In this document: piece after piece, positions 1 through 64,000 of the stretch
Layout of the letters: each line of letters begins with the position of its first letter
Position numbering within the stretch: the stretch's first letter is position 1
DNA from: Phycisphaerales bacterium
Lineage (GTDB): Bacteria > Planctomycetota > Phycisphaerae > Phycisphaerales > UBA1924
Assembly: GCA_029260555.1 (NCBI GenBank)
Contig: JAJDCZ010000003.1
Span: 124,001 to 188,000 of the forward strand
DNA: 64,000 nt
Direction: 5' to 3'
Translations under genes and position numbers: made by a program
Notes under the pieces: model-generated
The model's database searches: none
The model's input: only the letters and a program-made list of their open reading frames with translations
What the model was told of the DNA's origin: nothing

Positions 1-295
1 GGTGATGACGACGACGACGACCATGGCGACGATGATGATCACGGCGATGATGATGATGATGACGACGATCATAATGATCACGGCGATGACGATGATGACG
101 ATGATGACGACCATGGCGATGATGGTGATGACGACGATCACAACGATCACGGCGATGATGATGATGACGACGATCACAACGATCATGGCGATGACGACGA
201 CGACGGCGACCATGATGATGACGACGATGGGGATCACGACGGCGATGGCGACGGCGATGACGATGATGACGACGGTGATCACGACGACGATGATT
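1..295. repeat. GAY/CAY low-complexity tract encoding poly-Asp
   Basis: The DNA is a run of GAT/GAC codons broken by GGC, CAT/CAC and AAC. Short units of about 30-36 bp recur imperfectly (an Asp block followed by H-N-D-H-G). Such tracts change length by slippage. Reading other frames gives artefact poly-Thr/Met ORFs that should be ignored. Confidence 0.85.
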
Positions 296-411
296 ACTAT
301 GGAATGGGCGTTCAGTGGTATCCACTGAGAGTGACGGTTGTGGTTTCCTATCAGGGGCCTTATGACACCTCGCCTCAAGAGGTTGCCAGTGTCTCATGGA
401 TCGTGCCATGA
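1..411 (+). CDS. 3' end of a probable pseudopilin with an Asp/His-rich C-terminal stretch
   Basis: Frame 1 is open from the first base to a TGA at 409-411, so this is the C-terminal 136 codons of a gene that starts upstream. The first ~98 codons are almost only Asp, with His, Gly and Asn (GDDDDDDDH- and HNDHG-like runs). The last ~38 residues are ordinary and beta-like (YYGMGVQWYPLRVTVVVSY, ending SWIVP), which resembles the C-terminal strand of type II secretion/type IV pseudopilins. The stop overlaps the ATG of the next gene (ATGA, 408-411), so it is translationally coupled to a PilX-like gene and a prepilin gene. I infer a minor pseudopilin carrying an acidic, probably Ca2+- or metal-binding insertion. 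The N-terminus with any prepilin motif is outside the window, so the family assignment is an inference. Confidence 0.6.
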   Translation, partial: GDDDDDDHGDDDDHGDDDDDDDDHNDHGDDDDDDDDDHGDDGDDDDHNDHGDDDDDDDHNDHGDDDDDGDHDDDDDGDHDGDGDGDDDDDDGDHDDDDYYGMGVQWYPLRVTVVVSYQGPYDTSPQEVASVSWIVP

Positions 412-3398
412 AACAGAGAGTTTGCGTAAGCGTATTGGAGGAATCGGAAGCAGCAGGGGAGAAATCATCCATGGCAGGATTGACGAGGCAATCGGAAAAA
501 CGCAGGCAGCTGGCAAGGACCAGCGCAGTCTGGTTGCAACATGCACCTGGATCAAGAAAGGGTGTGACCAGCGTACTTGCGATGATGCTGTTGATCCTCT
601 TCGGGTCACTGGCAGCAGCCATGGCGATCGTGACGCAAGGCAACCTGCGTACCGCAGGGAGTCATTTGAATGTCATGCATGCCATCGGTGCTGCAGAATC
701 GGGTCTTGAGCTTGCCAAGCACAGGCTTGACGAATCAGCTTCACGATTCGTCGTTGAAAAAGGCATCGTCGACAGCGATTTTGGTTGGGCACTCTGGCAG
801 GGCAATCTGGATAGTGCTGATGGGCAGGTCCAGGTTCTGCCGCCATTGTCTGGCTACGACGAGTATTCCACACCTACGGGCATTGCAGAAGCTCTGGCCA
901 GCTATCACGCTGCGGATGTCAACACCATCCCATGGGGCGGACTGACCTCGCCCGTGATTGGTCCGGCACCTGCGGGCACAGATCTGACAGAGTACAAATC
1001 TGTGGGTTGGGTCTTTACACCCGCAATTGCAATCTATGACAATTCCACCACGGATGTCCCGCCTGTCGCGTTTCAGATTACCTATGCACCTCTGGCCAAC
1101 GGCACAGATATCCGCATGATCGTGACAGGAATCTACACCAGCAACGACCACAACCAGAAACCAATTAAGCGAATGGTGATGGAGGACATGCGCATTGCCA
1201 AACGGGTCAACTATGCCATTCTAGGGCCAAGCCGAATCATGGTTGGGAAAAATGTAACCGTGGAAGGCGACATCGGCGCCAGATACGACGATATTGATCA
1301 GGAAACGGGCTACCCGCTTATTGTGCGATCCGATTTCTATGGCCTGAACTCCGAACTTGACGCAAAGCTTGACCTGTTTTACACCGAGCTGGATGATCAT
1401 GATGTCGATGGTGACAATCGCCTTCGCCTGGGTCATCAAGTCGAGTCAGCAGGTCTGCCAGACCCCCTGGACGACAACTACCAGAATGATCCCTTCCGCG
1501 ATGCAACCCATGATGGCTATGTCGATGAGTTTGATATCTTCATCAATCAGTTCGATGCCAACCTTGACGGTCGCTTGACACTCTCGTCAGAACTCACCGC
1601 TGGAACGCCCGCACAGGGCATGAGCGCTGAGTTCGTCGCTGATGATGGCAGCCCCCTTGATGATGATCTGGCAAGGCTAATCGATTCAGCTCACCCCGAT
1701 CGAAACAACAATGGAGTCTACGGGTTTACCGACATCAACAACAACGGCATCTGGGACCCAGGCTCTGAAACACTCAACGACTACGACGACACTCAGAGCA
1801 TCTACAGGGACCATGTACTGGGGTATCGCGATGGATTTATTGATGCCAAAGATCTCTATGGCAAGCTGACGGGCAGGATCGCCTTTGAAGTCACCGAGTC
1901 GGCACTGTTTGCAGCTCAACCTGATTACATGGATCAGATCGCAGGCTCGATTCAGTACGGAAAATACGCCTCACCGCTCTACTTTGCAGCAAACAATGCC
2001 AGCTTGCCCGAAGTGACCAGCGAGAGCTTTACATCAACGCATAACGCACTGATGGCAGGTGCTGATGGCGCCGGGTTTGATCAGCAGGTGGCTGACAACC
2101 TGGGCATCTCGCTGAGTGATCTGGTTTCTTATGAGGAAACAGGTGTCGATTCTGATCTGCCTCGCTATTACAGGCTTGATCCTGATGCTGACGAGGATGG
2201 GCTTCCTGACAACTGGCAGACCGCCTACTTTGAAAAAATGCCCTTTGCAAGCCCCAACTTTGTGGACTGGTACTACAGACCCGTTTACGAAAACATGGTC
2301 TTCAAGGATGTGCAGATTCCTACAGGAACCAACGCGCTCTTCATCAACTGCACCTTTGCAGGCGTGACTTATGTGCGCACCAGCGCAGACAACCATCATC
2401 CGCTCTGGACGCTCTATGGCAAACTGGCACTGAGCACAGCGATTGAAAAACCCGTACTTACTCCAGTTCGCATCCGTTACGGCGATGACGCAGGCGAAAT
2501 CTCATATCCTGCGATGCTGCCTTCGACTGCGGTGCCACCCGAGCAGATGATTCTGATGGCAAACTCCACGCCGCTTGACAAAGCCGATGTCTCTGCTGAT
2601 GAAGCGGGCACTATTACCAACTTTGATGATCTGCCCGAGCCGTTGATCATCGCTGGCAAACGCATCACTGATTCCAAACTCTTTTCCAACAACCTGCGCT
2701 TCCACGACTGCCTGTTTGTTGGATCGATCGTCAGCGACAAACCGGATCTGTATACCCATGTGCGAAACAAAATGCAGTTCACAGGCAAGACGCGTTTCCT
2801 TACTGAGCATCCCGACGAACCAAACAGTGTCGCGTTGAATCCTGATCCTGAGGATCTGCAGGAGATCGCAAAAAGCTCCATGATGCTGCCTAACTATTCG
2901 GTTGATGTCGGCTCGTTCAACAGCCCCAATGAGCAGGACATCAGGCTTCACGGCGTCGTGATCGCAGGTATCGTCGATGTGCGAGGAAACTTCTCGATCA
3001 ACGGCACGCTCCTGCTCACCTATGACCCGGTCATTGGCGAAGATTCGCTCGAAGACCACATGGGCAACCCCATCGGAAATCCCGCTCTTTACAATGTCTC
3101 ACTCGGATACTTCGGTCCCGATGATGGCGATCAGGAATCGCTCAACCCATACGATCTGCCCATCGTGGATGGCCAGGTCATCGTGGGGTGGGATCTTGAT
3201 GGCGATGGCCTGGCGGATCTGGAGCCCGACGAAACACCCACCCAGGAACAACTCGATGCTGGCGCAGTGGTCGTGCCTTTCCATGGCTTTGGGCGCATCT
3301 CGATCACTTATGACCCGGATATTCCCCTGCCCGATGGGCTGATGCTCCCCGTTCGCGCAAAGCATCTTGCTCACACATACAAGGAGGGTCGACCATGA
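408..3398 (+). CDS. Large PilX-like pilus/pseudopilus assembly protein with EF-hand loops
   Basis: A 996-aa protein (start ATG 408, coupled to the preceding stop; ATG 396 or 471 are alternatives). Residues ~50-80 read RKGVTSVLAMMLLILFGSLA, a single hydrophobic helix in the style of PilX/GspK N-termini, followed by the AAESGLELA segment common to planctomycete members. The rest is extracytoplasmic and contains several Asp-rich loops matching the EF-hand/dockerin pattern DxDxDG: about residues 330 (DVDGDNRL), 365-392, 431-452 (DRNNNG, DINNNG), 591-608 (DPDADEDGLPD) and 928-942 (DLDGDGLADLEPD). This suggests Ca2+-dependent folding, as in calcium-binding pseudopilin tips. It sits between two pseudopilin-like genes with 4-bp overlaps on both sides. 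It is much longer than usual PilX proteins; the function of the large ectodomain is unknown. Confidence 0.75.
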   Translation: MKQRVCVSVLEESEAAGEKSSMAGLTRQSEKRRQLARTSAVWLQHAPGSRKGVTSVLAMMLLILFGSLAAAMAIVTQGNLRTAGSHLNVMHAIGAAESGLELAKHRLDESASRFVVEKGIVDSDFGWALWQGNLDSADGQVQVLPPLSGYDEYSTPTGIAEALASYHAADVNTIPWGGLTSPVIGPAPAGTDLTEYKSVGWVFTPAIAIYDNSTTDVPPVAFQITYAPLANGTDIRMIVTGIYTSNDHNQKPIKRMVMEDMRIAKRVNYAILGPSRIMVGKNVTVEGDIGARYDDIDQETGYPLIVRSDFYGLNSELDAKLDLFYTELDDHDVDGDNRLRLGHQVESAGLPDPLDDNYQNDPFRDATHDGYVDEFDIFINQFDANLDGRLTLSSELTAGTPAQGMSAEFVADDGSPLDDDLARLIDSAHPDRNNNGVYGFTDINNNGIWDPGSETLNDYDDTQSIYRDHVLGYRDGFIDAKDLYGKLTGRIAFEVTESALFAAQPDYMDQIAGSIQYGKYASPLYFAANNASLPEVTSESFTSTHNALMAGADGAGFDQQVADNLGISLSDLVSYEETGVDSDLPRYYRLDPDADEDGLPDNWQTAYFEKMPFASPNFVDWYYRPVYENMVFKDVQIPTGTNALFINCTFAGVTYVRTSADNHHPLWTLYGKLALSTAIEKPVLTPVRIRYGDDAGEISYPAMLPSTAVPPEQMILMANSTPLDKADVSADEAGTITNFDDLPEPLIIAGKRITDSKLFSNNLRFHDCLFVGSIVSDKPDLYTHVRNKMQFTGKTRFLTEHPDEPNSVALNPDPEDLQEIAKSSMMLPNYSVDVGSFNSPNEQDIRLHGVVIAGIVDVRGNFSINGTLLLTYDPVIGEDSLEDHMGNPIGNPALYNVSLGYFGPDDGDQESLNPYDLPIVDGQVIVGWDLDGDGLADLEPDETPTQEQLDAGAVVVPFHGFGRISITYDPDIPLPDGLMLPVRAKHLAHTYKEGRP

Positions 3399-4015
3399 AC
3401 CGCACCCCAGCCCGATCACGCAGACATGGCTTTACGCTTATGGAACTGCTCATCGCGATGGCACTGAGTGTGTCGTTGCTTACCGCAGCAATGGCCGCGC
3501 TTGATGCATCATTTGACAGCTATCGGTACACCAGCGAGTCAGCTTCCACCCATGTGGTTTCACGCGTCGTCATGCACCGCATGCTTGCACTGATCCGCAC
3601 TGGCGATGAGTTTGGGCCTTACCCGATGGATGTGCTTGATGCCAACGAAAACCCGCTTCAGTCTGATTATGTTGAGTTTGTCTCACTCAATGACGAAGCC
3701 AACGACCTCCAGCAAATCACACGCATCGAACGAAGAGATGCGCCAACCGGGTCCACTTCGCCATACGAACTCTGGTACATTCTCACAACCATAGAAGATG
3801 GCAGCATCAACTCTACTGAGGAAAGGCCACTCATGAAAGGCATCATTGATGCCGTCTTTACTCTGGAATATGACCGGGGACCAAGACTCCGCCGCGCTAC
3901 CATCGACCTGACCATCGAGTCAAGCCCTGATGCTGCAGCTATCGAAATCAATGGCGATATTGTGCCTCGCACCATCAGGCTTGTGGCATCTGCAACCCCC
4001 AGACGAATCGACTAA
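3395..4015 (+). CDS. Prepilin-type cleavage/methylation domain protein (pseudopilin)
   Basis: A 206-aa protein with a class III prepilin signal: Arg-rich leader, then HGFTLMELLIAMALSVSLL. Prepilin peptidase would cut after Gly12, leaving Phe as residue 1 and Glu at mature position 5. The hydrophobic helix covers about residues 13-35 and the rest is a soluble pseudopilin domain, GspJ-like by length and position. The start ATG overlaps the stop of the PilX-like gene (ATGA). This is the last gene of the operon and is followed by a hairpin terminator. Substrate or appendage type cannot be told from the sequence. Confidence 0.85.
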   Translation: MNRTPARSRRHGFTLMELLIAMALSVSLLTAAMAALDASFDSYRYTSESASTHVVSRVVMHRMLALIRTGDEFGPYPMDVLDANENPLQSDYVEFVSLNDEANDLQQITRIERRDAPTGSTSPYELWYILTTIEDGSINSTEERPLMKGIIDAVFTLEYDRGPRLRRATIDLTIESSPDAAAIEINGDIVPRTIRLVASATPRRID

Positions 4016-4038
4016 AAACCGTATTACTCAGGCTGATA

Positions 4039-4083
4039 GCCCACCCGCGCGATGATCATCTGGTCATCAGCGGGTGGGTTTCT
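4039..4083 (+). terminator. Terminator of the pseudopilin operon, shared with a convergent gene
   Basis: A 10-bp stem (GCCCACCCGC at 4039-4048 with GCGGGTGGGT at 4070-4079) closes a 21-nt loop and is followed by TTTCTTTG on the plus strand. The right arm lies inside the last codons of the minus-strand DUF1801 gene. Confidence 0.7.
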
Positions 4084-4576
4084 TTGTAATTTTCTTCGAC
4101 GCAGTTTTTTTACGGGTTGGTCTTGGTGCATTCAATGCTGATTCATACGAATTGATGAACTTGTCGACAGTCATTTTTTTGACCATCTGGCCGATGACAT
4201 TCAGCGCCAGATCATCCAGCTTCTTGAACCGCAAGCAGGATTTGCCCATATCCAGCTTCTTGCCCGTTTTGGCCCATGCCTTTTCAAACCAGGCGAGATC
4301 ATCTGCGTCTGTATAGAGACAGAACATGTACAATGCCATGTGGTTTTTCTGCGAGGCAATGTTCATAAAAGGCAATGGCTGCTTTGGATTGCAGTGATAT
4401 CCCGCGGGGTACACACTGTGAGGCACGCAATAACCGATCATGCCAGAAGCCATCGTTTCAACCACCCGCTCGTCGAGATTATCCAGGACGATCTGCCTGA
4501 GCGTCTGGATTGCTTCTCGTCGATCAACTGGCAACTCTTCTAGATATGCATTGACAGTTTTGGCATCGCTTTGCAT
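4067..4576 (-). CDS. DUF1801 (YdhG-like) domain protein
   Basis: 169 aa. Residues ~10-140 fit the DUF1801/YdhG fold: an N-terminal helical part (VNAYLEELPVDRREAIQTLRQIV), the ETMASGMIGYCVP segment, and KNHMALYMF followed by GKSCLRFKKLDDL. The family is widespread and its biochemical role is not established. The C-terminus adds a Lys/Thr-rich tail (RKKTASKKITKKPTR), which could bind nucleic acid. It converges on the pseudopilin operon and overlaps that operon's terminator. No operon partner is evident. Confidence 0.8.
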   Translation of the reverse strand: MQSDAKTVNAYLEELPVDRREAIQTLRQIVLDNLDERVVETMASGMIGYCVPHSVYPAGYHCNPKQPLPFMNIASQKNHMALYMFCLYTDADDLAWFEKAWAKTGKKLDMGKSCLRFKKLDDLALNVIGQMVKKMTVDKFINSYESALNAPRPTRKKTASKKITKKPTR

Positions 4577-4621
4577 GAGCAGACCTTGTTCAATCCATAT
4601 TGACTTGGCAGGTCAGTGTGT

Positions 4622-5581
4622 TCAGCCGCCGCCACCGGGTCGATCACTGCGAACGGGCTTGCCGCCGACAACTGCGGTGACAGGCTGTTTGCCAAAGCCA
4701 TCGAGTTTGCTGATACCTGTGTCCATGTTGAGCGAGACATAACGCCTGCCTTTGACGGTGCGGGCGTTCTGGAGTCGCGATGGCCAGAAGGGATAGCCAT
4801 TGATGTTCCGGTGGATGTAATCAGGTGCTTTGACGATGATGCTGCCTTGGAAATAGCGTATTGAAGCTGCATCGCCACCATTGTCTTCCCACTGCTCAGG
4901 CTCGACGAGTGTGGTGAGCAGATCGATGATTTCCTGGGCTTTATCTTGCCGGTTCAGCGTTTCGTTTTCGTTATTTTGCTGATCGTTGCGGAACGGGCTT
5001 CGGCCGCCGCCGCCACCGCCCTGGTTTGACTGAAGAACAGACTGCAGATCAATATCCGGCACTTCGTCGTATGTCGGAATTTCAAACAGGAGATCGCTGA
5101 TGTCGTAAATCTCCAGGCGAGTTCGGCGATTGAGCCTTTCCTTGGGGCCAACCTCAAGCTCACCCCAGGGGGTCAGCTGCCAAGTATTGGCTGTGGGATC
5201 GCCAAAATCAGACTTTGCTTTGGCAAGAACCATCTCGATCACAGTGAGCACCGGCTTGTTGCGAACCTTCAGCGTAATCTGCTCGTCCTTGTCCATCCCG
5301 ATTCCGGTCCGCTCGTCGATCCAGAGCGGAATGATCTCTGCGCCGGAATACTCGGTCAGAAAGGTCATGATGTCTTCAAGACGCTGCTCGGTGAACTCAA
5401 CATCAAGTCGCCGCGTCAAAAGCCCCAGCGTCCTTCGCATCGCAGCATAATCCTGCTCCATCTGCGCCGAAGCGGATGTATTGGCCATGGGTGTCACTGA
5501 AGAAAGCGGGCTCAGTGTCAGCGTTGCAGCCAAGGCACACGCTGATATCAGTCTGGCTGTGGAACCTGTCAAATACTTCAT
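4622..5581 (-). CDS. Secreted STN/secretin N-domain-like protein
   Basis: 319 aa from the third in-frame ATG (MKYLTGSTARL), chosen because GGAG lies 9 nt upstream and a signal peptide follows directly (cleavage near SASA-Q, residue ~40). Residues ~60-140 match the STN/secretin N-domain pattern: LDVEFTEQRLEDIMTFLTEYSG, then an ITLKVRNKPVLTVIEMVL segment. A second, N1-like part (YDISDLLFEIPTYDEVPDIDL, then LLTTLVEPEQWEDNG and GSIIVKAPDYIHRNI) follows, split by a Gly/Gln/Asn-rich linker. There is no secretin pore domain, so it is not a full GspD. Its closeness to the pseudopilin operon suggests a periplasmic partner of that machine, but the link is inferred. The C-terminal tail is Gly-rich. Confidence 0.7.
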   Translation of the reverse strand: MKYLTGSTARLISACALAATLTLSPLSSVTPMANTSASAQMEQDYAAMRRTLGLLTRRLDVEFTEQRLEDIMTFLTEYSGAEIIPLWIDERTGIGMDKDEQITLKVRNKPVLTVIEMVLAKAKSDFGDPTANTWQLTPWGELEVGPKERLNRRTRLEIYDISDLLFEIPTYDEVPDIDLQSVLQSNQGGGGGGRSPFRNDQQNNENETLNRQDKAQEIIDLLTTLVEPEQWEDNGGDAASIRYFQGSIIVKAPDYIHRNINGYPFWPSRLQNARTVKGRRYVSLNMDTGISKLDGFGKQPVTAVVGGKPVRSDRPGGGG

Positions 5582-6197
5582 GTCCATGGTCTCCATTTCG
5601 TTTTTGCATGACCCGTGCCAATCAGGGGATCTTTCGATCGACTCACCCATGCTCACCCATGATTATCCTGACTCGGCAGGCCCAATCTACCCATCGTCCG
5701 GGTTGCCTGCACTTATTCATCCGTGTCGCTGCCATCGGTTCTTGTTTGGTATTGTACTGAATAACACCTGAGCAAGCCCGCGAAAAGTGTGTTTTGGACC
5801 CATTGCATGTTCGGGTTATGGCCGATTCCTTGCTCATCGTTCACCAAACCCTGTACCTGTTCAGACTCCGACCCCGAATAATAGTTCCATCGCCCATATC
5901 TCTCATCGGCCAACCAAAGCCCTGCGTCGATCTTCAGCGGATCTCAGCTCACTATATAAATATCCCTGATCTTAATGTCTGTGTCCAAAGTCAGCTCAAA
6001 ACAGGGCCGATACACCACGCACATCAGCACGATTGTCTCGTCTGATGCGTTCCTGCTAGACACAAACCAAGCCCAAGCCCAATCCCAAGGCTCAAACACA
6101 ACTCAAAGAAACAAACACGGGCAATTATGCCCAAAAACTGTCCTGCGCCAACATGACGCACTCTGACCCCATTTTCTCACAAAAAGGAATCAAGATC
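5582..6197. other. Long intergenic region, no gene recognised
   Basis: 616 bp between a minus-strand start and a plus-strand start. Short open frames exist on both strands but none has a convincing start, domain or codon bias. A TATAAA-like box at 5955 lacks a good -35 partner. It presumably holds the divergent promoters. Confidence 0.5.
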
Positions 6198-6971
6198 ATG
6201 ACCACATTCACAAACTCAGGTACATTTACATCACCCTTCGGATATGGCTACACACCCTGGAACAACTTCAATAACTCGCCTTGGAACGGCTTTGGCTCAT
6301 TTAGCCCCAGCAACTTCTCAGGCTTTAGCTCCACCCCGTGGAATGGCTTTGACTCATTCAGCCCCAGCAACTTCTCCGGTCACAACTCCACCCCCTGGAA
6401 CGGCTTTGGCTCATACAGCCCCAGCAACTTCTCCGGTCACAACTCCACCCCCTGGAACGGCTTTGGCTCATTCAGCCCCAGCAACTTCTCAGGTCACAAC
6501 TCCACCCCCTGGAACGGCTTTGGCTCATTCAGCCCCAGCAACTTCTCAGGCTTCAGCTCCACCCCATGGAATGGCTTTGGCTCATTCAACCCCAACAGCT
6601 TCTCAGGCTTCAGCTCTACCCCCTGGAATGGCTTTGGTCCTTTCACCGGTGGCAACTTCACTGGCTTTGGTGGCGTTCCCTTTTCGACAGCTGGCAACAC
6701 CAGCGTAAATGGCAACACCGTCTCTAATCCCACCAGCACCACGACTGGTACTCCCACCAGTGTTCCCAGCACCAACTCGGCTCATGGCATGCACTCTTCG
6801 GACTTCTCTGGCGCACAGTTCGCATCCCCCTTCGCCTCAGTCTTTGGTTTCACCCCATGGCAGGCATCCCCCTTCGGCTTCGTGCCCAACTATGGCTTTG
6901 CCCCTACTTCTCAGGTGAGTGGCTGCTGCTCCAGCGCAGGCCCCATCAGCCTCAACCGCGAAGTCGCCTGA
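6198..6971 (+). CDS. Aromatic low-complexity repeat protein (Trp/Phe/Asn/Ser/Gly)
   Basis: 257 aa. ATG 6198 is chosen because AAAGGA lies about 9 nt upstream; an ATG at 6153 is in frame but has no such site. No signal peptide or membrane helix is visible. Residues ~26-158 are seven tandem 19-residue units of the type STPWNGFGSFSPSNFSGHN, each with one Trp and four Phe. The remainder keeps the same style (TPWQASPFGF, FASPFASVFGF) and ends with a short tail containing CC. There are almost no charged residues. I do not recognise a family. FG- and aromatic-rich disordered sequences of this kind can phase-separate or act as adhesive/structural material, but no function can be assigned here. It is monocistronic, with its own terminator. 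Confidence 0.7.
   Translation: MTTFTNSGTFTSPFGYGYTPWNNFNNSPWNGFGSFSPSNFSGFSSTPWNGFDSFSPSNFSGHNSTPWNGFGSYSPSNFSGHNSTPWNGFGSFSPSNFSGHNSTPWNGFGSFSPSNFSGFSSTPWNGFGSFNPNSFSGFSSTPWNGFGPFTGGNFTGFGGVPFSTAGNTSVNGNTVSNPTSTTTGTPTSVPSTNSAHGMHSSDFSGAQFASPFASVFGFTPWQASPFGFVPNYGFAPTSQVSGCCSSAGPISLNREVA
6273..6671 (+). repeat. Seven tandem 57-bp coding repeats
   Basis: Units start at 6273, 6330, 6387, 6444, 6501, 6558 and 6615. Copies 3, 4 and 5 are nearly identical at the DNA level, and the outer copies have diverged. All keep frame, so copy number can change without frameshift. Confidence 0.95.
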
Positions 6972-7001
6972 TCGATCAAACAACCTGAACTAAAAAGATA
7001 C

Positions 7002-7036
7002 TCGGTTGGAACCCGTTTCCAGCCGAGCTTTTTTAA
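7002..7036 (+). terminator. Rho-independent terminator of the repeat-protein gene
   Basis: CTCGGTTGGAA at 7002-7012 pairs with TTCCAGCCGAG at 7018-7028 (one G-U pair) around a short loop, followed by CTTTTTTA. Confidence 0.85.
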
Positions 7037-7050
7037 TTGATGGCATTTAA

Positions 7051-7074
7051 CGAGCCGCGACCGTGAGGGAGCGA
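7051..7074 (+). repeat. Dispersed 24-bp repeat, copy 1
   Basis: Begins ACGAGCCGCGACC and ends GAGGGAGCG. An identical 24-bp copy in the same orientation occurs at 11546-11569, inside a gene. It lies in noncoding DNA here. Confidence 0.8.
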
Positions 7075-7176
7075 TTGGCTAGTGCTGAGAACTCGAAGAT
7101 CGCATCCACACGATCGCTACGATCCGAGTTCTGAACCCGATGCTGTCGTCAGACAGGACAGGAACTGCACTCATGC

Positions 7177-8349
7177 CTAAGGCACAATCTTCAACACACG
7201 ACCCGTCTTGTGATCAAGGATGTAAAGCTCACCCTCTTGATCTCGCGCAAAGCTTGATATTGCCAACTGAGTCCCCGAATCCCCAAACCCCGCTCCGAGT
7301 TCTCGCGTGTGTTCAACCACATCGTCAGCCTTGCCGTTTTTAAGCTTGAACGACCAGATCGACCCCATCATGAAATCCGCAAAGATGTACCGATTCTCAA
7401 GTGATGGGATTTTGGACCCTTCATAAAAATACCCCCCGGTGACCGATCCCCCTCCTGTCATGCGAGATTGCCGATATGCCCACACAGGCTCCACCAGATT
7501 CGCAGGCACTTTTCCCTCAAACTTGGATAGTTTGAATCGCTCTTTGGCTTCCATGATGTTCCAGCCAAAGTTCTGGCCCCCCTTGCTGTCAGCCTCGATC
7601 AGATCGATTTCTTCAAAACGATTCTGCCCTACATCGCCGATCCACATGCGTCCCCTGGAATCGAAGTTGAACTTCCACGGATTACGCAAGCCATACGCCC
7701 AGATTTCGCCTCGCTTGCCTTGTTGACCAGCAAACGGGTTGTCCTCTGGAATGGCATATGCAAGCCCCTGGTCAGGCGTGCTGCTGATGTCTATTCGTAA
7801 AATGGTAGCCAGCAGAGTATTTGTATTTTGCCCATGGGAATGCGGGTCGTTTGCTGCACCACCATCGCCCAGCCCGATGTAAAGCATGCCATCAGGTCCA
7901 ATCTCCAGATGCCCCCCGTCATGGTTGCCATAAGGCTGATCCACCGTCAAAAGCACCTGCTCTGAGTCGTTCTCAATCTCATAAGGCGTGGTAATAGTAA
8001 ACCTTGATACATGCGTCGTGCCTCCGGTCCCCGTGTAGTTCAGATACACAAAGTGATTCTCAGAAAAGTTCGGGTCCAGTGCCATACCCAGAAGCCCCTG
8101 CTCCCAGTTCTTGGAAGTAAAGTTTGACTTGTCAGCCACAAACGCCGGCTTATCAAGGAGCTTGTTGTCCTCAATCACCCGTATTCGCCCCACTTGCTCA
8201 ACAACATAAAACCGACTCTTGTGCGTAGGGTCCTGGACCATCGAAACTGGTTTTTTGAGCCCCTTTACCCACACCTGAGTCTGCTGAGCCAGCGACTGCT
8301 GACAGAAACCCAAAGCCAGGCATACGACCATGATTGCTGATCTTTTCAT
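7177..8349 (-). CDS. PQQ-type glucose/sorbosone dehydrogenase-like protein
   Basis: 390 aa with an N-terminal signal peptide (cleavage near SLAQ, residue ~22). The body follows the soluble aldose (GSDH) six-bladed propeller family: KPVSMVQDPTHKSRFYVVEQVGRIRV, then EQGLLGMALDPNF, HDGGHLEIGPDGMLYIGLGDGG, the N-P-F motif (EDNPFAG), EIWAYGLRNPWKF and WIGDVGQNRFEEID. The conserved H-D-G-G-H and R-N-P segments that line the PQQ/substrate site are present. The likely role is periplasmic oxidation of a sugar, feeding electrons to the respiratory chain. No PQQ biosynthesis genes are in the window. It is divergent from panB with 61 bp between starts. Many family members have unproven substrates. Confidence 0.85.
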   Translation of the reverse strand: MKRSAIMVVCLALGFCQQSLAQQTQVWVKGLKKPVSMVQDPTHKSRFYVVEQVGRIRVIEDNKLLDKPAFVADKSNFTSKNWEQGLLGMALDPNFSENHFVYLNYTGTGGTTHVSRFTITTPYEIENDSEQVLLTVDQPYGNHDGGHLEIGPDGMLYIGLGDGGAANDPHSHGQNTNTLLATILRIDISSTPDQGLAYAIPEDNPFAGQQGKRGEIWAYGLRNPWKFNFDSRGRMWIGDVGQNRFEEIDLIEADSKGGQNFGWNIMEAKERFKLSKFEGKVPANLVEPVWAYRQSRMTGGGSVTGGYFYEGSKIPSLENRYIFADFMMGSIWSFKLKNGKADDVVEHTRELGAGFGDSGTQLAISSFARDQEGELYILDHKTGRVLKIVP

Positions 8350-8410
8350 GCCAAGAGCTTATCCAGCAGATTGATTCGTCGCTTCAAGCCCGCCCTCCTA
8401 TACTTTTCTT

Positions 8411-9352
8411 GTGGATACAACTGCATCGACCAGCACGCTCGGCCGAAACATTCAGACACAAGTGCCGATCCAGATACCACCCCTCACGCCTGCTCGCAAG
8501 CAAGCGCCCATCACCATCCGCACCATCCGCAAGATGGTGTCGGCTGATAAACCCTTTGCATGTCTGACTGCATACGACGCCACCACCGCCCGCTGGCTTG
8601 AAAGAGCAGGGGTTCACCTTCTGCTCGTGGGTGATACCGCAGCTGAGGTCATTCTGGGGTATGAACGCACCATCGACATGCCTCTGGACATCGCCATCGC
8701 TCTCACCGCTGCGGTCAAACGCGGTGCTCCGAGTACGATGGTTATGGCTGACATGCCTTTCATGAGCTATCAGGCGGATCCCGCCCAGGCCATGATCAAC
8801 GCCGGTCGGTTCATGACCCAAGGCAAAGCTGACATCGTCAAACTTGAAGCGGATGAAACCCTGGCACCGCTGGTCGATCGTCTCACACGAGCGGGCGTTC
8901 CCATCTGTGGCCATGTCGGATCCAAGCCTCAGCAGGCAGCTCTCTCGGGAGGCTACACCTCGGCCGGCCGACATGCCCAACAGGCTGCCCAGATCATCAA
9001 AGATGCGATCGCTCTTGAAAAAGCAGGCGCTGTCATGTTGCTCGTTGAAGCGGTCCCCTCAATTGTCACGCAGAAGATCATCCAGAACACCAGCGTGCCT
9101 TTGATCGGCATCGGCGCCGGGGATGCCTGTCATGGGCAGATTCTTGTTCTTCAGGATCTCGTGGGCATGACCGACCAGCCACCAAGATTCGCCCAACCTC
9201 TGGCAAGCCTTGGCCCGGAACTGGCCCGTGCGGCCAACCAGTGGGTCTCGCGCGTGGGATCAAAAACCGCCACCCAGGAGTTGTATCCCATGACACCGGA
9301 ACAACAACAGGATTTTGAACGGATACTCGATCAGCACGATCAATCCAACTGA
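8411..9352 (+). CDS. panB: 3-methyl-2-oxobutanoate hydroxymethyltransferase
   Basis: Catalyses ketopantoate formation from 2-oxoisovalerate and 5,10-methylene-THF, the first committed step of pantothenate/CoA synthesis. The 313-aa protein has a TIM-barrel PanB pattern: CLTAYD, LLVGDTAAEV (Asp75, a Mg2+ ligand), MADMPF (Asp114), KLEAD (Glu146), CGHVG (His168) and LLVEAVP (Glu213, the catalytic position), then GIGAG. The start is GTG 8411, giving an N-terminal extension of about 30 residues compared with typical PanB. An internal start near the TIRTIRKM segment is possible, since no strong Shine-Dalgarno site precedes the GTG. No panC or panD is adjacent. Confidence 0.95.
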   Translation: MDTTASTSTLGRNIQTQVPIQIPPLTPARKQAPITIRTIRKMVSADKPFACLTAYDATTARWLERAGVHLLLVGDTAAEVILGYERTIDMPLDIAIALTAAVKRGAPSTMVMADMPFMSYQADPAQAMINAGRFMTQGKADIVKLEADETLAPLVDRLTRAGVPICGHVGSKPQQAALSGGYTSAGRHAQQAAQIIKDAIALEKAGAVMLLVEAVPSIVTQKIIQNTSVPLIGIGAGDACHGQILVLQDLVGMTDQPPRFAQPLASLGPELARAANQWVSRVGSKTATQELYPMTPEQQQDFERILDQHDQSN

Positions 9353-9519
9353 TCAGGCAATCACCCGGTTTTAATAATCAATGAGGTGAACAATGGGATC
9401 GGCTTTGCAGTAAAACCGATAAATCAGTGCTTGCGCGACAACCTGGGTGAAACGCGCCAACGCTGAACCCCATTGAATACACCCGGAGGCTTCCCTCCCA
9501 CCACCCGCAGGAGGCTGGT

Positions 9520-10899
9520 ATGCGACGATTTGTATCGTATGGACCCGCAATGGTCGTCATGGCCATGGTGCTCGCTGTTCTGGTTGCTGTCCCTGCCATG
9601 GTCAGACGCGCCAGCTACGCCCAAACCTCAGCCCAAATCCTTTTGGCCAGGCAGACTATCCAGGAAGATGACATCCTGTTGCGCATCAACCAGGCTGTGC
9701 AGGCCATCGCAACCTCTGTCCGCCCCTCGGTCGTGCATATTGAAATTAGTGCAGGCAACGGCTTTCGCGTGGGCACTGGCGCTGGCTGGGTCTACGACAA
9801 TCAGGGTCACCTTATTACCAACGCCCATGTTGTTCGCGGCGCCAAGCGAATCAATATCCAGTTCGCTGATGGCAGAATCTCCAAAGCCTCCGTCGTTGGC
9901 ATTGACAACTTTACCGACATCGCGGTCCTGAAAGTTTCCGATATTCAGGGGCTCTTCCCAGCCTCTCGCGCGACGGGTCTCACACCCAGGCAAGGCGAAC
10001 GCGTCTTCGCCTTTGGCTCACCCTTTGGGTTCAAGTTCTCCATGTCCGAAGGGATTATCTCAGGCCTGGGCCGCGATCCCGCCACCGCGATTGGCAACGC
10101 TGGGTTTACCAACTTCATCCAGACCGATGCTGCTGTCAACCCCGGCAACTCCGGAGGCCCCATCGTCAATGTCCAAAGCCAGGTCATTGCCATGAGTGTC
10201 GCCATTGCCACAGGCCGTGACAATCAAGGCTCAAACGAAGGCCAGTCCGCAGGCATCGGCTTTGCCATCCCCCTTGCCACCATCGAATCCGTCGTCAAAC
10301 AGATCATCTCCAAAGGCAGAGTTTCTCGAGGCTTCCTTGGCATCACCTACAGCTCTCGCGCTGCATCCATCGAAGATGATTCAGGCTTTCTTGGCGTTGG
10401 ACTCGAAGTCAACACCGTCACCGACAACGGCCCCGCAGACAAAGCAGGACTCAAACCCGGAGATGTAATCTCCAGCATCGCAGGCCAACCCCTGCAAAGC
10501 GTCGAAGTTCTCCGTTCTGTCGTAGGCCCGGCCTCCCCAGGCGAGAATATTCCCCTCCGCATTTGGCGTGATGGTCAGTTCATGGATATGCAGGTCACAC
10601 TCGGAGAGTTTCCAAGACCTCTGCTCATCGAACAATCGCTCATGCGCTTCGGCGTGCAGATCGGAGAAACCAGCGAAGGCAATGTGCTCATCAACACCTT
10701 CCGCTGGAGTTCTGCCTGGAAGGCAGGCTTCAGGCCCGGTCAGCGAATCGTCCGGATTGACGATCACCCCGTCAACACCGCCCAGAATGCCTTTACTCTC
10801 CTGGCACAGGCGGATCTTCTTGAAGGTCAATCTGTCCCAGTCAGTATCATCAATAGCGAGGGCGAAGCATTGGTATTCAAGCTCAAGCTCACCGAATAG
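9520..10899 (+). CDS. HtrA/DegP-family periplasmic serine protease with two PDZ domains
   Basis: 459 aa; ATG 9520 follows AGGAGG by 5 nt. An N-terminal hydrophobic segment (residues ~9-27) acts as signal or anchor. The chymotrypsin-like domain has His103 in TNAHVV, Asp133 in FTDIAVL and Ser211 in GNSGGP, so the triad is complete. The first PDZ domain (~280-370) starts at GFLGI and contains NGPADKAGLKPGDVI. The second, weaker PDZ (~380-459) contains SSAWKAGFRPGQRIV. The likely role is envelope protein quality control. Its stop overlaps the end of the convergent lipoprotein gene by 11 bp. Confidence 0.93.
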   Translation: MRRFVSYGPAMVVMAMVLAVLVAVPAMVRRASYAQTSAQILLARQTIQEDDILLRINQAVQAIATSVRPSVVHIEISAGNGFRVGTGAGWVYDNQGHLITNAHVVRGAKRINIQFADGRISKASVVGIDNFTDIAVLKVSDIQGLFPASRATGLTPRQGERVFAFGSPFGFKFSMSEGIISGLGRDPATAIGNAGFTNFIQTDAAVNPGNSGGPIVNVQSQVIAMSVAIATGRDNQGSNEGQSAGIGFAIPLATIESVVKQIISKGRVSRGFLGITYSSRAASIEDDSGFLGVGLEVNTVTDNGPADKAGLKPGDVISSIAGQPLQSVEVLRSVVGPASPGENIPLRIWRDGQFMDMQVTLGEFPRPLLIEQSLMRFGVQIGETSEGNVLINTFRWSSAWKAGFRPGQRIVRIDDHPVNTAQNAFTLLAQADLLEGQSVPVSIINSEGEALVFKLKLTE

Positions 10900-11800
10900 C
10901 TCTCAGCTGAACTCGCACAACTGTTCCCATGCGAGGCACCGTCTTTGTATTGGCAATCCACACTGGTTCTTCAATTGACGCTTCAGGATTCATGGGCTGA
11001 CCAAACGCCACCACTTCATTGCCAAAGGTGTGCAGCCCCACAATCGTCCCCGCACCATCAGCATCATAAAACTCCACTCCCCCCCGCTCAACAAACCGCG
11101 AACCCGCAAAGACCCACCGGGCATCTTCAATCTGCCCTTGCCCATCCTCCCGGTCAACATGCGTAATCCACTGGCTGATCGGCATCTGGATTTGTTGCCC
11201 CTCTGAATCCTCATAGGCTACAAAAACATCAAGCCCGTCACCCGATGCAGGCACCGCTTTGAGTTCATCATTCTCATCAAAGTAAAACCGCCCCGGTACC
11301 CCCGCCTTGAGCCCCAGCATCAAAATCGCAGCATGAATTTGCGAAGGATTTGCCCGTGTCATGACCAGTGTTTCATGCTCGCGCGTATCCGGCGCACAAA
11401 CAAGAACCTCCAGAAAAACATGAGGCGCCAGCGGATTATGCACATCCACAGGCACGACCCCCGCAAACTCGACAATGCCTCGATCCCGATCAATCCATAC
11501 ATCCTCAAAAACCCTGACCAGCCCCCCACCCCCAGCATCTTCATTACGAGCCGCGACCGTGAGGGAGCGGTCTTTGTCTTGACCTGCTTTTCCCTTTTCC
11601 CCACTGTCATGGATCGCAGAGGACTGGTCTTGCAAGTTTCCAGTTGTATCAACTTGCTCATTCTGAGGCTGCAGCATCTGTTTATGACCAGATTCTTCAG
11701 AAACCTGCTTTTGACAACCAGCGAATATCACACAAGCAACAAGCACCAGCACTAACTGAAACAAGAATCGCACCAGACCAGCGTTTTGTTGCTTGTTCAT
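10889..11800 (-). CDS. YdjY-domain lipoprotein
   Basis: 303 aa. The signal peptide ends in a lipobox (VIFAGC, Cys29), so it is probably membrane-anchored in the periplasm or outer membrane. The region from about 90 onward matches planctomycete YdjY-domain proteins: VWIDRDRGIVEFAGVVP, VFLEVLVCAPDTREHETLV, HAAILMLGLKAGVPG. The function is not established. The start overlaps the murD stop (ATGA), indicating co-translation. A disordered stretch at residues 76-86 (DRSLTVAAR) is encoded by a 24-bp dispersed repeat also found at 7051, so part of this linker looks like inserted repeat DNA. Confidence 0.8.
   Translation of the reverse strand: MNKQQNAGLVRFLFQLVLVLVACVIFAGCQKQVSEESGHKQMLQPQNEQVDTTGNLQDQSSAIHDSGEKGKAGQDKDRSLTVAARNEDAGGGGLVRVFEDVWIDRDRGIVEFAGVVPVDVHNPLAPHVFLEVLVCAPDTREHETLVMTRANPSQIHAAILMLGLKAGVPGRFYFDENDELKAVPASGDGLDVFVAYEDSEGQQIQMPISQWITHVDREDGQGQIEDARWVFAGSRFVERGGVEFYDADGAGTIVGLHTFGNEVVAFGQPMNPEASIEEPVWIANTKTVPRMGTVVRVQLRAIR
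11546..11569 (+). repeat. Dispersed 24-bp repeat, copy 2 (inside a coding sequence)
   Basis: Identical to 7051-7074. On the minus strand it encodes the SLTVAAR part of the YdjY lipoprotein linker. Confidence 0.8.
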
Positions 11801-13104
11801 GCATCACCCTCCTGGCTGACCAGTTCAATAAAGCGTTCGCCTCGCAGTTCGTAGTTTTTAAACTGATCCCATGATGCACACCCCGGACTGAGAAGCACCA
11901 CATCCCGAGCCTTTGCTGCTGCCCTTGCATGCTCTGCTGCAACCTTCAGCGTACCACACCCATCAGCCCCCTCGGATTGTTTAACAATCGCTTGTTGTGT
12001 ATCGCCAATGGCATACAGCTTCACATGCTTGCCAGCAGCCTTGCAGATGCTGGAAAGGTCTACTCCCTTGTCGTAGCCGCCGACGATGACATGGATGGTG
12101 CCCTGAGTTGTTGGTCTGAGTGCATCAATAGCCAGCGTCGTTGCGTTGGGCGTGGTTGATTTTGAATCGTTGTAATACTTTACGCCATCTCGCTCGCATA
12201 CATACGCCAGCCGGTGCGGCAGGCCTTCAAAATCACCAATATTTTCGAGGGCATTTTCACGATTAAGCCCCAACGCTTCACATGCAGACGCAGCCAGTGC
12301 TGCATTGAGCTGATTATGATCACCGGGTACACGCAATGGAGCATGTTTCAGATTATTTTGATCAATGCTGATGCGTTTGGCACCCGTATTCAATGGCCAG
12401 TGTGCAACATCTGGCCCAAGTATTGCAAAACTGTCTGCGTTCTGGTGTTCGAGGATCTTTTCTTTGCATGCCTGGTAATGAGCCTGTGAGCCATGCCAGT
12501 CCAGATGGTTTTCAAACAAACTCGTGACGATCGCCACTTTGGGTGCAAAGTTGTTCAGCCAATACAGCATCGCACTGGATATCTCCAGCACCACCACATC
12601 CTCACACCTGATCTTTGCAAGTTTCTCGAGCAGTGAGCCTCCGATGTTGCCTCCCAGATGCACCCTTTGCCCATTCTTTTCAAGCGCATGGGCGATCATG
12701 GCGCAGATTGTGCTTTTCCCTGCAGAACCCGTCACACCCACCACGCTTGCTGACCCGGGAAGTGCATCAATCAGCACTGCAATCTCGGTTGTAATATCAA
12801 CCCCCGCCTGGCGAGCTGCATTGAGATACTGGTTTTCCCAAGGCCTGGGCACCGCAGGGTTGGCAATCACACCGTCGCATTCTACAAAGTCACTAACCTG
12901 ATGTTTACCAAGCCTTAGCACAACTGATCCGTTGTCGATCAGATCCTGGATCTGCTTGACGGGTTCACTGAGTGCCTCAGCAGCGTTCAAGTCAGTGACA
13001 AGAACCGAGGTACCTTGTTTAGCAAGGAATCGTGTGATGCCCAGGCCGCCTCCGAATCGGCCCAGCCCCATGACCGTGATGCGTTGTCCATTAGAGAACC
13101 GCAT
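11797..13104 (-). CDS. murD: UDP-N-acetylmuramoyl-L-alanine--D-glutamate ligase
   Basis: Adds D-glutamate to UDP-MurNAc-L-Ala in peptidoglycan synthesis (cytoplasm). ATG 13104 gives 435 aa; a GTG at 13125 is an in-frame alternative. It shows the N-terminal nucleotide-sugar Rossmann motif (ITVMGLGRFGGG), the ATP loop VTGSAGKST (~125-132), EISSAML, NHLDWHGS, and the C-terminal YNDSKSTTPNATTLAID and GGYDKG motifs. It overlaps the upstream aminotransferase and the downstream lipoprotein gene (4 bp). This is clear evidence for peptidoglycan synthesis in this planctomycete. Confidence 0.95.
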   Translation of the reverse strand: MRFSNGQRITVMGLGRFGGGLGITRFLAKQGTSVLVTDLNAAEALSEPVKQIQDLIDNGSVVLRLGKHQVSDFVECDGVIANPAVPRPWENQYLNAARQAGVDITTEIAVLIDALPGSASVVGVTGSAGKSTICAMIAHALEKNGQRVHLGGNIGGSLLEKLAKIRCEDVVVLEISSAMLYWLNNFAPKVAIVTSLFENHLDWHGSQAHYQACKEKILEHQNADSFAILGPDVAHWPLNTGAKRISIDQNNLKHAPLRVPGDHNQLNAALAASACEALGLNRENALENIGDFEGLPHRLAYVCERDGVKYYNDSKSTTPNATTLAIDALRPTTQGTIHVIVGGYDKGVDLSSICKAAGKHVKLYAIGDTQQAIVKQSEGADGCGTLKVAAEHARAAAKARDVVLLSPGCASWDQFKNYELRGERFIELVSQEGDA

Positions 13105-13972
13105 GGCTTTGGGCGTGTTGAGCACTTTGTATGTGCGTGTGCAATGTGTCTAAAAGTTCCTGAGCGACAGGGCCGGGCGTGCCATCACCGATCACTCGTC
13201 CATCGAGCCTGACAATTGACGAAACCATAGCCAGCGTGCCAACTTCAATGATTTCACTCGCTGTAGCCAGCTCCTCGACGCGCACGGTTCGTTCGATGAT
13301 CTCAGTGTGATGCTGCAAGATCAGCTTTCGGGTCACACCGGCCAGGATCGGCACACTCTCAAGGCTCGGCGTGACAATCTGCCTGTGCCCCTGCCCGTCG
13401 GTCAACACCACAACGACATTGGCAGCTGACGCTTCTGCGACCAGCCCCCGGCGAACCAGCAGCACATCCTGCACACCAGCATCTTCTGCATGGATCGCCG
13501 CCATGACATTGCCCATGAGCGAGGTGGATTTCACTGTTCCTAGTGACCAGCGCAGATCCTCCTGCACACTGGCTGTAATGACTCCGGGTGTCTGGCATTC
13601 ACAAAGGCTGGGCGTTGGTGTGCAAAATGCAAAGATGGTTGGCTTGGTGCCTGGGCCTGCGACGCGTTGGCGCACGGGTTCATCCGGGCCAGGTGTGCCT
13701 CGGGAAACTTGAAAGTAAATAAATGCATTTGGCAGGTTGTTGACGCTGATCAGTTCCCGGCAGATTTCCCCAGCCTGTTTTGCATCCCAGTCAATCCCAA
13801 CCTTTTCAAGCCCCTCAGCCAATCGCTGGATGTGATCGTCAAGAGCCAGAATCGAGCCTGCAAAGGAACGCAAGCCTTCGTATAGCCCGTCGCCGAAGAT
13901 AAAACCTCGATCAAAGGGGCTGATCCGAGCGTGCTCGGCAGGCATGAACTGTTCATTGAGATAGATGATCAT
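13091..13972 (-). CDS. Class IV aminotransferase (D-amino acid/branched-chain type)
   Basis: 293 aa of fold-type IV PLP enzyme: ISPFDRGFIFGDGLYEGLRSF at the start, the catalytic Lys148 in LGTVKSTSLM, the phosphate-binding region VAEASAANVVVVL (Glu180), and a GVTRK segment after the substrate loop. The family includes branched-chain aminotransferase, D-amino acid aminotransferase and aminodeoxychorismate lyase. Its 3' end overlaps murD, which makes D-glutamate supply for murD an attractive reading (D-amino acid aminotransferase), but sequence alone does not settle substrate. Confidence 0.85.
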   Translation of the reverse strand: MIIYLNEQFMPAEHARISPFDRGFIFGDGLYEGLRSFAGSILALDDHIQRLAEGLEKVGIDWDAKQAGEICRELISVNNLPNAFIYFQVSRGTPGPDEPVRQRVAGPGTKPTIFAFCTPTPSLCECQTPGVITASVQEDLRWSLGTVKSTSLMGNVMAAIHAEDAGVQDVLLVRRGLVAEASAANVVVVLTDGQGHRQIVTPSLESVPILAGVTRKLILQHHTEIIERTVRVEELATASEIIEVGTLAMVSSIVRLDGRVIGDGTPGPVAQELLDTLHTHIQSAQHAQSHAVL

Positions 13973-14077
13973 ATTGATTCAGTGTAGCGTGTCGCAGAGT
14001 CATCGCCCGGCGACAGAATCTTGCAGAATACTCCAGTTTTTTTACATGTTTTTGCACGATTCAAGACGGCTGCATGT

Positions 14078-16465
14078 CTACATGAGTGAAACAGGATCAA
14101 CATCCACAGCCGTGTGTGCATCCGAGATCAAAAAACCCTGCTGACGGGTCTGGGCCAATATCTGCTGCAAACGAGAGGCATCAGGCGCGATGATCAGCAC
14201 CTCGCTGCGGTGATGGTCTGCCACGCGGGCGAGGGTTGCAGGCATCGGTCCTTCGATGCGGATATCAGCTGAAGCATTCTGACGCAATGCCTCAGCGATG
14301 CGTTCCGCATTTGCCTGAGCAACATCAAAGCTCTTGTCCCGACAGACCACGCGGGCCATTCTGCTGATCGGTGGCAGATGGCAACTCTTGCGAATGGCCA
14401 GTTCACGCTGGGCAAAGGCAACAAAATCGTGCCTGGCAGCGAGCTGAATGGCTGGCTCATCGGGATTGAAAGACTGAACAATGACCAGCCCCGGCTTGTC
14501 GCCTCGGCCACAGCGTCCAGCGACTTGGCTGACAAGCTGAAATGTGCGTTCCTGAGCGCGAAAATCCGGCAATCCCAGCGCGGTATCTGCACTGATTACG
14601 CCAACCAGACGGATATTGGGATAATCAAGCCCCTTGGCGAGCATCTGGGTGCCGACAAGAAGGCGGATCTCGCCTTTGGAAAAGGCTGAGAGAATCGAAA
14701 AGTAATCCCGTGCGCTGCGCATGGTGTCTGAATCGACCCGTTTCATCGCTTGTGCCGGGTCCATGCCAAGTTCTTTGAGCACGGGTTCAAGTTCAGATTC
14801 AACGCGCTGGGTGCCCATGCCCAGCGTGATGACGCGGCAGCTGCACTGGGGACAGGTTTTGGGGATGAGTCGTTCTGCCAGGCAATGATGGCAGCGAACG
14901 AAGCCTCCGGTTCGGAGAGATCGCTGCGTGTGCAGGACCATGTTGGCATCGCAGTGGTCACAAACCAGCGACCAGTCACAGTTTGGACTGGAACAGACGA
15001 TGCAGTTTGCAAAGCCTCTGCGATTCAGCAGCAATATGGCCTGACTTTGCTCTTTGAGCGTCAGTTTCAAGGCGTTTTCGAGCGTCGGACCCAACAGCCC
15101 GACGGGTTTGCGCTGCTGTTGTGCAAGTTTCTTTTCCTGAAGCAGATCGACAACACGAACCACGGGCAAGCGGGCGTTTCCGATTCGCTTGTTGAGTGAC
15201 CACAACGACCATCGCGCTGAATGCTGCTGGGTATTGGCCCAGCTTTCAAGACTCGGTGTGGCTGAACCAAGTACAACAGGACATGACGCGATCTGGGCGC
15301 GTTTGATTGCGACATCTTTCGCGTTGTAGCGCGGCGACTGATCCTGCTTGTAGGAAGTGTCGTGCTCTTCATCAACCACAATCAGTCCCAGATTATGCAT
15401 GGGTGCAAAGATCGCTGAGCGGGCACCGATGACGACTGAGGCTTCGCCTGAGGCACAACGAGCCCATTGGCGGTGTCTTTGTGATGCGGTCAGGCCGGAA
15501 TGGAGCACCGCGACGCCCTGGTTTGCAAAACGGCTGAGGAATCGCTCAGCAGTTTGAGGCGTCAGCGCAATTTCAGGCACAAGAACGATGGCACTCTGCT
15601 TGTTTTGGAGGATTTGTTCGATGAGCTGGATGTAGACGAGAGTTTTGCCTGAGCCGGTGATGCCCTGGATGAGATGGATGTGAAAAGAGTTGAGGGTTTG
15701 TGCAATGCCTGTGATGATTCTGGCTTGATCAGCTGTGGGTGTGAGGTGGGGCTGAAGGGATTCATCGCTGGGGCGCACGCTGAGCGATTCCCAGATGGGA
15801 GGCGGCGCATGGATGATGCTTTGTGTTTGTTTTTCGAGCAGACCCAGAGCGACAAGTCGATTGATGGGAGCAGCGTTTTTGAGTTCCAGAAGCTGAGCCA
15901 GAGCGCGAGGCTCCATGGGGAGTTGATCAGGTGCAAGGCTCTGGATTTTTTCCCAGGCCTGTGCGGTGGCGCGGGGAAGCTTTGGTGGAGGAATATCGTC
16001 AGAAGGTGTGGTGGTGTGCGGGTGGGTGGGTGGTGGTGGCAGACTGACGACGGTTCTGGTTTTGGAGCCTGTTTTTTGTTTGACAGCTGCGGGCAACATG
16101 GTGGCCATGACCATGCCCAGGGGGCAGCAGTAGTACCGGCTGATCCATGTGGCGAGATCGATGAGATCCAATGAGAGGCAGGCATCTGCAGCATCGAGAA
16201 TGTTTTTGACCCTGTTTGGCGAAAGGGTGCCCAGAATCTCGCGCTGGCCAACCTGAACGACGATGCCCCAGACGGGCTTTGAAGATCGGCCCAGAGGCAC
16301 GCGGACGCGTTGACCGATGCTGATGGCGGGGTCTTTTGAAGCGTAAAAAAGCCCCTGGCCAGCATCGCCTTTGTCGATGGCTCGTTCGACAGCGACGCGG
16401 AGATAGAGGTTGTGAGCCTGATTTGGCTTTGAATGTTGGTTGTCTGGTTCAAAGAGGCTCGACAT
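14078..16465 (-). CDS. priA: Primosomal protein N' (replication restart helicase)
   Basis: SF2 helicase that recognises stalled forks and loads the replisome. I choose ATG 16465 (795 aa, MSSLFEPDNQ) over an upstream in-frame start, because upstream sequence overlaps carA. It has the N-terminal 3'-DNA-binding domain (YLRVAVERAID, VRVPLGRSSKPVWGIV), Walker A GITGSGKT (~266), the DEEH box (LIVVDEEHD, ~363), GSATPSLES, and two zinc-binding Cys clusters (CIVC, CDHC, CHHC, CPQC, ~488-545), then the GRCGRG helicase motif. The start is only 20 bp from the divergent carA start. Confidence 0.95.
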   Translation of the reverse strand: MSSLFEPDNQHSKPNQAHNLYLRVAVERAIDKGDAGQGLFYASKDPAISIGQRVRVPLGRSSKPVWGIVVQVGQREILGTLSPNRVKNILDAADACLSLDLIDLATWISRYYCCPLGMVMATMLPAAVKQKTGSKTRTVVSLPPPPTHPHTTTPSDDIPPPKLPRATAQAWEKIQSLAPDQLPMEPRALAQLLELKNAAPINRLVALGLLEKQTQSIIHAPPPIWESLSVRPSDESLQPHLTPTADQARIITGIAQTLNSFHIHLIQGITGSGKTLVYIQLIEQILQNKQSAIVLVPEIALTPQTAERFLSRFANQGVAVLHSGLTASQRHRQWARCASGEASVVIGARSAIFAPMHNLGLIVVDEEHDTSYKQDQSPRYNAKDVAIKRAQIASCPVVLGSATPSLESWANTQQHSARWSLWSLNKRIGNARLPVVRVVDLLQEKKLAQQQRKPVGLLGPTLENALKLTLKEQSQAILLLNRRGFANCIVCSSPNCDWSLVCDHCDANMVLHTQRSLRTGGFVRCHHCLAERLIPKTCPQCSCRVITLGMGTQRVESELEPVLKELGMDPAQAMKRVDSDTMRSARDYFSILSAFSKGEIRLLVGTQMLAKGLDYPNIRLVGVISADTALGLPDFRAQERTFQLVSQVAGRCGRGDKPGLVIVQSFNPDEPAIQLAARHDFVAFAQRELAIRKSCHLPPISRMARVVCRDKSFDVAQANAERIAEALRQNASADIRIEGPMPATLARVADHHRSEVLIIAPDASRLQQILAQTRQQGFLISDAHTAVDVDPVSLM

Positions 16466-16485
16466 GGGTGCGTAGACTGTATCCG

Positions 16486-17739
16486 ATGGGTGAATCACAA
16501 CAAACGAATCGAGCTGGACGATTGGCACTTGCTGATGGCACGATTGTGCAAGGCATTGCATTTGGTGCCTGCGATCAAGGCATTTGCTGCGAGGCGGAGG
16601 TGGTATTCAATACCGCGATGACAGGCTATCAGGAATCGATGACAGATCCGTCATATCGGGGGCAGATTCTGGTGATGACCTGCCCATTGATTGGCAATAC
16701 GGGGGTTAATGAACGCGATGTTGAGTCGGGATGTGTGCAGATTTCGGGGCTGATTGTGCGGGAGCTGGCACAATTGCACTCAAACCCGCGGGCGATGGGT
16801 GATCTGAGTGCGTATCTGGCTGAGGCGGGGGTGCTGGGGATCACGGGGGTGGATACTCGGGCGTTGACAAGGCACCTGCGCACACAGGGGGTGATGACAG
16901 GCGTGATCAGTGATGATGCGTCGATCAGTTATCGGGAATTAGTTGTGCGTGCCAGGCAGGCAGCGGGGATGGAGGGGCGGAATCTGGTGGGTGATGTTGC
17001 AGATCAATCTGAACGGCGATGGGAGCAATCACTGGGCGACTGGGCACCAAATATTGCAGGATTTCAGGGGATAAATGAAGGGGTGGGTGATTCAGAGCGG
17101 AAGTTTCGTGTGCTGGCGTTGGATTGTGGCGCCAAGCAGGCCATATTCAGGCATCTGGTGCAGCGGGGGTGTGAAGTTCGTGTGATCGGGTTTGATACGC
17201 CTGCGAGCTGGATTCGAGAGGTATTTGAAAATGGCGAGGCGGATGGGCTGTTTATTTCCAATGGCCCAGGTGATCCTGCAGCGGTTCAGCAGACGATTCA
17301 GACGCTTCGCGATGTATTGGTCAGGGGAGGGAGTGGGGGGGAATGGGGGCAAGGAGGGGGGGGAGGGGTGATTCCGACGCTGGGGATTTGTCTTGGGCAT
17401 CAGTTGTTGTGTCTGGCGCTTGGGGGGCGGACCTATAAGCTGGGGTTTGGACATCGGGGTGTGAATCAGCCAGTTTCGAGTGTATTGACGGGGCGTGTGG
17501 AGGTGACGAGTCAGAATCACGGGTTTGCGGTGGAGGCAGCGTCAGTAGAGGCGATGGGCGGGTGTGTGACGCATGTGAACTTGAATGACGGGACGGTGGC
17601 GGGGTTTTGTGATCGAGAGCGAGTGATTTTTTCGGTTCAGCACCATCCTGAGGCGTCGCCCGGGCCTCACGATGCGGGGTATGTGTTTGATGTGTTTGTG
17701 GAGATGATGCGAACGGGTCAGCTGCCTGAGGCGGGATAA
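16486..17739 (+). CDS. carA: Carbamoyl-phosphate synthase small (glutaminase) subunit
   Basis: 417 aa from ATG 16486 (MGESQQTNRAGRLALADGT). Hydrolyses glutamine to deliver ammonia to CarB for pyrimidine and arginine synthesis. The N-terminal CarA domain is clear (VVFNTAMTGYQES, DPSYRGQIL). The class I glutaminase domain has FISNGPGDP, the nucleophile Cys in LGICLGHQ (~302), and the His/Glu pair in HHPEASPGPHD (~386/388). A Gly-rich insertion (RGGSGGEWGQGGGG, ~280-295), encoded by G runs, precedes the nucleophile and is unusual. carB is not in the window. No Shine-Dalgarno site precedes the start, so translation may be leaderless or nearly so. Confidence 0.95.
   Translation: MGESQQTNRAGRLALADGTIVQGIAFGACDQGICCEAEVVFNTAMTGYQESMTDPSYRGQILVMTCPLIGNTGVNERDVESGCVQISGLIVRELAQLHSNPRAMGDLSAYLAEAGVLGITGVDTRALTRHLRTQGVMTGVISDDASISYRELVVRARQAAGMEGRNLVGDVADQSERRWEQSLGDWAPNIAGFQGINEGVGDSERKFRVLALDCGAKQAIFRHLVQRGCEVRVIGFDTPASWIREVFENGEADGLFISNGPGDPAAVQQTIQTLRDVLVRGGSGGEWGQGGGGGVIPTLGICLGHQLLCLALGGRTYKLGFGHRGVNQPVSSVLTGRVEVTSQNHGFAVEAASVEAMGGCVTHVNLNDGTVAGFCDRERVIFSVQHHPEASPGPHDAGYVFDVFVEMMRTGQLPEAG
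17324..17368 (+). other. G-quadruplex-capable G-run tract inside carA
   Basis: 45 nt on the coding strand with at least five runs of three to eight G separated by 1-4 nt. It encodes the Gly-rich CarA insertion. Confidence 0.6.
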
Positions 17740-18405
17740 GCTGCGGGTTGAAAACTTTACAGGTTCGGGCTGATGTAAAAATGGGGAAGATCAGGGGTCA
17801 GAGGGAAGAAAATGGTGGTTGAAGCGGGTTTAAATTGGCCAATGTTGCGCAACAGCTTGTCTATTTTCACATTTTTGCGTTTAATGTGATTTTACGCGTA
17901 TGCCAGTAGATTTATCTAACCCACTTTAGTCCCATAAGATACAGTCGCATGCGGGATCTTGGTGTGGGCCCAGGGTACGCGAACACCAGAAATATGGTCT
18001 TTTTGAGAAAATTGCCACCAATACCCCTTGCATGAGATGGAGAATCGGGTATATTGCAGTAAGTGGAGGTCTGTATCGCGGCGTGAAGCCTTGTTTCTGA
18101 AGTGCATGGAAGTGCAAAGGGACGGGGCGAGCCAGGAGCGATTGGGTTTCTGAGGTGAGATTTGTTTCAACGATATCGTTGAAGAGGGAGAAGCATCAGC
18201 GAAGCAAGGTCATCGGTTCTTGCCAGAGTGTAAGGCTTGGGTGATTGTGTTGAGTTGATTGCTGGGTGTTGGATTTCGTGATGCGGGGCTGGCAAGTTTG
18301 AGTGCCTCATCTGCGTCGTTTTAGTTTACCTGTTGCAGTCCCCGGTGTAGGGGAAAGTTTCAAAGTGTTCAAAGTGGTTTTTAGTTTTCATGAGGAGTTT
18401 TTAAT
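17740..18405. other. Intergenic region upstream of the dockerin-type protein gene
   Basis: 666 bp, AT-richer near 17850-17930. Minus-strand open frames at 17916-18170 look spurious (no motif, poor start). A small hairpin (TCCCC...GGGGA) lies at about 18337-18355. The 3' end has GAGGA before the ATG at 18406. I see no RNA gene or convincing promoter. Confidence 0.5.
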
Positions 18406-19554
18406 ATGAAGAGCACCAGTATGGTCCTCGCTCTGGCCGCCGGTTCGACTATTGCAGTCGGCGCAATGGCTGCAGAGCCTCAGCTTGCAACTGGCCTTGC
18501 CAAGGTCGGTTCCGTTGGTCACATGTACATCAACATGCGTACCGGCGAGCGTATCGTTACCACAGGTCAAGTTGACCGCGCCCTGAGCAACACGGTGTGG
18601 AACAACATGGACAACACCAACAATGGTAACTTCTTCTGGGGCATGGATAATGCCACCAATGCGTTCCCCGATGGCACGCCTGGTCCCCGCGTTGGTTCAG
18701 AAGCTCTGGACTGGGGCGATATCGGCCGTCACCTGACAGCCCCCGCAACAGCCTCAGTGGTTGACTGCTACCGCGTTTCTTACGCCACGGGCGTGATCGG
18801 TGGCGGCGTGAGCATCACCGACCCCGTGGTCGGTTTCAGCATCATCAATGCCTGGTACGACGATGAATCCGGCTTTAGCGATACTACCTTTACGGTTGCT
18901 CAGGCTATTCAGATTCTCGACATCCCCGGCGGCGACCCCCTGCTTCCCCCCGGCAACTTTGCTGGCTGGATTCTGACGGTCGACCTGGCTGGCACCAGCC
19001 TGGTGTTCACCCTTGACGGTGCTGACGAAGATCTGGGCGGAACCCATGACTTTGGTTTCTCCTATGGCTTTGAGCAGAATCAGGTTCAGGCTCTGGGTAC
19101 AACCGGCCCGTTCCTCATCCTTCCCGGTGAGACCGGTCCTGAAGGCCTCGGCTTCCCCACCGGTGGTGCTTTGACTTCAACATCTTATGGTGTTGAGGAT
19201 GTGTTTGACTGGTTCCGTGCAGGTCCTGCCAATGGCGGTCCCTTGCATGACAACCTGACAATGCAGGGCTCATTCTTCTTTGGTGGCTGGATCCCGGGCA
19301 TTCCCGTGACCGACCCCTTGTTCACCCCGTACGCCTCCTGGGGCATGGAACTGTTCTCACCCGGTGGTGCACCTGTCTGTCCAGCAGACTGCAATGGTGA
19401 CGGCGTTGTCGATGTGCTTGACTTCTTCGCGTTCGTCGGTGCGTTCGCTGGTGGCGTGGCCACCACACCGTGCCCGGACAACAACGGCGACGGCGTTGTC
19501 GATGTGCTCGACTTCTTCGCGTTCGTCGGTCAGTTCGCAGCTGGTTGCCCATAA
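18406..19554 (+). CDS. Secreted protein with C-terminal GC-type dockerin module
   Basis: 382 aa; the start is supported by GAGGA before ATG 18406. A signal peptide ends near AMAA (residue ~23). The middle ~300 residues are beta-rich and of unknown function. Residues ~325-382 form a Cys-bracketed pair of EF-hand loops: CPADCNGDGVVDVLDFFAF and PDNNGDGVVDVLDFFAF, ending GCP. This matches the GC-type dockerin anchor common in Phycisphaerales; true dockerins bind cohesins in a Ca2+-dependent way, but the partner in these organisms is not known to me. The two EF-hand units are nearly identical at the DNA level (19393-19450 and 19486-19531). Monocistronic, followed by a strong terminator. Confidence 0.85.
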   Translation: MKSTSMVLALAAGSTIAVGAMAAEPQLATGLAKVGSVGHMYINMRTGERIVTTGQVDRALSNTVWNNMDNTNNGNFFWGMDNATNAFPDGTPGPRVGSEALDWGDIGRHLTAPATASVVDCYRVSYATGVIGGGVSITDPVVGFSIINAWYDDESGFSDTTFTVAQAIQILDIPGGDPLLPPGNFAGWILTVDLAGTSLVFTLDGADEDLGGTHDFGFSYGFEQNQVQALGTTGPFLILPGETGPEGLGFPTGGALTSTSYGVEDVFDWFRAGPANGGPLHDNLTMQGSFFFGGWIPGIPVTDPLFTPYASWGMELFSPGGAPVCPADCNGDGVVDVLDFFAFVGAFAGGVATTPCPDNNGDGVVDVLDFFAFVGQFAAGCP

Positions 19555-19609
19555 TCCTGAAGTTGAAACCTGAAGCTCATCTGGGCTGAGGGATCATTCA
19601 TACAAAACC

Positions 19610-19648
19610 CAGCCCCCCGTGTTTTCGAACGCGGGGGGCTGTCTTTTT
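19610..19648 (+). terminator. Strong rho-independent terminator
   Basis: A 14-bp near-perfect stem (CAGCCCCCCGTGTT at 19610-19623 with AACGCGGGGGGCTG at 19628-19641) with a TTCG loop, followed by TCTTTTTGT. Confidence 0.95.
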
Positions 19649-19750
19649 GTATGATGTATTTGATGTGAGGTGGAGCTGCAACAGATGGCATGGTTCGATG
19701 TTGTGTAGCGTCCAATAAGGGTAAAAGCAAAAAAATAAAAGTGGAGCAGA

Positions 19751-19779
19751 TTGTCAATAATGTTGAGGGGGGCTATAAT
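19751..19779 (+). promoter_or_regulatory. Sigma70-type promoter of the octaheme cytochrome operon
   Basis: TTGTCA at 19751-19756, a 17-nt spacer and a perfect TATAAT at 19774-19779. It lies about 50 bp before the GTG start of the tetraheme cytochrome gene and downstream of a strong terminator, so it fits as the operon promoter. A loose palindrome (ATATCTGGACATAT) lies near 19795-19809 in the leader and could bind a regulator; this is speculative. Confidence 0.7.
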
Positions 19780-19829
19780 CCGACCTTAATAAGTATATCT
19801 GGACATATTTTTCCGTAAAGAGGCGAGTT

Positions 19830-20579
19830 GTGGAACACGAATCGGGACGGGTTGAACAAGAGCGGGGTAAGGATGCGGCTGGGGGGCGTGGTTCAGGTAT
19901 AGAGGCAGAGGAGAGGGTCAAGATTTTTGGCTGGCTGGTGGGCCCGGGGTTTGTACTTTTGGCGTTGGGGATGGTGTTTGGGCTGTCCAGCGGCGATGTG
20001 CCTTCAGCAGAATCGCCTTCGGTGAGTGCTACAGCTTTAGTGGCAGGTCCATTGCGCGAGTCGCTGAAGGATCCGCCCATGACGGAGATTGGCGGGATCG
20101 AGCAGCGGTGTATTTCGTGTCATCAGTTGTTTGAGTCATTGTGGGACGGTTCAAAGCCATTGCGTCAGCATATGGATGTGCAGATTAAGCATGGGGTTGA
20201 TGGCAGTTGCTATGGGTGTCATAGCCGGGAGAACCGTGAGAAGCTAGAGCTCAAGGGTGGGGAGCTGGTTTCGTTTACTGAGGTTGCCAGGCTTTGTGGC
20301 GAGTGTCATGGGCCGGTGCTTAGAGATTGGCAGCGTGGTACGCATGGCAAGACGCTGGGTTATTGGGATGCGAATTTAGGGGAGGTTCGTCGGTTAGGTT
20401 GTACGGAATGTCACGATCCACATTCGCCGGCGTATGAGGGGATAATCCCATTGCCCGGGCCTCACACATTGCGGATGGGTGAACGGCTCAATGAGCATGG
20501 GGGAGAGTCAAACAGGAATCCACTGCGATACTGGCAGGAGAATAAAGGGCACAAGGCTGAGTCTGGAGGATCGCACTGA
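19830..20579 (+). CDS. Membrane-anchored tetraheme cytochrome c
   Basis: 249 aa, GTG start. One transmembrane helix at ~33-52 anchors a periplasmic domain with four CxxCH heme sites: CISCH (94-98), CYGCH (127-131), CGECH (156-160) and CTECH (191-195). It is the first gene behind a good promoter and overlaps the ferredoxin gene by 1 nt (TGATG). Its place beside ferredoxin and NrfD-like subunits suggests it relays electrons between the quinone module and the octaheme enzyme. It is not a NapC/NirT type by motif layout; I do not recognise a named family. Confidence 0.85.
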   Translation: MEHESGRVEQERGKDAAGGRGSGIEAEERVKIFGWLVGPGFVLLALGMVFGLSSGDVPSAESPSVSATALVAGPLRESLKDPPMTEIGGIEQRCISCHQLFESLWDGSKPLRQHMDVQIKHGVDGSCYGCHSRENREKLELKGGELVSFTEVARLCGECHGPVLRDWQRGTHGKTLGYWDANLGEVRRLGCTECHDPHSPAYEGIIPLPGPHTLRMGERLNEHGGESNRNPLRYWQENKGHKAESGGSH

Positions 20580-21586
20580 TGTCTCATCGGATCTATGAGG
20601 GTCATGGAGACCCGGTTTGTGAAACAAGACCCGGGCTGACGCGGCGAAGTTTCTTGAGGCGTGGGGTTGGTACTGCGGGTGGTCTTGCTGCGGTTGCGGC
20701 GGCGTTAAGTCCACTTCGAGATTTTGATGCGAGTGAGATGTCAGTCGCGGGATTCTTGCAGAAGCACTACAAGGAGATGGATGCGCAGGAGATGGAGGCG
20801 GCGCTTGATCGGATCCGTGAGCAGGTTGAGGCGAGGTATGAGGTTCGGCCTGAGATTCGAGACATAAAACCGATGGACGGGGTGGAGTTTGTATATGCAT
20901 TGAACTTGAGCAGGTGCATTGGTTGCCGCAAGTGTGTGCATGCGTGTGTTGCAGAGAACAATCAGAGTCGTGACCCGGAGATTCAATACATACGAGTGAT
21001 CGAGATGCCTCGGGGGACAACGGATGTTGAGCATGGCGATCATCATTATGAGCGGGCGACGGTTCCGGATGAAGATCATTATTACATGCCGGTGCAGTGT
21101 CATCAGTGTGCTAATCCGCCATGTGTAAAGGTGTGCCCGGTGGAGGCGACCTGGTCTGAGCCTGACGGGATTGTGGTGATTGATTACGACTGGTGTATTG
21201 GGTGTCGCTATTGCGAGGCGGCGTGTCCTTATTGGGCCAGGCGATTCAACTTTACTACGCCGAAGATTCCCAAGGACAAGCTCAATCCGAACATGAGTTA
21301 TTTATCGAATCGGCCTCGGTCTCAGGGGGTGATGGAGAAGTGTCATTTTTGTTTGCATCGGACACGACAGGGGAAAATGCCAGCGTGTCTGGAGATTTGC
21401 CCGACGGGTTCGAGGAAGTTTGGCAATGTGCTTGATCCCAATAGCGAGGTTTCGCAGATTTTACGAACCAAGCGGGTGTTTGTGTTGAAGGAGCAGGTTG
21501 GTACGCTTCCAAGGTTCTTTTATTACTACGACGAGCGAGATCCTATCTCCGGGTACTCTGACGAGGCCAAAGGGGGCCAGGGATGA
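20579..21586 (+). CDS. Tat-exported four-cluster [4Fe-4S] ferredoxin subunit (DsrO/NrfC-like)
   Basis: 335 aa. The N-terminus has a twin-arginine signal (TRRSFLRRG at 21-29) and a hydrophobic Ala/Gly stretch, so the folded iron-sulphur protein goes to the periplasm. Cys groups for four cubane clusters are visible: CIGCRKCVHAC (113-123), CHQCANPPCVKVCP (174-187), CIGCRYCEAACP (206-217) and CHFCLHRTRQGKMPACLEICP (255-275). This is the standard DmsB/PsrB/DsrO arrangement that partners NrfD-type membrane proteins. It overlaps the next gene by 4 bp (ATGA), so a stable two-subunit module is likely. Confidence 0.93.
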   Translation: MSHRIYEGHGDPVCETRPGLTRRSFLRRGVGTAGGLAAVAAALSPLRDFDASEMSVAGFLQKHYKEMDAQEMEAALDRIREQVEARYEVRPEIRDIKPMDGVEFVYALNLSRCIGCRKCVHACVAENNQSRDPEIQYIRVIEMPRGTTDVEHGDHHYERATVPDEDHYYMPVQCHQCANPPCVKVCPVEATWSEPDGIVVIDYDWCIGCRYCEAACPYWARRFNFTTPKIPKDKLNPNMSYLSNRPRSQGVMEKCHFCLHRTRQGKMPACLEICPTGSRKFGNVLDPNSEVSQILRTKRVFVLKEQVGTLPRFFYYYDERDPISGYSDEAKGGQG

Positions 21587-22848
21587 AAGAGTACGGCCGA
21601 TTTCTATTCCGGTGCTTCAGGTTGAGTTTTCACGGCGACTGGCGTTATTACACATGGATGTTCCTGCTTACTGCGGTGGCTTTGCTGGGGCTGAACGCAT
21701 ATGCCAAGCAGTTTGTGCATGGCCTGGCGACGACTGGCATGACGGATCAGGTGTCATGGGGATTGTATATTGCAAACTTCACCTATCTGGTGGGCGTGGC
21801 GGCAGCGGCGGTCATGCTGGTGATACCGGTGTATATCTACAAGAACGAAGAGTTGCACGACCTGGTGATATTTGGTGAACTTCTGGCGGTGGCAGCGATC
21901 GTCATGTGCCTTTTGTTTGTGACGGTGGACATGGGTCGCCCGGATCGGTTCGTGCATTTGTTTTTGCGGTTTAACTTTCCCATATCAATGCTGACATGGG
22001 ATGTGCTGGTGTTGAACGGGTATCTGTTGCTGAACATGCATATTTGCGGGTATCTGATCTATTGTGCATATTGCAGGCGGACACCGGCCAAGTGGTTTTA
22101 CATTCCATTTGTGTTTGTAGCAATTGTCTGGGCGCTGAGTATTCATACAGTGACAGCGTTTTTGTATTCAGGCTTGGGTGGTCGGCCGTTCTGGAACTCG
22201 GCGGTGATTGCACCGCGGTTTATTGCATCAGCGTTTGCTGCGGGACCTGCGTTGATCATATTGACGCTACAGGTCTTGCGGTGGGCAACGCCTTATCCGG
22301 TGCCTGACAAGGCGATCAATACGCTGAAATCGATTGTGACGGTTGCTTTGAGCATCAACATGTTTTTGCTGATCTCTGAAGTGTTTACGGAGTTTTACAC
22401 ACAATCTTCGCATGTGGTATCGGCGCAATATTTGTTCTTTGGGTTGAAGGGGTATCACGCGCTGGTGCCTTGGATCTGGACAGCGGTGGGGTTGAATGTA
22501 TTGGCATTGGCGGTGCTGTTTACGCCATTGAATCGCCGGTTGATGTTTTTGAACATTGCTTGCGTGGCGTTGATTATTGGCATCTGGATTGAGAAGGGGA
22601 TGGGTTTGATTGTGCCGGCATTTATACCTACGCCTCTGGGTGAGATTGTTGAATATGTCCCGACGATGAATGAGATTCTTATCAGCCTGGGAATATGGGC
22701 TTTTGGTTTGTTGATCTACACGATATTCGTGCGGATAACGGTTCCTGTGCTGATGGGGGAAATTGCGATAGATACGGTATATCCCCTGGGCTCTGCCAAG
22801 CGTGTAGCACCGCAGCCCAGTGAGACGAAAGGAAAATATGATGCGTAG
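21583..22848 (+). CDS. NrfD/DsrP-like polytopic membrane subunit
   Basis: 421 aa with about ten hydrophobic helices and no heme motif. The sequence follows the NrfD/PsrC/DsrP superfamily: WGLYIANFTYLVGVAAAAVM near the start, VDMGRPDRF in the middle, PISMLTWDVLVLNGYLLLN and IHTVTAFLYSGLGGRPFWNSAVIAPRF. These proteins hold a quinone site and exchange electrons with a periplasmic ferredoxin subunit. Coupled at both ends: ATGA with the ferredoxin gene, and an 11-bp overlap with the octaheme gene. The reaction direction (quinol oxidation or quinone reduction) cannot be read from sequence. Confidence 0.93.
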   Translation: MKEYGRFLFRCFRLSFHGDWRYYTWMFLLTAVALLGLNAYAKQFVHGLATTGMTDQVSWGLYIANFTYLVGVAAAAVMLVIPVYIYKNEELHDLVIFGELLAVAAIVMCLLFVTVDMGRPDRFVHLFLRFNFPISMLTWDVLVLNGYLLLNMHICGYLIYCAYCRRTPAKWFYIPFVFVAIVWALSIHTVTAFLYSGLGGRPFWNSAVIAPRFIASAFAAGPALIILTLQVLRWATPYPVPDKAINTLKSIVTVALSINMFLLISEVFTEFYTQSSHVVSAQYLFFGLKGYHALVPWIWTAVGLNVLALAVLFTPLNRRLMFLNIACVALIIGIWIEKGMGLIVPAFIPTPLGEIVEYVPTMNEILISLGIWAFGLLIYTIFVRITVPVLMGEIAIDTVYPLGSAKRVAPQPSETKGKYDA

Positions 22849-24289
22849 GCATGCTGTTGTGATGATGTGCGGAGTTGTGATGTCTTTGTTGGCACCAGCG
22901 GCACTGGGGCAGGCGATTGGTCTTAGAGAGATCAGTGATGCAACGAAAGAGTGCATTGACTGTCACAAGAAGTCATCTCGAGGAATTTACCAGCAATGGG
23001 GTGATTCCAAACACTTTCGAGCCAATGTTGGTTGTTTTGAATGCCATACTGCACAGCGTGATGAGCCTGATGCATTTAAACATTATGGCCAGACGATTGC
23101 AATTCTTGTGACACCTGGTGATTGTGCGCGTTGTCACTCCAAGGAAGTTGAAGAGTTTGCAGGTTCGCACCATTCCAAGGCGGGTCGCATTCTTGGATCG
23201 CTGGACAATGTGCTGGCGGAAGTGGTCGAAGGCAACAAAGGTATGAAGACCATGGGCTTTCCTGGTGGCGTGTCAGCGGCAGCGGTTAATGGCTGCTGGC
23301 AGTGCCATGGATCACAGGTGAAGGTACTTGCTGGTGGGAAGCTGGACCCAGCGACATATCCCAACAGCGGGATTGGTCGGATTAATCCTGACGGGACAGA
23401 AGGCTCGTGCAACGCGTGTCATACAAGGCATGATTTTTCGGTTGCGCAGGCGCGTCATCCTGATACCTGCGGTAAGTGCCACCTTGGACCTGATCATCCT
23501 CAGAAGGAGATTTATGAGGAATCCAAGCATGGTATTAACTTTTTCTCAAAGATCGACAAGATGAATCTTGATAGCCCCAAGTGGGTTGTTGGTGAAGATT
23601 ACTGGGCAGCACCGACTTGCGCGACTTGCCATATGTCAGCCACGCCTCAGCAGGATGTGACGCATGATGTAGGGATGCGTATCAGCTGGAACAATCGGCC
23701 TGTCATGTCGATCAGGCCTGAGGTATCAGATGCGAAGATGGGGCTGCCGGGTGCGGATGTGCCTTGGCAGGTTCGGCGTGAGAACATGCGTGATGTGTGT
23801 CTTAACTGCCACGAGGAGCAGTGGGTTGACAACTTCTATGTTCAGTACGATGCTTTGATTGAGCTTTACAATACGAAGTTTGCTGCTCCGGGCAAGGCTT
23901 TGATGGCAGCAGCCAAGCCGTTGCGCAAGCAGGTAGCATTTGGCAACAAGATCGACTGGGTCTGGTTTGAGTTGTGGCATCACGAGGGGCGGCGTGCGCG
24001 TCATGGTGCTGCGATGATGGCTCCGGATTACACGCACTGGCATGGAACATATGAGATTGCCCAGACATTTTATACAGAGTTTGTTCCAGAGCTGGAAGAG
24101 TTGATTGAGAAAGGGCGTGAATCGGGCGAGTCTGCTCAGATCGAGGCTGCCGAGAAGCTCGAGTCACTGCTGCATGAAGTGTTGAACTCTGATGATCACA
24201 AGTGGTTTGTCGGAAAGATGGACCCAGCAGAGGCTGCGGCTCGCAAGAAGGCTGCCAGTGAGTTCAAGAATCGTTACAAAGGGAAGTAA
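22838..24289 (+). CDS. Octaheme cytochrome c of the hydroxylamine oxidoreductase family
   Basis: 483 aa from ATG 22838 (AAAGGA 5-6 nt upstream; ATG 22841 is equally possible). A signal peptide (~1-25, ALGQA) directs it to the periplasm. Eight CxxCH sites: 39, 66, 96, 153, 191, 211, 261 and 321. The C-terminal helical part contains FELWHHEGRRARHGAAMM and PDYTHWHG, characteristic of HAO-family octaheme proteins. Classical HAO oxidises hydroxylamine and has a Tyr crosslinked to the heme 4 (P460) of a neighbouring subunit; reductive relatives lack it and reduce nitrite or hydroxylamine. Whether Tyr398 or Tyr405 here corresponds to that Tyr needs alignment. Co-operonic quinone-module genes fit either direction; I lean to a reductive role. 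Confidence 0.9.
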   Translation: MMRRHAVVMMCGVVMSLLAPAALGQAIGLREISDATKECIDCHKKSSRGIYQQWGDSKHFRANVGCFECHTAQRDEPDAFKHYGQTIAILVTPGDCARCHSKEVEEFAGSHHSKAGRILGSLDNVLAEVVEGNKGMKTMGFPGGVSAAAVNGCWQCHGSQVKVLAGGKLDPATYPNSGIGRINPDGTEGSCNACHTRHDFSVAQARHPDTCGKCHLGPDHPQKEIYEESKHGINFFSKIDKMNLDSPKWVVGEDYWAAPTCATCHMSATPQQDVTHDVGMRISWNNRPVMSIRPEVSDAKMGLPGADVPWQVRRENMRDVCLNCHEEQWVDNFYVQYDALIELYNTKFAAPGKALMAAAKPLRKQVAFGNKIDWVWFELWHHEGRRARHGAAMMAPDYTHWHGTYEIAQTFYTEFVPELEELIEKGRESGESAQIEAAEKLESLLHEVLNSDDHKWFVGKMDPAEAAARKKAASEFKNRYKGK

Positions 24290-24346
24290 TCTTTTCTATG
24301 GAGGTTGGAGCCCGGCTCAGGCTGATTCTGGGTCGGGTAGATCGCC

Positions 24347-24811
24347 ATGGAAGGCAAGGTTGTGGAAAGAAAGCTTACAGAACAAGATGGCAAGTTGGCA
24401 TTGCGAGATCATGTGATCGCAAAGGCTGCTGCTGCAAGGCTGGATCGCGGCATGTATATCGACGCTGAGGCGATCATCAAATTGCTGGATGATCGCGAGG
24501 CAGTGCGATATCCGACGGGTGTTCGTTTTGATGCTGAGCCTCTGGAGTCTGGAGAGTTTGCGTGGTTGATGCCTCTGGGTGATACACCTGCAGAAGGATT
24601 CTGTTTGTTTATTCATCCCTGGTTTGAGACTCAGCCTGATGCATGGCCATTGATCATTCCATATTACATTCCATGTGTCAATTATGGAGAGATTGTTTCT
24701 GAGGAAGAGTGTGAGTTTTATGGGGCCTCTCTTTTGGGGCTTGAACGAGAAAATTATTACCAAGCTTTGTGTGAACTTGCAGACAGCATACCGGATGTAT
24801 CCGATATATAA
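24347..24811 (+). CDS. Small soluble protein of unknown function in the octaheme operon
   Basis: 154 aa from ATG 24347, with no strong Shine-Dalgarno site. No signal peptide, membrane helix or heme motif. The sequence is acidic, with an N-terminal helical part (DHVIAKAAAARLDRGMYIDAEAIIKLLDD) and a hydrophobic middle (FAWLMPLGDT, FCLFIHPWFE, WPLIIPYYIPCVNYGEIV). I do not recognise the family. It lies 57 bp after the octaheme gene with no terminator between, so it is probably co-transcribed. A cytoplasmic assembly or accessory role is conceivable but not shown. Confidence 0.65.
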   Translation: MEGKVVERKLTEQDGKLALRDHVIAKAAAARLDRGMYIDAEAIIKLLDDREAVRYPTGVRFDAEPLESGEFAWLMPLGDTPAEGFCLFIHPWFETQPDAWPLIIPYYIPCVNYGEIVSEEECEFYGASLLGLERENYYQALCELADSIPDVSDI

Positions 24812-25076
24812 GAGTATGTTATAGATAAAACAGGCGCGGTGATGTGTATTGCTGCGTGAGAGAAAGACATTCTGGGTGTATTTATATACGGGCTTTGCTG
24901 AACGAACAGGTGTTCAGCATGGACTTGGTGCTGTTTGTATGGATATTTGAGAGGGAAGAAGAGAGTGGTGTGAGTTCTGTTGAGTCAGTATGTGAGAAAT
25001 CAGGAAGCAGATTCGTGGGTGAAATCGGTTGTTCCGGCGGAGATCCACGAGCATCAAAAGAAGATTGGAGCAAGTG

Positions 25077-26570
25077 ATGTCACGCATAGAAAAACAGACC
25101 ATTGATACACAGCATTGTGTACTATCAGAAAGATCAAGGGGGCATTTTGCCGGCACTTGTCTGATGGTGTCTACAGCCGTGGCGGTTCTGTTTTCATCCA
25201 GTGTCGCCCACGCACTGCCTGTGGGGGATGACAATGTCAGACCCAAGTACAAGCTTCTCAGGTATGAAGAAAACTGGTCGAACTTTGATGGATCGGCTGG
25301 GGATGATTACTGGGATCCGATCAAGCATGTGGATCTTAACGATGACGGGTCATACTGGGTGGGGTTTGGCGGCGAGATGCGTTTTCGTGGCGAAGCATGG
25401 GAGAACTTTGGTTTTTCCGATGCACCAAGCCGGGATGATTCGTTTGCGCTTGCAAGACTATTGATTTATAGTGATTTTCACTTTGGTGATCGGTTGAGAT
25501 TCTACTTCGAGGGCAAGAGTGCTCTATCCAGCGATCGTGATTTACCTGGCGGTAAGCGTGGGTTGGATGAGGACACGCTTGATCTGCAAAATGGCTTTGC
25601 TGAATACACCTTTGACATTAAGGATGATATGACACTGACGGCGCGTCTTGGCCGCCAGGAGTTGAGCTTTGGAAAGCAGCGGCTGGTGAGTCCATTGCCC
25701 TGGGCCAACACCAAGCGGACATGGGATGCTGCGAAGTTGATTTTGCGTTTTGATCGTTGGCGCATCGATGGCTTTGCCAGTCGGTATGCTGCGGTGCAGA
25801 AGCATCAGTTTAATGACTGGAGGCCTGGGCCGAATTTTTATGGCGTGTATGCAGCGGGTAAGGTTGGTCCCAAGGATAAACCTTATGATCTGGATTTGTA
25901 CTGGTTGGGGCTTGATAAAAGAATGGGAGCGTTCAACGGGAGTGCTGGCGAGGAAGATCGCCATACGATCGGAGCACGCTTCGGGGGCAAGATTGCAGAA
26001 TCAAATTTCGATTTTGATCTGGAAGGGGCATATCAGTTTGGTGAAGTAGGGAGTGCGGATATCAGTGCTTTTGCCTTTGCCAGCCAGGTGGGGTATACCT
26101 TTACGGACCCTGACTGGAAACCCCGTCTTTATGTCGGGTTTGACTACGCCAGTGGTGATGACAAAGCTGGCGATGGAGATGTCGGAACATTCAACCAGTT
26201 ATTCCCGCTGGGTCATGCATACTACGGGTATATGGATTTTGTGGGTCGGCAGAACAGTGTAGATTTGTCAACAGGTATTTCATTCAAGCCTCACAAGAAA
26301 ATTAAAGTTAAGGCTGATGGACATTTCTTCTGGCGAGCAGATACTGATGATGCAATGTACCACGCGGGCGGGGGTGTGGTTCGTGCAGGTGCACTGAGTA
26401 ATGAATCTGAGGTCGGCCAGGAGCTGGATATAACGGTGGCGTACAAGGTTGATCAGCATATGTCAGTTGTTGGTGGCTACAGCCATTTCTTTGCGGGTGA
26501 TTTCCTCAAGGAATCAGGCACGAACGCAGATATGGACTGGTTTTACTTCCAGGTGTTGTACAAGTTCTGA
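25077..26570 (+). CDS. Alginate-export (AlgE-like) family outer-membrane porin
   Basis: 497 aa; ATG 25077 is preceded by GGAG at 6 nt. A TTG at 25029 is an in-frame alternative. The signal peptide cleaves near VAHA-L (residue 46). The mature part is rich in alternating aromatic beta-strands: MRFRGEAWENFGF, LRFYFEGKSAL, ARLGRQELSFGKQRLVSPLPW, RWRIDGFASRY, ending with a terminal Phe (VLYKF), the usual outer-membrane barrel signature. The fold matches the Alginate_exp domain, whose members are often anion-selective general porins. Next to an octaheme N-oxide-type enzyme it could admit nitrite or nitrate; that is inference. Confidence 0.8.
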   Translation: MSRIEKQTIDTQHCVLSERSRGHFAGTCLMVSTAVAVLFSSSVAHALPVGDDNVRPKYKLLRYEENWSNFDGSAGDDYWDPIKHVDLNDDGSYWVGFGGEMRFRGEAWENFGFSDAPSRDDSFALARLLIYSDFHFGDRLRFYFEGKSALSSDRDLPGGKRGLDEDTLDLQNGFAEYTFDIKDDMTLTARLGRQELSFGKQRLVSPLPWANTKRTWDAAKLILRFDRWRIDGFASRYAAVQKHQFNDWRPGPNFYGVYAAGKVGPKDKPYDLDLYWLGLDKRMGAFNGSAGEEDRHTIGARFGGKIAESNFDFDLEGAYQFGEVGSADISAFAFASQVGYTFTDPDWKPRLYVGFDYASGDDKAGDGDVGTFNQLFPLGHAYYGYMDFVGRQNSVDLSTGISFKPHKKIKVKADGHFFWRADTDDAMYHAGGGVVRAGALSNESEVGQELDITVAYKVDQHMSVVGGYSHFFAGDFLKESGTNADMDWFYFQVLYKF

Positions 26571-26603
26571 GCTTGTGTCAGGCTGATATTTGAGTTAGAA
26601 AAT

Positions 26604-26638
26604 ACGCCCAGGCAAAAGGAGTAGCCTGGGCGTTTTTA
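26604..26638 (+). terminator. Terminator between porin and convergent cytochrome gene
   Basis: Perfect 10-bp stem ACGCCCAGGC (26604-26613) / GCCTGGGCGT (26624-26633), then TTTTT. It ends the octaheme operon. Confidence 0.92.
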
Positions 26639-26675
26639 TAAATACTTGGAAAAAACAAGTAGATCGTGCAGCGTG

Positions 26676-27029
26676 TTATTTCTGGATGCTGCGCACGAAG
26701 GTGACAATGTCTTTGATCTGATCATCGGTGAGAGTGGGGACGCCACCTCTTGGAGGCATGGCAGCGGTGTCTCCAACGGGGAGTCGGCCTTGGATAATGA
26801 AGGCGAGGAGATCTTCATCGGACTTGGTTTTGACAAACTCACTGATGGTGAGGTCTTTACCGAGGTTTGGCAAGCCGGTGCCTGCCAGGCCGTGGCAAGT
26901 AGCGCAGATGGTGCGGAACTGGATTCCACCTCGTGCTGCAGCCTGGGCTGCGGGATCTTCCTTGCCACATCCGGCAAGGCTGAGGGAGCAGGTGGCGAGC
27001 AATGATGCAGTCAAGAGCTTTGTGTACAT
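26676..27029 (-). CDS. Class I monoheme cytochrome c, lipoprotein
   Basis: 117 aa from ATG 27029 (MYTKLLTASLL). A lipobox LAGC gives lipidated Cys21. One heme site CATCH (42-46) in the pattern FRTICATCHGLAGTGLPNLG, and the axial Met91 in AAMPPRGG, mark a small class I cytochrome c of the cbb3/CccA-like style. It is convergent with the porin gene. It may pass electrons between periplasmic enzymes and an oxidase; its link to the octaheme operon is by position only. Confidence 0.9.
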   Translation of the reverse strand: MYTKLLTASLLATCSLSLAGCGKEDPAAQAAARGGIQFRTICATCHGLAGTGLPNLGKDLTISEFVKTKSDEDLLAFIIQGRLPVGDTAAMPPRGGVPTLTDDQIKDIVTFVRSIQK

Positions 27030-27336
27030 ATCAAGGTGTCCTGTTAAATGTTTTTGGTTTGTCAGATAAATAGGGGGAGTCATTGTAGACAGGAGTATTT
27101 TGTATTCCAGAGGCCATCATCTGAAAAACTGTGGACCTATAAAAGGGTTCTGCTCGTGTAAAGAGAATCTTTGACGACGCGATGGGCAGGATAATGTGAA
27201 GCTGATCTCAATAGTAGTTGGCATAAGTTAGGGAACAGGAAGATCTGAGAAAAGATGTGGTGTGAGGGAAGTTAGGGAATAAAAGAGATGGGATGGTGTG
27301 TTGACTGAGTGTTGAACTTGGCCGAGAATAAGACTG
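27030..27336. other. Divergent intergenic region
   Basis: 307 bp between the cytochrome c start (minus) and the Cys-rich protein start (plus). No gene, RNA or clear promoter boxes recognised. A TTGACG at about 27170 lacks a well-spaced -10. Confidence 0.4.
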
Positions 27337-27750
27337 ATGACTTTGCGATTGATGCTCATCCTGATGTTTCTGATTCAGCCCATGTCGGTGCTGGGCGTTG
27401 TGTCTGGTGCGGGCGAGGGTGGGGTGAGGGCAGGTATTGGGGGTTCTTGCTGCGAGGTTGAGCAGGTCATGACTTGCTGCGACAGTGAAGTCGTGGTGGT
27501 GCATGAATGCGGCAATGAGCCAGAGTCCTGCACATGTGAGATTGTGCCTGGGCCTGGTGTGCCTCGAGCACCTGTGTTGCCGATGCCTGGTTCGGTGCGG
27601 AATATCATGGCGGTTCTGGGCGGCCATGATCGTGTTGTGCTGATACAAGACAATGAGTGTGGGGCTGAGCGAGGGGTTTGGGGGAATCAATGTGTGCTCG
27701 CGGTGGCGCATGTGCGCAGGCGTGCTTTTCTAGGCACCTGGTTGACATAG
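27337..27750 (+). CDS. Small Cys-rich secreted protein before the metal efflux operon
   Basis: 137 aa. Hydrophobic signal peptide at ~1-20 (LMLILMFLIQPMSVLG). The mature part has a dense Cys region (GGSCCEVEQVMTCCDSE, HECGNEPESCTCE) and two further Cys near the end. I know no family for it. It is the first gene before the efflux genes (113 bp before the TolC gene) on the same strand. A periplasmic metal-binding role is a reasonable guess from Cys content and context, not a demonstrated one. Confidence 0.6.
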   Translation: MTLRLMLILMFLIQPMSVLGVVSGAGEGGVRAGIGGSCCEVEQVMTCCDSEVVVVHECGNEPESCTCEIVPGPGVPRAPVLPMPGSVRNIMAVLGGHDRVVLIQDNECGAERGVWGNQCVLAVAHVRRRAFLGTWLT

Positions 27751-27863
27751 CAAGCAAAACAAAGAGATACTCTGCGCGCTGACCTTGAGGGGGGTGGATG
27801 CGTGTTGGGGTTTGCGTGCGCCTGCAGGTTTGCTTGTTGATATTAAGAACCAGGAGCGATGTC

Positions 27864-29336
27864 ATGTTTTTGACGAATCGTCGAGTGCTGATTGGTAGTG
27901 GGTTGTTGTTGAGTGGTGTGGTGCTTTGGGGCTGTCGAGGGCCGTTTGATGGAACGGCACGGATGTATACGGGCAGCGAAGGGGTGCCGAGGTTGGGCGG
28001 GGAGGGTGACTGGCCGCGCTCGGTGTATCGGATGGGCGAAGACGAGGGTGGGGTGGGTGGGGTGAGTGAGTCGCTGGGGTTGCTGGTGCTTGATGAGTCA
28101 GCATCGGTGGATGACTACCTGCATTATGCAGCGATCAACAACCCGGGACTTGAAGCAGCGTTTCAGCGCTGGCTTGCAGAGGCTGAGCGGGTGGTGCAGG
28201 TGGGGGCGCTGCCTGATCCAAAGGTGACCTTTGGTATATTTGTGAATGAAGTGGAGACGCGGACCGGGCCTCAGCAAGGCCGAGTTGGGATCGCGCAACG
28301 ATTTCCCTGGTTTGGCAAGCTCAAGGATCGTGAAGATGCAGCAGCGTTCCGGGCCAATGCTGCGTGGGAACACTATCAGGCGGTTCGGCTTGAACTTTAC
28401 GAGCGGGTGACGATGGCGATTTATGAGCTGGCGTATGTGCAGGAGGCGCAGGCTCTGACAAGCGATAATCTTGAGTTGCTGAAACAGTTTGAAGGGGTGG
28501 TACGGGCACGGTATCGCGTGTCGGCTGCGAAGCATCCTGATCTGATTCGGGTGCAAGTTGAGCTTGGCAAGCTTGAGGATCGCCTGGCACAGCTCATGGA
28601 TCTTGAAGGGCCAGCAGCGGCGCGGGTGAATCGGGCGCTAAATCGTCCGGTGTGGACACCTGTGATCATGCCGAGGCTGAGCGAACAGCGGTATGTGGGA
28701 ACGATTCAGGCGTTGAGCGAGGAGGCGAAGAAGCACAATCCAGAGCTGCGCAAGCTTGCTGAGCAAGTTGATAGTGCGCGTGCGCAGACGGAGGTTGCCC
28801 GGAAGGACGGCTACCCGGATGTGACGATGGGTTTGACCACGATTATCACTGATGAAGCGATGGACTCGACGATTGCAGAGAGTGGCGATGATCCGGTTTT
28901 GCTTTCTTTGTCGATGAATGTGCCTTGGGATCGAAAGAAGTACGACGCGAAGGTTCGAGAGTCGATGGCCAGAAGGCTTGCGATTGTGCATGATCGAACA
29001 GAGCGAGCCAATCGACTTGACGAGCAACTCAAAGTTGCGTTGTTTAAACATGAAGATGGGATACGGCGCGTGGGTCTTTATTCAGGCACGCTGCTGCCCA
29101 AGGCGAGGGAATCTTTGGAAGCATCGTTTGCAGCGTATCGAGGTGGGGAATCAGACTTTTTTGATCTGCTTGATACCGAGCAGACGCTCTTGTCGTTTGA
29201 GTTGGCACTGGTGCGTGCGAGGACAGATCGTGCGGTTGCCTTGGCTCAGCTGGAGCGGCTGACAGGTGTGAGGCTGGGCGAGCAGACTACAACAGAGACA
29301 AATGACGAAGCTGAGCAGGAAGGGAATCAACAATGA
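27864..29336 (+). CDS. TolC-family outer-membrane efflux lipoprotein (CusC-like)
   Basis: 490 aa from ATG 27864 (CAGGAG 7 nt upstream). The signal peptide has a lipobox VVLWGC (Cys24). The remainder carries the duplicated OEP helical pattern: YLHYAAINNPGLEAAFQRWLAEAERV and PDPKVTFGIF in the first half, LSEEAKKHNPELRKLAEQV and DGYPDVTMGL in the second. It forms the outer-membrane duct of a tripartite metal pump. The stop overlaps the cusB start (ATGA). The C-terminal tail is short and acidic. Confidence 0.88.
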   Translation: MFLTNRRVLIGSGLLLSGVVLWGCRGPFDGTARMYTGSEGVPRLGGEGDWPRSVYRMGEDEGGVGGVSESLGLLVLDESASVDDYLHYAAINNPGLEAAFQRWLAEAERVVQVGALPDPKVTFGIFVNEVETRTGPQQGRVGIAQRFPWFGKLKDREDAAAFRANAAWEHYQAVRLELYERVTMAIYELAYVQEAQALTSDNLELLKQFEGVVRARYRVSAAKHPDLIRVQVELGKLEDRLAQLMDLEGPAAARVNRALNRPVWTPVIMPRLSEQRYVGTIQALSEEAKKHNPELRKLAEQVDSARAQTEVARKDGYPDVTMGLTTIITDEAMDSTIAESGDDPVLLSLSMNVPWDRKKYDAKVRESMARRLAIVHDRTERANRLDEQLKVALFKHEDGIRRVGLYSGTLLPKARESLEASFAAYRGGESDFFDLLDTEQTLLSFELALVRARTDRAVALAQLERLTGVRLGEQTTTETNDEAEQEGNQQ

Positions 29337-31357
29337 GTCAATTACAAAGCAGGATTAAAAAATGGGGTCTGTGGATGTGGAAGCGGCTTTCAGTTGCAAT
29401 CGCAATGGCGTTTATCCTGCTGGCCCTCTTTGTCGGCATTCGTGTGGGGCATGGGTTGGGTGGCGGGGGCAAAGTTGTGGTGCAAGGGGGGGATACTGAG
29501 GGGGCTGTGGTAGAGAAGCAGCAGTTTTATACTTGCTCAATGCATCCGCAGATTCGGATGACGGACCCCAACGGCAAGTGTCCGATCTGTTTCATGGATC
29601 TGATTCCGGTAAAGGATTCAGCATCGACGGGTTCGCAGGATGAACGAAAGCTTCGTCTCGGCGAAAATGCAATTCGGCTTGCTGAAGTGGAGACAACGGT
29701 TGTGAGTCGATTTGTGCCGACGGCTGAGGTGCGGCTCTATGGCACGGTGAGCTATGACCAGACGCGAGTGGCACGGATCAATGCGTATTTTCCCGGGCGG
29801 CTTGACAGGCTTTATGTTGATTATGTGGGGATCCCGATCCAGAGGGGAGATCACATCGCTGAGATCTACAGCCCTGAGCTTCTGGCAGCATTTGAAGAGT
29901 TGCGTCAGGCCAAGCAGGCGGTGGAGTTGAACCCGTCTGCCAGTGATTTGATTCGATCTACGACGGTGCAGACTCTTGATGCAGCGCGTGAGAGGCTAAG
30001 GCTTTTGGGGATCACGCCTGAGCAGATTGTGCAGGTTGAATCTGACGGGAAGCTGCCGGATACTTTCACGGTTTTCAGTCCCATGAAAGGCGTGGTGACG
30101 GAGCGCGCGGTTCGTGAGGGTGATTATGTCAAGACGGGGGATGAGATTGTTACGGTGGCGGATTTGTCAAGGCTCTGGCTAGAGCTTGAAGCGTATGAGT
30201 CAGACTTGCCGCTGCTTCGGTGGGGTCAGGATGTTGAGTTTACGGTTCATGCTCAGCCGGGCAGGGTGTTTCATGGGCGGATTTCGTTTATTGAGCCATT
30301 GGTTGATTCGATGACACGGGCTGCGAATGTACGAGTGGCGGTGGACAATGCTGAGGGTTTGCTCAAGCCTGGGATGTTTGCCTCAACGGTTGTGTATGCG
30401 CGGGTCACTGAGCAAGGCGTTGTGGGGGACATGGATCTTGCAAACAAGTGGGTGTGTTTGATGCATCCTGAGGAAGTGTATGAGGAGGCAGGTGAGTGCC
30501 GGGTGTGTGGCATGAATCTGGTTCAGGCGGATGTATTGTTTGAGAGCAATGTTGTTGATGAAGGGGCAAAGCCTTTGGTGGTCCCCCGCAGCGCGGTGTT
30601 GAAGACGGGGCGTCGAGCGGTGGTGTATGTGAAGCTCGAAGAAGATGGTCAGCCAGTGTTTGAGGGAAGGGAAGTGATGCTGGGTGTACGGGCGGGTGAT
30701 TTTTACATTGTGGTGCAAGGGCTTGAAGAAGGCGAAAAAGTTGTTACCAACGGTGCGTTCAAGATTGACAGTGCCATGCAAATTCTTGCCAAGCCCAGCA
30801 TGATGATGCCTCAGGGCGGCGGTAGTGGTGGCGGGCATGACCATGGCAACATGGGAGGTAAAAGTGCCAGGGTTGCCGAGAAGGACACTGGCGTGGATTT
30901 TGCTTCAAGGCTCAGCGATGTCTATGAGACTTACTTGGGCATTCAAGAGGCGCTGGCTGCAGACGATCTGGCAAAGTATCAGGAGTTGACTGTGACCATG
31001 GATGAGGCTGTGGGAGCGGTCAAGATGGCGGGGCTTGATAATCCGTCGATGGGTCTCTGGCACAATGCGATGAAGCTGCTCAAAGAGCAGCAAACTGAGG
31101 ATATCGAAGATGCCCGGGTTCGATTCCGCGGAATGTCCGATGCGATGCTGGATCTGACGAAGAAGTTTGGAAGGGGCGATGGTGATACCTGGTATGTCGC
31201 GCATTGTCCGATGGCGTTTGATTTTGAAGGTGCGGACTGGATTCAGCGTCAAAAAGAAATCTCGAATCCTTACATGGGGAGCGAGATGCCTCGCTGTGGT
31301 GAGATTCGTCAGGAGCTGAAATCGGCCAATGCTGGGAAGGGAGCTTCTGATGAGTGA
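29333..31357 (+). CDS. cusB: CusB-like periplasmic adaptor with two metal-binding domains and a DUF3347-like tail
   Basis: 674 aa. One N-terminal membrane helix (~18-37). Residues 66-93 form a heavy-metal-binding domain (YTCSMHPQI...CPICFMDL). The HlyD adaptor core follows (YFPGRLDRLYVDYVG, YSPELLAAFEELRQA, VFSPMKGVVTERAVREGDYV). A second heavy-metal-binding motif (CLMHPEE...CRVCGMNL) is inserted at ~372-400, then a His/Gly linker (GGGHDHGNMGG, ~495-510). Residues ~520-665 resemble DUF3347 (LSDVYETYLGIQEALAADD, VAHCPMAF, NPYMGSEMPRCGEI). Typical target metals of such pumps are Cu(I)/Ag(I). Two metal domains plus a fused tail make this an elaborate adaptor. Confidence 0.9.
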   Translation: MSQLQSRIKKWGLWMWKRLSVAIAMAFILLALFVGIRVGHGLGGGGKVVVQGGDTEGAVVEKQQFYTCSMHPQIRMTDPNGKCPICFMDLIPVKDSASTGSQDERKLRLGENAIRLAEVETTVVSRFVPTAEVRLYGTVSYDQTRVARINAYFPGRLDRLYVDYVGIPIQRGDHIAEIYSPELLAAFEELRQAKQAVELNPSASDLIRSTTVQTLDAARERLRLLGITPEQIVQVESDGKLPDTFTVFSPMKGVVTERAVREGDYVKTGDEIVTVADLSRLWLELEAYESDLPLLRWGQDVEFTVHAQPGRVFHGRISFIEPLVDSMTRAANVRVAVDNAEGLLKPGMFASTVVYARVTEQGVVGDMDLANKWVCLMHPEEVYEEAGECRVCGMNLVQADVLFESNVVDEGAKPLVVPRSAVLKTGRRAVVYVKLEEDGQPVFEGREVMLGVRAGDFYIVVQGLEEGEKVVTNGAFKIDSAMQILAKPSMMMPQGGGSGGGHDHGNMGGKSARVAEKDTGVDFASRLSDVYETYLGIQEALAADDLAKYQELTVTMDEAVGAVKMAGLDNPSMGLWHNAMKLLKEQQTEDIEDARVRFRGMSDAMLDLTKKFGRGDGDTWYVAHCPMAFDFEGADWIQRQKEISNPYMGSEMPRCGEIRQELKSANAGKGASDE

Positions 31358-34300
31358 CCAACAAGCACCGGCCGAGTTTCGCGGGTTGATACCGAGTCTG
31401 ATCAGATTCTGTCTCGAGCAGAAGCTGGTGGTGTTGATGGCAACGCTGGGAGTGATGGCGTGGGGGGTGATGGTGGCGCCGTTTGACTGGAGTCTGATGG
31501 GTTTGCCTAGGAATCCTGTGGCTGTGGACGCGATTCCCGATATTGGTGAAAACCAGCAGGTGGTCTTCACGCGATGGCCGGGGCGTAGCCCGCAGGACAT
31601 TGATGACCAGATCAGCTATCCGTTGACGGTGGCGCTTCTGGGTGTGCCTGGCGTGAAGGAAGTGCGGAGTTATTCGATTTTCGGGATCAGCTCGATCTAT
31701 GTAATTTTTAACGATGATGTCGAGTTTTACTGGTCCCGGACACGCATTCTTGAGAAGCTCAACAGCCTGCCTGCGGGGACGCTTCCAAATGAGGTTGCGC
31801 CGACGCTGGGTCCTGACGCAACGGCGCTAGGGCAGGTGTACTGGTACACGCTTGAAGGGCGTGATGTAGAGGGTAATTCCACGGGTGGGTGGGATCTGCA
31901 GGAACTTCGATCGATCCAGGATTTTATTGTAAGTTACCAGTTGGCAGCGGTGGAGGGTGTATCAGAGGTCGCTGGGATTGGTGGATTTGTGCGCGAGTAT
32001 CAGGTGGATGTTGATCCTGATGCGATGCGGGCAGCAGGGGTGAGTCTTTCGCAGGTCATCAAGGCGGTTCGCAGCTCCAACAAGGATGTGGGTGCGCGCA
32101 CGGTCGATGTTAATAGCGTGGAGTATATTGTCCGCGGGCTGGGGTATTTGACCAGTATTGAGGATCTGGAGAAGACCGCGGTCGCTGTGCATAACAATAT
32201 TCCCATTCTCATCAAAGACATTGCAACGGTTTCATTTGGGCCGGCGCTTCGGCGTGGAGCGCTTGACAAGGGTGGCATAGAGGCTGTGGGCGGTGTTGTG
32301 GTCGTGCGGTATGGCGATAATCCCATGGCGGTGATTCAGAGGCTCAAGGAGCAGATAAGCAAGATCAGCATGGGGCTTCCCAGCAAGGTGCTGGCGGACG
32401 GGACCGAGAGCCGTGTTACGATTGTGCCGTTTTATGACCGGACGAAGTTGATAAATGAAACGCTGGGTACGCTGGATTCAGCGATCTCTCAGCAGATCAT
32501 TGTGACGATCATCGTCGTAGTGATCATGTTGATGCACCTTCGGTCGAGTTTACTCATTGGTGCGATGCTTCCGATTGCTGTGCTGGGCACATTTATTGGG
32601 ATGAAGTTTTTTCATGTTGATGCCAACATCGTTGCGCTCTCGGGGATTGCAATTGCGGTGGGCACAATTGTGGATATGGGGATTGTGCTCAGCGAGAACA
32701 TATTGCGCAGGTTGGAACAGGCGGCGCCGGGCGAATCGGCCTTGGAGGTGGTGCATCGCGCCAGTTGTGAAGTTGGAAGCGCGGTTCTGACAGCTGTGGC
32801 GACAACGATTGTAAGCTTTTTGCCTGTGTTTACCATGGAAGCAGCAGAGGGCAAGTTGTTTCGCCCATTGGCGTACACCAAGTCGTTTGCACTTTTGGCA
32901 TCAATTATAATTGCACTGACACTCATTCCGCCTGCAGCCCATGTGCTATACACATTCAAGATCAGATCCGGGTTTGTCAAGGGCATCTTTTCAATCGTGC
33001 TGATGATCGTCGGCGTGCTGATTGCAATCAAGGTGCAATGGATCGTTGGTGTGGTTCTGGCAGCATTCGGGCTGTACTACCTGGTGCAACCCTGGCTTGG
33101 GAAAGTTGTGGAAAAGATTTGCCACTTGCTGACCAGTGCGGTGGCGCTGCTGATCGTTTTGATCGTGCTGGCCAAGTCTTGGGAGCCCATAGGCTCGGAA
33201 GCGGGCGTGTTGGGCAATTCGATGTTTGTGGTGGTGCTGGTTGGCGGGCTTCTTGGATTGATGTATGTGTTCCAGCTGCTTTACCCGGGGATGTTGAGGT
33301 GGGGGCTCAAGCACAAGTTGGTGATGTTGTCTCCGGCGATGCTGGTGGTGGTGCTGGGTGTTACAGCATGGCTCGGGTTTGAGCGTACATTTGGATGGCT
33401 GCCAGAATCGATTCGCAAAGATGCTCAGGTTGTCAAGCTGACCCATGCGTTTCCCGGATTAGGCAGCGAGTTTATGCCTGCGCTTGATGAGGGTGAGTTT
33501 TTGTATATGCCGACGACGATGCCTCACGCTTCGATTGGTGAGGCTCTGGATGTGATATCAATTCTGGATCTGGCGATTGAGTCGATCCCGGAAGTTGAAT
33601 ATGCGGTGGGCAAAATTGGCAGGGCTGAGAGTCCGCTGGACCCGGCACCGATTTCCATGGTCGAGACGATCATTGAATACAAGAGTGAATACATTACAGA
33701 CAAGAGTGGCCATCGACTTGCGTTTGAAGTTGAAGAAGATGGGCAGTTTGTGCGTGATGATAATGGTGATCTGATTGAGGATGAAAGCGGCAAGCCGTTT
33801 CGTCAGTGGCGAGATCACATTGAGACTCCTGATGATATCTGGCGGGAGATTGTGGAAGCTGCGGAGATTCCAGGGACGACCTCTGCGCCCAAGCTTCAGC
33901 CTATTCAAACCAGAATTGTGATGCTGCAGACGGGGTTTCGTGCGCCGATTGGCATGAAGGTGTATGGGCCTGATCTGGAAACGATTGAGGCGTTTGGGCT
34001 GGAGTTGGAGAAGGCGCTAAAGCAGGTGCCTTCGGTGCCACCGGAAGCTGTGTTTGCAGATCGCATCGTGGGCAAGCCTTACATGGAGTTCAAGATCGAC
34101 CGGGAGAAGATTGCGCGGTATGGCATTTCGGTGATGGATGTTCAGGAAGTGATCGAAGTGGCGATCGGTGGTCGGCCTTTGACGATGACGGTTGAAGGCC
34201 GGGATCGATATCCGGTACGGGTTCGTTACATGCGAGAGCTTCGTGATGATCTGGAGACGCTGGGCAAGATTCTTGTTCCCACGCCATCAGGTGCGCAGGT

Positions 34301-35174
34301 TCCACTGAGCGAGCTTAGTGATATTCAATATCGCCGTGGCCCTCAGGTGATCAAGAGCGAAGACACTTTCCTGGTGTCGTATGTATTGTTTGACACCATG
34401 CCCGGGCATGCTGAAGTTGATGTGGTTCGTGATGTTCGCGAGCACCTTGATCGCCTGATTAAAGCGGGTGATCTTGTGGTTCCAGCGGGTGTGAGTTATG
34501 TATTCTCGGGCTCCTATGAGAATCAGGTTCGAGCTGCCAAACGGATGAGTGTGGTGTTGCCGCTGGCACTCGGTGTGATCTTCCTGATTCTTCAGCTGCA
34601 GTTTAAACGATTTTCAACTACGATGATTGTGTTCAGCGGTGTTTTTGCAGCTTGGGGGGGCGGATTTTTGATGCTGTGGCTTTATGGGCAGGACTGGTTT
34701 CTTGATGTATCCATGTTTGGTGTGGATTTGCGAGAGCTGTTTGCGATTCGGCCTTACAATCTGAGTGTGGCGGTGTGGGTTGGGTTTCTTGCGTTGTTTG
34801 GGATTGCAACAGACAACGGCGTGGTGATGGCGACGCGCATTGACCAGTCTATGGATGAACTCAAGCCAACAACCGTTGAGGGCGTGCGAGAAGCGGTGCT
34901 GGTGGGTGCAAAGCTCAGAATTCGTGCTGCTTTGATGACCTCGGCAACAACGATCCTGGCGCTTTTGCCGGTGTTGACATCGACTGGTAGAGGGTCTGAT
35001 GTCATGGTGCCGATGGCGATTCCATCCTTTGGAGGCATGTCGGTTGCGTTGTTGACATTGTTTGTTGTGCCGATTTTGTATTCATGGGTCCATGAGTTTC
35101 ATGTGAGATTTGGAGGCAAGGGGGGTGGGGGTGAGCCGCCAGCTTCAGATGAGCTGCGTACCCTCAGTGGATGA
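31350..35174 (+). CDS. cusA: CusA/CzcA-family heavy-metal RND efflux pump
   Basis: 1274 aa; ATG 31350 (AAGGGAG 6 nt upstream) overlaps cusB by 8 bp. Inner-membrane proton-driven pump of the tripartite system. RND features: the N-terminal helix, DAIPDIGENQQVVFTRWPGRSPQDIDDQISYPL, LRSSLLIGAMLPIAVLGTFIG, and the proton-relay region VGTIVDMGIVLSENILRRLEQA (TM4). Compared with E. coli CusA (~1050 aa) it carries a hydrophobic insertion of about four extra helices around residues 530-680, and a charged periplasmic insertion near 775-840. Metal specificity (Cu/Ag versus Zn/Co) is not certain; the cusB metal domains favour Cu/Ag. Confidence 0.92.
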   Translation: MSDQQAPAEFRGLIPSLIRFCLEQKLVVLMATLGVMAWGVMVAPFDWSLMGLPRNPVAVDAIPDIGENQQVVFTRWPGRSPQDIDDQISYPLTVALLGVPGVKEVRSYSIFGISSIYVIFNDDVEFYWSRTRILEKLNSLPAGTLPNEVAPTLGPDATALGQVYWYTLEGRDVEGNSTGGWDLQELRSIQDFIVSYQLAAVEGVSEVAGIGGFVREYQVDVDPDAMRAAGVSLSQVIKAVRSSNKDVGARTVDVNSVEYIVRGLGYLTSIEDLEKTAVAVHNNIPILIKDIATVSFGPALRRGALDKGGIEAVGGVVVVRYGDNPMAVIQRLKEQISKISMGLPSKVLADGTESRVTIVPFYDRTKLINETLGTLDSAISQQIIVTIIVVVIMLMHLRSSLLIGAMLPIAVLGTFIGMKFFHVDANIVALSGIAIAVGTIVDMGIVLSENILRRLEQAAPGESALEVVHRASCEVGSAVLTAVATTIVSFLPVFTMEAAEGKLFRPLAYTKSFALLASIIIALTLIPPAAHVLYTFKIRSGFVKGIFSIVLMIVGVLIAIKVQWIVGVVLAAFGLYYLVQPWLGKVVEKICHLLTSAVALLIVLIVLAKSWEPIGSEAGVLGNSMFVVVLVGGLLGLMYVFQLLYPGMLRWGLKHKLVMLSPAMLVVVLGVTAWLGFERTFGWLPESIRKDAQVVKLTHAFPGLGSEFMPALDEGEFLYMPTTMPHASIGEALDVISILDLAIESIPEVEYAVGKIGRAESPLDPAPISMVETIIEYKSEYITDKSGHRLAFEVEEDGQFVRDDNGDLIEDESGKPFRQWRDHIETPDDIWREIVEAAEIPGTTSAPKLQPIQTRIVMLQTGFRAPIGMKVYGPDLETIEAFGLELEKALKQVPSVPPEAVFADRIVGKPYMEFKIDREKIARYGISVMDVQEVIEVAIGGRPLTMTVEGRDRYPVRVRYMRELRDDLETLGKILVPTPSGAQVPLSELSDIQYRRGPQVIKSEDTFLVSYVLFDTMPGHAEVDVVRDVREHLDRLIKAGDLVVPAGVSYVFSGSYENQVRAAKRMSVVLPLALGVIFLILQLQFKRFSTTMIVFSGVFAAWGGGFLMLWLYGQDWFLDVSMFGVDLRELFAIRPYNLSVAVWVGFLALFGIATDNGVVMATRIDQSMDELKPTTVEGVREAVLVGAKLRIRAALMTSATTILALLPVLTSTGRGSDVMVPMAIPSFGGMSVALLTLFVVPILYSWVHEFHVRFGGKGGGGEPPASDELRTLSG

Positions 35175-36187
35175 CTCGTCGCGTACTGATTGTGCTGGGA
35201 TTGCTGGCATTGGTTCTTGTGGGAACCTGCGGGCTGCGCTGGCATGTGCGCACGAGGAGTGCCTTTGAAGCATCACAGGGTGTGGCGATCTTTGAAGCGC
35301 CGGAGAGCGATGAGATCCGATCGTTGCGCGGTGGCCGCATTGTGTCGGGTTTGATCGTGGGCGCATCGCTTGCGATTGCGGGTGTGATGTTGCAGAGTCT
35401 GCTTCGCAACCCGCTGGCGGCTCCGGATTTACTGGGTGTGTCAGCGGGGGCGGAGCTTGCCGTGACGCTGAGCATGGTGATTGGGGCTGGTGCTGGGCTT
35501 GGGCTGGGTGGGGCGCTGGGGGTACGCGATCCTGTTGCAGCGCTGGTGGGTTCGTTTGCGGCGCTGGGGCTGGTGTATATGTTAAGTCAGCGCCGAGGCA
35601 TGGTGGACCCGATCAATCTGGTGCTGGTGGGTGTGATTCTTTCGATCATGCTGGGCGCGGGGACGACGCTTGTGCGTTTACAGATGCCGGATCGCGGTCT
35701 GTCAGCAGCGTGGTTGTTCATGGGGATGATTTCAGATGAGACAAGCCTTGCGATGTTGATGGTTTCAGGCGTGGTGCTCTTGGGGGCGATGGGAATCGGG
35801 GTATGGCTTGGGCCGACGCTTGATGCGATGGCGATGGATGAAGATGAAGCCAGGAGCGTGGGTGTGCGTGTTTCGCTCATGCGAGGGGTTCAGCTGGGGC
35901 TGGCGGGGGTTTTGAGCGCATCAGCGGTGACGCTGGCAGGGCCGATCGGCTTTGTCGGGTTGGTGTGTCCCCATGCGGTGCGGATGACAGCAGGACCTGC
36001 GCATCGCTGGCTGATCGTGGGTGCTGCGATGGCAGGCGGGATCATGCTGGTGGGCGCGGATGCCGCTGTGGGATTGGTGGCGTCGATCTGGCCCGGGCAT
36101 GGTCGTGTGCCCATTGGGGTGCTGACAGCATTGATCGGCGGCCCAGTATTTATTATGCTGCTCAGAGGCCAGACCTTGGGGAAATGA
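35171..36187 (+). CDS. FecCD/BtuC-type ABC transporter permease, orphan
   Basis: 338 aa with about nine helices. Clear FecCD family motifs: RGGRIVSGLIVGASLAIAGVMLQSLLRNPLAAPDLLGVSAGAE, and the coupling region MDEDEARSVGVRV, then GPIGFVGLVCPHAVRM and HGRVPIGVLTALIGGPVF. Family members import ferric siderophores, heme or cobalamin with a periplasmic binding protein and an ATPase. Neither partner gene is in the window. The start overlaps the cusA stop (ATGA), tying an importer-type permease to an efflux operon, which is odd. It could serve metal homeostasis or use unlinked partners. Confidence 0.88.
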   Translation: MTRRVLIVLGLLALVLVGTCGLRWHVRTRSAFEASQGVAIFEAPESDEIRSLRGGRIVSGLIVGASLAIAGVMLQSLLRNPLAAPDLLGVSAGAELAVTLSMVIGAGAGLGLGGALGVRDPVAALVGSFAALGLVYMLSQRRGMVDPINLVLVGVILSIMLGAGTTLVRLQMPDRGLSAAWLFMGMISDETSLAMLMVSGVVLLGAMGIGVWLGPTLDAMAMDEDEARSVGVRVSLMRGVQLGLAGVLSASAVTLAGPIGFVGLVCPHAVRMTAGPAHRWLIVGAAMAGGIMLVGADAAVGLVASIWPGHGRVPIGVLTALIGGPVFIMLLRGQTLGK

Positions 36188-36239
36188 ATCAAAGTAGAGA
36201 GCAGTCATCGAATCGGGTTGATTGAAACGAGATGAAGCC

Positions 36240-36746
36240 ATGAATCCATTTCGTCGGCGAGTGACTGACTCACGGAACAAGATTCGTGTTGTTCCGCCTC
36301 CGAACTGGACAAGTGATCTGGATCGAATGAGCAAGAATGCTGATTCCGTTGAGTTGATGCGATTGGAGTTGTATGGAACCAAGAAGGGGCTGGGAGTGCG
36401 TGTGTTTTATGCAGTGCTACTTGGTTCTGGATTTGGAGGGTGGATTTATTTAGAGGGGATAAAGTACATAGGCCCATCAGACATGCTGGCTGTGATTAGT
36501 TTATCGTTGATTGTTGGTCTAGGGTCAGCATGGGGTTTTTACCGACTGAGTGTGCGTACAGTTGACAGTTTTCGACTTGACTATCTTATGCATGAATCAA
36601 AGCGGTGTATCTGCTGCGGGTATGACCTGAGCGGGCTACATCGTGAAGAGGATGGCTGTTTTGTCTGCCCAGAATGTGGCGGTGCATGGAAACTTTACAG
36701 CCAGGCTGAAATCGAGAAACTCATAAACACGCAATCTAAATGCTGA
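36240..36746 (+). CDS. Two-helix membrane protein with C-terminal zinc ribbon
   Basis: 168 aa from ATG 36240 (TTG 36222 is an alternative). Two hydrophobic helices at about 60-105 (VRVFYAVLLGSGFGGWIYL, LAVISLSLIVGLGSAWGF) precede a cytoplasmic zinc ribbon: CICCGYDLSGL...CFVCPECGGAW. Ribbons of the CGYDLxG...CPECG type are very common in Planctomycetota, usually in proteins of unknown role. The 3' end overlaps metH convergently by 11 bp. Confidence 0.7.
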   Translation: MNPFRRRVTDSRNKIRVVPPPNWTSDLDRMSKNADSVELMRLELYGTKKGLGVRVFYAVLLGSGFGGWIYLEGIKYIGPSDMLAVISLSLIVGLGSAWGFYRLSVRTVDSFRLDYLMHESKRCICCGYDLSGLHREEDGCFVCPECGGAWKLYSQAEIEKLINTQSKC

Positions 36747-39700
36747 AGTATTTGGCTTGGGGATGGTGGACGATGATGGCACTGGTGGACTGCTCCGGGT
36801 CGATCTGCCAGTTTTCGGTGAGATTACAGCCGATGCGCTGGGGTTCAAGCAACGCGAAGAGTTTTTCCTGGTCGGCCATGTTTGGGCAGGCGGGGTAACC
36901 AAAGCTGTATCGGCTGCCTTGGTAGTTCTGGGTGAAGAGCTTTCGGATCTCGCTGTGGTCATCGTCAGCAATGTTCAGTTCGGTGCGGATGTGTTTATGC
37001 CAGAACTCGGCGAGTGCTTCAGCACATTCGACACCGATGCCATGCATGTAGAGATAGTCAGCGTATTGATCAGACTCAAAGAGCGTCTTTGCGATCTGTG
37101 AGACTTTCTGGCCCACGGTAACGCAGTGGAGGGCGAGGACATCCATGGTGCCTGATTGCACGCTGTGGAAGAAGTCGCTGATGCAAAGGTTTTTACCTTT
37201 GGATTGTCTTGGGAACGAGAAGCGTTGAACTTCCAGATTCTGTTGATCGGGGTCATAGACGATCAGGTCGTTGCCATCACTCTGGCAGGGGAAATAGCCA
37301 TAGACCACGCTGGGCGTAAGGATGTGCTCCTTGATGCAGCGTTGTTTGAGTTGATCAAACAGAGGCCGGACCGTGCTTTGGAGTTGCTCTTGATACTGCT
37401 CGTCGCTCATGGCTCCCTTGCGGAACTGCCATTGACCACGGAAAAGTGCGACTTCATTAATGAATGGATAGATCGAAGCCAGATCAATATCCTGAACCAC
37501 ACGCGAGCCCCAGAACGGTGGCGTAGGAACCCCACTCACGGGAGCAATGGTGCTTTGATTGGTCAGCGTGGCGGTGGTGGGGGTGCTGGTGGCATCCTTT
37601 TTGGATTTGGCGTTGTCAATAACTTGCTGGGCGTTTTTTCGTTTGGCCAGACGCTGGGTGATTTCATCGTGGATGACATCGGTTTGGCCTGAGGTGATGT
37701 GTTTCATGAGGCGCAGGCCTTCAAAGGCATCTTTGCCGTAGTAGCACTGGCCGTTGTAGATTGAGCGGAGGTGGTCTTCGCAGTAGTGTCTGCTCAGGGC
37801 TGCACCGCCGAGCATGACGGGGACATTGATATTCTGGTTGTTCAACTCGCGGAGATTGTCTTCCATGACGGTGACGCTTTTGACGAGCAGACCCGAGAGA
37901 CCGATTGCCTGGGCATTGGTTTGTTTCCAGGCGTTGATGATGTCAGCGATGGGTTGTTTGATGCCGATGTTGTGGACGGTGTAGCCGTTGTTTGAGAGGA
38001 TGATGTCGACGAGGTTTTTGCCGATGTCGTGGACATCGCCTTTGACGGTTGCCAGGACGATGGAGCCTTGGGTTTTGGACTGGGATTTTTCCATGAGAGG
38101 CTCGAGCAATGCGACAGCCTGCTTCATGACTTCAGCACTCTGGAGGACAAAGGGGAGTTGCATTTGACCTGAGCCGAAGAGTTCGCCGACGATCTTCATG
38201 CCCGCCAGCAAGTGGTCGTTGATGATCTCCAGCGGGGGATATTTTTCCAGAGCATGGTCGATAGTTTCTTGCAAGCCTTGCTTTTCCCCATCGATGATGT
38301 GGGCTTGAAGTTTTTGCTCTAATGGAAGGTCAGCACTTCGTTGTGACGAGGTATCAGCCGAGGCGACATCCTTGAAAAGTTCAATGAATGCGTTGAGCGG
38401 ATCATACGAGGGATCGGTGATGCCTTGGGGAAGACCTGTGCCGCCGGAGGATTCGTGCCTGCGATCGTGGATGAGATCCAGAGCGGCGTTCCAGTGTTCA
38501 TCTGCGATGCGATTGCGAGGCAGGATTTTGGATGAGTGAACAATGGCACTGGTTAATCCCGCAGCGACAAGTTCAGAGAGAAAGACAGTATTGAGAATGA
38601 CGCGCGACGCGGGTGACAAGCCAAATGAGATATTGGACAGGCCACAGATGATCTGTGAAGTCGGCAGCTCAGTTGCGAGAGTTTTGACAGCTTTGATAAG
38701 TTCGCTGGCAGATCGGCGGTCAGCTTCCATGCCTGTCGAGATGGGCAGAACGAGCAGATCAAAGAACAGATCCGCAGGCGACAAGCCATGATGCTCGGTG
38801 GCTCGCTTGAAGGCTCTTTGGGCGATCTGGACTTTTCGATCGTGGGTGCGCGCCATCGCATCGTTTTCGTCTTCATCGATGGACCCGATCACCAGTGCTG
38901 CGCCATACTTCATGGCTAGCGAGCACAGCTCATCGAACTTTTCGTTGCCATCTTCAAAGTTGGCAGAGTTGATGATGCACTTGCCCGCAGCGGTTTTCAA
39001 GCCAGCTTCGATGGTGCGGATCTGCGTTGAATCGAGCATCAAAGGCACATCGACCTGACGAACCAGATGATGGACGACAGTGTTCATGTCTGCAGCATTG
39101 TCTCGCCCCGCATAATCTACATTAATATCAAGCACATGAGAATGCTCGCGGACCTGCTCGCGGGCAAGTGAGACGATGCCATCGATGTCCTCAGCCTCGA
39201 GCAGGCGTTTGAACTTTCTGCTGCCTGAGGCATTGCAACGCTCGCCAACAATTAGGAATGAAGCGTCCTGGCGATATTCGGTTGGGGTATAGAGTGAGCT
39301 ACACGATGCGGAAATGGGGGCGAAGTTGCGTTGTGTGGGTGTGTGTTCATGAATTTTTGTAGCCAGATTACGGATGTGCTCTGGGGTTGTGCCACAACAG
39401 CCGCCGACGATGTTGATGCTGAAATCTTTGACGAACTGAGCGACCTGTTCAGCAAAGGCTTCAGGGCCGAGGGGGTAGACGGTCTGGCCTTGGACCAGAG
39501 AAGGAAGCCCAGCATTTGGAAGCACGGACAACGCGCGATCCCAGTGTGTGCTGAGCAGGCGCAGATGGTCGTGCATTTCTGCAGGCCCAGTAGCACAGTT
39601 TAAACCCAGGGAAGCAATCGGGTATGAACTCAGCGCACAGATGGCTGCACTCACGCTGGTGCCCAGGAGCATGGTGCCGGTCTGCTCGATGGTGATTGAG

Positions 39701-40275
39701 ACCATGATGGGTATGGTTTGTGGATCTTTGCCAGCATCTTCCAAGGCTGCAAGGCATGCGTTGATGGCACATTTGACCTGAAGCAGATCCTGACAGGTTT
39801 CAATGAGCAAGGCATCTGCTCCGCCTGCGATCAATCCTGAAGCCTGCACGCGATAGGACGCGAGCATGGCATCCCAGGTCGTATTGTTGAGCGTGATGAG
39901 CTTGGTGCCAGGTCCCATGGAACCGATCACGAATCGGGGGTGATCTGCGGTTGCGTATGTTTCGCATGCAGCTCGGGCGATCTGGGCTGCAGCCTTGTTC
40001 AGATCGAATGCCTGGTCTGAAAGATTAAAATCTTCGAGGACGAGCGGGTTTGAGCCAAACGAATCGGTTTCGACAGCATCTGCGCCCGCTTCGAGGAAAG
40101 ATTCATGGATGGCCTGAACAACATCAGGCCGAGTGCTGACGAGAATGTCGGTGCAGTTCTCACAGCCCAGGTAATCCTTGTCAATATCCAGATCCCATGC
40201 ATGAATCGATGTCCCCATGGCACCGTCAAAGACAAGCACACGATCATTCAGCGAGGAAAGCAGTTGGCTGGGCAT
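36736..40275 (-). CDS. metH: Cobalamin-dependent methionine synthase
   Basis: 1179 aa, full-length. Transfers methyl from 5-methyl-THF to homocysteine through methylcobalamin. Domains: homocysteine-binding (1-320; VFDGAMGTSIH, zinc-site Cys ~226 in LGLNCATGP and the Cys pair ~291 in GGCCGTTPEH), pterin-binding (~335-610; FLIVGERCNASGSRKF, DINVDYAGRD), helical cap plus B12 domain (~645-880; VKGDVHDIGKNLVDIIL with the cobalt-ligand His ~747), and the C-terminal reactivation domain (~930-1179; GSRYSFGYPACPNM). AGGAG about 10 nt upstream supports the start. The ~190-nt leader shows no cobalamin or SAM riboswitch that I recognise. Confidence 0.96.
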   Translation of the reverse strand: MPSQLLSSLNDRVLVFDGAMGTSIHAWDLDIDKDYLGCENCTDILVSTRPDVVQAIHESFLEAGADAVETDSFGSNPLVLEDFNLSDQAFDLNKAAAQIARAACETYATADHPRFVIGSMGPGTKLITLNNTTWDAMLASYRVQASGLIAGGADALLIETCQDLLQVKCAINACLAALEDAGKDPQTIPIMVSITIEQTGTMLLGTSVSAAICALSSYPIASLGLNCATGPAEMHDHLRLLSTHWDRALSVLPNAGLPSLVQGQTVYPLGPEAFAEQVAQFVKDFSINIVGGCCGTTPEHIRNLATKIHEHTPTQRNFAPISASCSSLYTPTEYRQDASFLIVGERCNASGSRKFKRLLEAEDIDGIVSLAREQVREHSHVLDINVDYAGRDNAADMNTVVHHLVRQVDVPLMLDSTQIRTIEAGLKTAAGKCIINSANFEDGNEKFDELCSLAMKYGAALVIGSIDEDENDAMARTHDRKVQIAQRAFKRATEHHGLSPADLFFDLLVLPISTGMEADRRSASELIKAVKTLATELPTSQIICGLSNISFGLSPASRVILNTVFLSELVAAGLTSAIVHSSKILPRNRIADEHWNAALDLIHDRRHESSGGTGLPQGITDPSYDPLNAFIELFKDVASADTSSQRSADLPLEQKLQAHIIDGEKQGLQETIDHALEKYPPLEIINDHLLAGMKIVGELFGSGQMQLPFVLQSAEVMKQAVALLEPLMEKSQSKTQGSIVLATVKGDVHDIGKNLVDIILSNNGYTVHNIGIKQPIADIINAWKQTNAQAIGLSGLLVKSVTVMEDNLRELNNQNINVPVMLGGAALSRHYCEDHLRSIYNGQCYYGKDAFEGLRLMKHITSGQTDVIHDEITQRLAKRKNAQQVIDNAKSKKDATSTPTTATLTNQSTIAPVSGVPTPPFWGSRVVQDIDLASIYPFINEVALFRGQWQFRKGAMSDEQYQEQLQSTVRPLFDQLKQRCIKEHILTPSVVYGYFPCQSDGNDLIVYDPDQQNLEVQRFSFPRQSKGKNLCISDFFHSVQSGTMDVLALHCVTVGQKVSQIAKTLFESDQYADYLYMHGIGVECAEALAEFWHKHIRTELNIADDDHSEIRKLFTQNYQGSRYSFGYPACPNMADQEKLFALLEPQRIGCNLTENWQIDPEQSTSAIIVHHPQAKYFSI

Positions 40276-40376
40276 CCGTCAAGTCTCCTGAGAGCGGATC
40301 ATACTGAGCAAATATCAACTCGGCAGATCTTACTCCATCTATTCATCCGGATGAAGCGATTTAGCATGGTCGGGCT

Positions 40377-40404
40377 AAAAAAAAGCCAGCGAAAAGAGCT
40401 GGCT
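40377..40404 (-). terminator. Terminator of rpmE
   Basis: On the minus strand AGCCAGC / GCTGGCT (40398-40404 with 40384-40390) around a 7-nt loop, followed by eight T (40384-40377). It lies 60 nt past the rpmE stop and before metH. Confidence 0.9.
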
Positions 40405-40463
40405 TGTGTATTCGGGTTGGTAAATGTATGGAAATAGGGGGGAAGATGTGGAAGGGAAAGAGG

Positions 40464-40691
40464 TTATGAATTTTTTTTATTTTTGAAGTAATCGCCTTTG
40501 AACTTGCGCTGGAAGCGTTCGACGCGGCCTGCGGAGTCGACAAAGGTCTGCTTGCCAGTGAAGAAGGGATGAGAGCCTGACCAGACTTCAACATGCATTT
40601 CAGGGACGGTAGCCCCACAGGTCATGACAACTTCGCCGTTGTAGAAGACCTTGCACTCGGGGTAATACTTGGGGTGTATATCGCTTTTCAT
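40464..40691 (-). CDS. rpmE: 50S ribosomal protein bL31, zinc-ligand-less form
   Basis: 75 aa from ATG 40691 (GGAG 7 nt upstream; longer in-frame starts give no family match). It has the bL31 signature [12 protein letters not shown] near the start and SHPFFTGKQ...[10 protein letters not shown] at the end. The usual zinc ligands (CxC and CSKC before HPFFTG) are absent: the late pair reads WSGSHPFF, and only two Cys remain, in ECKVF and MTCGA. It therefore looks like a zinc-independent (C-minus) bL31. The tail is basic ([11 protein letters not shown]). Confidence 0.93.
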
Positions 40692-40906
40692 CACCGGACT
40701 CCACGGATTGGCTGAGCATCGCAGGCACAGGGCATTATCTGAGCACATTGATGCGGGCTTTGGACAAGAAGTGTAGGCAAGAGTTGGTCGCATGCAAGCC
40801 GATCGCTTGACCGATCTCATTGTCAGGCTAAAGATGGCCTGTCCACATTACCCCAGTCCATGGCTGATAGAGCCTGCATGCGTGCTGGAGTGGATGACAA
40901 ACCGAT

Positions 40907-40979
<73 letters not shown>

Positions 40980-40986
40980 CTTCCAG

Positions 40987-41013
40987 CCGCCACGGGAAAC
41001 CGTGGCGGTTTTG
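40987..41013 (+). terminator. Terminator after tRNA-Asn
   Basis: Perfect 9-bp stem CCGCCACGG / CCGTGGCGG with a GAAA tetraloop, then TTTTG. It lies 8 nt after the tRNA. Confidence 0.9.
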
Positions 41014-41348
41014 CTTGACGGGTGGGGTGGATTCGCGGGCCGCGAGTCGATCGCGTAAACCCCGACGAAACCGGGCTCTACGAGCGTTGTGCCTGGCTGG
41101 CCGACTCTCGGTTGCGGCGGCCCCATCGGGCGCTCGACCAGAACCCCGGAGGTTCCGGTCGGGCTCTCGGCCGAACCTCTCAAACTCTCTAGGACTCTCG
41201 GTTGACGCCACCGCTGATTTGACGCGGGGTTGCGATCGGGGGTGGACGGGACCGGGACCGTCTCGAACAAGACACAAAGGCCGATCTTCAATCAGCCCAC
41301 CAACGGGCTGGTCTGAAACAGCGACTGGCAATCGATAGAGTTGGTTCG
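41014..41348. other. Noncoding G+C-rich stretch at the element's left edge
   Basis: 335 bp without a believable gene; open frames on both strands are compositional. It contains a 12-bp exact direct repeat GACTCTCGGTTG (41103-41114 and 41193-41204) and the first copy of a longer direct repeat at 41221. It could hold the left attachment site. Confidence 0.5.
41221..41267 (+). repeat. Imperfect direct repeat before the HNH gene (copy 1)
   Basis: Block A starts GACGCGGGGTTGCGATCGGG (25 bp, 23 identical to copy 2) and block B is GGGACCGTCTCGAA (13 of 14 identical). The second copy lies just after the HNH gene at 42336. Confidence 0.8.
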
Positions 41349-42260
41349 ATGGCGTCACCACCCAGCAACCCGGCACCGAACAAGCCATTGAGGCTTCGAA
41401 ATGCCACATGCATCTATTGTGGGGCCGCTTTTGGTCAGGAGATTCGGCGCACGAAGGAACATGTGATTGCACGCAAGTTCGTGCCAGGTGTCGACTTCGA
41501 CAACCAATGGAATCTGATTGCTTGGGCGTGCCAGCAGTGCAACAACAAGAAGTCAGGTCTTGAAGATGATCTGGCCGCTCTTACAATGCAGGCAGATGCG
41601 GTCGGGCGTTTCGCCGTCGATGATCCACGGCTGGCGGAGCACGCGAAGCGAAAGGGCCAAGGTTCGAAGAGCCGGCGAACGAACAAACTCGTCGTTGACA
41701 GTCGCGAGGACTTTGCTCTCAAGGGAGAGTTGATGCCCGGCATCTCAGTTGAGTTCGGGCTAATCTCATCGCCACAGGTTGACTGCGATCGCGCGTTCGC
41801 GCTCGCTCGATTTCACATCCAAGGCTTCTTCTATCTGATCACCTATGACAGGGAGGCCAAACAAGGGCACTTTTGGCCTGGCCAGTTCGGTCCAGTTGCC
41901 CTCGTCCCGAAATCGGACTGGGGGAATTCCCAGATGCGAAGCTTTCAAGATCTGATTTGCGAATGGGAACATCGCGTTTACGGGATTGCGGCCGATGAGT
42001 TCTTCAAGGTAGTGATCCGGCGAGGTCCGGATGAACCGCCAGTATGGGCATGGGCCCTTGAATGGAACGCAAATTTTCGGTTGATCGGGTTCTTTGGAGA
42101 TCCGGAGGCCATGCGGGTGGCATACTCAGAGTTGCCCACCATGCGCAAACGCATTGTCGAACAGACAGAGGAATACACAACATTTATGCGCCAAGAACTG
42201 ACCATCCAACCGAACCAAGACCGGTTGTTTGACCTGCCGGCGAAAGACCGCGAGCGTTGA
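41349..42260 (+). CDS. HNH endonuclease-like protein
   Basis: 303 aa, ATG 41349. Residues 21-70 form an HNH/zinc-knuckle nuclease site: CIYCGAAF (C21, C24), RTKEHVIARKF (E37-H38), NQWNLIAWACQQCNNKKSG (N55, C61, C64, N65, K67). The remaining ~230 residues match nothing I recognise and may select substrate. It lies in the cargo segment next to a HEPN-type gene and is bracketed by direct repeats. Possible roles are phage defence or a homing-type element; HNH proteins are too varied to decide. Confidence 0.75.
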   Translation: MASPPSNPAPNKPLRLRNATCIYCGAAFGQEIRRTKEHVIARKFVPGVDFDNQWNLIAWACQQCNNKKSGLEDDLAALTMQADAVGRFAVDDPRLAEHAKRKGQGSKSRRTNKLVVDSREDFALKGELMPGISVEFGLISSPQVDCDRAFALARFHIQGFFYLITYDREAKQGHFWPGQFGPVALVPKSDWGNSQMRSFQDLICEWEHRVYGIAADEFFKVVIRRGPDEPPVWAWALEWNANFRLIGFFGDPEAMRVAYSELPTMRKRIVEQTEEYTTFMRQELTIQPNQDRLFDLPAKDRER

Positions 42261-42335
42261 CCCATTCTTGGCCGCCTCATCTCAGGATTGAACAGATAGA
42301 TGAGTTTCGTCTCCGCAGAGTCGTGAAAATGGCTA

Positions 42336-42381
42336 GACGCGGGGTACCGATCGGGGGTGGGTTCGCAGGGACCGACTCGAA
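42336..42381 (+). repeat. Imperfect direct repeat after the HNH gene (copy 2)
   Basis: Starts GACGCGGGGTACCGATCGGG and ends GGGACCGACTCGAA; see copy 1 at 41221. A weaker similar stretch (GGTTTCAATCGGGG, then GATCGAA) occurs at about 43600-43630, upstream of the HEPN gene. Confidence 0.75.
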
Positions 42382-42387
42382 GCATGA

Positions 42388-43524
42388 TTAATCGTCGATT
42401 CCGTGTCCCATCCGTCCTTCACAGTTCATGCAACCCATAAGAAACGAGTCCTCAGATTCACCGGTGACGAGTTCGCCGCACCACTCGCACGACGACACCT
42501 CACGGGCACCGAAGTCCTGGAGGCAATTGAAGCAGATGTAGCGGTCAGCATCCTCGAGAAACACAACAGTTCCGCCCATCGCCTCATAGGACTGGCAATC
42601 TGAGCAGAATGCGCGCGAGCGATCCTCGGGATCACCGGGGTGTACGCTGGGTTCGAGACGGCTGATGATCTCGTCGATCGAGATGTACTTTTCGCAATCG
42701 GTGCAGTTTCCACAACCACCATCTGATACGACAATCTTGCCTTCACAGTCGTCGCATGGGCATGGGAACCGGTAAGCTCGATCTTCTCTCCGACAAACAA
42801 GACACCGGGATCTCGTCATGCCTGGAAATATCTCCGTATCCTGATTGCCCATGAACCCACATGCCGAGCATTCAGTGATCTTCTTGCCTTGAGCCTTCAG
42901 CTTCTCAATTTCCGGCTTAAGTCGATCAAATCGTGCCGTCAGGTATGGACGCAGTTCTCGCATCCGGCTGTCAAGCCACTCGATCTTCCCGCGAGAGTCG
43001 TCGAAGTACTGCCTCCACCGCTGCGTTAGCAATGCATGGAGTTCGAACCAAGCAACACATTGTTCCATGACGATCTCAATGATTTCATCGGGAGTCTTCT
43101 CGAATAGTTCGCTGCCTTGCTCGGAACTTGGAATCATGCCGGTGGATGGTTGGCCGGCAAGCTCGGCGGCATGAAAGTGGATGACGCGGTTGCGCCGTTT
43201 CCGTATGGGCTCGAATGCTCGCTGAGCAGTCGTGATATCGTCACCCGCGATTGATCTCAGCCGAGTAGCTGCCTGTTTCAGTGTGACCGAGTGAAAGTCA
43301 CCCTTCTCAAAGGCAGCGAGGTCAGCCTTGCCCGGATCGGATACGACGAGTGACCAGTGTTCATGGAGCAAGCGGGCCTTCACGAAGAGCTCCACTGCCT
43401 GATAGAAGAATACGGCAGAGAACCTGAGATTCCCTTTCAACATCTCCACGACAGATCGATCGAGAAACTCGATAGCATTCGAGACTACTTCGTCGAAGTG
43501 TCGTGGATTTGTTCGAGCAGTCAT
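42388..43524 (-). CDS. HEPN-motif protein with multiple zinc ribbons
   Basis: 378 aa. Residues ~10-180 are helical and end in RKRRNRVIHFH (R111, N112, H116), matching the RxxxxH catalytic motif of HEPN ribonucleases, where a polar residue follows the Arg. The C-terminal half is a series of CxxC knuckles: CSACGFMG (~219), CLVC, CPCDDCEG, CGNCTDCEK, CSDCQSYE, CFNC, CEWCGEL and CMNCEGR. I infer an RNA-cleaving or RNA-binding effector of toxin or anti-phage type, located in the cargo zone of the element and convergent with an HNH nuclease gene. No antitoxin partner (for example a MNT nucleotidyltransferase) is adjacent. Confidence 0.65.
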   Translation of the reverse strand: MTARTNPRHFDEVVSNAIEFLDRSVVEMLKGNLRFSAVFFYQAVELFVKARLLHEHWSLVVSDPGKADLAAFEKGDFHSVTLKQAATRLRSIAGDDITTAQRAFEPIRKRRNRVIHFHAAELAGQPSTGMIPSSEQGSELFEKTPDEIIEIVMEQCVAWFELHALLTQRWRQYFDDSRGKIEWLDSRMRELRPYLTARFDRLKPEIEKLKAQGKKITECSACGFMGNQDTEIFPGMTRSRCLVCRREDRAYRFPCPCDDCEGKIVVSDGGCGNCTDCEKYISIDEIISRLEPSVHPGDPEDRSRAFCSDCQSYEAMGGTVVFLEDADRYICFNCLQDFGAREVSSCEWCGELVTGESEDSFLMGCMNCEGRMGHGIDD

Positions 43525-43722
43525 TGGCTTTGCAGATATCGCTTTCTCACAGAATCAATGAATGATACCACTGTGTCCCTTCAAACGACTGGTTGACACT
43601 AGGTTTCAATCGGGGTCCGCCACGATCGAAACCGTTTGCGTAGATGAAAGTGATGCCCCGGCACAGGACGACATGGACCAATCTAAGGACCATAACGCGG
43701 CACTTTCAACAGGAATGCACAC

Positions 43723-43941
43723 ATGACGATCGACCACGACGAGTCGGGCGGGCGCGATGATCTTGCGCCGATCGAGCGGTTGAACCACATCTCGGCGATC
43801 CTGGCCAGTGGTATCCACCGCAGGGTTGAGGACATAGGGCGTTCGGGCGGGGTTGCTCCATGCTCAAAAAGAGGGACCGATGGACTTGAACTTGGCGAGC
43901 CGGTTGGCCTTGATCGTCCGATCCCCCACCCCCTCGGTTGA
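43723..43941 (+). CDS. Small protein of the recombinase locus
   Basis: 72 aa, ATG 43723 with AGGA upstream. The segment PIERLNHISAILASGIHRR resembles the short proteins (an LxRxAxxLAxGLxR-type helix) that precede DUF2924 genes in many serine recombinase loci. The rest is low in motif content. It lies 24 bp before the DUF2924 gene. Function unknown; inferred to belong to the recombination cassette. Confidence 0.55.
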   Translation: MTIDHDESGGRDDLAPIERLNHISAILASGIHRRVEDIGRSGGVAPCSKRGTDGLELGEPVGLDRPIPHPLG

Positions 43942-43965
43942 CGAGGCTCGAACCGGAGAGTGCCA

Positions 43966-44475
43966 ATGCAGGAATCCATCGCCACCACCATGCAAGCCCT
44001 GAGGCAGATGACGGTCCCGCAGCTGAAGCGGCGGTACGCCGAGGTGTTCGGTGAGCCGACGCGGGTGAGCCATAAACAGTACCTGATCAAGAGGATTCTC
44101 TGGCGGATGCAGGCGTTGGAGGAGGGTGATCTGTCCGAGCGGGCTCGGCGGCGGGCGGTCGAGTTGGCCAACGACGCGGAAATCCGGCTGACAGCCCCGC
44201 GTGCGCCGGTGCCCGGAGCGGGGCCGGTGGTGACGGCGGCGTTCGAAAACGGGCGGGCCGCTTCGTTTCCCAAGCCGGGGGCGGTGCTGAGGCGGGCGTA
44301 CAAAGGGCGGGTCATCGTGGTTCAGGTGTTGCCGCGGGGGTTCGAGTATGAGGGCGAAGTGTATCGGTCGCTGACGGCCATCGCCCAGCATGTGACCGGG
44401 GCACACTGGAACGGGGTGAACTTCTTCGGTTTGCCGTCGGCCCGTCGCAAGAAAAAAGTGGGGATTAGGACATGA
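43966..44475 (+). CDS. DUF2924 protein, partner of the serine recombinase
   Basis: 169 aa from ATG 43966 (GGAG 7 nt upstream). Matches DUF2924: MTVPQLKRRYAEVFGEPTRVSHKQYLIKRILWRMQ, then ELANDAEIRL, LRRAYKGRVIVVQVL, GFEYEGEVYRSLTAIAQHVTGAHWNGVNFFGL. The C-terminal half has the shape of a recombinase-associated DNA-binding fold. It overlaps the recombinase start by 4 bp (ATGA). The pairing of DUF2924 with large serine recombinases is very common; its role is not defined. Confidence 0.88.
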   Translation: MQESIATTMQALRQMTVPQLKRRYAEVFGEPTRVSHKQYLIKRILWRMQALEEGDLSERARRRAVELANDAEIRLTAPRAPVPGAGPVVTAAFENGRAASFPKPGAVLRRAYKGRVIVVQVLPRGFEYEGEVYRSLTAIAQHVTGAHWNGVNFFGLPSARRKKKVGIRT

Positions 44476-46034
44476 GTAAGCGGAAGCCGTCAACGAGTGT
44501 GCCGGCCGTGCGGTGTGCGATCTACACCCGCAAAAGTACATCGGAAGGGCTCGAGCAGGAGTTCAACACGCTCGATGCCCAGCGAGACAGCGCAGAGGCC
44601 TACATCGCCAGCCAGAAGGGGGAGGGCATGGTGTGCCTGTCCGACCGGTACGACGACGGCGGGTTCACCGGCGGCAATATGGAACGACCAGCTCTCAAGC
44701 GGATGATGGACGACATTGAAGCGGGGAAAGTAGACTGCGTGGTGGTCTACAAGGTGGATCGCATGAGCCGATCGTTGATGGATTTTGCACGGATGATGGT
44801 AACCTTCGAGCAAAAGAAGGTTTCATTCGTCTCGGTAACGCAGCAGTTCAATACGACGCAATCGATGGGGCGACTGACGCTCAACATCCTGCTGTCGTTC
44901 GCCCAGTTCGAGCGAGAGATCATCTCGGAGCGGACACGCGACAAGATCGCAGCTTCGCGCCGCAAAGGTAAATGGATGGGCGGGCGGACCGTGCTCGGGT
45001 TCGATGTTGATTCGGCCACCAAGAAACTGCTCGTCAACCAGTCCGAGGCCGAGCGGGTCCGCGCGATGTTCCGGCTCTACCTTGAGAAACGATCCCTATT
45101 GGCGGTAGCCCGCGAGCTCAACGGGCGGAGTGAGCGGACCAAGGTTGGACGCACGAAGAAGGGCAAGACTTACGGCGGGCGTGAATGGGACAAGCCCACC
45201 GTGCTCAGGACGCTGTCCAATGTGCTCTACCGGGGCCGCGTGCCATACAAGACGGAGACCTTTCCCGGCGAGCACGAGGCGATCGTCAGCGATGCACTTT
45301 GGCTGAAGGTCCACGAGTTGCTGCGATCCAACGGGCGGAGCGGCGGGATGTTCGTGCGGAACAAGTATGGGGCGCTGCTCAAGGGGCTGATCCATTGCGG
45401 GCCGTGCGGGTCGGCGATGGGACACACGACGACGAACAAGGGCAACCGCGTCTATCGGTACTATGTCTGCTACAAGGCCCAGAAGCAGGGCTGGGACGCG
45501 TGCCCGAACGGATCACTGCCCGCTAAACAGATTGAATCGTTCGTCGTCGAGCAGATCAAGCGGATCGGGCAGGACCCGGCGCTGCGGTCGCTGACGCTGG
45601 CCAAGTGCCGCGAGCAGGCGGAGGCGTTGCAGGCAGCGGTGGAGGGTGAACTGGCGGGTATTGAGCGGGACCTGGTCCGCCTGAATCGGGAACTGGCGAC
45701 CACGGCGGGAGACGCGGCCGACAACGCCCATGCGGCGGCCCGGCTGGCGGACCTGCACGAGAAGGTACGGGCCGCCGAGAAACAGGCGGGGGTGCTACGG
45801 GGTCGGATCGAAGAAGCCGAGGCGGAGCTGATCACTAAGGATGAGGTGGACGCAGCGCTGGGCGAGTTCGACAGCGTCTGGTCGCGGCTGTCGCCCAAGG
45901 AGCAGACCCGGCTGATCAGGATGCTGATCCAGCGTGTGGACTACGACGCGACGAAGGGGTCCGTCTCGATCACCTTCCACCCGCTTGGATTGCGGTCGAT
46001 CGGGCAGCAGGCGTGCGAGGGGGCGGCGGCATGA
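44472..46034 (+). CDS. Large serine recombinase (integrase of the element)
   Basis: 520 aa. The resolvase domain has the catalytic Ser22 in YTRKSTSEGLEQE, the NTLDAQRDSAEAYI stretch, and the Arg-containing KVDRMSRSLMDFARM motif (~95-105), followed by QFEREIISERTRDK. A recombinase domain (~165-290) and a zinc ribbon (LIHCGPCGSAMGH...CPNG, ~308-345) follow, then a coiled coil (~385-460) typical of site-specific large serine integrases. It catalyses attP/attB integration through a Ser-DNA intermediate. Coupled upstream to DUF2924 and downstream, by ATGA, to a 35-codon reading frame. Confidence 0.95.
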   Translation: MSKRKPSTSVPAVRCAIYTRKSTSEGLEQEFNTLDAQRDSAEAYIASQKGEGMVCLSDRYDDGGFTGGNMERPALKRMMDDIEAGKVDCVVVYKVDRMSRSLMDFARMMVTFEQKKVSFVSVTQQFNTTQSMGRLTLNILLSFAQFEREIISERTRDKIAASRRKGKWMGGRTVLGFDVDSATKKLLVNQSEAERVRAMFRLYLEKRSLLAVARELNGRSERTKVGRTKKGKTYGGREWDKPTVLRTLSNVLYRGRVPYKTETFPGEHEAIVSDALWLKVHELLRSNGRSGGMFVRNKYGALLKGLIHCGPCGSAMGHTTTNKGNRVYRYYVCYKAQKQGWDACPNGSLPAKQIESFVVEQIKRIGQDPALRSLTLAKCREQAEALQAAVEGELAGIERDLVRLNRELATTAGDAADNAHAAARLADLHEKVRAAEKQAGVLRGRIEEAEAELITKDEVDAALGEFDSVWSRLSPKEQTRLIRMLIQRVDYDATKGSVSITFHPLGLRSIGQQACEGAAA

Positions 46035-46138
46035 AAAACGCTGTGAGGGGTTGCAAACGGCTATTGAGAGGAGACAGGACTGATTGGGAACCAAAAAATG
46101 GCGCTAAAGCGGCCATAGGTAGAGGGGCAACACAATGA
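46031..46138 (+). CDS. Possible 35-aa basic microprotein between recombinase and HTH gene
   Basis: The frame from ATG 46031 to TGA 46136-46138 overlaps the recombinase stop by ATGA and overlaps the next ATG (46135) by ATGA as well. It encodes a basic peptide starting MKNAVRGCKRLLRGDR and ending GRGATQ. Exact 4-bp overlaps at both ends are typical of coupled genes, which is the main evidence; there is no family match and the length allows chance. It might serve mainly to carry ribosomes to the HTH gene. Confidence 0.4.
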   Translation: MKNAVRGCKRLLRGDRTDWEPKNGAKAAIGRGATQ

Positions 46139-46563
46139 GCGACGGCATCACCCTTGAGTTCGATGTTCACTTCTCGACGGGGAGGTGCGGGCAGCGAATG
46201 CTCAACTCGGGCGAGGAACCCGAGCCTTTGGCGAATGGAACGGGGCGTGTGCCGCGGATCGCACGGCTGATGGCGCTTGCGATTCGGTTCGATGATCTCG
46301 TCCGGACCGGTGAGGTGGCCGATTTTGCTGAAATCGCGGCATTGGGCCAGGTGACCCGAGCCCGGGTGAGCCAGATCACAAACCTGCTCAACCTCGCCCC
46401 GGACATCCAGCAGGCCATCCTGTTCCACCCGCTGGTAGTGGGCGACCGGGATGCGGTGTCGGAGCGAGCTGTACGGGTGATCGCTGGAGAGCTGGATTGG
46501 GAAGTACAGCGCACTCACTGGAATCGGGTCAAACAGGCCTGTTCCTCACAAACGACCCGCTAA
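46135..46563 (+). CDS. Small HTH protein of the recombinase locus
   Basis: 142 aa. The central part (VPRIARLMALAIRFDDLVRTGEVADFAEIAALGQVTRARVSQITNLLNLAP) is the ParB/KorB-like helix-turn-helix found downstream of large serine recombinases with DUF2924. The helix ALGQVTRARVSQITNLL is the predicted recognition unit. It probably binds DNA at the att site or its own promoter region; the exact role is unknown. No terminator separates it from the recombinase. Confidence 0.75.
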   Translation: MSDGITLEFDVHFSTGRCGQRMLNSGEEPEPLANGTGRVPRIARLMALAIRFDDLVRTGEVADFAEIAALGQVTRARVSQITNLLNLAPDIQQAILFHPLVVGDRDAVSERAVRVIAGELDWEVQRTHWNRVKQACSSQTTR

Positions 46564-46608
46564 ACTTGGTCATTGGAACACCGATTCCGACTGGGAGCGT
46601 CCCGTTCG

Positions 46609-49485
46609 ATGAACAAATGGATTGTCTTCATCTCGATCGTGCATGAGGAAATGACCATCAAGGCAGACCTGCACTCCGAAGGTAAACGGTCAGTAGCAAC
46701 TTACCCGCTTCTTGCTGTCCCGACGGAGGCTACGGCCGAGCTCGTTGTGGCACGCTTGAATCACCTGCACGGAGTTCCCGAGGATTCCGGTGCTGATGAC
46801 TGGCAGGAATTTTCATTCAAAGCCGATTCGGAGTTGACCCCCCAAGAAGTCGCGATCGCCTTGGAACTGAGTGACCCTTCGTTTTCAAAGAATGAACGGC
46901 ATCCTTCTTGGCTAGAAGACCTGACGAACGCTGCACAGACCGCATTTACAGATGTTTCGCGGTGGAAGCAAATGTCCGTTCACTCGGAAGGAGGTGCGTA
47001 CCTGTTCGTTGGATCGAAAGCAGAGACAACCCCATCTACAGTGTTTTATCGCACTAGCAACGCGAGCAACGCTGAAACACTATGCCGTTTGTTCACACAG
47101 GAGTATTCATCGAACGGTACACCCGACTTCTATCTTCGGACAACCAGTAGTTTCGCACCCGAAGATCAAGTGCTGTTAGATGATGCAATCGATGAACTCG
47201 CTATCTACGACGATCCAGACCCATGGGTGTACGACCCGCCTGCCTCCCAGAGTCTGCTGGAACGGGCTGAGTATTCGAGGCGAGCCGATCGCTGGGAAGC
47301 GAAACTCAAGTGCAATGTATCTGGGGATGCGCCGACGGATGCGAAACCCACTTCGTCCGAAGTGCTTGTATTCATAGCAGACCCGGCGGTTCATTTCGGA
47401 GACACTCGCCGAGTGATTCCTCCCAAAGGGGCGGTCGTGGCAATCATCCAAGGCCGAACTCTCGCCGAGGCCGTTGCCGGCATGTACCGCGTGGAGCATG
47501 GTAACAACCCTCTACCTCTGGCCATCGTTGACTGTTCCGCGTTGTCTATTGTTCAGTTGGCTCTGGCAAAACGCGAACTATCGCGAGCTGAATCGATTGG
47601 TTCCAATCTGGGAAGTGATGGATATTCGACCACCGATCCGGTTTTTGCTCGAATCGGCGGGTGTGCGATGGACCTGTCGCAGCTCGCCGATGAACTGCGG
47701 CCTGTCGTTGAAGAGCATGATGCACAGATGCAACCACCTTCCGTGAAGGTGGACAGTACTGCGACGCCAGTTGAATTGCCTGATCCGCAAAGTGTCGCAG
47801 ATGTAGTCGTGCTCTTTATGATGAAACGCGATCTGATCCAGATCAGTCGCGATTACCCGGACGCAATTCCGGAATCTGATCAGAAAGATTGGATTGAAAA
47901 AATCACTGCTCATACTGATCTCGCTCTGAATGGGCCAGGCTTCGACGACATCAAGACACTGATGAAGTCGCCTGGGTTCTTGGACGAGAAAAATCCGGAG
48001 TGTTTCGGTCTTCTAATGTCTGCGGTGTTGTTTTTGCACCCTGCAATGGTTCCACCCGCAGGGTCGTCAGCTGAGAATCAGACCGCAATTGAGAAAGCCA
48101 TGAGCATCTGCCAAGAAACGGCATCGCCTCATGTCAAGGTACAGATATCCCGATTGGCTGACCTTATGGTGGTGTCGTGCCGCTGCCCAACTGATACTTC
48201 TGTGAAGGAGTTTACTGATCCTGCTCGGTTTTTTCAGCTGCTTCAACGATACTGGAGCCTTGCGAGTGTATTGGTACATACGCAGATGACATGCCATGTT
48301 GGATTCAGCCCTCATCCCTTGCTCAACATCATCGAGAACATCCGTGATCGCCTAACTACCTGCTTTTTGCATGTCCTCCATCTCGAAGGTGCTGATGATG
48401 CGCGGGAATCCTGCGAACAACTCCTGGGAGTGCTGACGGAGGGTGACATCGACGACTTGTCGGCGGTTCCAGAGTGGACCAATGACAATCTTCAGAATGT
48501 GGAACGGTTCATCGCACGAGCAAGACTGAAGATTGGATCTCGAGTGTTCGAGCTGACTGGTGCGGAAGACTTTTTCATCAAGCGGTCCGAGCACCAAATA
48601 GCGGAACATGACAAGCGATGTCGGGCGGCATGGAAGCAAGTGCTGGCACGAACGGACGCGCAGACAGCTGCCCGGAAACCTCCCGAGGAATCGCCGACCC
48701 CAATTGTATCTAATCTTGGCCATAATCCAGTGTCCACACCGGAACACCGAGTGGCAAAGATTGAGCCGCTGTTATCATCGCTTGTTGCCGTTGACAACGG
48801 GATCATGTCGCTGGGCGCTCAGCTGCGATCTCTGAGTTGCCGAGGTAGGGCTGCCAATTCGCAAGCGCTCTCAGTCCAAGTAAAAGAACAGCTGCACAAG
48901 TGGATTGATCCAATCCTACAGCATCTGAAAGACGCGGAATCCGCGAGCAATGGCGTGGGAGCGCATCTCGTCGGTTTCCTCGCGGAGCCACTCGCCTGGG
49001 AGGTTGACACGCGGGTCTCGATTCGATCGCTCTCAGATCACCTTGTGGGGCTCATCTATTCGAACGGCGATGAGACGGAAGAGTCAATCGTCGTTGGAGC
49101 CGCAAGTGAGCTTTGCTCGCAAGGACAGCGCCTGCAAGCGGTATTCGAGGCACTCAATGTGCAAACGGTATCGGACGAACCGCACAAATCCCCGAACGCG
49201 GTAAAGATTGCACCGAAGATTCCGCCGACCCCATTTGTGGTGTTGGGCCGCGCGGGTGATCCTTGCACTGTGAATGGCATTTCGAAGAAAGCGTTGACGC
49301 ATGGTCAGCATGCGGTGGTGGCCGCTCTGATAGATGCTGGTGATGAAGGCCTCAAGAAAGATTCTATCGAGGCAGTTCGGTCGAGTGCTCGCCGAATGCT
49401 CGGTGATCTCCGAAAAGACGCCGACTGGGCTCTGGCCATCATCATGCCCGGTCAGACGAACGGCCGTTACCGTATCCCGAGTTGA
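46609..49485 (+). CDS. Large 958-aa protein of unknown function (cargo candidate)
   Basis: I take ATG 46609 (MNKWIVFISIVHEEMTIKADL); an in-frame TTG at 46573 is possible. No signal peptide or membrane helix. I recognise no enzymatic motif. The middle is helical, with a Cys-containing patch (VVSCRCPTD) and a Pro-rich linker near residues 700-715. The last ~90 residues (GRAGDPCTVNGISKKALTHGQHAVVAALIDAGDEGLKKDSIE, ending RYRIPS) look like a winged-helix/HTH module. G+C looks lower than in the neighbouring phage genes, suggesting separate acquisition. It stands alone between the recombinase cassette and the phage replication genes, a usual cargo or defence position. Confidence 0.7.
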   Translation: MNKWIVFISIVHEEMTIKADLHSEGKRSVATYPLLAVPTEATAELVVARLNHLHGVPEDSGADDWQEFSFKADSELTPQEVAIALELSDPSFSKNERHPSWLEDLTNAAQTAFTDVSRWKQMSVHSEGGAYLFVGSKAETTPSTVFYRTSNASNAETLCRLFTQEYSSNGTPDFYLRTTSSFAPEDQVLLDDAIDELAIYDDPDPWVYDPPASQSLLERAEYSRRADRWEAKLKCNVSGDAPTDAKPTSSEVLVFIADPAVHFGDTRRVIPPKGAVVAIIQGRTLAEAVAGMYRVEHGNNPLPLAIVDCSALSIVQLALAKRELSRAESIGSNLGSDGYSTTDPVFARIGGCAMDLSQLADELRPVVEEHDAQMQPPSVKVDSTATPVELPDPQSVADVVVLFMMKRDLIQISRDYPDAIPESDQKDWIEKITAHTDLALNGPGFDDIKTLMKSPGFLDEKNPECFGLLMSAVLFLHPAMVPPAGSSAENQTAIEKAMSICQETASPHVKVQISRLADLMVVSCRCPTDTSVKEFTDPARFFQLLQRYWSLASVLVHTQMTCHVGFSPHPLLNIIENIRDRLTTCFLHVLHLEGADDARESCEQLLGVLTEGDIDDLSAVPEWTNDNLQNVERFIARARLKIGSRVFELTGAEDFFIKRSEHQIAEHDKRCRAAWKQVLARTDAQTAARKPPEESPTPIVSNLGHNPVSTPEHRVAKIEPLLSSLVAVDNGIMSLGAQLRSLSCRGRAANSQALSVQVKEQLHKWIDPILQHLKDAESASNGVGAHLVGFLAEPLAWEVDTRVSIRSLSDHLVGLIYSNGDETEESIVVGAASELCSQGQRLQAVFEALNVQTVSDEPHKSPNAVKIAPKIPPTPFVVLGRAGDPCTVNGISKKALTHGQHAVVAALIDAGDEGLKKDSIEAVRSSARRMLGDLRKDADWALAIIMPGQTNGRYRIPS

Positions 49486-49835
49486 CGGGCAGGTCTCGGG
49501 CATGTCCACCTTTGATCACCTTGGCATGCACGAACATGCACCACTTATGCGCCAAACTCTGGTCTTCATCGCGATAGTGCGATGTCGAATCAGAAAGGCC
49601 GCATTATGATCCCACATCCACGACCCCCCGACGATCTGCCGCTCTCCTCTTCAGACGAAGCTTGGGGTCCTTGCCACCTCGGCTGATTCGATCCACGCTG
49701 CCATGCCGGGCATTGGTTGAGCCCGGATTCGTCTTGCAGCGACCACTTTGTAGCTGACCGCTCAAATCAATCCGCTAACAACGCGGCCCCTCACCTCGGC
49801 GCGGTGGCTGCGCGCAGAAGAACAAGGAACAGAAC
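49486..49835. other. Intergenic region before the phage early genes
   Basis: 350 bp. No gene, RNA or clean promoter recognised. AAGGA precedes the sigma-like gene start at its right end. It probably contains the early promoter of the phage block. Confidence 0.45.
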
Positions 49836-50357
49836 ATGGATATCAAACCCCAGATCGTTGAGTTTACTCGTATGGTTATCGCGTCTGAGATCAGGACGCT
49901 GCGTGAACGCGGGTCGATTCGACCGAGCGATGAAGAAGATCTCGCCAGCGAGATCATGGTTGAGTTCATCACAGCCTGGCCATCGTTCAACCCAGATCGT
50001 GCGCCCGTCGAGGCGTTTGTCAATCAAGTCGTTCAAACGCGGCTGGTCTCCGTGCTCCGCAAGCGGCGGGCGTTGAAACGGCGTGGGCGGACGGTATCGC
50101 TCGGTGCCAGCGCCGAACTGAAGGTGGACTCGGCACGGGACGGTGGTGGCCAGATCGAACAGAGCCATATGCGCATGGACATCCACGATGTGCTGGAGAA
50201 ACTGACGACCGAGCAGCGGGCGCGTTGCGACGAGTTGATGCGGCAAGCTGTGACGCCAGCGGCACGCGAACTCGGCATGCCCCGCAGTACGCTGCGTGAT
50301 GCCATCGACAAGATCCGTGAGGTATTCCGTGATGAGGGCTTGGAGGATTACCTCTGA
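49836..50357 (+). CDS. Phage-encoded sigma-70 family-like factor
   Basis: 173 aa, ATG 49836. Residues ~10-90 resemble sigma region 2 (DEEDLASEIMVEFITAWPSFNPDRAPVEAFVNQVVQTRLVSVLRKRRA). Residues ~115-165 form a region 4-like HTH (LEKLTTEQRARCDELMRQAVTPAARELGMPRSTLRDAIDKIREVF). It is the first gene of the replication block, with a TGATG junction to what follows. It may redirect RNA polymerase to element promoters, or be a sigma-derived regulator; divergence of both regions leaves this open. Confidence 0.75.
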   Translation: MDIKPQIVEFTRMVIASEIRTLRERGSIRPSDEEDLASEIMVEFITAWPSFNPDRAPVEAFVNQVVQTRLVSVLRKRRALKRRGRTVSLGASAELKVDSARDGGGQIEQSHMRMDIHDVLEKLTTEQRARCDELMRQAVTPAARELGMPRSTLRDAIDKIREVFRDEGLEDYL

Positions 50358-50407
50358 TGCCCGCCATTTTTCGAAGCCTTCGCGTAGATGAATCCGGGAG
50401 ACCACCG

Positions 50408-50752
50408 ATGACCACCAACAACGCACGGACAAACCGCATCGCGTACCGGCTTGTATTTCTCAAGCCCCTTGATATGGAGGCCGTCGAGGAGACGCTGCTG
50501 CTGGCGATCCTTGCGGTGGAATGCCTCCATGGCGAGTCGGCCGTGCGGCTGGATGTCGGGTACGCGATCAACAAGATCGACCGGATGGTCGTGCTCGATG
50601 CGAGCAACGACACGAGCCGGGCTGTCGCTCGGGTGTTTCTCGGTTTCTGCACACACGAGTTCGGCGAGGATTCATTCGCTGTGGCTCCTTTGAAGCGGTC
50701 GAGCAACCAGCAAGCACGCCTCGACACGCAAACGCCCGAGGCGGTCGCGTGA
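50408..50752 (+). CDS. Conserved-style small phage protein
   Basis: 114 aa from ATG 50408 (MTTNNARTNRIAYRL). An ATG at 50357, overlapping the sigma stop, would add 17 residues. The segment MVVLDASNDTSRAVARVFLGFCTHEFGEDSFAV recalls small proteins found next to phage Sak4-type ATPases, but I cannot name the family. Its stop overlaps the next start (GTGA). Confidence 0.6.
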   Translation: MTTNNARTNRIAYRLVFLKPLDMEAVEETLLLAILAVECLHGESAVRLDVGYAINKIDRMVVLDASNDTSRAVARVFLGFCTHEFGEDSFAVAPLKRSSNQQARLDTQTPEAVA

Positions 50753-51669
50753 AGCACATAGATCCAACGCCCACGCCGCTGCCGCTTGTACGGCTGGGCC
50801 AGGGCGCGTTTGAACACGACATCTGGCCCGACGAAACGGGCCGAGTACACGGAGATCCCATGATCCTGATACAACAGATCCACAAAGGCAAGGAACCCAA
50901 GCCCCGGCGCACGCTACTGTACGGCCCGCACGGGCTCGGCAAATCAACATTCGGCGCGATGGCCGACGCGCCCATTTTCATCCCCACCGAGGACGGGCTT
51001 GGGGACATCGACTGCGAGTCGTTTCCGCTGGCCCAGAGCCTCGGGCATGTAATGTCCGCCCTCGAATCGCTCTACACCGAGGAGCATGCGTACAAAACGG
51101 TCGTCGTCGATTCCCTCGACTGGCTCGAGCGACTGATCTGGGCGGATGTGTGCGCCGACAAGGGTGTCGAGTCCATCGAAGATTTCGGCTATGGACGGGG
51201 ATACACATTCGCCATCGATAAGTGGCGGGCCGTGCTCGGGGCACTCGACGCACTGCGAAGCGACCGTGGGATGGGCGTGATCCTCATCGCACACGCCAAG
51301 ATCGCTCGCTTCGACAACCCCGAAACCGAGCCGTACGACCGCTATTCGCCTCGTCTTCACAAGCTGGCCAGCGCACTGGTCCAGGAATGGTCTGACGAGG
51401 TGTTCTTTACCAACTTCCGCGTCCACACGCGCAAGGTGGACGAAGGGTTCAACAAGGCCAAGCACCAGGGGATCGGGACGGGCGAGCGGATCATCCGCAC
51501 AACAGAGCGGCCGGCGCATGTGGCCAAGAGCCGCCTGCCTCTGCCCGAGGAGTTCCCGCTCGACTACCGCGTCTACGCCGCCCTCGTGCGCGGCGAAGAC
51601 GCGCCCATCACATCGACAGAACCGGCCGAGCCCGTTGGCGAGGCCACAGCACAAGCAGAAGGAGTCTGA
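50749..51669 (+). CDS. Phage AAA/RecA-like ATPase (Sak4-type single-strand annealing helper)
   Basis: 306 aa from GTG 50749, chosen because it overlaps the previous stop (GTGA), has GAGG upstream, and the extra 37 codons look coding by third-base G+C. ATG 50860 with GGAG is the alternative. Walker A GPHGLGKST (59-67), Walker B-like YKTVVVDSLDWLE, and LIAHAKIARFDNPE follow the phage nucleotide-binding/Sak4 family, which promotes recombination with phage single-strand-binding proteins. It sits directly before DUF669, its usual neighbour. Confidence 0.85.
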   Translation: MKHIDPTPTPLPLVRLGQGAFEHDIWPDETGRVHGDPMILIQQIHKGKEPKPRRTLLYGPHGLGKSTFGAMADAPIFIPTEDGLGDIDCESFPLAQSLGHVMSALESLYTEEHAYKTVVVDSLDWLERLIWADVCADKGVESIEDFGYGRGYTFAIDKWRAVLGALDALRSDRGMGVILIAHAKIARFDNPETEPYDRYSPRLHKLASALVQEWSDEVFFTNFRVHTRKVDEGFNKAKHQGIGTGERIIRTTERPAHVAKSRLPLPEEFPLDYRVYAALVRGEDAPITSTEPAEPVGEATAQAEGV

Positions 51670-51670
51670 A

Positions 51671-52135
51671 ATGGCGAACCTGAATGGATTCAATGCGAAC
51701 GAAATCGACCCGAGAGTGGCGTTCGAGCCACTGCCCGCGGGTGACTACCTCGGCATCGTGGTCGCGACAGAGATGAAGCCGACGAAGAACGGCAGCGGCG
51801 AGTATTTGCAGTTGGAGTTCGAGATCATCGACGGGCCGTACAAGGGCCGCAAGGTCTGGGACCGACTGATGCTCAAGCACACCAACTCGCAGACCGTGAC
51901 CATCGCCCGGAGCACGCTCTCGGCCTTGTGCCGGGCGGTCGGGGTGATGCAGCCCAAGGATAGCGTCGAGCTACACAACCTGCCGGTGACGGTCAAGGTC
52001 GCGTGCAAGAAGCGCGACGACACAGGCGAGCTGACCAATGTCGTAAAGGGGTACAAGAAACGCGGTGACGGCGCGAGCGTCTTACCCCAGGCGGCCGCCG
52101 CTGCGGCTGGCGGGACGCCGCCGTGGAAGCGATGA
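51671..52135 (+). CDS. DUF669 protein (probable phage single-strand-DNA-binding partner)
   Basis: 154 aa; ATG 51671 is preceded by AGGAG. Matches DUF669: FEPLPAGDYLGIVVATEMKPTKNGSGEYLQLEFEII, GPYKGRKVWDRL, LSALCRAVG, LHNLPVTVKVACKKRDDTGE. The fold is OB-like by pattern, and DUF669 proteins accompany Sak4/RecA-like phage ATPases. The tail is Ala/Gly/Pro-rich and ends WKR, somewhat like the flexible tails of SSB proteins. Its stop overlaps the helicase start (ATGA). Confidence 0.88.
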   Translation: MANLNGFNANEIDPRVAFEPLPAGDYLGIVVATEMKPTKNGSGEYLQLEFEIIDGPYKGRKVWDRLMLKHTNSQTVTIARSTLSALCRAVGVMQPKDSVELHNLPVTVKVACKKRDDTGELTNVVKGYKKRGDGASVLPQAAAAAAGGTPPWKR

Positions 52136-53829
52136 AGCTTCGGCCCTATCAGGAGCAGGCGGTCGAGTCGGTGTATACCCATCTTCGATCGCATGACGAC
52201 AATCCGTGCGTGGTGATCCCGACGGGCGGGGGTAAGACGCCCGTGATTGCCACGATCTGCCGCGACGCGGTGCAGAAGTGGAACGGGCGGGTGCTGATCC
52301 TCGCGCATGTCAAAGAGCTGCTCGAGCAGGCGGCTGACAAGCTGCGGGCGATCGCGCCGGATCTCCCCGTGGGGATCTACTCGGCCGGGCTCGGGCGGCG
52401 GGACCTCGGGTACGCCGTGACGGTCGCGGGGATCCAGTCGGTCTACCGGCGGGCGTGCGACCTGGGGCCGGTGGACCTGGTGATTGTCGACGAGGCGCAC
52501 CTCATTCCGCCCGACGGCGAGGGGATGTACCGCCAGTTCCTGTCCGACGCTCTTGTCATCAACCCGAACCTGCGAGTGATCGGGCTGACGGCCACGCCAT
52601 TTCGGATGAAGACGGGGACGATCTGCGCTGCGGACCACATCCTCAACACGGTCTGCTACGAGATCGGGGTGCGAGAGTTGATCGTTCAGGGCTACCTGTC
52701 GCCGCTGCGGACCAAGGCGGGGGCACGCAAGGCCGACACGGGGGCGCTTCACACGCGGGCCGGCGAGTTCGTCGCATCCGAGGTCGAGGACCTGATGAAC
52801 GACGACGGGCTCGTTGACGGGGCGTGCGCCGAGATCATCGAGCACACGCCCGATCGGAACGCGGTGCTTATCTTCGCTTCGGGCATCCGCCACGGGCGGC
52901 ACATTATCGAGGTGCTCAAGTCCCGCCACGGCGTTGAATGCGGGTTCGTCTGCGGCGACACACCCAGCGGGGTTCGTAAGGCGATCCTCGGCCGCTTCCT
53001 GTCGGGCGACTTGAAATACCTGGCCAATGTCAATGTGCTCACGACCGGGTTCGATGCCCCGCACATCGACTGCGTGGTGCTCGTGCGGCCGACGCTGTCG
53101 CCGGGGCTCTACTACCAGATGGTGGGACGCGGGTTCAGGATGTCGCCGGGCAAAGACGACTGTCTCGTGCTCGATTTTGGCGGCAATGTGCTTCGGCACG
53201 GACCGGTGGACGCGGTTCAGGTGACGGCGACCGACCACGGCGAGGGCGAAGCGCCGGCCAAGGAATGCCCGCAGTGCCGGGCGTTAATCGCGGCGGGCTA
53301 CCAGACCTGCCCCGAGTGCGGCCACGCGTTCCCCGAACCCGACCGGGGCAAGCACGAAGCGCTGGCGAGCACCGAGGGCATCCTGTCCGGACAGAAGACT
53401 CGCGAGCAGCACGCCGTCAGCGAGATGACCTTCCACATCCACCACAAGCGCGATGACCCGACTGGACAGGCTCCGCCGACGATGCGCGTCGAGTACCGGT
53501 GTGGGTTCAACACCTACTTCCGTGAATGGGTCTGCTTCGAGCACACTGGCTACGCGCGGCGCAAGGCCGAGGCGTGGTGGCGGGATCGGTCGCATGAACC
53601 TGTACCCGAGACTGTCGAGGAAGCCGTCGAGTGGGCCGAGGCGGGTGCGCTAGCAGAGACGACCGCGATCACGGTTGAACACAAGACGGGCGAGCGGTTC
53701 GACCGGATCGTGGATCACGAACTCGGCGACAAACCACCCCAGCTCGACGACCCCGACGCCGTGCCCGAGTATCGGTTCGAGCCCGTGGGCACGACCTGCG
53801 GGATCCCTGAGGATGACATTCCGTTCTGA
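52132..53829 (+). CDS. Phage SF2 DEAD/DEAH-type helicase
   Basis: 565 aa from ATG 52132 (MKLRPYQEQAVESVY). Motifs: Q-region LRPYQEQ, Walker A IPTGGGKTP (31-36), DEAH box IVDEAHLIP (120-123), GLTATPFRM, NVLTTGFDAPHIDCVVLVRPT and QMVGRGFR. A C-terminal zinc ribbon (CPQCRALIAAGYQTCPECGHAFPE) and a domain with WVCFEHTGYARRKAEAWWR follow; the latter occurs in phage helicases. It probably unwinds DNA for element replication. One-nucleotide overlap (TGATG) with the primase gene. Confidence 0.92.
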   Translation: MKLRPYQEQAVESVYTHLRSHDDNPCVVIPTGGGKTPVIATICRDAVQKWNGRVLILAHVKELLEQAADKLRAIAPDLPVGIYSAGLGRRDLGYAVTVAGIQSVYRRACDLGPVDLVIVDEAHLIPPDGEGMYRQFLSDALVINPNLRVIGLTATPFRMKTGTICAADHILNTVCYEIGVRELIVQGYLSPLRTKAGARKADTGALHTRAGEFVASEVEDLMNDDGLVDGACAEIIEHTPDRNAVLIFASGIRHGRHIIEVLKSRHGVECGFVCGDTPSGVRKAILGRFLSGDLKYLANVNVLTTGFDAPHIDCVVLVRPTLSPGLYYQMVGRGFRMSPGKDDCLVLDFGGNVLRHGPVDAVQVTATDHGEGEAPAKECPQCRALIAAGYQTCPECGHAFPEPDRGKHEALASTEGILSGQKTREQHAVSEMTFHIHHKRDDPTGQAPPTMRVEYRCGFNTYFREWVCFEHTGYARRKAEAWWRDRSHEPVPETVEEAVEWAEAGALAETTAITVEHKTGERFDRIVDHELGDKPPQLDDPDAVPEYRFEPVGTTCGIPEDDIPF

Positions 53830-56009
53830 TGACTGAGCCGAACGCCAACAACCTGCTCGAAGCGGCGAAGTGGTATCTGGGGCGCGGCTTCCGGCCGATC
53901 CCGATCCCCGCGGGCGAGAAAGCCCCTCGCATCCGTGGCTGGACCAAGCTGCGCCTGGGCAAGGCCGACCTGCAGCAGCATTTCAATGGCTTGGGCAACA
54001 TCGGGCTATTGATGGGTGAGCCGAGCGGGTGGCTCGTTGACATCGACCTCGATTGTCCCGAAGCGATTGAACTCGCACCGCAGTACCTGCCCCCGACCCC
54101 AGCCAAAAGCGGACGGGCGAGCGCCCTCAACTCGCATTGGTGGTACATCTGCCCGCACATCGCCACAAAGAAACACGCCCTGCCCGGCACACGCCAGCCG
54201 ATCGTCGAGATCCGCAGCACGGGGGCGCAGACGATCGTCGGGCCGAGCATGCACCCGTCGGGCGAGCGGTACGGACCGCTCGAAGGCGAGCCGGCTGCCG
54301 TCAAGCCCGAGGTGCTGACAGCAGCCGTGCGGGCGCTGGTAGACGCGGTGATTGAGAGGTGTGGTGGTGTTGCAAAACGACCTGCTCCCCCACCACGGGC
54401 ACCGACCAGTGGCCGGTCGTCCTCCTGCGATACCGTACTGAAACGCGCCGCGGCCTACCTCGACGCGATGCCCCCCGCGATCTCCGGCCAAAGCGGGCAC
54501 AACGCGACCTACGCGGCAGCCACGGCAATGGTCCACGGCTTTGACCTCGACTCCGACGCGGCGTTCGGCCTGCTCCGTGATCGCTACAACTCGCGCTGCC
54601 AGCCGCCGTGGTCGGAGAAGGAACTTCAGCATAAAGTCGAGGATGCTGCGGGCAAGCCGCACAATCGGCCTTTGGGTTGGTTGCGTGATGCTAAGGCTGC
54701 CGACGCACAGGATGTTGATCTGTCCTCGTTTGGTCCTTTGTCTGAACCCACAGTTGGAGATGAGCAGTCAACTCGGCCTGAACGACCGCCGGACCCCGGC
54801 CCGTTCCCCGATGACCTGCTGTGTGTCCCCGGATTCATAAACAAAGTGATGGCGTACAACCTTGCGACGGCGACTCGGGCCCAGCCCGTGCTCGCTTTGG
54901 CGGCGGGGATCTGTCTGCAATCCGTGCTCTGCGGCCGGAAGGTACGCGACGAGCGGGGCAACCGCACGAATCTCTACTGCGTGGGCGTCGCGTCATCAGG
55001 AGCGGGCAAGGACCACGCCCGCAAGGTCAACAAGAATGTCCTCTTCGCATCCGGGCTCGTCGAGCACGAGGGCAACGAGGACCTGGCATCCGATGCGGGG
55101 CTGGTGACGGCGGTCGAGGCCGAGCCGGCGATTCTTTTTCAGATCGACGAGTTCGGAAGATTCCTGCGGACGATCGGCGATCCAAAGAAAGCGCCTCACC
55201 TGTTTAATGTGCTCACGGTGCTGATGAAGCTGTACTCCAGCGCCGACACGATCTTCAAGGGCAAGGCCTACGCCGACAAGAAACGAAACAAGGTGATCAA
55301 CCAGCCCTGCGTAAGCGTCTATGGCACGACCGTCCCCGAGCACTTCTTCGCCTCGCTCACCGCCGACAGCTTGAGCGACGGGTTCATCGCCCGGCTGCTG
55401 GTGTTTGAGACTGATTCAACGCCGCCCCGGCAGCGTGTCAAAGCCACACCTATTCCCGAGGAGATTATCATGGCCGCCCGCTGGTGGGGCGAGTTTAGGC
55501 CCAGCGGCAACCTACGCAATCAACACCCTGAACCTTTGGTCGTGCCCGTGGACGACGAAGCGGGACTGGTGTTCGATGCGTTGGCCGAGCTTGTAGATCG
55601 AGAGCTGGCCAGAGATCAACGCGGGCGATCGCTCTGGGCGCGTGCCGAGGAGAAGGCGTGCCGGTTGGCGCTGATCTACGCGTGCTCTGCCAACCACGAG
55701 CGCCCCGTCATTGACCATGCGGCAGCCAAGTGGGCGTGCGATGTGTCGGAGTACCTGACCCGTCGCATGCTCCATGTTGCGCACGAGTGGGTGGCCGAAG
55801 GCAACTTCGACGCGCGGCAGAAGCGTGTGATGCGCATTGTGCGCCGCGCGGGTGGAAGGATCTCACGCTCGGTGTTGTGCCGAAAGACGCAGTGGCTTAC
55901 GCTGCGTGAGCGGCAGGAAGTCATTGATAACCTCTTGGAAACGGGTCAGTTAGAGCAAGTCGTTGAGAAGACGGCGACCAAGCCGGGGGTGATCTATGCG
56001 CTGGTGTGA
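53829..56009 (+). CDS. Prim-Pol / DUF3987 replication protein
   Basis: 726 aa. The N-terminal Prim-Pol (bifunctional primase-polymerase) domain has LEAAKWYLGRGFRPIPI, WLVDIDLDCPEA (metal ligands D71/D73), NSHWWY (H103) and QTIVGPSMHPSGERY. A primase C-terminal helical part (FDLDSDAAFGLLRDRYNSRCQPPWSEKELQHKV) follows, then a DUF3987 ATPase-like domain: CVGVASSGAGKDHARK (~386-400, Walker A) and ILFQIDEFGRFL (Walker B). It likely primes and drives replication of the excised element. It is the last gene of the tight early cluster and is followed by a long inverted repeat. Confidence 0.9.
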   Translation: MTEPNANNLLEAAKWYLGRGFRPIPIPAGEKAPRIRGWTKLRLGKADLQQHFNGLGNIGLLMGEPSGWLVDIDLDCPEAIELAPQYLPPTPAKSGRASALNSHWWYICPHIATKKHALPGTRQPIVEIRSTGAQTIVGPSMHPSGERYGPLEGEPAAVKPEVLTAAVRALVDAVIERCGGVAKRPAPPPRAPTSGRSSSCDTVLKRAAAYLDAMPPAISGQSGHNATYAAATAMVHGFDLDSDAAFGLLRDRYNSRCQPPWSEKELQHKVEDAAGKPHNRPLGWLRDAKAADAQDVDLSSFGPLSEPTVGDEQSTRPERPPDPGPFPDDLLCVPGFINKVMAYNLATATRAQPVLALAAGICLQSVLCGRKVRDERGNRTNLYCVGVASSGAGKDHARKVNKNVLFASGLVEHEGNEDLASDAGLVTAVEAEPAILFQIDEFGRFLRTIGDPKKAPHLFNVLTVLMKLYSSADTIFKGKAYADKKRNKVINQPCVSVYGTTVPEHFFASLTADSLSDGFIARLLVFETDSTPPRQRVKATPIPEEIIMAARWWGEFRPSGNLRNQHPEPLVVPVDDEAGLVFDALAELVDRELARDQRGRSLWARAEEKACRLALIYACSANHERPVIDHAAAKWACDVSEYLTRRMLHVAHEWVAEGNFDARQKRVMRIVRRAGGRISRSVLCRKTQWLTLRERQEVIDNLLETGQLEQVVEKTATKPGVIYALV

Positions 56010-56435
56010 TGGAGATCTTTCAATCTTTCAAGGCCTGTTTCTAGGGGTGTATAAGAGGTGGAGTAGGTGCATAAAGGGAGGTATTGAAAGATTGAATGAT
56101 TTATTATTCTCTCTATCTCTTTCTTCTCTCTGCTGCGCTCATTCCACCATTCTTCCTCGCATGGCATCGGGTCGGGAGCCATTAGGTACTCCCGGGCGAT
56201 GCTTTTCATGTGACGCCCGCGGGAACAGCACCCAATATCGACAGACTTTCTTTCGGCTGTCCGGTCTGGTTTGGAGGATCGCCCGTGTGGCCGACCTGCC
56301 CCGGCTGGCACCACCACTCGGAATCCATGCCCCTTGGCCACACAGGCCAACGAGGTACGCCGTCGGGCCAACAAACGAACCAATCCGGGACCACGGTTGG
56401 CCTCGATTCACACCACAAGCACGGAGGCACACGCC
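56010..56435. other. Noncoding region with long inverted repeat and pyrimidine tract
   Basis: 426 bp. It holds the inverted repeat at 56015-56100, then an AT-rich stretch and a CT-rich run (TCTCTCTATCTCTTTCTTCT, about 56110). Open frames crossing the right half (one ending at 56464) lack convincing starts. Candidate replication origin or terminator of the primase operon. Confidence 0.5.
56015..56100. repeat. 17-bp inverted repeat, 52-bp spacer
   Basis: ATCTTTCAATCTTTCAA at 56015-56031 against TTGAAAGATTGAATGAT at 56084-56100; 16 of 17 positions pair. The left arm itself is a tandem of TTTCAATC/TTTCAA. It starts 5 nt after the primase stop. Confidence 0.85.
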
Positions 56436-57818
56436 ATGAAAGTCGTCCAGATGAACATCAATGAAATCACACCCTACGAAAATAACCCACGCCTGAACAA
56501 CGAGGCGGTCGAAGCCGTCGCTGAGTCGATTCGGCAGTTTGGGTTCCGCCAGCCGATCGTGGTTGATGAGCAGGGCATCATCGTCTGCGGGCACACGCGG
56601 TTCAAGGCCGCCCAGATGCTCGAGATCAAACGGGTGCCGGTGCATGTGGCGACCGATCTGACGCCCGAGCAGATCCGGGCGTACCGAATCGCCGACAACA
56701 AAACTGGCGAGTTGGCCACCTGGGACATGGATCTGCTGCCGATCGAGATCGCCGAGTTGCAGGAGGCGGGGGTTGATTGGTCGTTGCTTGGATTCGACGC
56801 CGACGATCTGGCTCGGATCATGGCGGGCGAAGAAGGCGTGGCTGAAGGATTGACTGATCCCGACGATGTGCCCGAGCCGCCGGATGATCCAATTACGCAG
56901 CCGGGTGATCTGTGGGTGCTCGGCAACCATCGGCTGTTGTGTGGCGATTCATCGAGCGAGACCGATCTGGATCGGTTGCTTGATGGCAACACCATCGACA
57001 TGGTGAATACGGACCCGCCGTACAATGTGAAGGTTGAGCCGCGCTCGAACAATGCCATCGCGGCGGGCAACTCGTCGTTTGCTCCGTCGCCCAACTCCAA
57101 GACCGCCAAGCACCACCAGAAGTTCGACCTCGCTCGGCATCCCGAGAAGGCCAAGGCCACGCACAATAAGATGCGGGCCAAGGATCGCCCGCTCGAAAAC
57201 GACTTCCTGAGCGACGAGGCGTTCGGCGCGATGCTTCTGGCGTGGTTCGGCAACATCGCCCGCGTGCTCAAGCCCGGCGGGTCGTTCTTCATCTGGGGCG
57301 GGTACGCCAACTTGGGCAACTACCCCGCTCCGCTCAAGGCGTGCGAACTCTACTTCAGTCAAGGCGTCGTGTGGGACAAGCAGCACCCCGTGCTCACCCG
57401 CAAGGATTTCATGGGCGCGTTCGAGATCTGCTTCTACGGCTGGCGTGAGGGTGCTGGGCACAAGTTCTTCGGCCCTACCAACGCTACCGATCTCTGGCAT
57501 GTCAAGAAGGTGAATCCGCAATCAATGGTGCACCTCACCGAGAAGCCCGTCGAACTGGCAGTGAAATCGATCCAGTATTCATCCCGCCCGGGCGAGAATG
57601 TCCTCGACCTCTTCGGCGGCTCCGGCTCAACCCTCATCGCTTGCGAGCAAACCGATCGCCACGCCTACCTCATGGAGATTGACCCGGCGTACTGCGATGT
57701 GATCGTTCAGCGATGGGAGGAGTTTACGGGCAAGAAGGCGGAGCGGATCGCTGCGAACGCTGACGCAGGAGAAACAGCCCCGACGGCTGTCGAGGCTGGC
57801 AAGGGAGATGATGGATGA
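56436..57818 (+). CDS. ParB-N domain fused to a beta-class DNA methyltransferase
   Basis: 460 aa from ATG 56436 (GGAG ~9 nt upstream). Residues 1-105 are a ParB/Srx nuclease-like domain (INEITPYENNPRLNNEAVEAVAESIRQFGFRQPIVVD, GHTRFKAA at 52-59). The methyltransferase has DPPY at 193-196 before the SAM motif DLFGGSGST (~392-400), the order of beta-class N4-cytosine/N6-adenine enzymes. Further motifs: GGSFFIWGGY, HLTEKPVELAVKSI. Such fusions are frequent in phages and probably protect phage DNA from restriction or mark it; the target sequence is unknown. No cognate nuclease is adjacent. Confidence 0.92.
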   Translation: MKVVQMNINEITPYENNPRLNNEAVEAVAESIRQFGFRQPIVVDEQGIIVCGHTRFKAAQMLEIKRVPVHVATDLTPEQIRAYRIADNKTGELATWDMDLLPIEIAELQEAGVDWSLLGFDADDLARIMAGEEGVAEGLTDPDDVPEPPDDPITQPGDLWVLGNHRLLCGDSSSETDLDRLLDGNTIDMVNTDPPYNVKVEPRSNNAIAAGNSSFAPSPNSKTAKHHQKFDLARHPEKAKATHNKMRAKDRPLENDFLSDEAFGAMLLAWFGNIARVLKPGGSFFIWGGYANLGNYPAPLKACELYFSQGVVWDKQHPVLTRKDFMGAFEICFYGWREGAGHKFFGPTNATDLWHVKKVNPQSMVHLTEKPVELAVKSIQYSSRPGENVLDLFGGSGSTLIACEQTDRHAYLMEIDPAYCDVIVQRWEEFTGKKAERIAANADAGETAPTAVEAGKGDDG

Positions 57819-57823
57819 TTTCC

Positions 57824-58261
57824 TTACTTCTTTACCGCGAAGAGCCCGCGATCGGTCTTGACGAATCTCGCTTCCTTGCCCTTCTTGGCGATCTCACGGA
57901 TCATCGCGGCGTAGAGCGTGGCGTGCGGGGTCTTGCCGGTGGTCTTCCAGCCCGCGGCGATGGCTCGCTCGGCGATGGCCTTGGCGCTGAGCGGTTCGCC
58001 TGCCTTGGCGAGGACCTTGGCGGCCAGGTCGAGCCCGCTCATGCGTTTGGGCTTGGTGGGCTTGGCCGCGTCGTTGGCCCGTGTCGCGTTCTTGGCCGTC
58101 TTGGCCTTGGCGGTCGCCTTGGGTTTAGGTTTGGCGGCAGTCGCGGCCGTGTTGGCCCGTGTGGTCTTGGTCGTGGGCTTGGCTTTGGTGGCTCGCTTCG
58201 GTGCGGCCTTGCGGGTTGTGGGCTTCGATGTCGTGGTTTTCTTGGCGGTTTTCTTCGTCAT
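57824..58261 (-). CDS. Lys/Ala-rich basic protein with C-terminal HARE-HTH-like domain
   Basis: 145 aa from ATG 58261 (AAAGGA 7 nt upstream). Residues 1-73 are a low-complexity Lys/Ala/Thr tail resembling histone H1 or the tails of planctomycete/actinobacterial HU. Residues 74-145 (SGLDLAAKVLAKAGEPLSAKAIAERAIAAGWKTTGKTPHATLYAAMIREI, ending RFVKTDRGLFAVKK) match the HARE-HTH winged-helix pattern. It probably coats or bends DNA, perhaps as a phage nucleoid protein. It converges on the methyltransferase gene with a 5-bp gap, and may share an operon with the two genes to its right. Confidence 0.8.
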   Translation of the reverse strand: MTKKTAKKTTTSKPTTRKAAPKRATKAKPTTKTTRANTAATAAKPKPKATAKAKTAKNATRANDAAKPTKPKRMSGLDLAAKVLAKAGEPLSAKAIAERAIAAGWKTTGKTPHATLYAAMIREIAKKGKEARFVKTDRGLFAVKK

Positions 58262-58294
58262 GATGATTCCTTTCATGGAAACAGGGTGAAATGG

Positions 58295-58627
58295 TTATGG
58301 GCGTCGTTCGACGATCGCCCATTTGGATTGGATCGGGGCATACTCGGTTGGGAAGACCTCGTGGCCTCGCCTTTCGATCGCGTCGATCAGGCGGCTGTTC
58401 AGTTCGCCCGTGTTGACGCGGTACTCGGTGAACGCGGCGGCGATTTCGGCGGCCGTGTTGGTCTTGCCGCGGCGCGTCACGAGGTCTTCGAGCTCGTTGG
58501 CCTTGTCGCTCATGGCAGACTCGAGCTCGTGAACCTTCGCGCCCGCTGCGTTGAGCAGGTCGGCGATCTGGCGTTGGATGTAGGCGAGCTCGCGGATGTC
58601 GTTTCGGATCGTGCTTTTCGTGGTCAT
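58295..58627 (-). CDS. Small helical phage protein of unknown function
   Basis: 110 aa, with AGGAG-type Shine-Dalgarno (CAGGAG) before ATG 58627. Predicted mostly helical/coiled coil (ELAYIQRQIADLLNAAGAKVHELESAMSDKANELEDLV). It ends GHEVFPTEYAPIQSKWAIVERRP. No family recognised. 33 bp upstream of the HARE-HTH gene, same strand. Confidence 0.6.
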   Translation of the reverse strand: MTTKSTIRNDIRELAYIQRQIADLLNAAGAKVHELESAMSDKANELEDLVTRRGKTNTAAEIAAAFTEYRVNTGELNSRLIDAIERRGHEVFPTEYAPIQSKWAIVERRP

Positions 58628-58660
58628 GGTCGTGCTCCTGTTCGTCGTGCCTATCGCGTT

Positions 58661-59008
58661 TCAGCCGATGGGGTGGATGGTGTAGTTGGTTCCGCAGGTC
58701 TGGCAGGTGACGGTTTCGCCGTCATCGTCCCAGACGAGTTGGTCGATGTCGTTCTGACCGCAGCGGGGGCAGATGCCCGTGGGCGGGACGGTGTCGGGTT
58801 CGGGTTTAGCCGCGTCGCTCTGTGCAGCCTCGATCCCCGCTTGGTAGGCCGCCCGCAGCGCGTCGCGCACGCCCCACACCGAGACGGCATGAAAATCGGA
58901 GCGGTCGTTGTTGCGGGTTTCGAGGGTGAAGATGTTCAGCGTGTCGACCGCGATGCCCAGCAGCGTGGCTTCTCGTTTCGTGGTGGCGTTGTCGTCGGTA
59001 TTCGTCAT
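58661..59008 (-). CDS. DUF6900-like protein with C-terminal zinc ribbon
   Basis: 115 aa; AGGAGA precedes ATG 59008. The N-terminal part (LLGIAVDTLNIFTLETRNNDRSDFHAVSVWGVRDALRAAYQAGIEAA) matches the DUF6900 pattern found in many phages and plasmids. A zinc ribbon follows (CPRCGQNDIDQLVW...CQTCGTNY). Function unknown. First of three minus-strand genes. Confidence 0.75.
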   Translation of the reverse strand: MTNTDDNATTKREATLLGIAVDTLNIFTLETRNNDRSDFHAVSVWGVRDALRAAYQAGIEAAQSDAAKPEPDTVPPTGICPRCGQNDIDQLVWDDDGETVTCQTCGTNYTIHPIG

Positions 59009-59181
59009 CGTCGTGTTCTCCTTGGCGGGCGTGTATTCGTCCCGCGTTCAGCACATGAAGCCATGAAGTACCGACGGATGCAAGGTGAATCTCCGAGGAT
59101 TCGCAGAAAATCTGCCCCTTGTGGGCAACTACGCGAACGATGTGGGCAAGTGGCGGGACATGTGCGAGCGGGAGGTCCGAA

Positions 59182-59433
59182 GTGACTCCCGAACACGCGC
59201 CTAGCACGCCTGATTCGCGGGCAAATCCCCGCCTGGACCCGGCCGCGATACCCGTTTCCGATGCGGCCAAAGTGCTGTCGCGGGCGGGCGGGGTGGCCGT
59301 GACGAAGGAGCAGCTGGCCGCCGACATCGACGCGGGCGCGCCGACCAACAGGGACGGGAGCCTGCACTTGTTGCACTACGCCGCGTGGCTGGTACGGGAG
59401 ATGGCGACGGGAGGGGCGACCATTGGCGATTGA
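59182..59433 (+). CDS. Small terminase-like protein before TerL
   Basis: 83 aa from GTG 59182, supported by GGAGG 6 nt upstream. The C-terminal part (AKVLSRAGGVAVTKEQLAADIDAGAPTNRDGSLHLLHYAAWLVREM) resembles a winged-helix DNA-recognition unit, and its end is similar to the N-terminus of the following TerL (VDLLRYTAWLVNER). Position directly before TerL with an 11-bp overlap suggests the small terminase subunit. Confidence 0.6.
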   Translation: MTPEHAPSTPDSRANPRLDPAAIPVSDAAKVLSRAGGVAVTKEQLAADIDAGAPTNRDGSLHLLHYAAWLVREMATGGATIGD

Positions 59434-61696
59434 TCCGCGTCAACTCAGGCCCAGCGAGCTGTGTCAGTTGCTCAACTCAACGCCGATCGGTGAAGTGATC
59501 GGCGAGCGGCAGCTGCGTCGGCATCGCACGCGGGCGGGGCTTCGCATCGCGGCGAGCAATGATCCGCAGCGGGTAGACTTGCTGCGCTATACCGCGTGGC
59601 TTGTCAATGAACGCCACAAGCCCAAGCCAGAATCCAAAGGGCTGACCGAATACGACGCGCAGCGTGAGCGGGCGTTGGCACGGAGCAAAGCCCAGTCGTT
59701 GTCCGGACGCGGCATCGGCGAACTGCCCGAAGTTACTGACCCCGATCGCAAGGCGCAGGCAGAGACGGACTTCCGGTTCTTCTGCGAGACCTACTTCGAG
59801 CAGACCTTCACGATGGCGTGGTCGGATGACCACCTCAAGGTCATCGCCAAGATCGAGCAGGCCGTGCTTGAGGGCGGGTTGTTTGCGATGGCCATGCCTC
59901 GCGGATCGGGCAAGACGACGCTGTGCGAGATCGCGTGCCTGTGGGCGATCCTGATCGGGGCGAGAGGGTTTGTCGCGTTGATCGGAGCGGACGAGGATCA
60001 CGCGGCCAACATGCTCGACTCGATCAAGGCCGAACTCGAGAACAACGATCTGCTGCTTGAGGATTTCCCCGAAGCGGTCTATCCAATCCAGCAACTCGAA
60101 GGCATCCACCAACGCGCCAGCGGGCAGCTGTTTGAGGGCTCGCAGACACATATCGGGTGGACGGCCAAGGAGATCGTGCTGCCGACAATGCCTGAATCGA
60201 AGGCGTCGGGAGCGATCATCCGTGTCGCTGGAATCACTGGGCGCATCCGAGGCATGAAACACAAGCGGCCCGATGGGCAATCGGTTCGGCCATCGTTGGT
60301 ACTCATCGACGATCCGCAAACGGACGAGTCGGCACGGTCGCCATCGCAGTGCGCGACACGAGAACGGATTCTGGCTGGTGCGATCCTCGGGCTCGGCGGT
60401 CCGGGCAAGAAGATCGCGGGGTTGATGACGATCACCGTCGTGCGACAAGATGACATGGCCGACCGGTTGCTCGATCGTGATCTGCATCCTCAATGGCAGG
60501 GCGAGCGGACGAAGATGGTGTACGCGTTCCCGACGGATGAAGCGTTGTGGTCAAAGTATGCTGAGATTCGAGCGGATGGGCTTCGCAACGACGCGGGAAT
60601 CAAGGCCTCGACCGAGTTCTACCATGAACATCAAGAAGCAATGGACGAGGGATCGCTCATTGCCTGGCCGGAACGGTTCAACCACGACGAGCTGTCGGCC
60701 ATCCAGCACGCAATGAATCTGAAATACCAGAACGAACCGGCGTTCTGGGCTGAGTATCAGAACGAGCCGCTCCCTGAGAACGAACCCGACGATGAACTCC
60801 TGACCGCCGAGCAGATCGCGGCCAAAGCCAGCGGCATGAATCGCGGAGCCATCCCGATCGGCTGTTCGCACCTGACCATGTTCATCGATGTGCAGGGTAA
60901 GGCGCTGTACTGGTTGATCGCGGCGTGGGCGGACGATTTTACAGGGTACATCATCGACTACGGTACCGAGCCCGATCAGAAGCAGCCATACTTCACCCTC
61001 CGGGGAATGAAACGAACACTCTTGACGGCATCGCCACGAGCCGGGCAAGAAGGCGCGATCTACGCCGGGCTCGAACTACTCACTGAATCCATGCTCAGCA
61101 AGGAGTGGCGACGCGACGATGGCGCGATGGTGCGGATTGACCGATGCCTGATCGATGCCAACTGGGGCGCATCGACCGATGTGGTGTATCAGTTCTGCCG
61201 CCAGAGCCCGTTCGCCAATGTGCTGTTGCCTTCGCACGGTCGGTATGTCGGCGCAAGCAGCATCCCGTTCAGCGAGTACAAACGCAAACGCGGCGACCGA
61301 GTCGGGCACAACTGGCGGGTTCCCAATGTGACCGGCAAGCGAGCCGTCCGCCATGTGGTCTTCGACACGAACTATTGGAAGTCGTTCGTTCAATCGCGGC
61401 TCGCGGTCCCTATGGGTGATCCGGGATGCCTGGCATTGTTCGGCCGCAAGCCGGAATTACATCGACTCCTCGCCGAGCATCTGACGGCGGAGTACCGCGT
61501 CAAGACCGAAGGTCGAGGCCGAACCGTCGATGAATGGAAACTCCGCCAACCCGGCCTCGACAACCACTGGCTCGATTGCGTGGTTGGGGCAGCGGTCGCG
61601 GCATCAATGCAGGGGGCGATGCTTTATGGGACCGGTTCGAAACTGGTGGAACGCACTCGGATCAAACTATCATCCATTCAACGGGGGCGAGGCTGA
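59423..61696 (+). CDS. Phage terminase large subunit (GpA-like)
   Basis: 757 aa, TTG start 59423 with GGAGG about 8 nt upstream. ATPase domain: Walker A MPRGSGKTTLCE (159-168), Walker B SLVLIDDPQTDE, and the coupling region GLMTITVVRQDD. The C-terminal nuclease has MFIDVQGKALYWLIAAW, RCLIDANWGASTDVVYQFC and HWLDCVVGAAVAASM acidic positions. The N-terminal ~65 residues are an extra domain similar to the preceding small protein. It packages DNA into proheads. Confidence 0.93.
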   Translation: MAIDPRQLRPSELCQLLNSTPIGEVIGERQLRRHRTRAGLRIAASNDPQRVDLLRYTAWLVNERHKPKPESKGLTEYDAQRERALARSKAQSLSGRGIGELPEVTDPDRKAQAETDFRFFCETYFEQTFTMAWSDDHLKVIAKIEQAVLEGGLFAMAMPRGSGKTTLCEIACLWAILIGARGFVALIGADEDHAANMLDSIKAELENNDLLLEDFPEAVYPIQQLEGIHQRASGQLFEGSQTHIGWTAKEIVLPTMPESKASGAIIRVAGITGRIRGMKHKRPDGQSVRPSLVLIDDPQTDESARSPSQCATRERILAGAILGLGGPGKKIAGLMTITVVRQDDMADRLLDRDLHPQWQGERTKMVYAFPTDEALWSKYAEIRADGLRNDAGIKASTEFYHEHQEAMDEGSLIAWPERFNHDELSAIQHAMNLKYQNEPAFWAEYQNEPLPENEPDDELLTAEQIAAKASGMNRGAIPIGCSHLTMFIDVQGKALYWLIAAWADDFTGYIIDYGTEPDQKQPYFTLRGMKRTLLTASPRAGQEGAIYAGLELLTESMLSKEWRRDDGAMVRIDRCLIDANWGASTDVVYQFCRQSPFANVLLPSHGRYVGASSIPFSEYKRKRGDRVGHNWRVPNVTGKRAVRHVVFDTNYWKSFVQSRLAVPMGDPGCLALFGRKPELHRLLAEHLTAEYRVKTEGRGRTVDEWKLRQPGLDNHWLDCVVGAAVAASMQGAMLYGTGSKLVERTRIKLSSIQRGRG

Positions 61697-61881
61697 TGCC
61701 ACGGATGAAGCGAGATTCACGATCACCCAGCGGTGAGAAGCTCGGACTTGTCTGTCGCGGATGTGGATGCCAGCACTTCCGTGTGATCTATCTCAAGCAC
61801 TGCCGGTGTGGCGTTGTTGTCCGCCGACGGGAGTGTCGGCACTGTGGACGACGCACGCTGACACGCGAATACCAAAGCTAG
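61696..61881 (+). CDS. Small zinc-ribbon protein between TerL and connector
   Basis: 61 aa; ATG 61696 overlaps the TerL stop (TGATG). Four CxxC-like groups: CRGCGC, HCRCG, CRHCG, with many Arg (VVRRRECRHCGRRTLTRE), in the style of phage Ogr/NrdR-like ribbons. Possible transcription regulator of late genes or packaging accessory; not decidable. Confidence 0.7.
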   Translation: MPRMKRDSRSPSGEKLGLVCRGCGCQHFRVIYLKHCRCGVVVRRRECRHCGRRTLTREYQS

Positions 61882-61938
61882 TTCGATCTATCGAATGATT
61901 CCATGTTGACATCCGCCACTTTTATGCGTGTTGGCGTA

Positions 61939-61978
61939 GATGACTCGTAGACACGGCTTGTGCCGTGTGGGAGTCATC
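61939..61978 (+). promoter_or_regulatory. Two-step hairpin covering the ribosome binding site of the gpW-like gene
   Basis: Outer stem GATGACTC / GAGTCATC (61939-61946 with 61971-61978), inner stem ACACGGC / GCCGTGT (61951-61957 with 61962-61968), loop TTGT. The only Shine-Dalgarno-like sequence, GGGAG (61969-61973), lies partly in the 3' outer arm, and the ATG follows immediately at 61979. Confidence 0.7.
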
Positions 61979-62191
61979 ATGCCAGAGGCATCGGGCAATC
62001 TTGAACAGGCGATTCGTGACAATGCTGCTGGCCCCAAGCGGGCGCAGGGCGATGCGGGGAGTGTCGAGCAGCACTCGCTCAAGGATCAGGTCGAAGCCGA
62101 TCGGTATCTGGCGAGCAAGCAGGTCGCTTCCAATCCTGCCAAAGCAGTCCGGTTCACTCGATTGGTGCCTCCCGGCGCGGGGGGCTGCTAA
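61979..62191 (+). CDS. Small gpW-like head-tail connector candidate
   Basis: 70 aa, ATG 61979. The sequence DAGSVEQHSLKDQVEADRYLASKQ, followed by a basic FTRLVPPGAG tail, resembles small connector proteins, and it lies between TerL and the portal gene as gpW does in lambda. Stop and portal start overlap (TAATG). Assignment is mostly positional. Confidence 0.6.
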   Translation: MPEASGNLEQAIRDNAAGPKRAQGDAGSVEQHSLKDQVEADRYLASKQVASNPAKAVRFTRLVPPGAGGC

Positions 62192-63657
62192 TGCGCTGGG
62201 TGTTTGGCAACAAAGCGACAAAGCAATCGGCGAGCTCACCAATGCCCACGACCAAAGGCGGAGTTATCCGTCGCATGATCCGGGCCGGGTTTGATTCGGC
62301 GGCGACCAACGACGGCAATCGTCGCCATTGGATTCATGCCGATGGCATGAGTGCTGACGCGGCTGCATCGCCCGAGGTTCGTCGCATCCTGCGGAATCGT
62401 GCCCGCTACGAGACCGCCAACAACGCCTACGCCAAGGGCATCGTGCTCACGCTCGCCAACGATGTCGTGGGCACTGGGCCCCGGCTACAGATGCTCACCG
62501 ATGACGAGATCGGCAACGCCCGGCTCGAGCAGGCCTTCGCCGCTTGGAGCAAAGAGATCGGGCTGCCCGAGAAGCTCCGCACGATGCGGATGGCCCGGGC
62601 AACCGATGGCGAGATGTTCGTTGTCCTCACCAGCAACCCAAACCTCCGATCCCCGATTAAACTGGACCTTCGGCTCATCGAAGCTGATCAGGTGACCACG
62701 CCCGATCTCTCGATCCTCGATGATGGCGCGGTCGATGGGATTGTGTTCGATTCATTTGGCAATCCGGTCGAATACCACATGCTCAAGGGGCATCCGGGCG
62801 ACGCACGCACCGGGTTCCTCGGGCTCGAATACGACCGTGTGCCCGCCGAGTCGGTAATTCACTACTTCCGAGCTGATCGTGCCGGGCAGAGCCGGGGGAT
62901 TCCGGATATCACGCCTGCATTGCCACTATTTGCTCAGCTGCGTCGGTTCACGCTGGCCGTACTCGGCGCTGCCGAGACGGCTGCGGACTTTGCGGGCATT
63001 CTCTACACCGACACGCCCGCCAACGGCGAGGCCGAGGCCGTCGAGCCAATGGATGCGATCGAGATCGAAGCCCGCTCGCTGCTCACAATGCCCGGCGGTT
63101 GGAAGATGTCACAGCTTCATGCAGAGCAACCCGCGACCACCTACGCGGAGTTCAAGCGTGAGATATTGACTGAGATCGCACGATGCCTGAACATGCCGTT
63201 CAACATCGCGGCGGGAAACAGCAGCGGCTACAACTACGCTTCGGGCCGACTCGACCACCAGACTTATTTCAAGAGCATCCGCGTAGAACAAGATCACTTT
63301 GCATGCTTTGTGCTCGATCGGATTCTCTCTGCATGGCTCGATGAGGCCGTACTCGTTTCTGACCTGATGCCATTGAGGATGCGCACGAATATCGCGTCCG
63401 GTGGCGTAGTCGCACACCAGTGGTTCTGGGACGGCACCGAGCATGTTGATCCGGCCAAGGAAGCCAATGCGCAGGCGACTCGGTTGTCCTCGCACACCAC
63501 GACGCTGGCCAACGAATACGCCCGGCAGGGACGCGACTGGGAAACCGAGCTCCGTCAGCGAGCCAAAGAGATCGCGTTGATGCAGGAACTCGGGCTCAGT
63601 GAGACCCAGGCATCGCCGCTCACGCCCACCACCAAGGAAACCGCCCATGCCGCCTGA
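62191..63657 (+). CDS. Lambda-type phage portal protein
   Basis: 488 aa. Features of the lambda portal family: RNRARYETANNAYAKGIVLTLANDVVGTGPRLQM near the start, EADQVTTPD, VPAESVIHYFRADRAGQSRGIPDITPAL, LTEIARCLNMPFNIAAGNSSGYNYASGRLDHQTYFKSI. It forms the dodecameric ring for DNA entry. The stop lies 11 bp inside the following protease gene. Confidence 0.93.
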   Translation: MRWVFGNKATKQSASSPMPTTKGGVIRRMIRAGFDSAATNDGNRRHWIHADGMSADAAASPEVRRILRNRARYETANNAYAKGIVLTLANDVVGTGPRLQMLTDDEIGNARLEQAFAAWSKEIGLPEKLRTMRMARATDGEMFVVLTSNPNLRSPIKLDLRLIEADQVTTPDLSILDDGAVDGIVFDSFGNPVEYHMLKGHPGDARTGFLGLEYDRVPAESVIHYFRADRAGQSRGIPDITPALPLFAQLRRFTLAVLGAAETAADFAGILYTDTPANGEAEAVEPMDAIEIEARSLLTMPGGWKMSQLHAEQPATTYAEFKREILTEIARCLNMPFNIAAGNSSGYNYASGRLDHQTYFKSIRVEQDHFACFVLDRILSAWLDEAVLVSDLMPLRMRTNIASGGVVAHQWFWDGTEHVDPAKEANAQATRLSSHTTTLANEYARQGRDWETELRQRAKEIALMQELGLSETQASPLTPTTKETAHAA

Positions 63658-64000
63658 TCGTCAACTGATTCTATCTGCACCCGTTGAGAACTGGGTCGAA
63701 GCGTCTGCTTCAGGCGAAGAGAACGCACCAACCCTGCGTCGGTTCTCGATGGTCGCCTACACCGGCGGGCCGATGCGCCTCAACGGTTGGGCACACCCGG
63801 TCGTGGTTGATCTCTCAGGAATGGAGATCGCGGGCGGACAGATCAAGAGCCGACCAATCCTCAAGGATCACAACCGATCGTTGATTGTCGGGCACACCGA
63901 ATCGATCCGAATCGAGGGCAACCAGCTGCTCGTCTCGGGTGTGATCTCGGGGGCCGGAGCGGTCGCACAAGAGATCGTCGAGAGCAGCCGAAACGGGTTC
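63647..64000 (+). CDS. Prohead protease/capsid maturation protein, 5' part cut by window edge
   Basis: Open from ATG 63647 to the last base: 118 codons with no stop. The sequence LRRFSMVAYTGGPMRLNGW, then RPILKDHNRSLIVGHTESIRIEGNQLLVSGVIS and EIVESSRNGF, has the arrangement of HK97-type prohead proteases (candidate catalytic His in KDHNR or GHTE), and the gene follows the portal as expected. It may be fused to a scaffold or major capsid protein downstream; not visible here. Confidence 0.8.
   Translation, partial: MPPDRQLILSAPVENWVEASASGEENAPTLRRFSMVAYTGGPMRLNGWAHPVVVDLSGMEIAGGQIKSRPILKDHNRSLIVGHTESIRIEGNQLLVSGVISGAGAVAQEIVESSRNGF

Follow-up and report, generated by a model that had tools for sequence, protein, structure and literature searches.

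A Conserved Operon with a HAO-Family Octaheme Cytochrome and an NrfD/DsrP-Type Module in Planctomycetota: A Candidate Menaquinol:Nitrite Oxidoreductase

Introduction

The closest counterpart to the operon discussed here comes from Thermosulfurimonas dismutans and Dissulfuribacter thermophilus, thermophilic sulfur bacteria that are ammonifiers without NrfA. In these hosts, a four-gene locus lies beside napMADGH, and a role in nitrite reduction was suggested for it in 2016-17 (PMC4911364, PMC5276818). By description, it encodes the same kinds of protein as ours, namely an HAO-homologous multiheme cytochrome, an NrfD-family protein, a 4Fe-4S protein, and a second membrane cytochrome. Adjacency to Nap, however, is found here in relatives and not in the genome under study, and the proteins in PMC4911364 are said to lack signal peptides, whereas our octaheme cytochrome and ferredoxin have export signals.

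Four other systems invite comparison. NrfABCD of the E. coli type shares quinol oxidation by NrfD, a four-cluster NrfC, a multiheme relay, and a multiheme nitrite reductase, but it has pentaheme NrfA and the NrfB relay where we find an HAO-family octaheme, an anchored tetraheme, and an NrfD of the DsrP type. MccACD also combines an octaheme enzyme with FeS and NrfD-type subunits (PMC8076601); MccA is a sulfite reductase, whereas the octaheme here matches HAO, has a nitrate-reduction context, and is accompanied by an extra tetraheme. The epsilonproteobacterial HAO/reverse-HURM system pairs a Tyr-less HAO-type octaheme, a proposed nitrite reductase, with Nap, but depends on Hcp and on a small CycB/NapC-type tetraheme in the membrane (PMC5276818) in place of an NrfD module. 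Finally, the DsrJOP part of DsrMKJOP contains a DsrP-type membrane protein, a DsrO-type ferredoxin, and a small multiheme cytochrome; its DsrJ is triheme, whereas ours is a tetraheme, with no DsrMK in the operon.

The present locus lies in a 64-kb stretch of DNA from a Phycisphaerales bacterium (hereafter, the window). The original prediction, made from these letters alone, knew of no characterised complex with this subunit set. The set is indeed uncharacterised, but it had already been noticed, given the locus of the same description in the two thermophiles and the shared architecture of NrfABCD and MccACD. We consider it likely that the four genes encode a periplasm-facing menaquinol:nitrite oxidoreductase that resembles NrfABCD in function, has a Tyr-less octaheme of the HAO family as its catalytic subunit, and probably forms ammonium.

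Operon Layout and Neighboring Genes

As originally claimed, the tetraheme cytochrome c (C4), the Tat ferredoxin with four clusters, the NrfD/DsrP-type membrane protein, and the HAO-type octaheme follow one another in this order on one strand, with overlapping genes (Table 1).

Table 1. Features of the octaheme operon and its surroundings (positions in the window)
Feature	Coordinates	Strand	Basis
Intrinsic terminator of the preceding gene, 14-pair stem and T run	19610..19641	+	sequence
Candidate sigma-70 promoter, TTGTCA-N17-TATAAT	19751..19779	+	11/12 consensus bases
C4, membrane-anchored tetraheme c-type cytochrome, GTG start	19830..20579	+	4 CxxCH
Tat-exported ferredoxin subunit, four [4Fe-4S] motifs, DsrO/NrfC type	20579..21586	+	motifs, models
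NrfD/DsrP-type integral membrane protein	21583..22848	+	NF045798 DsrP
Octaheme cytochrome c, HAO superfamily, candidate nitrite reductase	22841..24289	+	motifs, PF13447, PDB matches
DUF154, conserved 154-aa protein without signal peptide	24347..24811	+	present in 47/82 loci
Outer-membrane porin, PF13372 Alginate_exp	25077..26570	+	neighbor in 14 loci

The near-consensus promoter of the original prediction is plausible, judging by its agreement with the consensus and its place after a strong terminator, but promoter-like sites in the region are no more frequent than in shuffled sequence (5 observed vs 5.5 expected). A scan for FNR boxes upstream of C4 returned none in the 64-kb window; near-perfect palindromes (9-10 of 10 bases) stand upstream of C4 in 6/51 relatives, compared with 1/51 shuffled. 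Since the window has no such box, the scan backs no claim for this genome.

Downstream, DUF154 is a conserved fifth gene that had been overlooked, and in relatives it sits between the octaheme and NapA. A Foldseek search with it gave no match at E < 0.001; an ImmA/IrrE-like zincin fold lacking HExxH is predicted, a likeness that came only from a second look after that search. The porin beyond it is a possible associate of the system.

The Octaheme Cytochrome

The protein contains eight CxxCH motifs and no more, and its likely start is the ATG at 22841 (or 22838) rather than the GTG at 22820. It carries a signal peptide and is otherwise free of hydrophobic segments. Membership of the HAO superfamily is clear from PF13447 (89 bits vs a cut-off of 21.9) and from PDB matches to 4qo5, 6h5l, and 1fgj, the best by sequence being IhOCC (4qo5). 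Octahemes of the MccA type have one unusual, long heme-binding motif, whereas every one of the eight sites here is CxxCH. An AlphaFold2 model of the octaheme reached a pLDDT of 52 and was left unused.

Oxidative HAO and HDH enzymes have a Tyr cross-linked to heme 4 (Tyr467 in NeHAO), and whether it is present here was the alignment check attached to the original prediction. It is absent: the column is occupied by Trp400, and an alternative gap placement could set His401 there, but never a Tyr. Across the family, this column is Trp in 81/82 members (the remaining one was not scored), whereas the catalytic Asp-His pair, Asp218-His219 in the window protein, is retained in 82/82. These are the sequence features of the Tyr-less HAO-like octahemes. 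Such Tyr-less HAOs have been described as reductive (PMC12758564).

Trp together with an intact Asp-His pair is also the pattern of the anammox HAOr (PDB 6h5l). In the octaheme tree that was called for, however, 6h5l groups with the octahemes of three other loci (L107, L109, and L112), and the window protein falls outside this clade, in the other, larger half, with IhOCC and the anammox HAO5A. It differs from IhOCC as well, in which the Tyr467 column holds Phe and Asp-Val replaces Asp-His.

Taken with the Nap context described below, the absence of the Tyr points to nitrite reduction rather than hydroxylamine oxidation, so that of the two substrates originally named, nitrite is favored. That the octaheme and its module work in reverse, as a hydroxylamine:quinone system, is quite improbable. 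Such a system would be in keeping with an HAO superfamily protein that conserves the Asp-His pair, and NrfD-type subunits are known in quinone-reducing and quinol-oxidising complexes alike (PMC8076601), but the Tyr is missing family-wide and the context is that of a nitrate reductase and not of ammonia oxidation. AMO had no match in the genome, a weak argument as the AMO search was also silent in all control genomes.

The Quinone-Side Module

C4 has a single N-terminal hydrophobic segment. It scores 21.7 bits against the NapC/NirT/NrfH tetraheme model TIGR03153, below the cut-off of 134, and a PDB search with it yielded no useful match. The ferredoxin bears out its original description, with 16 Cys in four cluster motifs and the twin-arginine motif TRRSFLRR; its best NCBIfam model is DsrO, at 172 bits and under the cut-off of 200. 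The membrane subunit exceeds the 350-bit cut-off of NF045798 (DsrP) with 429 bits, and it also matches PF03916 at 139 bits, which, alongside the four-cluster ferredoxin, identifies a quinol module of the NrfC/NrfD type, though one nearest to DsrO/DsrP.

These model matches raise the question of a sulfur role, in which a DsrJOP-like or MccACD-like complex would act on sulfite, tetrathionate, or polysulfide, and in MccACD an octaheme is indeed coupled to a module of this type. We regard this as extremely unlikely: the octaheme matches HAO proteins, Nap genes are the neighbors across relatives, and DsrA was not found in the genome. The original prediction had allowed a quinone-linked role with either a nitrogen or a sulfur substrate; the former fits the Nap context, and the latter is unsupported.

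Conservation Across Relatives

The set is not confined to this genome. In 54/66 related loci that can be judged, C4 (with a homolog at the equivalent position), the ferredoxin, NrfD, and the octaheme occur in the same order, which excludes chance and answers the synteny check proposed at the outset. Twelve octaheme loci are without the upstream module, each with at least 3.4 kb of upstream sequence. Wider octaheme relatives adjoin Rieske/cytochrome b or NapC, so that the superfamily is seen with three quinol modules.

The module, too, is found by itself. In many Planctomycetota, homologous C4/FeS/NrfD modules (NrfD 54-62% identical) are found at a distance of 2-4 kb from napA, and no octaheme accompanies them. 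It could therefore be argued that the module serves the Nap pathway as an all-purpose quinol:cytochrome oxidoreductase, feeding NapA and other periplasmic acceptors, with the octaheme as a client and not a subunit; the module-less octahemes of the same family and the alternative partners of wider relatives agree with this. We think it somewhat unlikely: the order of the genes and their overlaps with the octaheme gene are conserved, and a NapG and a NapH are already present for Nap in this genome. Moreover, in the NrfD tree a branch (97/96) divides the NrfD proteins of octaheme-linked loci from those of the Nap-only modules, a split that suggests specialisation of the octaheme-linked modules.

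Nitrate Reductase Context and Proposed Function

NapA, the periplasmic nitrate reductase, occurs in 20/80 related loci, in several of them directly downstream. At one (L105), C4, FeS, NrfD, octaheme, DUF154, NapA, a tetraheme, NapG, and NapH form a single run, and three module-less octahemes (L075, L078, and L081) also adjoin Nap genes. In the window genome, NapA, a tetraheme, NapG, and NapH lie with moaA and moeA on a contig separate from that of the octaheme operon.

Among 294 genomes of the phylum, close octahemes co-occur with NapA (11/17 vs 42/277 genomes, Fisher p 1e-5) and NrfA is depleted in the wider octaheme set (7/61 vs 70/233, p 0.003), in tests that count genomes regardless of phylogeny and with E-value thresholds set after the lists were seen. 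None of the 11 genomes with both a close octaheme and NapA has NrfA, and a strong NapA match is lacking in 6 of the 17 close-octaheme genomes. In the window genome, NrfA (PF02335), NirS, Hcp, and DsrA were not found and nothing exceeded the cut-off for NirK; as this genome is 93% complete, the absences are not absolute.

From gene content and context, we infer the electron path, direction, substrate, product, and physical complex as follows. Menaquinol would be oxidised at the NrfD/DsrP subunit, and electrons would travel via the four clusters of the exported ferredoxin and the four hemes of anchored C4 to the octaheme, where nitrite supplied by Nap would be reduced at heme 4, beside Asp218-His219. 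Since the searches turned up no other enzyme that would handle the nitrite or hydroxylamine steps, the likeliest product is ammonium, though the octaheme may release NO or hydroxylamine.

A related proposal is that the octaheme stops at NO, or detoxifies NO or hydroxylamine, with no respiratory ammonium. The Tyr-less anammox HAOr reportedly reduces nitrite to NO (PMC12758564), and a 39% relative on a Desulfosarcina ovata plasmid accompanies NapC, NorR, and an NO reductase. Nevertheless, this seems unlikely, as HAOr and the window octaheme belong to different clades, and genomes with octaheme and Nap but no NrfA would be left with the ammonium step unfilled.

A more ambitious form of the menaquinol:nitrite proposal can be offered only tentatively. 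Here, an HAO-fold octaheme would take NrfA's place in an electrogenic, ammonium-forming supercomplex, fed by a specialised, energy-conserving DsrJOP-like module, and would be the chief means by which NapA-positive Planctomycetota without NrfA, together with some members of other phyla, turn nitrite into ammonium.

Implications

Many planctomycete genomes bear Nap and lack NrfA, and for the nitrite step missing from them the operon offers a concrete candidate, so that ammonification by this route is testable. It is important to remember that "hao" annotations in these genomes, which are read as hydroxylamine or hydrazine oxidation, probably mean a reductase, and that "DsrP" annotations need not signal sulfur metabolism. 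Finally, with three quinol modules (NrfD/FeS/C4, Rieske/cytochrome b, and NapC) around one type of catalytic cytochrome, module exchange is open to study.

The four-gene operon

All four genes that the original prediction described are present on the forward strand with overlapping ends. The tetraheme cytochrome (C4) has a single hydrophobic segment, at its N-terminus; the ferredoxin (FeS) combines a twin-arginine motif with four cluster motifs that contain 16 cysteines; and the octaheme cytochrome bears a signal peptide. Scored against NCBIfam, the NrfD-family membrane protein clears the cut-off of the DsrP model (429 bits against 350) and the ferredoxin scores best with DsrO (172 bits, under the cut-off of 200), so the module of the first three genes resembles DsrJOP, except that a tetraheme takes the place of the triheme. 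As for the predicted near-consensus promoter, a candidate before the operon is plausible: it matches at 11/12 bases and follows a strong terminator, but such sites are not enriched in this region. Elsewhere in the window, genes reading like a CusCBA-type metal efflux system appear unrelated to the operon, and a single-heme cytochrome gene lies by them.

Features of the window and of related loci
Feature	Locus	Coordinates	Strand
Operon	window	19830-24289	+
C4, tetraheme cytochrome	window	19830-20579	+
FeS, Tat ferredoxin	window	20579-21586	+
NrfD-family protein	window	21583-22848	+
Octaheme, HAO superfamily	window	22841-24289	+
DUF154, 154-aa protein	window	24347-24811	
Single-heme cytochrome	window	26676-27083	other strand
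CusCBA-like genes	window	27798-35174	
13-heme cytochrome	L102 (contig C37)	18573-19898	
Module without octaheme	L126	4210-10029	
Module without octaheme	L130	7271-13485	

Conservation of the operon and its module

Scanning GTDB contigs gave at least 585 stretches encoding the octaheme, of which the best 80 were used. Among these, synteny is conserved: the order C4-FeS-NrfD-octaheme occurs in 54 of the 66 loci that can be judged, and the other 12 have no module despite at least 3.4 kb of upstream sequence. A further 14 loci are truncated by contig ends, and in six of them NrfD still adjoins the octaheme. Loci are labelled mostly as Planctomycetota, with some Verrucomicrobiota, Myxococcota, Hydrogenedentota, Calditrichota, and gammaproteobacterial MAGs, where individual MAG labels may be wrong.

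Four relatives (L035, L059, L061, L065) have a 13-heme cytochrome gene immediately upstream of the operon; a gene with the same number of hemes lies ~7 kb from napH on C37, another contig of the window's genome. FNR/CRP-like palindromes, such as TTGATCTAGATCAA and TTGATCTGCATCAA, lie upstream of C4 in L019, L039, L058, L068, and L079, and none was found there in the window.

Is the module dedicated to the octaheme? NrfD proteins ≥70% identical to that of the window stand directly before an octaheme wherever contigs permit. For most of a second group, 54-62% identical, napA is 2-4 kb away, C4 and FeS homologs accompany NrfD, and there is no octaheme. A single branch of the 41-protein NrfD tree (97/96; present in 98% of bootstrap trees) separates the octaheme-linked set from Nap-only and other modules. 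The module can therefore occur unpaired, and one specialised lineage of it accompanies the octaheme. In other Planctomycetota, modules without octaheme (L125-L134) lie beside napA, often divergently.

The set is uncharacterised but has been seen before. In Thermosulfurimonas dismutans, four clustered genes adjoining napMADGH have an identical list of products, matched here by description (PMC4911364); they were described again together with those of Dissulfuribacter thermophilus, for a suggested role in nitrite reduction or sulfur metabolism (PMC5276818). NrfABCD and MccACD are precedents for multiheme reductases, of nitrite and sulfite respectively, joined to NrfD modules.

Active site of the octaheme

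The window octaheme matches PF13447 at 89 bits and is the sole such protein found in its genome (93% complete). Its solved-structure matches are led by IhOCC of Ignicoccus (4qo5), followed by anammox and Nitrosomonas HAOs, and the count of CxxCH motifs is exactly eight in each of the 82 family members compared. When aligned with PDB chain sequences, the cross-linking Tyr467 of Nitrosomonas europaea HAO falls on Trp400; Trp occupies this column in 81 of 82 members (one unscored) and in the Tyr-less anammox protein 6h5l, with Tyr retained in 1fgj, 6t5e, and several anammox paralogs. An alternative gap placement brings His401 to the column, in agreement with the His reported at this position in reductive HAOs (PMC12758564), and the closest Tyr is residue 397. 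The cross-linking tyrosine, whose presence the original prediction left to alignment, is thus missing under either placement. The Asp267-His268 pair, Asp218-His219 in the window protein, is kept in 82/82 members.

The octaheme tree divides in two: 6h5l groups with N. europaea HAO and the anammox paralogs that bear Tyr, and the window family falls in the other half, with IhOCC and further Tyr-less types; several branches are long, leaving the deep order uncertain. Oslofjord OFTM MAGs (L022, L029, L033, L038, L043, L048) also encode octahemes without the tyrosine, which may be the "hao" genes discussed as possible hydrazine oxidisers (PMC10732223). Wider Tyr-less relatives (L087, L089, L093) have Rieske/cytochrome b genes as neighbours, in one case with 11- and 13-heme cytochromes as well. 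On the Desulfosarcina ovata plasmid NZ_AP021877.1 (L123), a 39% identical octaheme lies beside a NapC/NirT cytochrome, NorR, and nitric oxide reductase.

Nitrate reductase and the fifth gene

NapA is present in 20 of the best 80 of at least 585 loci, and that of L041 passes the NapA equivalog model (905 bits, cut-off 904). One locus, L105, holds everything in a single run: C4, FeS, NrfD, octaheme, DUF154, NapA, tetraheme, NapG, and NapH. In the window's genome the Nap half is on C37, with NapA (71% identical to that of L105), a tetraheme cytochrome, NapG, and NapH, then putative moaA and moeA. Octahemes of L075, L078, and L081 lack the NrfD module yet adjoin Nap genes, and that of L076 is near DMSO-reductase-family type II beta subunit and chaperone genes.

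DUF154, present in the window and 46 further loci, lies 3' of the octaheme in most relatives, and in relatives it is found between octaheme and NapA; neither Pfam nor NCBIfam has a family that matches it. AlphaFold2, with 34 homologs, modelled it confidently (pLDDT 95.7). Foldseek returned nothing at E <0.001; a second fold comparison ranked ImmA/IrrE-type zincins first (Mycobacterium tuberculosis regulator, Z 8.6; IrrE, 8.4; PprI, 8.1), scores barely over the range usual for unrelated models. HExxH is absent, and our guess from the model is therefore that DUF154 is perhaps a non-catalytic relative of zincins that serves in regulation or assembly.

Co-occurrence was assessed in 294 genomes of the phylum, with E-value cut-offs chosen once the lists were visible. 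A strong NapA match occurs in 11/17 close-octaheme genomes versus 42/277 others (Fisher p 1.3e-5, kinship ignored), and for nine of those 11, match coordinates place octaheme and napA within ~5 kb of each other. NrfA is absent from all 11; three close-octaheme genomes have it, none with a strong NapA match. NrfA is also less common in the wider octaheme set (7/61 versus 70/233; p 0.003, kinship ignored). Within the window's own family, NrfA was found in 3/6 sampled genomes and the octaheme in 0/6.

Proposed mechanism

Menaquinol would be oxidised at NrfD, with electrons reaching the octaheme by way of the ferredoxin clusters and C4; there, nitrite made by Nap would be reduced at heme 4. This route draws on the known roles of NrfD/NrfC-type subunits (PMC8076601, PMC12285233) and on the Tyr-less HAO type (PMC12758564). 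The octaheme might release NO or hydroxylamine. In the window's genome (93% complete), NrfA, cytochrome cd1, Hcp, and DsrA gave no match and copper nitrite reductase sub-threshold matches only; as no other enzyme was found that takes nitrite or hydroxylamine further, ammonium is the likeliest product. The evidence supports the quinone-linked nitrogen role originally predicted, for which the four proteins are a putative complex, and turns it towards nitrite reduction.
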